Position numbers and translations under genes: made by a program. The notes below the pieces were generated by a model. It was given only the letters and a program-made list of their open reading frames with translations, ran no database searches and was not told the DNA's origin. Source: Patescibacteria group bacterium (lineage in GTDB: Bacteria; Patescibacteriota; Patescibacteriia; JAHJFT01). From it: a DNA stretch of 34,467 nucleotides. Positions within the stretch are counted from its first letter, which is position 1. Each line of letters opens with the position of its first letter. Location of the stretch: assembly GCA_028710985.1 (NCBI GenBank), contig JAQTTB010000001.1, positions 423,397-457,863 on the forward strand, in the 5' to 3' direction. Below are positions 1 through 34,467 of this stretch, in pieces.

Positions 1-30
1 TATTTTATCATAATAACCGCTCGTCTTCAA

Positions 31-62
31 TAAAAAGACGCCCATATCTATGGGCGTCTTTT
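31..62 (-). terminator. rnpB intrinsic terminator
   Basis: A near-perfect 14-bp inverted repeat (arms at 33-46 and 49-62, core GACGCCCATA) is flanked by an A-run on the left and a T-run on the right, so it can terminate in both directions. It lies immediately after the 3' end of the RNase P RNA on the minus strand. Confidence 0.85.
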
Positions 63-63
63 A

Positions 64-441
64 TGTCCCGGCGAGCCTGTAAGCCGAATTTAGTTTTTCA
101 GATGACCATCTCTCTGGGCCAGATATTGCTATCGGGCTCTTGCGCGCTACCAAATTTGCGCTTGCACCAGGCAGGGTTTGCACAGATCCCGGTTCACACC
201 GGGAAACGCGTGAGCTCTTACCTCACGATTTCACCCTTACCCCGACCGAAGCGTCGGGGCGGTATACTTTCTGTTGTACTTTCCCTGGAATTCGCCGAAG
301 TAACAAAAGTCTCGAGAACTTCTAGCTGCCTCAACTCTTCCGGTTGGCGTTACCAACTGCCCTTGGCCCTGCTTGCGCAGGGGGTGTTCGGACTTTCCTC
401 TCCGACGGAATGTCGGAGCGGTCATCCAGCTTGCTGGGACA
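64..441 (-). ncRNA. rnpB: RNase P RNA, bacterial type A
   Basis: This is the catalytic RNA of RNase P, which removes 5' leaders from pre-tRNAs. On the minus strand it carries the conserved block GAGGAAAGTCC (near 400-390), the run AGTATACCGCC, the run GGTAAGGGTGAAA, and a 3' end with TTCGGCTTACAGG, all in the order seen in E. coli-type RNase P RNA. The 5' TGTCCC (441-436) pairs with the 3' GGGACA (69-64) to make stem P1, which fixes both ends at about 378 nt. P1 begins where the upstream promoter should start transcription. Reading frames over this interval are not genes. Confidence 0.95.
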
Positions 442-446
442 GGGGG

Positions 447-475
447 AGTATACCATGTTTTAGGCGCCAAGTCAA
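447..475 (-). promoter_or_regulatory. rnpB promoter
   Basis: On the minus strand, TTGACT (475-470), a 17-bp spacer and TATACT (452-447) match the sigma70-type consensus closely. The predicted start near 441 coincides with the first base of RNase P stem P1. Confidence 0.9.
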
Positions 476-500
476 GGCTCTGTCCATTGGGTATTTTTTA

Positions 501-509
501 TGCTAAAAT
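501..509 (+). promoter_or_regulatory. Extended -10 promoter for the FecR-domain gene
   Basis: TGCTAAAAT is an extended -10 (TGn plus TAAAAT). No good -35 is seen at the usual distance. The -10 ends 9 bp before the ATG at 519, so transcription would start about 3 nt before the start codon, giving an almost leaderless mRNA. It diverges from the rnpB promoter. Confidence 0.6.
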
Positions 510-518
510 AGCCTTATT

Positions 519-2600
519 ATGAAAAAACTTATAATTATCGCAATTATTCTTTTTATCGCGGCCGCGGCTTTTGCGGTCTGGGGAGTTCGGGCGGTCACCG
601 CCACGCCGGAAATGGGAACTCCGGAAGTGATTCTGGAAATCGATCAGGGCGGGGTTGAAATCTGGCCGGCGTCCGGCGGCACCTGGCGGCGCGCCAAAGA
701 CGGCGAAAAGCTCTCGGCCGGGGACCGCGTCCGCACGCTTGATAAATCCGCGGCGAGTATTATTTTTTACGACTCGTCAATCATGCGCCTTGACGCCAAT
801 ACCGAGATCACCATAAGCGCGTTGGATGTAAATCAGGAAAACTTTCTTGAACAAAACATTGGAATTGAAGTCGTTGCCGGACGCGTGTGGTCAAGAATTC
901 TGAATCTCCTGGATCTTGATTCAAAATACGAAGTCAAAACATCGTCCGTCGTTGCCACGGTGCGCGGTACCGCCTTTGCGGTCGCGGTTGACGAGGACGG
1001 TGAAACCCAGATTGATGTAACCGAAAGCCTGGTTGATGTCACGATGTACGGTATCTCGAGCACGACCCGCGAAATCATCAAGGACAAGCCGCGCCGTCTC
1101 AAGCTTGAGGCTGGCAGCTTGATTAAGTTTGACAAAGCGGCGGACGTATTCCAGACTGAGCCCTCAATGATCCCGGACGAACTCATGAAGAGCGACTGGT
1201 TTCTTAAGAATCTTACCGACGACAACGATTTTGCCGAACGCGTCTGGGGATTGCGGCGCGATAAACTCCGAAAATATATCAAGGCGCTTCCGGATTCTCC
1301 GGTCTTTGTTTTGCAGCGCCTTGCCGAGCGGACCGGTCTGGCGCTTACAAACAATCCGGACAAGCGTGCCGCCCTGGAAAAACTCTTCATGTCGCGCCGT
1401 CTCGCCGAAGTCGCCGAACTCGCGCATCAGGATAAGGTCGGACTCGCAAGTCAGGAATTGATCAATTTTGAAAACCTAATTAAAAATGATGGCGAGCGGA
1501 ACCGCGCCAAGCTTGGCATGATCCTTCCCAACCTTCTGTATTTCAATCAGGGATTCTGGGCCGATGTTTTGCCCGTGGACCGCTCATACCGGTTGAAGCA
1601 AAAAATGGAAGAACTCGGCTTGTCGCGTGACATCATTCCCGAAAAGGTACTTTATTGGAAGCTCATCACCATTGAAGGCCGCCTTTCCGAAGCGCAGAGA
1701 TTGATGCAGTTTAATGAAAAGGAAACAATTTCCAATGTTCTGGAAGTGGCAAAATTGGGTCTGGAAAACCTTGAGACCGAAGTCGGCGCCATACCCGATT
1801 CCGAGAGAAAGCAGATTCTGACCGATAAAATTGAATATGACCTCAAAAAATTTGGCATCCTCCAGGAAGAAGTCAAGCTTTTGGAGTCCGTGGCTCCGGA
1901 TCTTGAAAGCAACCTTCAACTAGAGCTCCGGGAGGATAATCTCGCAAGCGACGAACTCACGCCGGTGGCTGAACCGGAAACCACTATTCCGCCGGTCGTG
2001 GTCCAACCCCCAGCAACCGAGGAACCGGCCTCCACCAAAGTATTGAGTTCGCTCACCGTTTCCGCTCTGCCGAATCCGATTTATACCGAGGGAGCCACCG
2101 ATCTTCTCGCTAGCGCGAGTTATGTCGATGGTACGAGCGAGGATGTCGCTGCGGTTGCCACCTGGACAATGTATGGCGCGATCGGCACAATTACAAACGG
2201 TACATTCATCGCTGGGAGTACGGCCGGTTCGGCGCGCCTTGAAGCGAGCTTCACCTCCGGCGGGGTCACGAAAACCGCGAGCTTCACCATGACCGTCAAA
2301 ACTCCGCCGCCCGCCGAGGTCACGCTCTCGCGCATTGAACTTACCGCGAGTAGCTACTCCATATATAATTACGAAACCGCGAATTTGTATGTCAGGGCCT
2401 ATTATTCCGACGGCTCGGATAAAGATGTTACCGGCCTTGTGAGCTGCGTCAACTCAAATCCGAGCGTCGGCTACATTTCCGGAAGCGTTTTTCACGCCAA
2501 TCCGAGTTCCGGAAGCGCGGTTATCACTGCGTCGTACACCGAGGCCGGCGTTACGAAGAGCGACGCCAAAACAATTGAAGTTTCCTATAATTTAAGATAA
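519..2600 (+). CDS. Secreted or anchored FecR-domain protein with Ig-like C-terminus
   Basis: The 693-residue protein starts with an uncleaved signal or anchor helix (residues 3-22). A FecR-type domain follows at about 37-180, with the hallmark run of hydrophobic strands and the segment VVATVRGTAFAV. The middle (about 255-470) is helical and begins with a segment resembling DUF5667 of Patescibacteria (PDSPVFVLQRLAERTG). A Thr/Pro/Glu-rich linker at about 490-520 leads to two Ig-like repeats of the BIG type (about 525-605 and 615-690), typical of surface proteins. FecR domains often sit outside the membrane and sense or bind ligand. The gene abuts the downstream CHASE2 cyclase with no gap, so the pair is probably co-transcribed. 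There is no Shine-Dalgarno; the start is set by the -10 placement and the signal sequence. The ligand is unknown. Confidence 0.85.
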   Translation: MKKLIIIAIILFIAAAAFAVWGVRAVTATPEMGTPEVILEIDQGGVEIWPASGGTWRRAKDGEKLSAGDRVRTLDKSAASIIFYDSSIMRLDANTEITISALDVNQENFLEQNIGIEVVAGRVWSRILNLLDLDSKYEVKTSSVVATVRGTAFAVAVDEDGETQIDVTESLVDVTMYGISSTTREIIKDKPRRLKLEAGSLIKFDKAADVFQTEPSMIPDELMKSDWFLKNLTDDNDFAERVWGLRRDKLRKYIKALPDSPVFVLQRLAERTGLALTNNPDKRAALEKLFMSRRLAEVAELAHQDKVGLASQELINFENLIKNDGERNRAKLGMILPNLLYFNQGFWADVLPVDRSYRLKQKMEELGLSRDIIPEKVLYWKLITIEGRLSEAQRLMQFNEKETISNVLEVAKLGLENLETEVGAIPDSERKQILTDKIEYDLKKFGILQEEVKLLESVAPDLESNLQLELREDNLASDELTPVAEPETTIPPVVVQPPATEEPASTKVLSSLTVSALPNPIYTEGATDLLASASYVDGTSEDVAAVATWTMYGAIGTITNGTFIAGSTAGSARLEASFTSGGVTKTASFTMTVKTPPPAEVTLSRIELTASSYSIYNYETANLYVRAYYSDGSDKDVTGLVSCVNSNPSVGYISGSVFHANPSSGSAVITASYTEAGVTKSDAKTIEVSYNLR

Positions 2601-4580
2601 ATGTTTAACGTCGGAATGGACAAAAAATCCCGGCTCGCATTTACGAGCCTCGGTATAGCGGGGTTAGCGGCTTTGCTGCTCTCCCTGCTTTTTTGGACTG
2701 GCGCCCTGGGGAGTCTAGAGTCACGGTTTGAAGATAAACTTTTTCTTGAAGGAGAAATCCGTTCGGATATTTTAATTGTCGCGATTGATGACCAGAGTCT
2801 GCAGGCAATCGGACGCTGGCCCTGGGACCGCTCGGTTGTTGCTGGGTTGGTGGAGCGGATCGCCACCGGCCGGCCGCGCGTTCTGGGTATTGATATCAAT
2901 TTTTCCGAGCCCACGAATCAAGATCAGGTATTAGCGGCGGCTCTGGTGCAGGATTTCCCCGTCGTATTGCCGGTCGAGGGGGTGCTTGAAATACCCGAAG
3001 CCGGCGCGCGCCAGGCCATCACCGTCACGAAGCTGTTGGCGCCGGTAAGTGAAATTGCATCGTCCGCCGAGCTCGGCCTCACTAACACGCCGCCGGATTC
3101 CGACGGCATCGTCCGCCGCCTGCCGGTTAAGGTCGTTGATGCGGACGGTAATTTTATAAAATCATTCGGCGCCCGGATCGCCGAACTCGCGAGCGCCGAG
3201 CGCGGCGTTGTGAGGATTGACGAACATAACCAGGCAATTGTTAATTTTTCCGGCGGACCAGGTTTGTTCGCGTCAGTTTCGGCTGGAGAAGTTTTGAAAA
3301 AAGAGTTTGATTCAAAAATTTTTGAAAATAAAATTGTTCTTATCGGCGCGACGGCGCCGGATTTGCATGATACGTGGCTCACTCCGACCGCCAAATCCGA
3401 GCCCATGCCCGGAATCGAAGTACACGCGAGTTTTATCCAGACAATTATTGATAAGAATTTTCTGGCGGCCGCATCGCCGTTTCTCACAGTCGTAATAATT
3501 TTCGCGCTCGCTCTGCTTCTCGCGCTTTCGTCAATTTTCGCGAGATTGCGCTGGCACATCTTGCTTACGCTGGCGGGCGGAATTTTTTATATCGTCGCCG
3601 CGGTGATTTGTTTCGATCTCGGCACGATTCTCAACATAATTTATCCGTTCGCCGCGCTCATCGCCGTCTTTACCACGCTCTCAATTTACCGCTACCTTCA
3701 TGAAGAGCGCGAAAAACGGGAAGTGCGCCGCGCGTTCGGCTATTATCTTTCGCCGCATGTCATTGAAGAGGTTTTAAAAGACCCGAAAAAACTTTCCCTG
3801 GGCGGTGAAAAAAAAGAGCTCACCGTGCTTTTTTCCGACATTCGCGGCTTTACCGCGCTGTCCGAGGGCTTGAGCCCGGAAGAACTGACGCGCCTCATGA
3901 ATAAATACTTGTCCGAGATGACCCGGCTCGTCCTCTCTAGCGACGGCGTGCTTGATAAATATATCGGCGACGCGCTCATGGCTTTTTGGGGAGCGCCGCT
4001 TCCCGAACCGCGCCACGCGGAACGCGCCTGCCGCACCGCTCTTCTTATGATAAAAAAACTTGACGATCTGAACCGTTCCGCCGCCTGGCCCGGCGGCCGC
4101 GAAATCGCGATCGGCATCGGCATCAACACCGGCGGCATGGTCGTTGGCAACATGGGTTCAGCCGAGCGGTTCGATTACACCGTGCTTGGCGACGCGGTCA
4201 ACCTCGGCTCGCGCTCCGAGGGCCTGAATAAAGAGTACGGCACGCGCATTATCATCACCGAATTTACCAAAGCCGCATTATCCGAAGGATTTTTCACGCG
4301 CGAGATTGATCGGGTGGCGGTTAAGGGAAAAAAAGAAGGCGTAAAAATTTTTGAGCTTGTCGGTTTTACCGGCGATCTCCCGGCCGCGCAAAAACAATCG
4401 GCCGCGGAATATGAAAAAGCCCTCGGCCTGTATCGGAATAAAAAATGGGATGAGGCGATCGGCCTGCTCGGCGCGCTCGATGACCCGGCTTCAAAAAATC
4501 TTGCCGCGCGCTGCGGACAATTTAAAAAATTCCCGCCCCCCGATGATTGGGACGGGACGTGGATAATGGAAACGAAATAA
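2601..4580 (+). CDS. CHASE2-domain class III adenylate/guanylate cyclase
   Basis: This 659-residue membrane protein should make cyclic nucleotide in response to an extracellular signal. An N-terminal membrane helix (about 12-33) precedes an extracytoplasmic CHASE2 domain (about 38-285), then three membrane helices (about 293-365) and a cytoplasmic class III cyclase domain (about 403-585). The metal-binding Asp413 (FSDIRGFT) and Asp457 (GDALMAFWG), the base-selecting Lys453 and Thr527, and Asn534 and Arg538 are all present, so it looks active and the Lys/Thr pair fits ATP. A short TPR-like tail covers about 600-635. The first ATG abuts the stop codon of the FecR gene; Met6 (2616) is an alternative start. 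Neither has a Shine-Dalgarno. The adjacent FecR protein is the likely sensory partner. Confidence 0.93.
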   Translation: MFNVGMDKKSRLAFTSLGIAGLAALLLSLLFWTGALGSLESRFEDKLFLEGEIRSDILIVAIDDQSLQAIGRWPWDRSVVAGLVERIATGRPRVLGIDINFSEPTNQDQVLAAALVQDFPVVLPVEGVLEIPEAGARQAITVTKLLAPVSEIASSAELGLTNTPPDSDGIVRRLPVKVVDADGNFIKSFGARIAELASAERGVVRIDEHNQAIVNFSGGPGLFASVSAGEVLKKEFDSKIFENKIVLIGATAPDLHDTWLTPTAKSEPMPGIEVHASFIQTIIDKNFLAAASPFLTVVIIFALALLLALSSIFARLRWHILLTLAGGIFYIVAAVICFDLGTILNIIYPFAALIAVFTTLSIYRYLHEEREKREVRRAFGYYLSPHVIEEVLKDPKKLSLGGEKKELTVLFSDIRGFTALSEGLSPEELTRLMNKYLSEMTRLVLSSDGVLDKYIGDALMAFWGAPLPEPRHAERACRTALLMIKKLDDLNRSAAWPGGREIAIGIGINTGGMVVGNMGSAERFDYTVLGDAVNLGSRSEGLNKEYGTRIIITEFTKAALSEGFFTREIDRVAVKGKKEGVKIFELVGFTGDLPAAQKQSAAEYEKALGLYRNKKWDEAIGLLGALDDPASKNLAARCGQFKKFPPPDDWDGTWIMETK

Positions 4581-4617
4581 AGTAGGGGTCGCATATATGC
4601 GACCCCTACTTTATTTT
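4579..4617. terminator. Bidirectional terminator between cyclase gene and trpS
   Basis: A long perfect inverted repeat (AGTAGGGGTCGCAT and its complement) is flanked by an A-rich left side and a T-rich right side. It lies between two convergent genes and can serve both. Confidence 0.85.
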
Positions 4618-5551
4618 AAATTTTCGCCAATCCGATCTTTTTTCGCACGTCGGCAATTGTTTTTTGCGCAACCGGCCGGACGAGCGCCGCGTTCGTCCGC
4701 AATGTTTCAATGATTTCCGAATCCGGAATCATTTTTCGTTTGGCCCGGGCCGTGGCGAAATATCGGAGAAACAGGTCCGCGAGTTTTTCTTTGCTCTTGG
4801 CGTTGTTTTTTTCGTCGAATTTTTCTTTCGCGCCGGATAATATTTCGGTCATGAGTTTGAGATTCGCGATTCCTTCCGGTGTGGTTACGGCTTTGGCAAT
4901 TTTTGCGCGGATGTTCGCCTCGTCTTCAAAAATATACAAACAATGTTTGTCGCCCAGGCTTTTGCTCATTTTTTTCGCCGGATCCTGCAGGCTCTTGAGG
5001 CGCGGAATCTTCGTAAGATAGGCTTCGGTTTCCGGAAAAGTCTTGCCGAAAAGTTTGTCAAATTTTTTCGCGATGACGCGCGTGAGTTCCACGTGCTGGA
5101 TCTGGTCTTCGCCGACCGGCACAAGCTCGCCGCCGTAAATCAGGATATCCGCGGCCTGGAGAACCGGATAGGTAAAAAGTCCGGCATTAATATTTTCTTT
5201 GTGCTGGCTCGCCTTATCCTTGAACTGGGTCATGCGCTCAAGCTCGGCAATCGGCGTGATGGAATTGAAAATCCAGGCAAGCTCGGTCACTTCGGGAATC
5301 TGCGACTGCGCGAAAAGTTTTGATTTGGTGATGCCGAGCGCCACGAGATCCTTGGCCGTTTCAAGCGTCTGGCGTTCTTTTTCCGCCTGATCGTAGGGGA
5401 TGGTGATGGAATGGTAGTCGGCGATAAAAAAGAAACAGTCAAATTTTTCCTGAAGCTCAAGCCAGTTTTTAATCGCGCCTAGGTAATTCCCGAGATGCAG
5501 CGCGCCGGTCGGCTGAATGCCGGAAACGATTATTTTTTTATGATTAGTCAT
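4616..5551 (-). CDS. trpS: Tryptophan--tRNA ligase
   Basis: This class I synthetase charges tRNA-Trp. The HIGH-like motif appears as PTGALHLGNYLGA (residues 14-26) and the KMSKS loop at 194-198 (KKMSKSLGD). The tryptophan-binding segment with GEDQIQHVELTR (147-158) is also present. At 311 residues it is slightly shorter than typical bacterial TrpRS (about 330). It lies 46 bp downstream of the RNase J gene on the same strand and may share its transcript, although a palindrome separates them. No Shine-Dalgarno precedes the ATG. Confidence 0.97.
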   Translation of the reverse strand: MTNHKKIIVSGIQPTGALHLGNYLGAIKNWLELQEKFDCFFFIADYHSITIPYDQAEKERQTLETAKDLVALGITKSKLFAQSQIPEVTELAWIFNSITPIAELERMTQFKDKASQHKENINAGLFTYPVLQAADILIYGGELVPVGEDQIQHVELTRVIAKKFDKLFGKTFPETEAYLTKIPRLKSLQDPAKKMSKSLGDKHCLYIFEDEANIRAKIAKAVTTPEGIANLKLMTEILSGAKEKFDEKNNAKSKEKLADLFLRYFATARAKRKMIPDSEIIETLRTNAALVRPVAQKTIADVRKKIGLAKI

Positions 5552-5554
5552 AAA

Positions 5555-5603
5555 CTTTTAACTTTAGACCTGCCTGCCGGCAGGCAGGCTTTTGACTTTA
5601 GAC
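5555..5603. repeat. 20-bp perfect palindrome flanked by 15-bp direct repeats
   Basis: The palindrome CCTGCCTGCCGGCAGGCAGG (5569-5588) lies between CTTTTAACTTTAGAC (5555-5569) and CTTTTGACTTTAGAC (5589-5603), which differ at one base. The right copy overlaps the last codons and stop of the RNase J gene. The arrangement resembles a small insertion with a duplicated target, or a folded intergenic hairpin. Confidence 0.8.
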
Positions 5604-7328
5604 TTCGATAATCACCGGCAAAATCATGGGTCGGCGTTCAGTCTTTTTGAAGAGGTACTGTCCGACTTCATTGCGGATTTTATTTTTGATGTAATCATTG
5701 TCCGCCGCGCTCTTGGGATCGCGGTCCTGAACAAGTTTTTTCACCATGTGCCGCGTCTGTTCAATCAATTGTTTATTTTCTTTCATGTAAACAAATCCGC
5801 GGGAGATGATATCCGGATTGCCCAGAAGTTTTCCGGTCTTGGCGTCAACCGTCGCGATAATCACGACCATTCCGTCTTCGGCCAGGACCTGGCGGTCGCG
5901 GAGCACCACCTGCGAAATGTCGCCCACGCCGAGCCCGTCAACGAACACATAGTCGGTCGGCACGCGGGTTTGCGTGAGGTATCCGTTGTCGCGCGTAAAT
6001 TCCATAACCTGGCCGTTGTCGGCAATCAAAATATTTTTCGGGTTCATTCCCACGGACATCGCGACCTTGGCGTTGAGCCGCAGGAGATAATGGTTGCCTT
6101 CAATCGGAATAAAATATTTTGGATTCACCAGCCGGACCATGAGCTTCACGTCGTCGGCCTTGGCGTGGCCGCCGGCGTGCACGTCCATCATCTGGTAATG
6201 GATGATTTCCGCGCCCTTGCGCGCCAGCGTATCCTTAAGGCGCTGGATGGTGCGTTCATTTCCGGGAATCACTGACGACGAAAATACAATCGTGTCGCCC
6301 GGCCGGATGCGGACAAAACGATGCTCGTTATTGGCGATGCGCATCAGGCTCGCGCGCTCTTCGCCCTGGGCGCCGGTGCAGAGAATAATGATTTTTTCCG
6401 GGGGATAGTGGTCAACCTGGCTTACGTCAATGATCGTCCTGGGATTAAATTTTATGTATCCCATTTGCTTGGCGATTTCCACGTTGGTTTTCATGCCGTA
6501 GCCGTCAATCGCGACTTTTTTGTCAAGGCGCTCGGCGCATTCAATCACCTGTTTGATTCTCGCGAGGAGCGAAGCAAAAGTGCCGATAATCAGCCGGCCC
6601 GGAGCCTGCTGGATGATCTGCTCCAGATTGTGGCCGATTTCCATTTCCGATATCTGCGAGCCGAGCTGGGACGCGTTAGTTGAGTCCGAAAGCAAAGCCA
6701 AGACGCCGCGCTGGCCGACGAGGGCGATGTGGCCAAGGTCAATCGGCTGGTTGTCAACCGGCGTAAAGTCAAATTTCCAGTCGCCGGTATGCACAATCGT
6801 GCCGACCGGAGTCGTGATCACTACGCCCATTGAATCCGGGATGTTGTGGTTCACGTGGAAAAATTCAACGCGGAATTTTCCGAGCGTCAGGGTATCCTGC
6901 AGAGTTACATTATGCAGATTGAGTTTGGCGTTCTGGAAATCCTCCTGCCTCTTCTTGATGATGGCGTTCGTAATCGGCATGGCGTAAATCGGGGGATTGC
7001 CGAGGCGCGGAATCAGGTGGGGAATGCCGCCGATGTGGTCATAGTGGCCATGCGTGATAATTACGCCGCGGATATTTCGTTCCTTGCCGCGAAGGTATGT
7101 GATATTCGGAATAATATAATCAATGCCCGGCATGTCTTCTTCCGGAAACTGCAAGCCGAGATCAATCATAATAATGTCATTGCCGTATTCAATCAGCGTG
7201 CAATTGCGGCCGACCTCTTCAAGCCCGCCGAGGGAGATAATTTTAAGCCGGCCGCCGCCGTCGCGTTTGGGCGGCAGGGGCTTTCTCGGCCGGAACCGTT
7301 TAAAGTGTTTTGTTTTTCTTACCTCCAT
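5598..7328 (-). CDS. rnj: Ribonuclease J
   Basis: This is a metallo-beta-lactamase/beta-CASP ribonuclease of the RNase J family, which processes and decays RNA in the cytoplasm with endonuclease and 5'-3' exonuclease activity. The metal-binding motif HGHYDH is at residues 93-98. The beta-CASP domain follows at about 220-370 and the RNase J C-terminal domain reaches residue 576. The length is normal for the family. A basic tail (residues 1-25, rich in Arg, Lys and Pro) precedes the catalytic core. No Shine-Dalgarno lies upstream; the only GGAGG overlaps the start codon itself (ATGGAGG). The region just upstream is a degenerate TAGTTAGTAG tract. It probably leads the transcript that includes trpS. 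Confidence 0.96.
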   Translation of the reverse strand: MEVRKTKHFKRFRPRKPLPPKRDGGGRLKIISLGGLEEVGRNCTLIEYGNDIIMIDLGLQFPEEDMPGIDYIIPNITYLRGKERNIRGVIITHGHYDHIGGIPHLIPRLGNPPIYAMPITNAIIKKRQEDFQNAKLNLHNVTLQDTLTLGKFRVEFFHVNHNIPDSMGVVITTPVGTIVHTGDWKFDFTPVDNQPIDLGHIALVGQRGVLALLSDSTNASQLGSQISEMEIGHNLEQIIQQAPGRLIIGTFASLLARIKQVIECAERLDKKVAIDGYGMKTNVEIAKQMGYIKFNPRTIIDVSQVDHYPPEKIIILCTGAQGEERASLMRIANNEHRFVRIRPGDTIVFSSSVIPGNERTIQRLKDTLARKGAEIIHYQMMDVHAGGHAKADDVKLMVRLVNPKYFIPIEGNHYLLRLNAKVAMSVGMNPKNILIADNGQVMEFTRDNGYLTQTRVPTDYVFVDGLGVGDISQVVLRDRQVLAEDGMVVIIATVDAKTGKLLGNPDIISRGFVYMKENKQLIEQTRHMVKKLVQDRDPKSAADNDYIKNKIRNEVGQYLFKKTERRPMILPVIIEV

Positions 7329-7378
7329 ATGGTTAGTTTGTAGTTAGTAGTGAGTAGTTAGTAGTTAATTTTTATTTT
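7329..7378. repeat. Degenerate TAGTTAGTAG tract upstream of rnj
   Basis: The 50-bp gap between the unknown gene and rnj consists largely of imperfect TAGT/TAG units such as GTAGTTAGTAGTGAGTAGT. No clear promoter or Shine-Dalgarno is visible in it. Confidence 0.5.
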
Positions 7379-7975
7379 TTAGATTTGAGATTTTATATTT
7401 GAGATATTTTGGGTGCCGCGTTCCAGTTTTTTTCGCAAAAGCTCGGCCTCTTCTTCCGAAAATTCTGTCACTGCGATAATTGGATTATTTTTAAATTCAA
7501 TCGGCTTGCCCTCGGCTACGGCCTGGGCGATCGCTGACGCACGGTGTGTTCCTTCAAAAAGAACGAATTTTCCGCTTTCTTTAAAATAAATTCCAATAAA
7601 TTCATTTTGCTCGGGAAAATTATTTTTTATCTGTTGAATTTTTCCATTGGCATTGACCCAGTCCGGGCACATTCTGATGAGATCTTCAAAAGTATGCTTG
7701 TTTTTTTCTTGGAAATTTTTCTGCCAATTCTGCCACGGGCCGATTAAAAATTTCGGCATTACTTCGTTGGGATTTAAAATCTCATAAAGTTTCCAATTGC
7801 GCCCCTCCGCTCCGATAAAGTCCGCCGAAGCCTTGCGCCAGCTCTGCCAGTCAGGATAGCCTTTGACTTCGGTCGCGACTTTTTGCCACTCTTCGCGGCT
7901 GCCCTCGCGTTCATGCCAATGCTGAAATACCTCATCCCAACCGATATCACGAATAAATTTGAAATTTTCCATCAT
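7379..7975 (-). CDS. Unknown protein with a ParB-like motif
   Basis: I do not recognise this 198-residue soluble protein with confidence. The N-terminal half is rich in Trp (WDEVFQHW, DWQSWRK, GPWQNWQKN). A later segment, FVLFEGTHRASAIAQAVAEG (about 137-156), resembles the phosphoryl-binding 'DGHHRxxA' loop of ParB/sulfiredoxin-like folds, so nucleotide handling is possible but unproven. The C-terminus is charged and helical. It lies 1 bp after the stop of the GIY-YIG gene and 50 bp before rnj. No signal peptide or membrane helix is seen. Confidence 0.75.
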   Translation of the reverse strand: MMENFKFIRDIGWDEVFQHWHEREGSREEWQKVATEVKGYPDWQSWRKASADFIGAEGRNWKLYEILNPNEVMPKFLIGPWQNWQKNFQEKNKHTFEDLIRMCPDWVNANGKIQQIKNNFPEQNEFIGIYFKESGKFVLFEGTHRASAIAQAVAEGKPIEFKNNPIIAVTEFSEEEAELLRKKLERGTQNISNIKSQI

Positions 7976-7976
7976 A

Positions 7977-8219
7977 TTATTTTAATCTTTTATTTCTAAA
8001 AGCTATCCCGGATGCTGTTTTTAAATACTTTTCAAAATCCAAGGCTTTCTTTTTGTTATCAAATGCGCAGTAGAAAATTATTTTCCATGGTCCATACTTA
8101 TTTGTATGGACTGATTTTCCATTATTGTGGTCATCCAATCTTTTATGAACATTTTCGGAAAAACCAGTGTAATACCGATTAGAAAATTTTAGACTCTGGA
8201 TGATATAAACGTAGTACAT
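7977..8219 (-). CDS. Small GIY-YIG domain protein (UPF0213-like)
   Basis: The 80-residue protein is a single GIY-YIG domain. It has YYVYIIQS (2-9) followed by YYTGFS (16-21), the two strands that give the family its name, then an Arg (KRLDDH) and a Glu (DFEKYLK) at the expected catalytic spacing. Such single-domain proteins are usually annotated as putative endonucleases of unknown substrate. It lies between tRNA-Leu with its hairpins and the unknown 198-residue gene, 1 bp from the latter. No Shine-Dalgarno. Confidence 0.88.
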   Translation of the reverse strand: MYYVYIIQSLKFSNRYYTGFSENVHKRLDDHNNGKSVHTNKYGPWKIIFYCAFDNKKKALDFEKYLKTASGIAFRNKRLK

Positions 8220-8284
8220 TTATTGTTTTATGGCCGTGCCATTCGTAGCTCGCGCCGTTGATTATTCAACCAAGTTTTTTATTA

Positions 8285-8337
8285 GTCCTCCTTCGCTAAA
8301 GCTACGGAGGACATTCTTCGCTTAGCGAGCGAAGAAT
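8285..8337. repeat. Two hairpins abutting tRNA-Leu
   Basis: Two inverted repeats lie side by side: GTCCTCC/GGAGGAC (8285-8291/8306-8312) and ATTCTTCGCT/AGCGAAGAAT (8313-8322/8328-8337). On the minus strand the second hairpin starts with the final A of the tRNA's CCA. An A-rich stretch after the first stem means they may also end the tRNA transcript. Confidence 0.75.
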
Positions 8338-8422
8338 GGTGGGCAAGAGAGGAGTTGAACCTCCACGGGCTTGCGCCCACTGGCTCCTGAAGCCAGCGCG
8401 TCTACCATTCCGCCACTTGCCC
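8337..8422 (-). tRNA. tRNA-Leu(CAG)
   Basis: On the minus strand the acceptor arms GGGCAAG and CTTGCCC pair, the anticodon stem CTGGC/GCCAG encloses the loop TTCAGGA (anticodon CAG, codon CUG), and a long variable arm (GGGC GCAA GCCC) marks it as a class II leucine tRNA. The T arm is GGAGG-TTCAACT-CCTCT. The discriminator is A and CCA is encoded. Confidence 0.95.
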
Positions 8423-8426
8423 AGAC

Positions 8427-8533
8427 GGGAATCAGGAATTATGAATCATGAATTATGAATCGCTGCTTAAAAAGATCCTTATTCCTGATTCTTGATTCCT
8501 GATTCTCAATCAACTTGGACATCGCTAATTATA
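8427..8533 (-). promoter_or_regulatory. tRNA-Leu leader with GAATCAGGAATC repeats and a possible -10
   Basis: The leader contains several GAATCAGGAAT/ATTCCTGATTC and ATGAATCATGAATTATGAAT units that can pair with each other into a long imperfect hairpin. On the minus strand TATAAT (8533-8528) is a possible -10 with a poor -35, about 100 nt before the tRNA. The rest of this gap up to 8575 shows nothing else. Confidence 0.4.
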
Positions 8534-8575
8534 ATTTACCATCCAACTATTCGGAATGGATAAAATAGGCCCTTC

Positions 8576-10465
8576 CTAGTTCCACGCGCGTTTTGTTTTA
8601 ATGTACCAGTCGCGGATGCCGGAGAATCGGTCCGCCGGGCTGGCCATTCTCTGGATATTGATGCCCCTGACCTTGTCTGTCACCGGATAATTGTAATTTG
8701 GACTGTAGAGAAAAATTGCCGGCAGCGTTTCGGCCAAAATATTCTGGAATTTAATATATTTTTCCTTGCGCGCTTCCACGTCCGTGGTACCCCGTGCTTC
8801 TTCTAACAGTTTATCGGCGTCGCGATTTGCGAAAAGCGCGAGATTAAGCCCGGCGCTGATCTGCGATGAATGCCAAAAAGCGTAAGGATCCGGATCGAGA
8901 CCGAGAATTTCGCCAAAAAGAAGAATCTCGTAATCCTGATTTTTGATTATATCGCGTTCAAGATCCGTGCGGTCGCGTGCGTCAATTTCAACTTTGATGC
9001 CGATGCGTTCCCACTGGCCGCGAATTGCTTCAGCCACGGCCGTGTTTTCGGCGGTGTCGATTGTCGTGATTGTGAGCGTAAGATCCTGCCGTACTTCAAT
9101 CTCTTCGCCGCTTTCGTTATTTTGTTTTGTCATGACCGCGCGGTAGGTATCGCCCTCGGACAGGAATTTCCAGCCGGTTTTGTCCAGGAGTTTATTGGCT
9201 TCGTCGATATTCAATGAATATTTTTTTATATCCGGGTTATATCCGAGATAACCTTCAATAATCGGCGCGTCAATTACCTTAGCATCGCTCTTGAGCACCT
9301 CGGAAACGATTTTTCCTTTGTCGGTCGCGAGAGCGAGCGCCTGGCGGAAATTAATGTCTTTCAGTTCGGTGCGTTTTTTTTGATTGAAGAACAGAGCGGT
9401 ATATTGCGGCACCGAAGGATGATAGTAGGCGAGATCGCCGCGTCCGCGGATTTTATCCCTTGAATCACTCGGAAGGTAGCTCAAGCCCTGGATGTTTTTG
9501 TTGTTCAGCGCGTTCACGCCCTCCTCGAAAGTCGGATAAAGTTTAAAAATAATTTTATCTATATACGGAAGCTTGCCATAATAATTATCGTTCCGTTCCA
9601 GATTAAATGAATGAATCAGACCCTTTTTATCCTTGGTAAATGATTTGAATTTATACGGACCCGAGCCAATCGGTTTTTTATTGTATTCGGCGAGCTGAAA
9701 ACTCGAGGTCGGTACGTCCTCCCAGAGATGGCGCGGCAAAATTCCAACGGCGAGAGTAACGAGGAACGGAGCGAACGGCTCATCCAGCATGAATTTGACG
9801 GTGAGATCATCAACTTTTTCCACGCTGACGCGGCGGAAGCTCACACTGAGCGGACTTGCGAGGTAGGGATTTTTAATACTCTCGAATGTAAAGATAACAT
9901 CGTCGGCCGTAACCTGCGCGCCATCGTGCCAGCGCGCGTCTCCGCGGAGGCGGAACGTGTAGGTTTTGCCGTCCTCGCTGGTTTCATACGATTCGGCAAG
10001 CTCGGGTTCAATGCCGCCGTCCGGCGTAATGCGCACCAGCCCTGAGTAAACCAGGCGGGTAATGTCCAAATCAACGTCATTTGAAGGCGCGTAAATCGGA
10101 TTGATAAACTGCGGCGATCCAACCAGGCCTTCAATATATTCACCGCCGGTCTTTGGCACGTAAGCGATGTGGGCGCAGTAAAATGCTACGGCAACAGTGA
10201 TGATTGCCCCTGTCGCAATGAGCGCGGCGATCGCGACGGCAATTTTTTCTCCGCGCGTCATGACCATTCCGGCGTAGCGGAGCTGACGAAAAGTCGGCAC
10301 GCGCCGTTTACGCAAATTTAAAACAAGTTTCCGGTCAAGTTCAGCCGTACCCGCGCCCGGAAGAGAAATATTTTTTCTCATTTTAAATTTTTTGATGAGG
10401 CGGCCGAAAAACCTAAACGGAGCGCGAATCGCGCCCCCGAGCCGTCCCACAAGAGATTTTGGCAC
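8576..10465 (-). CDS. Membrane-anchored peptide ABC transporter substrate-binding protein (SBP family 5)
   Basis: This 629-residue protein belongs to the OppA/DppA-type solute-binding family. The family 5 core starts near residue 110 (GLVGSPQFINPIYAPSNDVD, then LAESYETSEDGKTYTFRLR) and runs to the C-terminus (WYIKTKRAWN). Unlike classical periplasmic binding proteins it has no lipoprotein signal: a basic cytoplasmic tail of about 70 residues precedes one membrane helix (about 74-98). It starts with GTG preceded by a weak AGGA and lies 10 bp after secG, so the two are probably co-transcribed. No permease or ATPase gene is in this window. The ligand is inferred to be a peptide from the family only. 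Confidence 0.92.
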   Translation of the reverse strand: MPKSLVGRLGGAIRAPFRFFGRLIKKFKMRKNISLPGAGTAELDRKLVLNLRKRRVPTFRQLRYAGMVMTRGEKIAVAIAALIATGAIITVAVAFYCAHIAYVPKTGGEYIEGLVGSPQFINPIYAPSNDVDLDITRLVYSGLVRITPDGGIEPELAESYETSEDGKTYTFRLRGDARWHDGAQVTADDVIFTFESIKNPYLASPLSVSFRRVSVEKVDDLTVKFMLDEPFAPFLVTLAVGILPRHLWEDVPTSSFQLAEYNKKPIGSGPYKFKSFTKDKKGLIHSFNLERNDNYYGKLPYIDKIIFKLYPTFEEGVNALNNKNIQGLSYLPSDSRDKIRGRGDLAYYHPSVPQYTALFFNQKKRTELKDINFRQALALATDKGKIVSEVLKSDAKVIDAPIIEGYLGYNPDIKKYSLNIDEANKLLDKTGWKFLSEGDTYRAVMTKQNNESGEEIEVRQDLTLTITTIDTAENTAVAEAIRGQWERIGIKVEIDARDRTDLERDIIKNQDYEILLFGEILGLDPDPYAFWHSSQISAGLNLALFANRDADKLLEEARGTTDVEARKEKYIKFQNILAETLPAIFLYSPNYNYPVTDKVRGINIQRMASPADRFSGIRDWYIKTKRAWN

Positions 10466-10475
10466 AATCCTATTC

Positions 10476-10706
10476 CTATTTAAGTATGGTGGGGAGAATA
10501 ATATTCAGCAATCCCACGAGAAAGAAAAGCACGCCAAAGACGATGCTTATTGTGAATAGAGTTTTTTCAATGCCGCGCTTGGTGCGATAGACGTTGCTGT
10601 CGCCGCCAAATGCGCTGCCCAGGCCCGTACCGCGAGCCTGAAGTAGAATAGTTGTTACGAGGATAATCGAGATAACAATCTCTACGATTCCGATGATTTT
10701 TTCCAT
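10476..10706 (-). CDS. secG: Preprotein translocase subunit SecG
   Basis: This 76-residue membrane protein of the SecYEG channel has two membrane helices (about 4-23 and 50-73). The conserved loop between them (LLQARGTGLGSAFGGDS) is diagnostic. A strong promoter lies just upstream, giving a leader of about 20 nt with no Shine-Dalgarno. The peptide-binding protein gene follows after 10 bp. Confidence 0.96.
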   Translation of the reverse strand: MEKIIGIVEIVISIILVTTILLQARGTGLGSAFGGDSNVYRTKRGIEKTLFTISIVFGVLFFLVGLLNIILPTILK

Positions 10707-10732
10707 AAATATAGCTAAATATTGATACAGAG

Positions 10733-10761
10733 ATTATAGCAAAAAATGCTCGGTAAGTCAA
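10733..10761 (-). promoter_or_regulatory. secG promoter
   Basis: On the minus strand TTGACT (10761-10756), a 17-bp spacer and TATAAT (10738-10733) form a near-consensus promoter. Its -35 overlaps the stop codon of the possible upstream small ORF. Confidence 0.88.
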
Positions 10762-10883
10762 GGCTTGGCCTTGCCCCGGATTATTTTTGCGAGGGCTCGT
10801 ACACTCGCGCCGCTTACCTTCATCTTTTTTTTCTTGCGCGCCTCGCGCCGTTCGGCCCGGGTTTGCAATTCTGCTTTGTTCAT
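10758..10883 (-). CDS. Possible small basic protein (41 aa)
   Basis: An ATG-initiated frame of 41 residues begins MNKAELQTRAERREARKKKK and ends RALAKIIRGKAKP before TGA. It is strongly basic with a predicted amphipathic helix and would suit an RNA- or ribosome-binding peptide. It fills the otherwise empty gap between secG and the divergent DsbA-like gene. The secG promoter sits across its stop codon. I have a weak impression of similar short Lys/Arg-rich ORFs in related genomes, but cannot confirm it. Its upstream TATAGGT is a poor Shine-Dalgarno. Confidence 0.5.
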   Translation of the reverse strand: MNKAELQTRAERREARKKKKMKVSGASVRALAKIIRGKAKP

Positions 10884-10904
10884 ACCTATATAAAATGTTA
10901 TAAT
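10876..10904 (+). promoter_or_regulatory. Promoter of the DsbA-like/Cys-rich operon
   Basis: A perfect extended -10, TGTTATAAT (10896-10904), lies 17 bp after a weak -35 (TTGTTC, 10876-10881). The predicted start near 10911 leaves a leader of about 17 nt before the ATG at 10928. Confidence 0.7.
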
Positions 10905-10927
10905 AATAACGAAGTTTTGTATAGCTT

Positions 10928-11710
10928 ATGGCAATCGATCCGCTTAAACCGTATGGGCTCGAAGAGCCCGAGCGTCCGTTTGTTCGGCCGTGGTACACCC
11001 ACTGGTGGGGAGTCTTTTTGATTATCATCTTTACAGTCATTATCGCCGGCGGCAGCCTTTTCGGCTGGCGCGTCTGGTCATATTACAACAAATTAAAAAC
11101 CGGGGAGCTTGCCTCTGCGGTTTTTCAGTTTCCCGACAGCTTCACTGCGTATACAACCGATGAGGGTCAGCAGGTCGTTATTCCGTTTTTTGACGTCATT
11201 ACCCAGGATGATCCGCAAACCGGTCCGATCGACGCGGCTATCACCATTGTTGAATTCGCGGATTTTAAATGTCAGTTCTGTGCCGAGTCGGCGCTCGCGG
11301 TGCGCGGCATTGCCGTTAAGTATCCAAATGATATCAGATATATTTTTCGAGATTTTCCGGTTGAGGAACTTCATGCTGGCGCGACCGCGATTCATATCGC
11401 CGGCGAGTGCGCCAAGGATCAGGGGAAATTCTGGGCGTTTCATGACAAAATTTTTCAGAATCAGGATGTCGTGACCACGGACAATATTAAGGCCTATGCC
11501 GCCCAGGTTGGCGTGGATATTGCCGAATTCGACCGCTGTTTGGCGTCAAAGAAGTATGATGGTGAAGTGGCGCGCGACATTGAAGATGCCCGTTCGGCTG
11601 GGGTTTACGGCACGCCGACATTTTTTATAAACGGCCGAAAGATTGAAGGCTCTATCCCGGCTGATCTTTTGGACCAACTTGTCCAGGGCGTGCTCGCGGC
11701 GCAGAAATAA
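10928..11710 (+). CDS. Membrane-anchored DsbA-family thioredoxin-like oxidoreductase
   Basis: The 260-residue protein has a short cytoplasmic N-terminus, one membrane helix (about 28-48) and an extracytoplasmic DsbA/thioredoxin-fold domain (about 75-255). The active site is C115-Q-F-C118 (FADFKCQFCAES) and the cis-proline loop is GTP at 228-230 (VYGTPTFFINGR), so the redox chemistry is intact. The family forms or isomerises disulfides in exported proteins. The next gene begins 3 bp after its stop and encodes a secreted protein with more than 40 cysteines, which is the obvious candidate substrate. No Shine-Dalgarno is present. Confidence 0.93.
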   Translation: MAIDPLKPYGLEEPERPFVRPWYTHWWGVFLIIIFTVIIAGGSLFGWRVWSYYNKLKTGELASAVFQFPDSFTAYTTDEGQQVVIPFFDVITQDDPQTGPIDAAITIVEFADFKCQFCAESALAVRGIAVKYPNDIRYIFRDFPVEELHAGATAIHIAGECAKDQGKFWAFHDKIFQNQDVVTTDNIKAYAAQVGVDIAEFDRCLASKKYDGEVARDIEDARSAGVYGTPTFFINGRKIEGSIPADLLDQLVQGVLAAQK

Positions 11711-11713
11711 TTT

Positions 11714-13492
11714 ATGAAGATTTTTGCTATAAAAATCAGTTCAATAGTTGCAGCCGTTTTTTTATTACTCATGCTGATTGCTCCAAACGCAATCGCGGCC
11801 GGGTGTTGCTTGGTTGAGCCGACGGAGCAAGAGACAACGGCGAAGAGCCTTGATTGTCCGGTGGCGGAATCAACCGCGGGCCAGATAGTTAGCTTTTTAG
11901 CCGATGTCGTTACGATTGGCCAGGGCGGCGAGGAGCTGTCTTCCTATATCATGTGCAAGGGAACCAAGGTTTTTGTTAAAAACTGCTACGATTCAATTAG
12001 CGCTGTAGATTGCACTAGCCAATATGGCAAGAATGCTGACTTCGATACCGATCGTTGCGGAGAGCAAAAAATTTATTCGTGCTTGAATTACGAAGCCGCG
12101 ACGTATAAAGGTCAAACGCTTGTACCAAAAATCGTTGATCCGCTTTGTTGGCCCGAGGATGAATGTATGGCCGGCTGTAAATATGGCGGCTGTTGGCAGG
12201 GGACTTCGTCCGAGTGTGTTGAGGGCAAGGGTTTTTGCTATGTTGACTACCCGAATGTTGAGCTCAACGTGCCAATCGGCGGAGTGACAACCGCCCGCGA
12301 TATTGGAAGCTATATCGCGCTTCTTTATAATTATCTTGTCGGCGTTGCCGTAATAGTCGCGATTGTCATGATTATGTACGGCGGATTCCGCTGGGTGACC
12401 GCGGCCGGCGATTCCGGGAAAATTAGTGAAGCCAAAAAAACCATGGTTGGCGCCGTGGTCGGGCTTGTTTTGGCTCTATTCTCATACACGCTTTTAAATA
12501 CAATAAATCCGGCGCTTGTCCGGCTCGATATGCCGGCGGTTAAAAAGATTCGGGCGATTTATTTTGAAGTTGAACCGGTGCGCTGCCAGGACTATGTCAC
12601 TAAATATGCCTGCGCGGAAAATAAATATAAATTTAATCTTGAAAAGGGTGAAGGTTGTGAGTGGAGATCTTTCGGCGGGCTTGGGTCGCAGTGCACGGTT
12701 AAGCCCGCTCCGGGGACCGGAGAACCCGGTGGCGTCTGCGGCTCGGGAAATAAATGCACAGGCGGAAAATGCATTATGAATATCCGTTATGCCATGGGTC
12801 CAATGGCCAGTGACTACACTACGCCAAAGAATTGGTGCAGTAACGGCGAGATGGATATGCCGTGCGACAAAGATGCGGATTGCGGCGTCGGACTTCTGTG
12901 TGATCAAAATCTCTACGCCTGCGTCGGTATGGATAGCGGCCGGCCGGTTTCCGCGGCTTGCAAAAATGACGCGGAGTGCTCCTCGGGATTATGTTATTTT
13001 GGCCAATGCCGTTCCGGGCAAAATGGCCAGTCATGCGGCGAAATCGGCCTTGAAGAAGGGGATGACGATCTTTGCGCCAGTTCGCAGGGATATAAATGTG
13101 TTGAATTCGCAAAGGGCAGCCCCTCTCTTCACAATTGGTATTGTTGTCCGCCGGCTTCGGCATCACGCGGCGGTGAACGGTGTTATGTCAAATGTACCAG
13201 CGATGCGCAGTGCGGTGGCGATTTATATTGCTGGCAAGGCAACGCTACGTTCGTATCCGCCTCGGATGCCGATAGAAGCGAGAAAGTGGCTGAATGGGAG
13301 GGTGTTTGCTTAAAAAGGGTCGGTTCCGGAGAGCGGTGTCTGAATGATAATGGATGCGAAGAGGGATTAAAGTGCAGCGATAAAGTTGCATTTCAAAAAA
13401 GCGATCCCGCGCTAACGGAATTATTAAAGGCGCCGAACGGAATGCTTATTTCATTCCCCGAACCAAAAATAAAAGTCGGCATTTGCAAGTAA
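11714..13492 (+). CDS. Very cysteine-rich membrane protein with a VirB2/TrbC pilin-like core
   Basis: The 592-residue protein has a signal peptide (about 1-28, cleavage near AIAA). A Cys-rich segment follows (31-175). Two membrane helices (about 197-222 and 241-265) flank the loop MYGGFRWVTAAGDSGKISEA, which matches the VirB2/TrbC-like pilin pattern common in Parcubacteria. A long second Cys-rich region (about 290-592) contains EB/dickkopf-like modules such as CKNDAECSSGLCYFGQC. I count about 44 cysteines. VirB2-like proteins are usually 100-150 residues, so this is a greatly enlarged form. It is translationally close to the DsbA-like gene, suggesting oxidative folding on the cell surface. 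A role in conjugation, DNA uptake or attachment cannot be told from sequence. No other secretion genes are nearby. Confidence 0.82.
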   Translation: MKIFAIKISSIVAAVFLLLMLIAPNAIAAGCCLVEPTEQETTAKSLDCPVAESTAGQIVSFLADVVTIGQGGEELSSYIMCKGTKVFVKNCYDSISAVDCTSQYGKNADFDTDRCGEQKIYSCLNYEAATYKGQTLVPKIVDPLCWPEDECMAGCKYGGCWQGTSSECVEGKGFCYVDYPNVELNVPIGGVTTARDIGSYIALLYNYLVGVAVIVAIVMIMYGGFRWVTAAGDSGKISEAKKTMVGAVVGLVLALFSYTLLNTINPALVRLDMPAVKKIRAIYFEVEPVRCQDYVTKYACAENKYKFNLEKGEGCEWRSFGGLGSQCTVKPAPGTGEPGGVCGSGNKCTGGKCIMNIRYAMGPMASDYTTPKNWCSNGEMDMPCDKDADCGVGLLCDQNLYACVGMDSGRPVSAACKNDAECSSGLCYFGQCRSGQNGQSCGEIGLEEGDDDLCASSQGYKCVEFAKGSPSLHNWYCCPPASASRGGERCYVKCTSDAQCGGDLYCWQGNATFVSASDADRSEKVAEWEGVCLKRVGSGERCLNDNGCEEGLKCSDKVAFQKSDPALTELLKAPNGMLISFPEPKIKVGICK

Positions 13493-13516
13493 AGAAAGCC
13501 TTGTCCACTCGCCCCC

Positions 13517-13545
13517 TTGCCATAGTTTAAATCATGTGCTACAAT
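13517..13545 (+). promoter_or_regulatory. Distal uvrA promoter
   Basis: TTGCCA (13517-13522), a 17-bp spacer and TACAAT (13540-13545) with an upstream TGC (extended -10) form a good promoter. Transcripts would carry a leader of about 130 nt containing three hairpins. Confidence 0.65.
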
Positions 13546-13575
13546 CTGGATTAACTTTGAATAATCCAGATTTTT
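13546..13575 (+). terminator. Hairpin with T-run in the uvrA leader
   Basis: CTGGATTA and TAATCCAG form an 8-bp stem followed by ATTTTT. It would lie at the very start of the distal uvrA transcript, so it could act as an attenuator. It is AT-rich and of only moderate stability. Confidence 0.45.
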
Positions 13576-13660
13576 GTTACTGGCTTGAAATTTTGGAGCC
13601 CGACGGCGAACAAAATTTCACTAGCAGTAACAATCCGCCGAAGCGAAGCGGAGGCGGATT
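13576..13660. repeat. Two palindromic elements in the uvrA leader
   Basis: The first is a bulged stem pairing GTTACTG with CAGTAAC and TGAAATTTTG with CAAAATTTCA (13576-13631) around a GC-rich loop. The second pairs AATCCGCC with GGCGGATT (13632-13660) around GAAGCGAAGCGGA. Both resemble dispersed repeats rather than gene-specific regulation. Confidence 0.65.
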
Positions 13661-13665
13661 GAAAC

Positions 13666-13671
13666 TAAAAT
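13666..13671 (+). promoter_or_regulatory. Possible proximal -10 for uvrA
   Basis: TAAAAT ends 9 bp before the uvrA ATG, the same geometry as the -10 elements before the FecR and valS genes. No -35 is evident, so this is suggestive only. Confidence 0.35.
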
Positions 13672-13680
13672 AGATATAAA

Positions 13681-16530
13681 ATGAAGTACGATAAGATTTC
13701 CATCAAGGGCGCCCGTGTGCATAACTTAAAAAATATTTCCCTTGATATTCCCAAGAATAAGCTGACCGTGGTTACCGGCCTTTCCGGATCGGGTAAGTCT
13801 TCACTTGCCTTTGACACCATCTATGCCGAGGGACAGCGCCGCTACATGGAAAGCCTGTCAAGTTACGCGCGCCAGTTTTTGGAAATGCAGGACAGGCCGG
13901 ACGTTGATTCCGTGGACGGCCTTTCGCCGACCATCGCAATTGATCAGCGTTCATCAAGCCATAATCCGCGCTCAACCGTGGGAACCGTTACCGAAATATA
14001 CGATTATCTTCGTGTGATTTTTGCGCGCGCCGGCCGGGCCCATTGCCCGCGCTGCGGCGGCGAAGTGAGCGAACAGACGGTCCGCGACATCGTGAAAAAA
14101 ATTTCCAATATTACCGATCGCGTCGGTATTATTTTATTATCGCCACTTGTTTTGGATGAAAAGGGCGAGCACAAATTCGTGCTTGTCGGTGCCTCAAACG
14201 CCGGATACAAGGAAGTCCGCTTTGACGGAATTGTTATGGACATTGACGAGGCGATCCGTATGAAAAAAGACAAGGTGCGGCGCCACACCATTGAGGTAGT
14301 GGTCGGCCGCGTTGGATTCGAGAACGATATTTCCGACGATGCCATGGTCGCTTTAATTAAAAAGGCGCTCGATCTTGGCAACGGCATGATTACCGTGGTC
14401 CAGGATGATGGCGAGGAATTCGCCTTAAGCCAGATGCTTTACTGCGCAAAATGTGGCATTAATCTTCCCAAACTTGAGCCGCGGCTCTTCTCTTTCAATA
14501 GTCCGCACGGCGCTTGCCCGGCCTGCACCGGCCTGGGCATCAAACTCATTCTTGACGAGGATTTGGTTATTCCGAACAAACGTTTGACCATTGCTCAGGG
14601 CGCGGTTAAACCCTGGACGCGCATTGCCGGAAATCAAACTTGGCACATCAAGCTTTTGGAAAAAGTCGGGGAGCGGCACGGATTCTCGGTCAATCAGCCG
14701 GTCGGAGACATCTCGGCCGATAAAATTAAAAAGATTCTGCACGGTACTGGCGATGAGCAGTACGAGCTTGAATGTAAATCCGTAACATTTCCGGGCATCC
14801 TGAATCAGCTCGAGCAGAAATATAAAGAAACCGATTCGGATTACGTGCGCCGCGAGATTGAAACCTACATGCAAACCCAAATTTGTCCGGTCTGCCGCGG
14901 CAAGCGCCTCCGCCCCGAGGTTCTGGCCGTCACCTTTGGCGAAAAATCAATTGATGAAGTCGTAAATATTCCGATTGTGCGCGTCAATGAGTTTTTTGAC
15001 CAAATCGGAAGCCGCAAGGGCAAAACAAAGAACTTGAAACCTGCGGCCAGCCTCTCCGATGCCGAACAGAAAATTGCCGATCAGGCGATGCGTGAAATTC
15101 GGGCGCGCCTCAAGAATCTTCTTGAGGTCGGTCTGGGTTATCTGACCCTCGACAGGAGCATTATGAGCCTCGCCGGCGGCGAATCGCAGCGCGTGCGCCT
15201 TTCCACTCAGCTCGGCACCGGTCTTTCCGGCGTTATTTACATTCTTGACGAGCCCACGGTCGGCCTGCATCCGCGTGACAATGAAAAACTTATCCGCACG
15301 CTCATGAAACTGCGCGATATGGGCAATACGGTTATCGTGGTGGAGCACGACCAAGCCATGATGGAAGCCGCGGATCACGTGATTGATATCGGTCCGGGCG
15401 CCGGCGAATACGGCGGCGAACTTATCGCCCAGGGAACCACGGCGGAAATCAAAAAGAAAAAGAGTTCACTCACCGGCGATTATCTTGCCGGCCGGAAAAA
15501 AATTGAGATCCCAAAAAAATACCGGGCTGGAAACAGGCAGGCGATTACGGTGCGCGGCGCTACGGCATTTAATCTAAAAAATATTGACGTCAAATTCCCG
15601 CTTGGCGAGTTTGTTTGCGTTACCGGCGTCTCCGGTTCCGGAAAATCGACCCTTGTTCTTGATATTCTTGGTGCGGCGCTCGCGAAAAAGTTTTATCGCG
15701 CCAAAACCGTGCCCGGCGAGCACAAAGACATTAAGGGCGTTGAAAATATCGATAAAGTCGTTACTGTGGACCAGTCGCCGATCGGCCGCACGCCCCGCTC
15801 CAACCCGGCAACTTATACCGGGGTCTTTACCGTAATCCGCGACCTGTTTGCCGAAACACCGGAAGCAAAGATGAGGGGTTTTGACGCCGGCAAGTTCAGT
15901 TTTAATGTTAAAGGCGGCGGACGCTGCGAGCATTGCTCGGGCGAAGGCTATGTCTGCATTGAAATGCAGTTCATGCCCGATGTCTACATTGAGTGCCCGG
16001 AGTGCCGCAGCCGGCGCTACAACACCGAAGCCCTGGAGATTCACCTGCGCGAGAAAAACATCGCCGATATTTTGGACATGACGGTTGAAGAAGCGCGCCG
16101 GTTCTTTTCGCAGGAACAGCTTATTTATGAAAAATTAAATATTCTGCAGGAAGTCGGTTTGGGCTACATCAAGCTTGGCCAGCCGGCAACCACGCTCTCC
16201 GGCGGCGAGGCCCAGCGTGTCAAGCTTGCCACCGAACTTGCGCGCCGCGCCACCGGCCGCACGCTCTATATTCTGGATGAGCCGACCACCGGTCTGCATT
16301 TTGAAGACATCAAGCGGCTGCTCGGCGTCCTGAATCAGCTCGTGGACAAGGGCAATACCGTGCTTGTGATTGAACATAATTTGGAGGTTATAAAATGCGC
16401 CGACTGGGTCATTGATCTCGGTCCGGACGGCGGAGACGAGGGCGGCGAACTGGTCGCCCAGGGCACGCCGCGCGATATCGTCAAAGTTAAGCGGAGCGTT
16501 ACCGGTCAATACCTGAAGAAAATCATATAA
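13681..16530 (+). CDS. uvrA: Excinuclease ABC subunit UvrA
   Basis: UvrA is the damage-sensing ATPase of nucleotide excision repair. The protein has the expected 949 residues and both ABC ATPase modules: Walker [10 protein letters not shown] (33-41) and GVSGSGKST (about 650), with signature motifs [11 protein letters not shown] (about 496) and [11 protein letters not shown] (about 838) and Walker B ILDEPT in each. CxxC zinc motifs are seen near residues 121 (CPRCGG), 254 (CAKC, with CPAC later) and 748 (CEHCSGEG, with CPEC later). No uvrB or uvrC lies in this window. It ends at a strong terminator and appears to be monocistronic. Confidence 0.98.
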
Positions 16531-16568
16531 AAAATCGTCCCGACGTATCGTCGGGGCGATTTTGCTTT
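16531..16568 (+). terminator. uvrA terminator
   Basis: AAAATCG(T)CCCGACG and CGTCGGGGCGATTTT form a long stem with a 3-nt loop, followed by a T-rich tail. Its core TCCCGACG/CGTCGGG is the same word found in other palindromes of this window. Confidence 0.9.
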
Positions 16569-16590
16569 AATTGAAGGATTACTGTAAAAT
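16562..16590 (+). promoter_or_regulatory. Promoter of the tandem secreted-protein genes
   Basis: TTGCTT (16562-16567), a 17-bp spacer and TAAAAT (16585-16590) give a plausible promoter with its start near 16597, about 20 nt before the ATG. It overlaps the tail of the uvrA terminator. Confidence 0.55.
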
Positions 16591-16615
16591 ATAGATATTA
16601 TTAAATAATATTATT

Positions 16616-17890
16616 ATGAAAAAAATATTGATTTTTACTTTTATATTTGTCCTGTGTGCCGCTATCGTCGCGCCGGCTTCGGCATTGACTTATGGCAACG
16701 CGTATCCCGAGTGGGTTTACTACTGGGACGGTTCGGTTTTTACCGGCCAGACCGGGGATGCTCAAACTGACGTGCCTGGCGATGTGCCGCTCGGCCGCGA
16801 TACCGCACCCAAGAGTTCGGCGCTTTACATCACCGCCGGTTCATTTGATGGGGTAAATACTTATTTTAATGAGGTTTGGATAAATATTACTACGCCGGGA
16901 GAGGGCGGCAGTCCGGTTTGGGAATATATGGGCGACGGTTCCGGTTGGAAGACACTCACGGTTACCGATGAAACCGAATCATTTACTCACGCTGGCTGGG
17001 GCAAGGTGAGTTGGACAATCCCCTCGGACTGGATTGGCAGCTCAATTGAAGGAAAGTCCGGGCTGTGGGTGCGCGCAAAAACCGTGTTAGATTACGGTGT
17101 CCAGCCGCTTGCCGGGGAGATTAATATTCTTGCGTATAATCTTCAGGTTAAGGTTCAGGATAATTTGGATGCTTCGGTTACCGGATTGGCGGCGGATAAT
17201 TTCACGCTTTCGGATTGCAGCGACACGGCCATTCACGGAATCAGGGAACTCGGGAGCGGCGTTTATGAGCTCGCGCTTGCGACGCGCGGCGATGATCTGA
17301 ACTGCAATATCAATGTTTTAAAATCCGGCTGGACTTCTTCGGGCGCAAAATCAACCGGCGATATGGATAATAATCTCATAAGTCTTACTGCTATCCCGTT
17401 TGAACTTACCGAAGTTGTGGTGCCCCCGCCAGTCGAGGAGGAAATCGCGTTCGGTTCTCTGGTAAAAACCGAAAGCTCGAGCGCGGTTTATTATTATGCT
17501 TCAAACGGCAAGCGTTATGTTTTTCCGAATGATAAAGTATTTTTTACCTGGTATGATGATTTTTCTTCAGTGACGACAATTTCCGCCGACGAGCTCGCGG
17601 CAATGCAGATCGGTGGAAACGTTACGTACCGTCCGGGCTACAAAATGATTAAAATTCAGAGCGACCCCAAGACCTATGCCGTGACGCGCGGCGGTACGCT
17701 CCGCTGGATACAGACCGAGGCGCTCGCTACGGCTCTCTATGGCCAGGATTGGAACACCAAGATTGACGATGTGGATGTCGCGTTCTGGCCAAGCTATAAA
17801 TTCGGGACCGACATACAAAGTTCATCCGACTACGGCGCGGCATCGGAACTTACCGCCAACCCGACGATTAATATTGATTTGGGGTTATAG
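16616..17890 (+). CDS. Secreted protein with a C-terminal 'RYVFPN' module
   Basis: This 424-residue exported protein starts with a signal peptide (about 1-23, cleavage near ASA). The middle is beta-rich, with a Trp-rich region at 30-165 and an immunoglobulin-like stretch at about 175-260. A Pro/Val/Glu linker (about 267-278) leads to a C-terminal module (279-400) marked by GKRYVFPNDKVFFTWYDDF, RPGYKMIKI and AVTRGGTLRW. The same module makes up most of the next gene, 2 bp downstream. I do not know a Pfam name for it, but I believe similar 'YVFPN' segments occur in other Patescibacteria surface proteins. The aromatic, repeat-like character suggests cell-wall or surface binding. Function is unknown. 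Confidence 0.8.
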   Translation: MKKILIFTFIFVLCAAIVAPASALTYGNAYPEWVYYWDGSVFTGQTGDAQTDVPGDVPLGRDTAPKSSALYITAGSFDGVNTYFNEVWINITTPGEGGSPVWEYMGDGSGWKTLTVTDETESFTHAGWGKVSWTIPSDWIGSSIEGKSGLWVRAKTVLDYGVQPLAGEINILAYNLQVKVQDNLDASVTGLAADNFTLSDCSDTAIHGIRELGSGVYELALATRGDDLNCNINVLKSGWTSSGAKSTGDMDNNLISLTAIPFELTEVVVPPPVEEEIAFGSLVKTESSSAVYYYASNGKRYVFPNDKVFFTWYDDFSSVTTISADELAAMQIGGNVTYRPGYKMIKIQSDPKTYAVTRGGTLRWIQTEALATALYGQDWNTKIDDVDVAFWPSYKFGTDIQSSSDYGAASELTANPTINIDLGL

Positions 17891-17892
17891 AT

Positions 17893-18483
17893 ATGAAAAA
17901 ATTTCTTATATTCGCAGCGATACTCGCGCTCGCCCTGCCGATTGCGACCCTGACCGCGGTCGGGGCGGTTCAGGAGGTTGAGGGACAAATCATCCACAGC
18001 ATTGAGGATTTAGATACAGGCAGCTTGGTTAAACTGCCGGACGACCAGAATCTAGAAACCCAGATTGACTCCACGGTGTATTATTATGCAATCGACGGCA
18101 AGCGCTATGTTTTTCCGAATGAAAGATGCTATTTTACCTGGTACCCGGATTATGATGAACTGCAGATTGTGGATGCCGCGACGTTGGCTCAGCTTCCGCT
18201 CGGCGGAAACATCACCTACAAGCCCGGCGTGAAGATGATTAAATTTCCGAGCGATCCCAAGGTTTACGCCGTGGCGCGCGGCGGTACGCTCCGCTGGGTG
18301 ACAACCGATCAGCTTGCCCGCCTGCTCTATGGCAATGATTGGTATATCAACGATCTGGAGGATGTTTCAGAAGCATTTTATTTGAATTATCAATCCGGTG
18401 AGGATATCGATCAGGAAGGCGACTACTTTCCGTATTACGAGCGCTATAACACCAATACCATCGCGACTGACTTGGGAATATAA
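17893..18483 (+). CDS. Short secreted paralog with the same 'RYVFPN' module
   Basis: This 196-residue exported protein has a signal peptide (about 1-25) followed almost directly by the module at 43-172, with GKRYVFPNERCYFTWYPDY, KPGVKMIKF and AVARGGTLRW aligning to the C-terminus of the preceding gene. It ends ATDLGI, echoing the NIDLGL end of its neighbour. The 2-bp spacing implies one transcript and probably translational coupling. Tandem duplication followed by loss or gain of the N-terminal domain explains the pair. Function is unknown. Confidence 0.8.
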   Translation: MKKFLIFAAILALALPIATLTAVGAVQEVEGQIIHSIEDLDTGSLVKLPDDQNLETQIDSTVYYYAIDGKRYVFPNERCYFTWYPDYDELQIVDAATLAQLPLGGNITYKPGVKMIKFPSDPKVYAVARGGTLRWVTTDQLARLLYGNDWYINDLEDVSEAFYLNYQSGEDIDQEGDYFPYYERYNTNTIATDLGI

Positions 18484-18554
18484 AAATCTCCGAAGCAGGG
18501 TACTGTAAGGCCGCAAAATCTTGCGGCCTTACGCATGCCAGATCGGAGATTTTT
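18482..18554. terminator. Nested bidirectional terminator
   Basis: An outer stem AAAAATCTCCGA/TCGGAGATTTTT (18482-18493/18543-18554) encloses a strong inner hairpin GTAAGGCCGC/GCGGCCTTAC (18505-18514/18523-18532). It lies between the convergent secreted-protein and L19 genes and has T-runs on both strands. Confidence 0.88.
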
Positions 18555-19028
18555 TTATTTCACCGCGACCTCTTTCAATTTTTTCTTGTAGCCCTTGCGC
18601 AGATACGTCGGTTGCGCCCGGCGCATGCGGTACTGTTTTATCACTTCAACCTTGGCGACTGCCGGAGCTGAGACCGGAAAAATTTTTTCCACTCCCACGC
18701 CGCTCGCTACCTTGCGCACGGTAAAGGTTTTTTTATTGCCCGCGCCGTGGGCGCCGATTACCAGTCCTTCAAAAATTTGAATACGCTCTTTTTCTTCGCC
18801 CTTGGCAGACATTTCTTTAATTTTATGGTGAACGCGCACGAGCATGCCGGCCTTAATTTTCGGAAGCTCGATCGCCTCAACCGCTTTGGCGGCCTTTGCT
18901 TCCTCGAGAGCTTGTTCAATGGCTTCGGGCGCGGCTTCTTTATTTTCCGCGGCTGCTTCGGTCCCGACGTCTGTCGGGAGCGGAGCCGGCTGATTCTCTT
19001 CTTTTTTATCGATTTGTTTGTCGGTCAT
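18555..19028 (-). CDS. rplS: 50S ribosomal protein L19 with an acidic N-terminal extension
   Basis: The conserved L19 core occupies about residues 57-157, with GMLVRVHHKIKE, ERIQIFEGLVIG, and the C-terminal run RMRRAQPTYLRKGYKKKLKE that contacts 16S/23S rRNA at the subunit bridge. Bacterial L19 is usually about 115 residues; here about 50 extra, Ala/Glu-rich, probably disordered residues precede the core. Codons 17-23 of that extension coincide with the palindrome TCCCGAC/GTCGGGA (18962-18979), so the extension may partly derive from a repeat. The gene has its own promoter within the 3' end of the CMP kinase gene and lacks a Shine-Dalgarno. Confidence 0.96.
   Translation of the reverse strand: MTDKQIDKKEENQPAPLPTDVGTEAAAENKEAAPEAIEQALEEAKAAKAVEAIELPKIKAGMLVRVHHKIKEMSAKGEEKERIQIFEGLVIGAHGAGNKKTFTVRKVASGVGVEKIFPVSAPAVAKVEVIKQYRMRRAQPTYLRKGYKKKLKEVAVK
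18962..18979. repeat. Palindrome inside the rplS coding region
   Basis: TCCCGAC-gtct-GTCGGGA is a perfect 7-bp inverted repeat within the non-conserved N-terminal extension of L19. It is nearly the same word as the core of the uvrA terminator (TCCCGACGTATCGTCGGG). Confidence 0.7.
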
Positions 19029-19064
19029 ATATAAAAAAATAAACCATTTATCTTAGGTGTGCAT

Positions 19065-19093
19065 ATTGTAGAATAATGTCATGATTTTGTCAA
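19065..19093 (-). promoter_or_regulatory. rplS promoter
   Basis: On the minus strand, TTGACA (19093-19088), a 17-bp spacer and TACAAT (19070-19065) give a strong promoter with its start near 19058, about 30 nt before the L19 ATG. It overlaps the last codons of the CMP kinase gene. Confidence 0.85.
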
Positions 19094-19642
19094 TCGTGGC
19101 TCAATAAAGCTCCAAACCCGCTCAAAAGACGCTTCCTTCGTCTCGTTGGTCGTGTCCACTATGAGGTCGAAGTGCGATTTGTCGAAAGCATTGATGCTGT
19201 AATATTTTTCGTATCGGCGTCGGTCGCTTGCCATGCGTTCGAGATTAGCGGCCATCACCTCATCGACATTACTGAAATTTTTTGATTCTTTCGTCCGTTC
19301 TTTTTTTTGCGTTTGGTCAAAAATTCGCTTCGCGCCGACGCGCGGGTCAACGTCAACATAAATTTTTACCGAATGGGGGATAAAATACCAGGATGTCCGG
19401 CCTTCAATAATAAAATTGTCCTGCGTTTTACCGAGCTGCTTTTGCCATTCGTCGACTTCAGTATCGGTTGCGGGATCGGTTTCCCCGAGCCGGTTATACT
19501 CCTCAAGTGTCATTCCGCGTTTGGTCGCGGCTTGGCGGCGCATTTCGCCGACATAGTAACGAGGCCAGCCGAGTTTTTCGGAAAGCATTTTCGCGATGGT
19601 GCTCTTGCCCGAACCGAGCGCGCCGGAAAGAGAAATTATCAT
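19079..19642 (-). CDS. Cytidylate kinase-like protein (archaeal-type CMP kinase)
   Basis: This 187-residue P-loop nucleoside monophosphate kinase has the Walker A segment LSGALGSGKST (5-15). The downstream segments YVGEMRRQAATKRGMTLEEY and TDTEVDEWQKQ follow the pattern of the short archaeal-type CMP kinases rather than long bacterial Cmk. The expected reaction is CMP (or dCMP) phosphorylation with ATP. I chose the ATG at 19642 because it overlaps the stop of the upstream pseudouridine synthase as ATGA, a coupling arrangement, and places the P-loop near the N-terminus; an upstream ATG at 19699 would add residues unlike the family. Other small-molecule kinase activities are possible. Confidence 0.85.
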   Translation of the reverse strand: MIISLSGALGSGKSTIAKMLSEKLGWPRYYVGEMRRQAATKRGMTLEEYNRLGETDPATDTEVDEWQKQLGKTQDNFIIEGRTSWYFIPHSVKIYVDVDPRVGAKRIFDQTQKKERTKESKNFSNVDEVMAANLERMASDRRRYEKYYSINAFDKSHFDLIVDTTNETKEASFERVWSFIEPRLTKS

Positions 19643-20553
19643 AGTATTTTTAAAAATGTATTTAATTCTTCCGGAGGCTCGGATCGGAATTCCCGCCATT
19701 TATCAGCCATGTCGTAGAATCCGAGATATGTCGAATGGAGAAAAAGCCGAGGCGCCCGGATTTTACCCGGCCGTTTTGCCCGATATAGCGCGTCTCCGGC
19801 AAGCGGGTGGCCGATGGCAAAAAAATGCGCGCGAATTTGGTGCGTACGGCCGGTCAGGATTTCAATTTCCGTAAGTGTGAAGCTCGGAAATCTCTGAATG
19901 ACGCAGTAGCGCGTCAGCGCTTCTTTGCCCTCCTGGCTCTCCGGTCGCGCCGCCATGCGCGCCCGCCGTACGCTTCGTGCAATCTTAAAATTTATTTCGC
20001 CTTCATCCTGGTCAAGCCGTCCGTGGGCAAGGCCGAGATATATTTTTTTAACGGCCCGCGACTCAAAGGCGGATCTCAGGTGCGCGTATGATTTTTTATT
20101 GCGCGCGACGACCATGAGCCCGGAAACATCCCGGTCAAGCCGTTGAACAATACCCGGCCGCCGCGGATCGCCAACCTTGGCAATCTCGGGAAATTTTTTT
20201 AGTAGAAAATCAACCACCGTGGGTTCGGAATATTTTTCATTCGGCGCGTGCACCACGATGCCGTTCGGTTTATTGATAACGATAAAGTCGTTATCTTTGT
20301 GCACGACCGAAATTCTTGGAGTTATTTTTCTTATTTTCTTTTCCGCGAGCGGGACAAGTTCAACTCGGTCGCCCGGCCTCATGGAAAAATGCGGAGTTTC
20401 CGGTCGGCCGTTGATCATCACGCCGCCGGACCTTATCATTTTTTGGGCCCGAGAGCGGGAAATTCTCGCAGAGAGAGCTAAGAAAACATCAAGACGCGCC
20501 CCCGCGTCTTTTTCTTTTACCGTGAATAAATTTTTTTCGGATTTTTTTGGCAT
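19639..20553 (-). CDS. RluD-family rRNA/tRNA pseudouridine synthase
   Basis: This enzyme isomerises specific uridines in rRNA (or tRNA) to pseudouridine. An N-terminal S4 RNA-binding domain (about 15-65) precedes the RluA/RluD-type catalytic domain (about 85-295). The catalytic Asp140 lies in QRLDRDVSGL; the usual His of HRLDxxTSG is replaced by Gln, which still leaves the nucleophile. The later motif GRTHQIRAHF is also intact. Length (304) is typical. It starts 4 bp after the CCA enzyme gene and overlaps the CMP kinase gene by 4 bp, so all three form one operon. The exact target site cannot be assigned. Confidence 0.93.
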   Translation of the reverse strand: MPKKSEKNLFTVKEKDAGARLDVFLALSARISRSRAQKMIRSGGVMINGRPETPHFSMRPGDRVELVPLAEKKIRKITPRISVVHKDNDFIVINKPNGIVVHAPNEKYSEPTVVDFLLKKFPEIAKVGDPRRPGIVQRLDRDVSGLMVVARNKKSYAHLRSAFESRAVKKIYLGLAHGRLDQDEGEINFKIARSVRRARMAARPESQEGKEALTRYCVIQRFPSFTLTEIEILTGRTHQIRAHFFAIGHPLAGDALYRAKRPGKIRAPRLFLHSTYLGFYDMADKWREFRSEPPEELNTFLKIL

Positions 20554-20557
20554 GTGG

Positions 20558-22063
20558 TTACTCTAAGGACAATAAATATTTTTTTGCCTGGCCCGAAGTT
20601 GATATCTTTCCCTCGAGCTGCCGTTCGCGAAGATCGCACAGGATTTCCGCAATGCGCGGGCCGGGTTTTATTTTTAGAATGTTTTGCACCTCGCGGCCGT
20701 CAAGCAGGCGCGGCGGCAAGCCTTTGGGAAAACGGCGACGGATGCCGCGGATCCGGTTCTTTACGCCAAGATAATGGACCATGTAGAGATCCACGATCTC
20801 TGCCGAGGTTTTACCGCCCCTGATGTCGGCCCAGCAGAGTGCGAGCAAAAGATCGCCCGGAAAGTCAGGGCGCATAAAACGGCTCTCAATTTCAGTGAAG
20901 CTCAATTTTTTCGGATCGTTATGCAAAATAAACATGTGTTCGCCCACGAGCCAGGCCAGGCGGCCGGTTTCAATATCAATTTCCGCGGCCTTGTAGCTTT
21001 CGAGCCGGAGCCGGTTTGTAATCTCACGGGTGATTTTGGCGCCGGCCGCCGCGTGGCCGGTAAAGCCCGCGTCCTTTGGCGAACCGCCCTTTTTGACCGC
21101 TGGTTTTCCGATATCGTGAAAAAGCACGGCGAGTGCGAGGTAGATGGGAATATTTTTATATCCAAATTCTTTTTTGAATTCCGGAGAAGCGATCGCCCGG
21201 AGCGCGAGGCGGGTGTGCTCTAGAACATTCCCTTCGGCATGGTATCGCTCCGGCTGGCCGCAGCGCCGCATTGCCGCGGTTTCCGGAACGATTTCCGCAA
21301 GCGCGCCGGATTCGTTCCACCACTCAAATGCTTCGGCCGGGTCTGCGGCAAAGCTTTTCAAAAATTCCTTGGCAATGGTTTCGCGCGGCACGATCCAGCT
21401 GCCGCCGGATTTTTTATTGATTTCGGGAATTAATTTTTTAATCGCATGCCAGGTCCGGCCTTCAATTTCAAAATTAAGCTCGGTGGTAAAGCGGAGCGCG
21501 CGGAGAATTCGTGAATAATCTTCAAGAAATCTTTCCTTGGGTTCGCCGACCGCGCGGATTATTCCGCCACGGAGGTCATTCAATCCGCCGAATTGGTCAA
21601 CGAGATCGTTAGTCTTCGTGTTCCAGGCCAGGGCATTGACCGTGAAGTCGCGGCGGCCGAGGTCGTCCGCGATCTCGAGCTTCGGATCGCTTTGAACCGA
21701 GAAATCGCGGTACGCGCCCGATCCGCGCGCGTGTTCGGTGCGCGGCAGGGCAAAATCAATAAAATCGGCACGGCCGCGCGTGCGGAATTTAAAAACTCCG
21801 AAACTGCGGCCGACCAGATTTACGTCGCCGTATTTTGTCAAAAATTTTTTTAGATCAGTTGCCGCGACTCCGCGCACCACAAAGTCAAGATCGCCCCGTT
21901 TAGTGCGTCCCATCAGGATGTCGCGCACTACGCCGCCGACAAGATACATCTCGCCTCGGGGAAGTGAATTATAAAAATTCGCAACAAGTTTAGTGATGCC
22001 CTTTTTGGCAATTTCTTGCTTTACGATTTTCGCGATTATTTTTGGCGAACTCACTTTGAGCAT
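20558..22063 (-). CDS. cca: CCA tRNA nucleotidyltransferase with HD domain
   Basis: This class II nucleotidyltransferase should add or repair the 3' CCA of tRNAs. The head domain has LVGGVVRDILMG (41-52) and the metal-binding pair D58/D60 (GDLDFVV). The RRDFTVNALAW and RILRALRF motifs of the neck/body follow. An HD-type segment (about 310-320, FHDIGKPAV) suggests the bifunctional, phosphohydrolase-containing form. The protein has 501 residues. All three tRNA genes in this window already encode CCA, so its main role here may be repair. It leads the cca-rluD-cmk operon. A TAGAAT element about 12 nt before the ATG could be its -10. Confidence 0.92.
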   Translation of the reverse strand: MLKVSSPKIIAKIVKQEIAKKGITKLVANFYNSLPRGEMYLVGGVVRDILMGRTKRGDLDFVVRGVAATDLKKFLTKYGDVNLVGRSFGVFKFRTRGRADFIDFALPRTEHARGSGAYRDFSVQSDPKLEIADDLGRRDFTVNALAWNTKTNDLVDQFGGLNDLRGGIIRAVGEPKERFLEDYSRILRALRFTTELNFEIEGRTWHAIKKLIPEINKKSGGSWIVPRETIAKEFLKSFAADPAEAFEWWNESGALAEIVPETAAMRRCGQPERYHAEGNVLEHTRLALRAIASPEFKKEFGYKNIPIYLALAVLFHDIGKPAVKKGGSPKDAGFTGHAAAGAKITREITNRLRLESYKAAEIDIETGRLAWLVGEHMFILHNDPKKLSFTEIESRFMRPDFPGDLLLALCWADIRGGKTSAEIVDLYMVHYLGVKNRIRGIRRRFPKGLPPRLLDGREVQNILKIKPGPRIAEILCDLRERQLEGKISTSGQAKKYLLSLE

Positions 22064-22095
22064 ACTTTATTTTATATTCTACCCTATTTTGCGCA

Positions 22096-22138
22096 AAGAA
22101 AAAAGCCGTTCAGAAGTCCAAGGGGGCTAGAGAACGGC
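22096..22138 (-). terminator. Terminator of the 163-residue unknown gene
   Basis: On the minus strand GCCGTTC and GAACGGC (22138-22132/22111-22105) form a stem with a 20-nt loop, followed by TTTTTTCTTT. It lies just after the stop of the gene at 22154-22645 and before the cca gene. Confidence 0.8.
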
Positions 22139-22153
22139 CATAGGCGGGGGCGG

Positions 22154-22645
22154 CTAGGAAGCATAGACCGGCGAAGTATCGTCGTCGGCCGGATTCGGAA
22201 GGTCGCCTCTTTCCAGGGCGTCCACTCCGAGAATCAGGAAAAAGATATTTGCGACGGCGATGAGCAGATACCGGGAGTTCTCGTCTTTCCAGAGCGCCTC
22301 AAGCGCCTCAAGCGCATCGTCGAACTTGCCCGGATGCACGGCGTGGAGTGCGGTCTGTAGGGTTTGGTAAAGGCGCGGGGGCTCGTCGTTTATCTTCCGG
22401 AAAATCGTCATCATCTCCTGCGCCTCTTCAAGCCCGATCGGGAAATCCACCTCTTTGACAATATCCCAGGCCGGACTTTCGCCATACTTATCTACCATGT
22501 TGCCGAAGAATATTTCAATCGCCGGCTCGAAGAATAGTATTTCGCCGATTTTGGCTTTGAGGCGGTTGGCGGTGTTGTGAAGAAGCGGAGCAGAGTCAAA
22601 GCAGTTATCTATTATCAATGGCGTTGCGCCACGTCTGTCTTTCAT
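22154..22645 (-). CDS. Unknown soluble protein with strong Shine-Dalgarno
   Basis: I do not recognise this 163-residue acidic protein. It is predicted mostly helical, with one hydrophobic segment near 125-140 (YLLIAVANIFFLILG) that could be a buried helix or a membrane span, and a disordered acidic C-terminus (PADDDTSPVYAS). It has AAGGAG 6 nt before the ATG, a TTGACA promoter and its own terminator. Nearly all other genes here lack a Shine-Dalgarno, so it stands out together with the genes at 24624 and 25716. It may be an acquired single-gene unit. Confidence 0.75.
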   Translation of the reverse strand: MKDRRGATPLIIDNCFDSAPLLHNTANRLKAKIGEILFFEPAIEIFFGNMVDKYGESPAWDIVKEVDFPIGLEEAQEMMTIFRKINDEPPRLYQTLQTALHAVHPGKFDDALEALEALWKDENSRYLLIAVANIFFLILGVDALERGDLPNPADDDTSPVYAS

Positions 22646-22668
22646 GATTAACTCCTTTTGAACCTGCT

Positions 22669-22697
22669 ATCTAACCATAATACCACTTTTCTGTCAA
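22669..22697 (-). promoter_or_regulatory. Promoter of the 163-residue unknown gene
   Basis: On the minus strand TTGACA (22697-22692), a 17-bp spacer and TTAGAT (22674-22669) preceded by TGG form a promoter with a consensus -35 and an extended but weak -10. The -35 is one arm of the inverted repeat CTGTCAA-gttg-TTGACAG (22691-22708), which could be an operator. Confidence 0.55.
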
Positions 22698-22723
22698 GTT
22701 GTTGACAGTATGAATAATTGGTC

Positions 22724-22752
22724 TTGAAATAATGCAAAATTATCGCTATACT
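22724..22752 (+). promoter_or_regulatory. Promoter of tRNA-Ile and the downstream gene
   Basis: TTGAAA (22724-22729), a 17-bp spacer and TATACT (22747-22752) form a good promoter with its start near 22759. It drives rightwards towards tRNA-Ile, opposite to the unknown gene on the minus strand. Confidence 0.75.
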
Positions 22753-22767
22753 TTGAACGAGTGACTC

Positions 22768-22842
22768 CGGGTGCGTAGTCCCGATATTCCGACTGCGTCG
22801 GGATCGTCGGGACTCAGATGTTGTTTTTTCACGGGTGCGTAG
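22768..22842. repeat. Palindromic element between 11-bp direct copies of the tRNA-Ile 5' end
   Basis: CGGGTGCGTAG occurs at 22768-22778 and again at 22832-22842, where it covers the base before tRNA-Ile and its first 10 bases. Between the copies lie 53 bp that contain TCCCGA/TCGGGA arms (full pairing AGTCCCGA 22777-22784 with TCGGGACT 22807-22814) and a T-run at 22821-22829. This looks like a small palindromic insertion with target duplication. The hairpin plus T-run could also attenuate the tRNA transcript. Confidence 0.6.
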
Positions 22843-22908
22843 CTCAGCGGTTAGAGCACAACTCTTATAAAGTTGGGGTCGATGGTTCAAATCCATCCGC
22901 ACCCACCA
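22833..22908 (+). tRNA. tRNA-Ile(UAU)
   Basis: The cloverleaf is complete: acceptor GGGTGCG/CGCACCC, D stem GCTC/GAGC, anticodon stem CAACT/AGTTG around CTTATAA (anticodon TAT), T arm GATGG-TTCAAAT-CCATC, discriminator A and encoded CCA. The UAU anticodon reads AUA and is uncommon in bacteria, which normally use a lysidine-modified CAU tRNA. Confidence 0.93.
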
Positions 22909-22921
22909 TAGCATTATCGCC

Positions 22922-24325
22922 ATGTATAAAAAGATTATACAATGCACAATCATTTCCGTAGCTCTGTTTTTTGTTGGCGTTTCGGCAAACGCAGCAGATT
23001 CGCGGGATTATGAAGTGCGTGTTTTTAACGGCTTTGAAATTATTGGAAACTTCATGGCCTTTGACAAGGGATATAACGGCGGCGCAAGTATCGCGGTCGG
23101 CGATTTGGGCGATGACGGCGTGCCGGAAGTGATTGTCGGTACGGGCCAGGGCAAGCCGCCGGAGATTAAAATATTCCGCCAGGACGGCACCATGGCGTAC
23201 ATGTTTTATGCTTACGCGCCGAGCTACGGACAGGGAGTAAATGTCGCGGTTTGCGATGTGAATCGCGATTTTAAAAACGAAATAATCACCGGTACGCAAT
23301 TTGGTGGCGGTCCGCACGTAAAGATTTTTGATGGTTACGGAAACGATATTTCTAAGGGCGGCTGGTTCGCGTACAACAAATTTTTTCGCGGCGGCGTGAA
23401 TGTCGCCTGCGGCGACTGGGACGGCGATGGGGAGAAAGAAATAATTACTGCCGCCGGTCCCTCGGGCGGACCGCATGTAAAAATTTTTAACAGTAACGGC
23501 GCCATGGAAACCGAATTCTTTGCTTTTCCGGCAGACAATCTTTCCGGCGTTTCGGTTGCCATGGGTCAGCTCGATGACGATTTCCCGGAAGAAGTCATTA
23601 TTTCTAGTTTTTCCTACGGCGATCCCATGGTCCGCGTATTTGAATATGGGATTAAGGGTTGGTATGAAAATAGCGAATGGCTTGCATATTCAAAAGATTA
23701 CAAAGGTGGTGTTTCGGTCGCGGCCGGAGATTTCGATAACGATAAACTTGACGAGATCGTCACTTCTCCAAACGGCGGCGGCGGTCCGCATGTCCGTCTT
23801 TTTGATAAATTCGGCAATTCAAAGGGTGAATTCTTTTCTTATGAGAATGATTATCGCGGCGGCGTGCGTGTTGCCCTGGCCGACATGAATGGCGGCGGCG
23901 AAGAAATAATTACTATTCCGACAAGCAAACTCATTGCCGGGCCGATCGGTCAGCCAAAGTTTATTGACATTGATATTACCAAACAAAGAATGACTGCGTA
24001 TGAGTGGGGAATTCCGATCAAGGTGTTTCTGGTGTCCACCGGCCTCTGGAAATATCCCACGCCCATCGGCAAAACGCAGATAAAATTAAAACAACTTTTT
24101 AAAGATTACGCATGGACTTACGGCGTTAACCATCCGGACAACTACAATCTGCCGAATGTGAAATACAATCTGAATATTTTTCCGCACGTTTTTATCCACT
24201 ACGCTTATTGGCATAATAATTTCGGTCATCGTATGAGCCATGGCTGCGTCAATATGCGGCTCGCGGATGTTGAGTGGATTTACAATTGGGCCGAAATCGG
24301 CACGCCGGTGGAAACGCACTACTAG
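22922..24325 (+). CDS. Secreted FG-GAP repeat protein with C-terminal L,D-transpeptidase (YkuD) domain
   Basis: This 467-residue exported protein joins a beta-propeller to a cell-wall cross-linking enzyme. A signal peptide (1-24, cleavage after VSANA) precedes about six FG-GAP/VCBS-like repeats (about 45-335) of the form GGVxVAxGDxDxDGxxEII followed by GGGPHVKIF. The YkuD domain follows at about 345-467, with His426 and the catalytic Cys442 in MSHGCVNM. The domain forms 3-3 cross-links in peptidoglycan or attaches proteins to it; the propeller probably positions the enzyme on the wall or binds a ligand. The gene begins 13 nt after the tRNA-Ile CCA with no Shine-Dalgarno, so tRNA and mRNA probably share a transcript separated by tRNA 3' processing. 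Confidence 0.93.
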   Translation: MYKKIIQCTIISVALFFVGVSANAADSRDYEVRVFNGFEIIGNFMAFDKGYNGGASIAVGDLGDDGVPEVIVGTGQGKPPEIKIFRQDGTMAYMFYAYAPSYGQGVNVAVCDVNRDFKNEIITGTQFGGGPHVKIFDGYGNDISKGGWFAYNKFFRGGVNVACGDWDGDGEKEIITAAGPSGGPHVKIFNSNGAMETEFFAFPADNLSGVSVAMGQLDDDFPEEVIISSFSYGDPMVRVFEYGIKGWYENSEWLAYSKDYKGGVSVAAGDFDNDKLDEIVTSPNGGGGPHVRLFDKFGNSKGEFFSYENDYRGGVRVALADMNGGGEEIITIPTSKLIAGPIGQPKFIDIDITKQRMTAYEWGIPIKVFLVSTGLWKYPTPIGKTQIKLKQLFKDYAWTYGVNHPDNYNLPNVKYNLNIFPHVFIHYAYWHNNFGHRMSHGCVNMRLADVEWIYNWAEIGTPVETHY

Positions 24326-24327
24326 GG

Positions 24328-24356
24328 TTTACAGTTTTTTAAAATTATGATAAAAA
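24328..24356 (+). promoter_or_regulatory. tRNA-Val promoter
   Basis: TTTACA (24328-24333), a 17-bp spacer and TAAAAA (24351-24356) preceded by TGA give a plausible promoter with its start near 24363, 8 nt before the tRNA. Confidence 0.6.
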
Positions 24357-24370
24357 TGTTGCAGCATTTT

Positions 24371-24447
24371 GGGCGGCTAGCTCAGCTGGTTAGAGCGCAA
24401 CATTGACATTGTTGAGGTCACAGGTTCGACTCCTGTGCCGCCCACCA
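24371..24447 (+). tRNA. tRNA-Val(GAC)
   Basis: Acceptor GGGCGGC/GCCGCCC, D stem GCTC/GAGC, anticodon stem CAACA/TGTTG around TTGACAT (anticodon GAC), T arm ACAGG-TTCGACT-CCTGT, discriminator A and encoded CCA make a complete 77-nt cloverleaf. Confidence 0.95.
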
Positions 24448-24517
24448 GATAGGTTTCGCGAAGCGATCCCGATTTCCGCGAAGCGGAACATCGGGACGAG
24501 CCCACGTACACCCACCA
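24448..24517. repeat. Palindromic element between copies of the tRNA-Val 3' end
   Basis: A nested palindrome TCCCGAT/ATCGGGA (24467-24473/24490-24496) with inner TTCCGC/GCGGAA lies between CCCACCA at the tRNA 3' end (24441-24447) and a second CCCACCA (24511-24517). The layout parallels the element before tRNA-Ile. Confidence 0.55.
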
Positions 24518-24520
24518 AAG

Positions 24521-24553
24521 AGACTTTCTGAGAGAAGGTCTTTTTTATTTTTC
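24521..24553 (+). terminator. Terminator after tRNA-Val
   Basis: AGACTTTCT and AGAGAAGGTCT pair around a short loop and are followed by TTTTTTATTTTT. It ends the tRNA-Val transcript just before the promoter of the ParB-like gene. Confidence 0.8.
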
Positions 24554-24554
24554 C

Positions 24555-24591
24555 TTGACCAAATTTAAAAATTCTGCCAATATTGAGCCAG
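24555..24591 (+). promoter_or_regulatory. Duplicated 37-bp promoter element, copy 1
   Basis: TTGACC (24555-24560), a 17-bp spacer and CAATAT (24578-24583) with a preceding TGC (extended -10) form a promoter for the ParB-like gene. The final 20 bases TTCTGCCAATATTGAGCCAG are identical in a second copy at 25671-25690. Confidence 0.7.
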
Positions 24592-24623
24592 CACATTTTA
24601 CCGACACGAAAAGGAGGAATATT

Positions 24624-25589
24624 ATGCGTTCTCGTGAAGAATCTCCGAAGCTGAAGCAATGGGCCAGGATGAGTGGCGGCGCGCCGACAATCATGAGCCT
24701 GCCGCTTATCATGATTGATGCAGGCGAGCTTTTCCGCACGCGGCTGAGGTTCGCGGACATAGAAGCTCTGGCCGCGGACATCCGCGAGAACGGTCAGCTT
24801 TCTCCTATGCTGGTCCGTCCGCGGGCAGATAGGAAGTATGATCTCATCGCCGGCTTTCGCCGCTATGCCGCTCTTCAGAAGTTGCGAGAGGCGACCGGCC
24901 TGGTGCGCATCTACGAGAACATCACAAATAGCGATGCTTTCTGCCTCGCCGTGGCCGAGAATGTCCAGCGCGACGATCTCACGCCACTCGAGAAGGCTCT
25001 CATCTGCGAGAAGCTTCATCTTGGGGGCATATCCAAGCCCAAGATCGCCAAGCTTGTCTTTCCGAGCATGGACGATCCTGAAGGCAGGACGGTTGCCAAC
25101 TATCTGACCATAGTAAAAACCGAGTTGCCGATCCGGGAAGCCTTGAGCCAGGGGAGAATCGGTTTCTCCCACGCGCTTGCCTTGGCGGACGCGGTCAAGT
25201 CCGAGCGGGCCAGAGATTACTTCAGGAAGAATCCGACGGCCATTGGGCGAATGATCAACCGCATCGCCATTGACGACCTTTCGGTTCGCGAGATCAAGGC
25301 CGGGCTCGCCGATCTACTGCGCGACCGACCCCATCGCGGCCGTCCGGCGGGTTCTGCTTCTTCTAGTTCAAGACCCAGCCGATCCGCGACTGCCCCTTCA
25401 GCCCCGCGCTCGGCGCATCCAACATCGCGGCTCTTCTGGAGGGACAATTCTCCGGAAAAGTGGCGCCTTGAGGTGAACTTCGACGGTCGTGCTCTTCGTC
25501 ACGATCCCGAATCCCTTGAGGAGATTGAGGAGAAACTCAAGGAAGCGCTTGAACGAGTGAGGAAGTTCCGGGAAAAAAATAGCTCCTGA
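24624..25589 (+). CDS. Orphan ParB/RepB/Spo0J-family protein
   Basis: The 321-residue protein has a ParB N-terminal domain (about 25-125) with the phosphate-binding AGFRRYAAL (76-84), where chromosomal ParB has GERR, and the conserved ENVQRDDLTPLEKA (112-125). A helix-turn-helix region follows (about 130-190). A Ser/Pro/Arg-rich linker (about 235-268) leads to a C-terminal coiled coil (about 295-318). I chose this ATG because of AAAGGAGGA 6 nt upstream; a TTG at the -35 box is not a credible start. No parA, parS-like site or replication origin is nearby, and the gene has its own promoter and terminator, so chromosome segregation is doubtful; a plasmid- or phage-derived regulator or nucleotide-binding protein is equally likely. 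Confidence 0.87.
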   Translation: MRSREESPKLKQWARMSGGAPTIMSLPLIMIDAGELFRTRLRFADIEALAADIRENGQLSPMLVRPRADRKYDLIAGFRRYAALQKLREATGLVRIYENITNSDAFCLAVAENVQRDDLTPLEKALICEKLHLGGISKPKIAKLVFPSMDDPEGRTVANYLTIVKTELPIREALSQGRIGFSHALALADAVKSERARDYFRKNPTAIGRMINRIAIDDLSVREIKAGLADLLRDRPHRGRPAGSASSSSRPSRSATAPSAPRSAHPTSRLFWRDNSPEKWRLEVNFDGRALRHDPESLEEIEEKLKEALERVRKFREKNSS

Positions 25590-25616
25590 CGTGCGGCTGA
25601 TTAGTTCTAGCTTATC

Positions 25617-25652
25617 GCCGGCCAAGCCTGAAAAGGTGCGGCCGGCTTTTTT
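25617..25652 (+). terminator. Terminator of the ParB-like gene
   Basis: GCCGGCC and GGCCGGC form a perfect 7-bp GC stem followed by TTTTTT. It runs directly into the second copy of the duplicated promoter. Confidence 0.9.
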
Positions 25653-25653
25653 C

Positions 25654-25690
25654 TTGACCAAATTATTTTTTTCTGCCAATATTGAGCCAG
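25654..25690 (+). promoter_or_regulatory. Duplicated 37-bp promoter element, copy 2
   Basis: TTGACC (25654-25659), a 17-bp spacer and CAATAT (25677-25682) preceded by TGC match copy 1 in length, boxes and the last 20 bases; differences are confined to the AT-rich spacer. It drives the unknown gene at 25716. Confidence 0.7.
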
Positions 25691-25715
25691 TAAACCCACA
25701 GACAGGAGGAGAGCG

Positions 25716-26135
25716 ATGAAGGTTAAAAACCTGGTCAGGAACGCGCGGTTCGAAAGAATAACTAAAGGAGCTGTGACTTTAGACACTCTGACTCTTTCGA
25801 TGGATCCGTACCCCGAGGTTGAAATCGTATTCGATGGCCATCGCCCGGATTCCGGTTCGTGCCGAGTACTTCTAGAAACATCGAAAAAGTCGGGCGTCAC
25901 GAGCATGACTTCCTGTTGCGGTCCGATCTCCGGCAAGCCGCTGGAAGGAGCGGGTATTTACGAGGAGCTCTTTAAGCTGACCGACGGTGACGGACCGGTG
26001 CGCGTTCAGCTTACCGGGGAGCTTGCGTACGAGGGGGCGTTAGAGGGCGCTGACCGGCGTCTAGGCAGCAAGCCGCACGGCCGTTACGTGCTGTATGTCG
26101 TTGAGTGTATTATCTTCACCATCGGTACGAGGTAG
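25716..26135 (+). CDS. Unknown 139-residue protein with strong Shine-Dalgarno
   Basis: I do not recognise this protein. It has no signal peptide. The sequence suggests beta strands (VTLDTLTLSMDPYPEVEIVF, VRVQLTGELAYEG, YVLYVVECIIFTIG) and contains only one adjacent cysteine pair (SCCGP) plus two single cysteines. It starts at an ATG preceded by AGGAGGAG. Like the ParB-like gene it is a single-gene unit with the duplicated promoter and a private terminator, so the two may be expressed together. A small beta-barrel or ligand-binding fold is possible but not shown. Confidence 0.72.
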   Translation: MKVKNLVRNARFERITKGAVTLDTLTLSMDPYPEVEIVFDGHRPDSGSCRVLLETSKKSGVTSMTSCCGPISGKPLEGAGIYEELFKLTDGDGPVRVQLTGELAYEGALEGADRRLGSKPHGRYVLYVVECIIFTIGTR

Positions 26136-26181
26136 GGGGTAGAGGCTCGTCACTCGCGAGAGAAGGGTCGGAGGGAACTTG

Positions 26182-26211
26182 TCTCAGGCAGAAATGTCTG
26201 AGATCTTTTTT
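26182..26211 (+). terminator. Terminator of the 139-residue unknown gene
   Basis: TCTCAG-GCA and TGT-CTGAGA form a stem with one mismatch around a GAAA loop, followed by TCTTTTTT. It faces the terminator of the convergent DHH-fold gene. Confidence 0.8.
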
Positions 26212-26212
26212 A

Positions 26213-26244
26213 TAAAAAAAGCGGGGCATTCCGTTTTGCCTCGC
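26213..26244 (-). terminator. Terminator of the DHH-fold gene
   Basis: On the minus strand GCGAGGCA and TGCCCCGC (26244-26237/26228-26221) pair with one mismatch and are followed by TTTTTTT. Confidence 0.8.
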
Positions 26245-26262
26245 CGGTTTGCGGTAAATTTT

Positions 26263-27405
26263 TTATTTTCCAGCCATTGCGAGCTGGTTTTTTAGATGCC
26301 CGATAATTTTTTCTTCCGCCTGGGTGAGCCCGGGTTCGGGAATCGTAAAATCGGCGCGCAAGTTTGTGCCCCGGCTGCCGTAGGGACGCGCGAGCTCGGC
26401 GGCATTGTGCGGTTTTTCCGCGTGCAGGACGCCGCACACGTGATTTTCATGTTCGTATAAAATAAGCACAACCGCCGCGCGGGGAGAATTGACAATCAGT
26501 TCGCTTACAATATCGTCAAGATCCGCCGCGCCGGCGCCGGAAAGCGAAAAGTCGTCGCGCGTCAGCATGGTCCAGACAAGCCCGAGCGATTCGTCGGCCC
26601 GCAAACGGGCCAAGGCGCGTCCCCAGAGTTTGAGCGTCGGGATGGTGCGGGTGCGGTAAAGATTATGGATAATCTCTTCGCGCCGCGCGCCCAGAGCGGT
26701 AAGCTGGCTTGCCGTGGCGAGCGTCTGCGGCGTGACATTCGGCGCCCGGAAGCTGCGGGTCTTGGCGATCATGCCGGCAAGCAGCAGGGTGGCCATATCT
26801 TCATCTATAAAATTCCGGTTGATATTGTCATAAATTCCAAAAACCACTTCCGAGGCCGAGGTCGCGGTGATGTCAACATGGTTGATCTGGCCGTAATGCT
26901 CGTTCGCCGGATTGGAATCGATGTTGATAATCGGCGTGCGGTAAAAAAAGTCGGAATGGTTGTCGTATGTTTTTCCGATTGATTCAAGGTCCGGCGTATC
27001 CACGCTGATGACCAGATCGTATTTATATTCCGTGGTCTGGGTTTTGATGTCGCGTTCCGACCAGGTGCCCCCCTGGGGCGCAAGATAAATTTCCAGAATA
27101 TCGCCCTTGAGATCATAGCTCAGGTCCTGAAATTTGGTGCGGGACGTGTCCAGCTTGATGACAAACTTATTCATATTCTCCAGGCCCGGTTTTACGACAT
27201 CAAGATGCGGCAGGAACCGGAGATTCGGCCGCGCGGAATAGTCTTCAAGCAAAAAATCCGGCTGTTTTTCGAGCTTCTCGGCCAGCTTAAAAATCCCAAG
27301 ACCGGCGGTCAGGGTGTCAGGCTCCCAGGCGCGCCGCGCCACGATAAGCGGCCGCTTGCTGCGCTGGATTGCCTCATAAACCTGTTGTATTTGATTGAGG
27401 GCCAT
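26263..27405 (-). CDS. DHH-family phosphoesterase-like protein, catalytic residues lost
   Basis: The 380-residue protein follows the NrnA/RecJ-like DHH fold: an N-terminal DHH domain (about 1-225) and a DHHA1-type C-terminal domain (about 275-378). Active relatives degrade short oligonucleotides, pAp or cyclic dinucleotides with Mn ions. Here the metal ligands are largely gone: the motif I pattern HxxPDxDxxGS reads RAWEPDTLTAG (25-35), the signature DHH reads DSN (163-165, NIDSNPANEHYG), and the usual DTG of motif IV reads KTR (214-217). Only Asp136 and Asp139 in VDTPD remain. The length and fold are otherwise intact, so it is probably a non-catalytic binding protein and not a decayed gene. 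It has its own promoter. Confidence 0.82.
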   Translation of the reverse strand: MALNQIQQVYEAIQRSKRPLIVARRAWEPDTLTAGLGIFKLAEKLEKQPDFLLEDYSARPNLRFLPHLDVVKPGLENMNKFVIKLDTSRTKFQDLSYDLKGDILEIYLAPQGGTWSERDIKTQTTEYKYDLVISVDTPDLESIGKTYDNHSDFFYRTPIINIDSNPANEHYGQINHVDITATSASEVVFGIYDNINRNFIDEDMATLLLAGMIAKTRSFRAPNVTPQTLATASQLTALGARREEIIHNLYRTRTIPTLKLWGRALARLRADESLGLVWTMLTRDDFSLSGAGAADLDDIVSELIVNSPRAAVVLILYEHENHVCGVLHAEKPHNAAELARPYGSRGTNLRADFTIPEPGLTQAEEKIIGHLKNQLAMAGK

Positions 27406-27427
27406 TTGTTTTTTGCTAAATCAATAT

Positions 27428-27456
27428 ATAGTAATCCCGAATCACTAATCCGTCAA
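27428..27456 (-). promoter_or_regulatory. Promoter of the DHH-fold gene
   Basis: On the minus strand TTGACG (27456-27451), a 17-bp spacer and TACTAT (27433-27428) form a good promoter with its start near 27421, about 15 nt before the ATG. Confidence 0.7.
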
Positions 27457-27484
27457 GGGGATTGGGGAGCTGGCGACAGCCGGC

Positions 27485-27513
27485 TTGAAGTTATGCTGAA
27501 TTTTAGATAAAAT
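27485..27513 (+). promoter_or_regulatory. valS promoter, nearly leaderless
   Basis: TTGAAG (27485-27490), a 17-bp spacer and TAAAAT (27508-27513) give a promoter whose start near 27520 lies only about 4 nt before the valS ATG. Confidence 0.75.
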
Positions 27514-27523
27514 AGTCTCATCT

Positions 27524-30247
27524 ATGAAACCTGAACTCGCCAAGGCCTACGAACCGCAGAAATGCGAGGCCGAGATTTATAAACGCTGGGAAAAGAGCGG
27601 TTTTTTTAATCCCGACAACCTTCCTCCGCTCAAGAGCTCCGGCAAGGCAGGCCTTCCGGGCAAGCGGACCGCCAAATTCAGCATTGTCCTGCCGCCGCCC
27701 AATGTCACCGGCATTTTGCACATGGGCCATGCCGCCATGCTCGCGATTGAGGATCTCGTGGTCCGCTACAAGAGAATGCGCGGCTACAAAACGCTCTGGC
27801 TTCCGGGCGTTGACCACGCCGCCATCGCGACCCAGGCAAAGGTTGAAAAAATCCTGCTCAAAGAAAAAAAACTCTCCCGCCACGACCTGGGCCGGAAAAA
27901 ATTTTTGCAGGAAGTCGCGGCGTATGTGGAAACCACCCGCGCCGCCATCATCTCGCAGATTAAAAAAATGGGTTCAAGCCTGGACTGGTCGCGCATGACC
28001 TACACCCTGGATGAGGCGCGTACCCGCGCCGTGCGCACGGTTTTTAAAAAAATGTACGACGACGGGCTGATTTATCGCGGCGAGCGCATCGTGAACTGGT
28101 GTCCGCGCTGCGGCTCAACTCTTTCGGACGACGAAGTGGAGCACCGGGAGACCGAGGGCAAGCTTTATTTCATCAAATACGGCCCGCTCGTGGTGGCAAC
28201 TACGCGGCCGGAAACCAAAATCGGCGACACGGCCGCCGCCGTCCATCCGGATGATGAGCGTTATAGAAAATATCACGGCAAAGAAATAGAGGTGCCGCTC
28301 GGAAAAATAAAGATCAAAGTCAAAGTCATCGCCGATCCGGCGGTTGACCCCGCTTTCGGCACCGGCGTGGTCGGCGTGACGCCGGCGCATAGCCAGGATG
28401 ATTTCGCCATGGCCGGGCGCCACAAACTCCCACTCGTGCGCGTTATCGGCACCGACGGCCGCATGACCAGCGAGGCCGGGCCGTATGCCGGGCTTGCGTC
28501 CGCCGAATGCCGGGAAAAATTCATTGATGATCTCGTTGCGGCGAAGCTCTTGAGCAAAATCGAAGATTATCCCATAAGTCTCTCGGTCTGTTATCGCTGT
28601 GAAACGCCGATTGAGCCCCTGCCGTCGCTTCAGTGGTTTGTTGATGTGAATAAAAAAATTCCGCGCCGCGGCAAGTCGTTAAAACAGCTCGCCGCCGAGG
28701 CGGTGCGCGAAGGCGACATCAAAATAATTCCGGATCGTTTTGAAAAAATATATTTTCACTGGATGGATAATTTGCGCGACTGGTGTATCTCGCGCCAGAT
28801 CTGGTTCGGCCATCGCATTCCGGTTTGGTATTGCATATCATGTACAAGCAAAAAAGTAGATAGGACACATGAAATGATAAAGTCCTTGAGCCAAATGTAT
28901 CCGACCGGTAAGGAAAAAGGGGTGATGGTATCTATCGATGAACCGAAGGTATGCCCGTATTGTGGAGGGTCAGATATTCAGCAGGATCCGGACACGCTTG
29001 ATACCTGGTTTTCGTCCGGGCTCTGGACTTTTTCCACGCTCGGCTGGCCCGAAGAAAACGCTGATTTGAAAAATTATCATCCAACCGATCTGATGGAGAC
29101 CGGCTATGACATCATATTTTTCTGGGTGGCGCGCATGATTCTCATGACCACCTACGTTCTTGATGAAATTCCGTTTTCCAAAGTTTATCTCCACGGCCTG
29201 GTGCGCGACGAACTCGGCCGCAAAATGAGTAAATCCCTGGGCAACCAGATCGATCCGGTTGAAGTCGCGGAAAAATTCGGCACCGACGCGGTGCGCTTGA
29301 GTCTATTAATCGGCGCTTCGCCGGGCAATGACATGAAGATGAGCGAAGAAAAAATCGCCGGCTTCCGCAATTTTGCGAACAAGCTTTGGAATATTTCGCG
29401 CTATGTCCTGACTTCCGCGGGCGCGGCCAAGCTCCAGCCCAAGCCGCCGAAGGCAAAAACTCTCGCCGACGCCTGGATACTTTCGCGGTTTGCCCGCGTT
29501 AAAGAGCGGGTTGAAGAATTGATTGAAGATTATCAGCTTTCCGCGGCCGGCGAATTGCTCCGGGATTTTACCTGGGGGGATTTTGCCGACTGGTATCTGG
29601 AAATTTCAAAAATTGAAAACAAGAAAGACGAAATTCTCATGTTTATCCTTGAGCGCCTGCTCGCGCTCTGGCATCCGTTCATGCCGTTTGTCACCGAGCA
29701 CATCTGGTCGCAGATTTCCGGCAAAGACCTTCTCATGATTCACGACTGGCCCAAAGACGAGAAGAAATTAATCGATAAAAAGAGGGAAAATGAATTCGGA
29801 AAAATTCAGGAGCTTGTTACCCGGGTGCGCAATCTGCGCGCGGCCTACAAAATCGATCCTGCTAAAAAAATCAACCTGCTGATTTCCGCCGGCGCCGATG
29901 AAAAACTTTTCACCGAACACGCCGCGGTGATTGCCGCGCTCGCGCGCGCCGAAAAAATTGAAATCAAAAAGAAAATAAAAAAACCCGGGCAGTGCCTCGC
30001 GCTGGTCGTCGGCAGGGTGGAAGTATTCATGCCGGTCGGGGGAGTGATTGATTTGGAAAAAGAGCTCGCTCGTCTAAAAATGGAAGCCGAAAATTTACAG
30101 AGGTATATTAGGAGCATGCGTATCAATCTAGATAATCCGGAATATTTGTCTAAGGCTCCAAAAAATATTGTGGAACTTCATAAAGCAAACGCGATTGCCG
30201 CTGAGGCAAGATTAGAAAAATTAAACCAGCAAATTAAAGCCCTATAA
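27524..30247 (+). CDS. valS: Valine--tRNA ligase
   Basis: This class I synthetase charges tRNA-Val and edits misactivated threonine. The catalytic signature is PPPNVTGILHMGHA (57-70) and KMSKS is at about 567-571. The CP1 editing domain is present (ATTRPETKIGD, later VVGVTPAHSQDDF), as are zinc-knuckle pairs (WCPRCGS; YCISC with CPYCGG). The tRNA-binding domain and C-terminal coiled coil (about 830-907, with LEKELARLKMEAENL) are complete; 907 residues is normal. Codons at about 436-489 look more AT-rich and unlike their surroundings. The gene leads a transcript with tyrS 3 bp downstream. Confidence 0.98.
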   Translation: MKPELAKAYEPQKCEAEIYKRWEKSGFFNPDNLPPLKSSGKAGLPGKRTAKFSIVLPPPNVTGILHMGHAAMLAIEDLVVRYKRMRGYKTLWLPGVDHAAIATQAKVEKILLKEKKLSRHDLGRKKFLQEVAAYVETTRAAIISQIKKMGSSLDWSRMTYTLDEARTRAVRTVFKKMYDDGLIYRGERIVNWCPRCGSTLSDDEVEHRETEGKLYFIKYGPLVVATTRPETKIGDTAAAVHPDDERYRKYHGKEIEVPLGKIKIKVKVIADPAVDPAFGTGVVGVTPAHSQDDFAMAGRHKLPLVRVIGTDGRMTSEAGPYAGLASAECREKFIDDLVAAKLLSKIEDYPISLSVCYRCETPIEPLPSLQWFVDVNKKIPRRGKSLKQLAAEAVREGDIKIIPDRFEKIYFHWMDNLRDWCISRQIWFGHRIPVWYCISCTSKKVDRTHEMIKSLSQMYPTGKEKGVMVSIDEPKVCPYCGGSDIQQDPDTLDTWFSSGLWTFSTLGWPEENADLKNYHPTDLMETGYDIIFFWVARMILMTTYVLDEIPFSKVYLHGLVRDELGRKMSKSLGNQIDPVEVAEKFGTDAVRLSLLIGASPGNDMKMSEEKIAGFRNFANKLWNISRYVLTSAGAAKLQPKPPKAKTLADAWILSRFARVKERVEELIEDYQLSAAGELLRDFTWGDFADWYLEISKIENKKDEILMFILERLLALWHPFMPFVTEHIWSQISGKDLLMIHDWPKDEKKLIDKKRENEFGKIQELVTRVRNLRAAYKIDPAKKINLLISAGADEKLFTEHAAVIAALARAEKIEIKKKIKKPGQCLALVVGRVEVFMPVGGVIDLEKELARLKMEAENLQRYIRSMRINLDNPEYLSKAPKNIVELHKANAIAAEARLEKLNQQIKAL

Positions 30248-30250
30248 ATT

Positions 30251-31465
30251 ATGAAAACAATCATCGACAAAAAAAATATTCAGAGCGTTCTGTCGCGCGG
30301 CGTTGAAAACATCTATCCCTCGCGCGAAGCTTTGGAAAAAGCCCTGATGTCGGGTCGAAGACTCCGCATCTACACCGGAATTGATCCGACCGGCGCCGAG
30401 ATCCACCTCGGGCACGCGCTTTTTCTCCGCAAGCTGCGCGAATTCCAGGAGCTGGGGCATGAAATTATTCTGCTCATCGGTGATTTTACCGCCACGATCG
30501 GCGATCCGACCGGCAAATTTTCCACGCGCAGGGTTCTCTCGCCCGCGGAAATCCGCAAAAATGAAAAAGACTACAAAAAGCAGATCTCCCGCATTTTAAA
30601 TTTTTCCGGAAAAAATCCGGTGAAAATTATGCGCAACAGCAAGTGGCTCGGCCGTCTTAAATTCAAAGACATCCTGGAACTCGCGAGCCACGTGACGGTT
30701 CAGCAGATGATTGAGCGCGACATGTTTGAAAAGCGCGTCAGCCAGGGCCAGCCCATCGGCCTGCATGAATTTTTATATCCACTGATGCAGGGCTATGATT
30801 CGGTCGCCATGGATGTGGACATGGAAATCGGCGGTTCGGACCAGACATTCAACATGCTCGTCGGCCGCGATCTTATGTCGTCTCTCAAGAAAAAACAAAA
30901 ATTCGTGCTGACCACGCCGCTCCTCGCGGATTCCTCGGGCCGCAAAATCGGCAAGACCGAGGGCAATGTCATAGCTATCGCCGACCGGCCCGAAGATCTT
31001 TACGGAAAAATTATGGCCCTGGGCGATGACGTCATCATGAAGATGTTTGAGCTTTGCACCGATCTCGCCATGGAAGAGATAAATAAAATTTCCGCGGGCC
31101 TCAAATCCGGCGCCAACCCGCGCGACGCCAAGATGCGGCTTGCGTTTGAAATCGTGAAAATTTACAATAACGAATCCGTGGCGCGCCGCGCCGAAGAGAG
31201 TTTCAAGAAATTATTCCAGGAAAAAGAAACGCCGGAAGATATTAAAGAATTCAAAACCGGCAAAGCCAAAATGAATATTATTGACGCGCTCGTTGATACC
31301 GGGCTTGCGGCAAGCCGCGGCGACGCGCGCCGGCTCATTGAGCAGGGCGGCGTCAAAGCCGACGGCCACGTGCTTGAAGGCTGGGATACGGAAATAATGC
31401 CCACCGCCAAGGGCATCGTCATCCAGAAGGGAAAAAGATTTTTCGTAAAAATTATTAAACAATAA
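30251..31465 (+). CDS. tyrS: Tyrosine--tRNA ligase
   Basis: This class I synthetase charges tRNA-Tyr. It has DPTGAEIHLGHALFL (45-59) as the HIGH region and a KIGKTEGN loop (about 232-239) in place of KMSKS, the form typical of the TyrZ-like branch. The tyrosine site QGYDSVAMDVDMEIGGSDQ is present, and an S4 RNA-binding domain ends the protein (about 340-404, ASRGDARRLIEQGGVKADG). At 404 residues it is full length. It begins 3 bp after valS without a Shine-Dalgarno, so the two are co-transcribed. Confidence 0.97.
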   Translation: MKTIIDKKNIQSVLSRGVENIYPSREALEKALMSGRRLRIYTGIDPTGAEIHLGHALFLRKLREFQELGHEIILLIGDFTATIGDPTGKFSTRRVLSPAEIRKNEKDYKKQISRILNFSGKNPVKIMRNSKWLGRLKFKDILELASHVTVQQMIERDMFEKRVSQGQPIGLHEFLYPLMQGYDSVAMDVDMEIGGSDQTFNMLVGRDLMSSLKKKQKFVLTTPLLADSSGRKIGKTEGNVIAIADRPEDLYGKIMALGDDVIMKMFELCTDLAMEEINKISAGLKSGANPRDAKMRLAFEIVKIYNNESVARRAEESFKKLFQEKETPEDIKEFKTGKAKMNIIDALVDTGLAASRGDARRLIEQGGVKADGHVLEGWDTEIMPTAKGIVIQKGKRFFVKIIKQ

Positions 31466-31469
31466 AAAT

Positions 31470-32093
31470 ATGGGGCGGGAAAGAATGATTACGCCGCGGG
31501 AAATTTATACCGGCCGTCAATACGAAGCCGATTATTTTGGCGCGATTGATTTGAACGACGAGAAACTGCACGAAGAGATTGCGAAACGGAAGCAGCCGTC
31601 GAAAAATCCCAAGTTTGAATATTTCATGACCTTTCGGGACGCGCTTGAAGTGGCAAAAAAATTCCAGCCCATTGATAAAAGCGATCCGGAACGCCATCGC
31701 GTTGATCCGGCCAATCCCCGGGCGCCGCTTTTGCGCGATCTCAAAGAGTCGCTGATCGATCTCATGAATCTCGGCGAAAAAGACGCCGATAAATTAAAAC
31801 TCTATACCGCGGTGAACAGTCCGCTGGACTGGCTGCACGGGACCGACGCCTTTGTTGATTATGACGGCCGCATCATCACTCTTGATCTCACTCTGAAGCC
31901 CAGCGCCGAAGGCAAAAAAGCAGATGTTGTTATCACCGGCGAATTGCCCGCGCCTGACGATCCGGCCGAAGAAGATAAATATCTAGAGCGCGTCGGGCAA
32001 ATCGCATTTGAAATCAAATCCGTAATGGATCTCAAGCGCAAGCCCGGCCGCCCGCAGATTCAGCGCCTCTATCCGCCGAGCGAAGTGGCATAA
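31470..32093 (+). CDS. Unknown conserved-looking protein downstream of tyrS
   Basis: I do not recognise this 207-residue soluble protein. It is charged and partly helical in the first 110 residues. A central segment, LDWLHGTDAFVDYDGRIITL followed by DLTLKP, has the D-x(n)-D-x-T/K look of some restriction-like (PD-(D/E)XK) folds, but that is only a resemblance. The C-terminus ends KRKPGRPQIQRLYPPSEVA. It starts 4 bp after tyrS and so shares the valS-tyrS transcript. An internal ATG at 31485 with GGGAAAG upstream is an alternative start. Confidence 0.72.
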   Translation: MGRERMITPREIYTGRQYEADYFGAIDLNDEKLHEEIAKRKQPSKNPKFEYFMTFRDALEVAKKFQPIDKSDPERHRVDPANPRAPLLRDLKESLIDLMNLGEKDADKLKLYTAVNSPLDWLHGTDAFVDYDGRIITLDLTLKPSAEGKKADVVITGELPAPDDPAEEDKYLERVGQIAFEIKSVMDLKRKPGRPQIQRLYPPSEVA

Positions 32094-32102
32094 AATTTTC
32101 AC

Positions 32103-32245
32103 CGTCATCCCGACCGGAGCCCCGAGCCGCGTCGAGGGGCGGAGCGGAGGGATCCCTTTCTACTCACAAGAGAAACTGATTTAAAGAGATTCCTCGGCTC
32201 CGCTCATCCCGATTGCGATCGAGATTCGCTTCGCTCGGAATGACG
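32103..32245. repeat. Large dispersed palindromic repeat
   Basis: A 143-bp element has inverted ends CGTCATcCCGA and TCGGAATGACG, and inside carries GGAGCGGAGGGATCCC on the left and ATTCCTCGGCTCCGCTCATC on the right, which partly pair. It resembles the CGTCATTCCGAG-type intergenic repeats found in many bacterial genomes. It fills the gap between the unknown gene and the GIY-YIG gene. Confidence 0.75.
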
Positions 32246-32273
32246 ATAGGAAAGAAAGCAAAAACAACGAAAT

Positions 32274-32561
32274 ATGAATCCACGGCGCATATTCTACGTC
32301 TACATCATGGCGAGTCTAAGCGGAACACTGTATATCGGAGTGACGAACGATCTGGAGCGCCGCGTCTATGAGCATAAGAACGATTCGGTGGAAGGATTCA
32401 CGAAAAAATATCAATGCCACCGGCTGGTTTACTTTGAAGAGATGGACAACATATCCGACGCCGTATTGAGAGAAAAGCAATTGAAGAGATGGCGGCGGGA
32501 TAAAAAAGAATTTTTAATAAAAACTCTCAATCCGCAATGGCAAGATTTATGGAAAAATTAA
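32274..32561 (+). CDS. Small GIY-YIG domain protein
   Basis: The 95-residue protein is a single GIY-YIG domain with FYVYIMAS (7-14) and LYIGVTNDLERRVYEHK (19-35), a catalytic-position Arg (ERR) and a Glu (REKQLKRWRR) in the last helix. It is the second such gene in the window and, like the first, sits next to palindromic repeats. It overlaps the start of argS by 25 bp in another frame. Substrate and role are unknown. No Shine-Dalgarno. Confidence 0.9.
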   Translation: MNPRRIFYVYIMASLSGTLYIGVTNDLERRVYEHKNDSVEGFTKKYQCHRLVYFEEMDNISDAVLREKQLKRWRRDKKEFLIKTLNPQWQDLWKN

Positions 32562-34225
32562 AGAAAAATCTGGAAAAAAATATCAGCGCGCTTCTCGGAT
32601 TAGCGGCAGATTTTGAATTCCGCTGGTCCGCGCCGCCCAACCCCGCGTGGGGGGATTTGGCATTGCCGGTTTTTGAGCTCGCGAAAGCCTCGGGCGAGGA
32701 AACTGCCGCGATTTTTAAGAAAATCCAAAGCCTCAAATTGCCGGCTGGGGTGGAGCGCTTTGAAATAAAAGTTTCATACATCAATTTTTTCATTAATGCC
32801 AATTTTCTCGCGCACAACATTGAACTTGTAGATAAAAAATTCGGTATGTCGAAGTCCGGCCGCGGCCGGCGCATCATGCTTGAATTTTCCCAGCCCAACA
32901 CGCACAAAGAATTTCACATCGGCCACGCGCGGAACGCTATTTTGGGCCAGAGTATTGTGAATATCCTCCGCGCCGCCGGCTTTAAAGTGATTCCGGCGAA
33001 CTACATCGGCGATACCGGCGCGCATGTGGCAAAATGGATCTGGGCCTATACCAAGTTTCACTCCGGCGAGACTCCGGGCCGCGATCGCGCCAAATTTTTG
33101 AGTAAAATTTATCAGGAAGCTTCGTCCCGCGCCGAAGAGAGCGAAGAAAATAAAAAGCAGATTGCCGAAATTTTGCAGCGGCTTGAATCCGGCGACCCCA
33201 AGCTCGCACGCATCTGGAAGCGGACCCGCGCCTGGAGCCTGGCGGAATTTAAAAATATCTACAAAATCCTGGGCATTGATTTTGATGTTTGCTTTTTTGA
33301 GTCCGAGGAAGAAGAGCCGGGCAAAAAAATCGTTGCCGACCTTCTCCGCCGCGGCATTGCCGAGCGGAGCCAGGGCGCGGTAATCGTGAATCTGGAAAAA
33401 TACAATCTCGGCGCGTTTCTCATTATCCGCTCGGACGGCACTGCGCTTTACGCAACGAAAGATCTCGCGCTCGCGCAGAAGAAATTTAATAAATATAAAA
33501 TTGACGAAAGCTGGTATGTCGTGGATGCGCGCCAACTCCTTTATTTCAAGCAGCTTTTTAAAACCCTGGAGATCATGGGAATAAAATCAGTCATGCGCCA
33601 TCTTGCCTATGCCTTTGTCGCGACTCCGGAGGGCGTAATTTCTTCGCGCCGCGGCGAAGTGCCGAGTTTCACGGACCTCTACGCGCTGCTCTGTGCCATG
33701 GCCGAAAAATCAACCGCCGAGCGCCATAAAAAATGGAGTAAGAAAAAAATATCAAATGCCGCCCGCGCCATCGCGCTCGCGGCCATCAAGTTCGAAATGC
33801 TCAAAACCTCGCGCGAAAAAGAAATCGTTATTGACCCCGCGTCCGCGCTCGCGTTTGAAGGATTCACTGGCCCGTATCTTTTATATTCGGTCGCGAGAAT
33901 CAACAGCATTTTCGCAAAATCCGGAAAATCAAAAAAAATTCCATGGAATAAATTAAAAATCGCGCTTCTGGAAAAAGAGCTGCTGCTCAAAGTTATGGAT
34001 TTTCCGCGGGTGATTGACGAGGCCGCGCGTTCGGCCGAGCCGGCGCATCTGGTGCAGTATCTTTTTGATCTTTCCCAGAAATTTGCCGAATTTTATCATC
34101 AAATCAATATCCTCAAGGCCGCCGAACCCGAGCGTTCCTGGCGGCTCGCCCTCTCCGGCGCGGTGAAGCGGGTGATGGAGAACGGGCTTGAAATTTTGAA
34201 CATTGAAACCCTTGATCAAATGTAA
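32537..34225 (+). CDS. argS: Arginine--tRNA ligase
   Basis: This class I synthetase charges tRNA-Arg and needs the tRNA for amino-acid activation. It has the N-terminal Arg-tRNA synthetase-specific domain (about 5-95), then EFSQPNTHKEFHIGHARNA (116-134) with HIGH at 127-130. The usual KMSKS loop is replaced by SSRRGEVPSF, as in most bacterial ArgRS. A DALR anticodon-binding domain ends the protein (about 445-562). The gene overlaps the GIY-YIG gene by 25 bp; Met5 (32549) is an alternative start. Length (562) is typical. Confidence 0.97.
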   Translation: MARFMEKLKKNLEKNISALLGLAADFEFRWSAPPNPAWGDLALPVFELAKASGEETAAIFKKIQSLKLPAGVERFEIKVSYINFFINANFLAHNIELVDKKFGMSKSGRGRRIMLEFSQPNTHKEFHIGHARNAILGQSIVNILRAAGFKVIPANYIGDTGAHVAKWIWAYTKFHSGETPGRDRAKFLSKIYQEASSRAEESEENKKQIAEILQRLESGDPKLARIWKRTRAWSLAEFKNIYKILGIDFDVCFFESEEEEPGKKIVADLLRRGIAERSQGAVIVNLEKYNLGAFLIIRSDGTALYATKDLALAQKKFNKYKIDESWYVVDARQLLYFKQLFKTLEIMGIKSVMRHLAYAFVATPEGVISSRRGEVPSFTDLYALLCAMAEKSTAERHKKWSKKKISNAARAIALAAIKFEMLKTSREKEIVIDPASALAFEGFTGPYLLYSVARINSIFAKSGKSKKIPWNKLKIALLEKELLLKVMDFPRVIDEAARSAEPAHLVQYLFDLSQKFAEFYHQINILKAAEPERSWRLALSGAVKRVMENGLEILNIETLDQM

Positions 34226-34258
34226 TATATTGAGAGATACGAATAAGCCAGGGCGGGT

Positions 34259-34286
34259 TTGACAATTACGGAATTTCTGCTAAAAT
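34259..34286 (+). promoter_or_regulatory. Bactofilin promoter
   Basis: TTGACA (34259-34264), a 16-bp spacer and TAAAAT (34281-34286) preceded by TGC (extended -10) form a strong promoter with its start near 34293, about 24 nt before the ATG. Confidence 0.85.
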
Positions 34287-34316
34287 TAATTACACTTAAC
34301 AGTAATAAAAAAACAT

Positions 34317-34467
34317 ATGTTTAAAAAAGAAGGCGATTTTGGAGGGGGTGAAACAATTATTGCCCAGGGCGTGAAGCTTGAAGGCGATTTTAAGAGCGAG
34401 GGAAATGTCGTCGTTGAAGGCGAAGTGAACGGTACGCTCACCACCACGAACGATCTTCGGGTCGGCG
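34317..34467 (+). CDS. Bactofilin family protein (5' part, cut by window end)
   Basis: The first 50 codons read MFKKEGDFGGGETIIAQGVK, then LEGDFKSEGNVVVEGEVNGT and NDLRVG. This hydrophobic-glycine repeat is the start of a right-handed beta-helix of the bactofilin/CcmA (polymer-forming cytoskeletal) family. Bactofilins form filaments that locate cell-wall enzymes. No membrane helix is seen in the visible part. The gene continues beyond the window. Confidence 0.85.
   Translation, partial: MFKKEGDFGGGETIIAQGVKLEGDFKSEGNVVVEGEVNGTLTTTNDLRVG

Follow-up and report, generated by a model that had tools for sequence, protein, structure and literature searches.

Two adjacent copies of a promoter-like element precede an orphan ParB-like gene and a gene without recognisable family in a Patescibacteria genome

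Two neighbouring genes in a 34,467-nucleotide stretch of a Patescibacteria genome (the window, by which we mean the whole of the DNA analysed) are preceded by nearly the same 37 bp, and the question that this locus raises is why the two elements are so alike. A sequence-only reading of the window had described two 37-bp elements with the same boxes and an identical 20-base end, and this description was confirmed: the copies agree at 31 of 37 positions, and the 20-bp end, TTCTGCCAATATTGAGCCAG, lies at 24572-24591 and 25671-25690 with 0 mismatches. Such a match arose in 0 of 100 shuffles of the window, and no third copy of TTCTGCCAATATTGAGCCAG was found in the window at ≤3 mismatches. The same reading held that the AT spacer had diverged; divergence does lie there, but it covers only six contiguous bases and not the entire spacer. 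All six differences fall at positions 12-17 of the element (TAAAAA versus ATTTTT), and the probability that six random differences would be contiguous is 1.4e-5. The copies are 1099 bp apart and form direct repeats that bracket the ParB-like gene. Their flanks are dissimilar, with 11/30 identities upstream and 6/30 downstream, and a repeat finder stretches the pair to 44 nt owing to the T-run that precedes both copies.

The surroundings of the two elements are compact (Table 1), in the order tRNA-Val, terminator, promoter 1, Shine-Dalgarno (SD) site, ParB-like gene, terminator, promoter 2, SD site, 139-aa gene, terminator and convergent gene. An arrangement in terminator-promoter-SD-gene-terminator cassettes, as had been proposed, is well supported, with a hairpin and T-run before each copy and a third hairpin after the second gene. 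From left to right, 3, 0 and 0 of 200 shuffles fold as well as the three hairpins; a simple terminator scan finds the first and third and misses the second. The two leaders have no more structure than shuffles, and across 24300-26300 the tRNA is the sole Rfam match.

Table 1. Features of the two cassettes and their neighbours, in window positions
Feature	Position	Strand	Evidence or remark
tRNA-Val (GAC), to the left of both cassettes	24371..24447	+	tRNA search; Rfam
Terminator hairpin and T-run before promoter copy 1	24517..24545	+	-12.7 kcal/mol; terminator scan
Promoter copy 1 (putative): TTGACC, 17 bp, TGC extension, CAATAT; expected start close to its end	24555..24591	+	activity inferred
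SD site AAGGAGG of the ParB-like gene	24611..24617	+	sequence
Orphan ParB-like gene, 321 aa, ATG at 24624	24624..25589	+	family profiles
Terminator hairpin and T-run between the two genes	25617..25646	+	-23.3 kcal/mol, z -4.5
Promoter copy 2 (putative), as copy 1 save positions 12-17	25654..25690	+	activity inferred
SD site AGGAGG of the 139-aa gene	25704..25709	+	sequence
139-aa gene, no family or relative recognised, ATG at 25716	25716..26135	+	searches
Terminator hairpin after the 139-aa gene	26181..26204	+	-14.2 kcal/mol; terminator scan
DHH-type gene, right of the cassettes	26263..27405	convergent	weak NrnA match

Two side features lie to the left of the cassettes. Between tRNA-Val and the first terminator (24448-24515), a short palindromic unit occurs twice, as TTTCGCGAAGCG and TTCCGCGAAGCG, 20 bases apart and bracketed by two CCCACCA stretches that resemble a tRNA 3' end; this stretch is possibly a small insertion akin to REP or MITE elements. 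A gene for a YkuD-domain protein (L,D-transpeptidase) with FG-GAP repeats occupies 22922-24325, between tRNA-Ile and tRNA-Val, and is possibly another insertion at the tRNA cluster.

What kind of element is repeated? It reads TTGAC, 15 bases, TGC, CAATAT. The -35 box, TTGACC, has 5/6 bases of TTGACA, and the -10 candidate, TGC followed by CAATAT at a 17-bp spacer, has 3/6 of TATAAT, including A2 and T6. A promoter scan instead scored AATATT, at 18-bp spacing and without the TG, but comparison across the class favours the TGC-CAATAT register, with CAATAT itself in only 6/96 matches. In its own genome, a pattern of the element's type has 71 sites at ≤3 mismatches, against 22 for a reversed control. 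Many of these sites are TGCTAAAAT or TGCTATAAT, which is probably the resident promoter style of this genome.

We searched 380 genomes of the class, allowing zero mismatches, for TTGAC-N15-TGN[C/T]AATAT with GGAGG 12-40 bases further on. This architecture with its SD site is found in 60/380 genomes (96 listed matches, one site twice; reversed control 0), and its TATAAT version in 56/380 genomes at more than 100 places (control 0). A narrower core, with one mismatch allowed and no SD site demanded, is found in 30/380 genomes, with control matches in 2. Because the [C/T]AATAT and TATAAT forms are about equally common, the -10 variant marks no special class, and we rejected that idea. The exact CAATAT form is uncommon, its six cases (the own two, one each in G059 and G364, and two in G276; all others read TAATAT) being too few to judge. 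Loci in two other class genomes, L019 (1-3032, minus strand) and L038 (1500-3032), closely resemble the cassettes of the window: T-rich sequence that looks like a hairpin comes first, then a TGCCAATATNGAG promoter and an SD site, then a GC-rich gene.

The two promoters could have converged independently on one host consensus, and class promoters do have the boxes and an A-rich spacer start in common. We compared 73 of the 96 [C/T]AATAT promoter strings, a set that does not include the identical pair in G276. Higher information was seen at three spacer columns, namely the first and second behind TTGAC (0.84 and 0.67 bits) and the second ahead of TG (0.71 bits), but TGAGCCAG is not the class consensus, the columns after the -10 holding only 0.08-0.50 bits each. 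With so little conservation behind the -10 in these promoters, the 20 bp that the two copies have in common belong to this pair alone. The own pair is alike at 17/23 non-box positions and at 8/8 positions after the -10, against maxima of 14/23 and 7/8 in 69 other within-genome pairs; among 2627 pairs overall, 3 reach 17/23 and 1 reaches 8/8. Since none of these 69 pairs is as alike outside the boxes, a common origin is likelier than convergence, which we consider improbable. The identical promoters in G276 (loci L195 and L196) precede two similar short genes at two contig ends; we rejected this pair as a parallel, since with similar genes behind it, it looks like a gene duplication.

The sequence-only reading had taken the 20-bp block to imply either a regulator common to both genes or a special class of promoter, and had advised searching the genome for it. 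The search returned only two copies, side by side, at ≤3 mismatches, which is part of what that reading had itself named as counting against it. With no further copies in the genome, a private regulon was rejected; with TATAAT promoters equally common and low-information bases after the -10, neither part of the proposal is supported. A phage origin of the block was also rejected, its degenerate form giving 0 matches in viral contigs.

A narrower form of regulation has to be weighed in the light of the ParB-like gene itself. By its ParB_N and HTH_ParB matches, the predicted product of this gene qualifies for the ParB family: it matches Pfam ParB_N at 2.3e-10 (40.8 bits, cut-off 26.3) and HTH_ParB at 2.4e-4 (21.6 bits, just under the cut-off of 22.6), and it passes TIGR00180 (70.7 bits, cut-off 58.45). 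Among solved structures, Spo0J and Noc are the best relatives of this protein. ParB-like matches at E 1e-8 or better occur in 343/380 class genomes, with 28-40% identity among the matches listed; genome_contigs gave two distant relatives (27-30% identity) and viral contigs none, and 29 phage and 533 plasmid records were all <60% identical. A search of defence families gave one weak match for this protein (E 0.0081) and none for the 139-aa protein. No ParABS partition system with adjacent parA and parS was found at the locus. Six window proteins scanned with Pfam included neither a ParA family member nor a recombinase, and the sole parS-like site in the window, at 6847, has 3 mismatches and is at chance level (13/100 shuffles were as good). 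One of the distant class matches is a second ParB in the genome itself, which adjoins a gene that we take, by eye, to encode a ParA-like protein (C1:136500-139500). A 2025 survey reports that ParB proteins are frequently orphans, in many cases linked to mobile elements (PMC12704722).

The block could accordingly be an operator together with a promoter core, through which a local protein, possibly the ParB-like protein itself, would co-regulate both genes in the manner of KorB or VirB. Identity does run from the end of the spacer to the expected start in both copies, one of the two genes encodes a relative of Spo0J and Noc, and ParB-fold regulators exist (PMC11790492, PMC10770331). By eye, the block also holds a dyad, CTGCC-8-GCCAG, but this is weak, with 4/5 positions paired. 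The lack of a third genomic copy, the low conservation of the block bases across the class and the chance-level parS-like site likewise speak against an operator, and we regard it as unlikely, if less so than convergence.

The 139-aa protein offers no comparable lead. Profile searches gave no recognisable family, scans of genome_contigs and viral contigs, which find close relatives only, gave 0 relatives, and no relative was found in phages. There was no match in the 379 other class genomes, leaving only the genome itself (1/380). A single-sequence fold model was unusable (mean pLDDT 31.8).

The direct repeats around the ParB-like gene allow one more interpretation, in which they would be not promoters but sites where a mobile cassette array recombines or inserts, each consisting of 11 bp, a 6-bp variable core and a 20-bp arm. 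A variable six-base core is a layout superficially like that of recombination core sites. Here, however, the boxes and their spacing are promoter-like, a third copy after the second gene is absent, dyad arms around the six variable bases were not seen by eye, and the scanned window proteins lacked a recombinase, as noted above. We think it very improbable that the repeats are such sites.

We therefore favour, at a probability of roughly 0.65, two copies of an ordinary promoter type that go back to one origin and stand before two acquired genes, with a regulon unsupported. Each element would be a housekeeping-type sigma-70 extended -10 promoter (-35 TTGACC, 17-bp spacer, TGC, CAATAT), with transcription beginning at a putative start close to the end of the block. 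Each putative promoter would drive one leadered, SD-initiated accessory gene with terminators on both sides, and the two genes would be a small island of acquired DNA, flanked by tRNA-Val and the convergent DHH-type gene. The non-box bases would be common to both because one promoter was copied from the other or because the same source supplied both, and the six-base AT stretch of the spacer would have changed after copying. Promoter activity, start site and acquisition, as well as the direction and age of the copying, are what we infer from these features. Some observations count against this account. The genes and flanks are unrelated, so only ~37-44 bp of any copied segment can be recognised; CAATAT, three bases away from TATAAT, is uncommon among the class matches; and some between-genome pairs (3/2627) also reach 17/23. 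Moreover, the confinement of six differences to one block means that simple decay of a duplicate is insufficient unless selection, conversion or block replacement is added.

Codon usage deviates in the ParB-like and 139-aa genes (z -5.6 and -4.0), and it also does so elsewhere in the window, at 11714-13492 (z -5.1), at 7977-8219 (z -5.2) and in two doubtful ORFs (-6.5 and -7.1). The DHH-type gene to the right takes its label from a weak, sub-threshold NrnA match (15 bits, cut-off 350); the protein was matched in 54/57 relatives, in some only by a second, less similar family. Around this gene we examined 12 loci, the own locus included. Its neighbour at 27524-30247, presumably ValS (named by eye), is also present in 8/11 other loci, divergent in seven and co-directional in L173, and tRNA-Val or tRNA-Ile lies inside the locus in six of those examined. 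In three loci the DHH-type gene has its 3' end towards tRNA-Val, at ~1250 bp (L168), ~560 bp (L171) and ~40 bp (L174); the corresponding gap in the window is ~1.8 kb and holds both cassettes. L174, from a genome of another family (G009), has the arrangement without cassettes, its tRNA-Val beginning ~40 bp from where the DHH match ends, and the sole same-family genome compared gave a weak, probably paralogous DHH match. The cassettes look as if inserted between tRNA-Val and the DHH-type gene; with L174 from another family and the same-family match weak, these loci would give the ancestral site only approximately.

To place the two cassettes in a broader setting, we drew 60 loci from the class matches, 30 each from the [C/T]AATAT and TATAAT forms. 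A gene of ≥40 aa behind promoter and SD site was obtained at 45/60, one of them the ParB-like gene itself; the other 15 were dropped because the start codon was out of range or the gene too short, and at least two of them look by eye like what we take to be RNase P RNA genes. The promoter-plus-SD genes are GC-richer than their flanks (20/24 and 17/21), and a terminator follows 22/42 of them versus 2/24 controls (p 0.0004). Pfam found 15 families among the 45, each in one member and belonging, to judge by family kind, to probably about eight proteins. The 45 longest neighbouring ORFs, taken as a control, gave 73 Pfam families and SD sites on 5/45, a contrast inflated in both respects because these ORFs were selected for length and some begin right at the edge of their locus. 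PHROGs gave 27 families for the 45 genes, each with one member and many ParB-like, and these one-member families do not show a general phage origin. Overall, most of the promoter-plus-SD genes examined are short, lack a Pfam family and exceed their flanks in GC content, and a terminator often follows them, whereas most neighbouring ORFs have no SD site.

Within the window, SD sites are found on both cassette genes versus 1/23 other genes, the two doubtful ORFs being excluded; 22/23 of these others lack a GGAGG/AGGAG site. A -10-like box ends 4-14 nt before the ATG in 6/23 of them versus 2.0 expected under base shuffling, and 7/1000 shuffles reach six genes. Several window genes have such a box 9-12 nt before the ATG, for example those at 519, 2601, 13681 and 27524. 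For genes of this kind, the position of the box is suggestive of leaderless or short-leader transcripts.

A pattern may link these observations, and we advance it tentatively, as less likely true than false. Self-contained accessory units would be widespread across the class, each made of a strong extended -10 promoter, a leader with a strong SD site, a short, GC-richer gene of no family and a terminator, while most class genes would be SD-less; the pair in the window would be two such units sharing a copied promoter, and copying would arm newly acquired orphan genes. Accounts of such a pattern in Patescibacteria or CPR were absent from the matches listed, which is weak evidence of absence, and the passages of PMC12641178 and PMC6851277 on leaderless and Shine-Dalgarno initiation do not treat it. 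On its own, the repeat would be an ordinary promoter type that occurs twice, with no sign of a wider control circuit. If the pattern holds, a simple signature in the sequence would help to pick out expressed accessory genes from the many unknown ones that small-genome, probably symbiotic bacteria carry, and one would have to ask why accessory genes are SD-led while most resident genes seem SD-less.

Among known systems, the ParB-like gene differs from the orphan ParB-like CTPase-fold proteins surveyed in PMC12704722 in having distant relatives only and no parS seen in the window; it resembles them in its ParB_N domain, its near-cut-off HTH_ParB domain and its position away from parA. The element itself is like sigma-70 extended -10 (TGn) promoters in its TTGAC and, in the favoured register, its 17-bp spacer and the TG one base before the -10 hexamer, and unlike their consensus in that its putative -10 is CAATAT, not TATAAT; its starts are predicted, and its copies share non-box bases. 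Integron or pdif-type gene cassettes carry single genes as self-contained units. It is in this organisation that they resemble the units of the window, in which no attC- or dif-like site was seen by eye and each gene has its own putative promoter and terminator.
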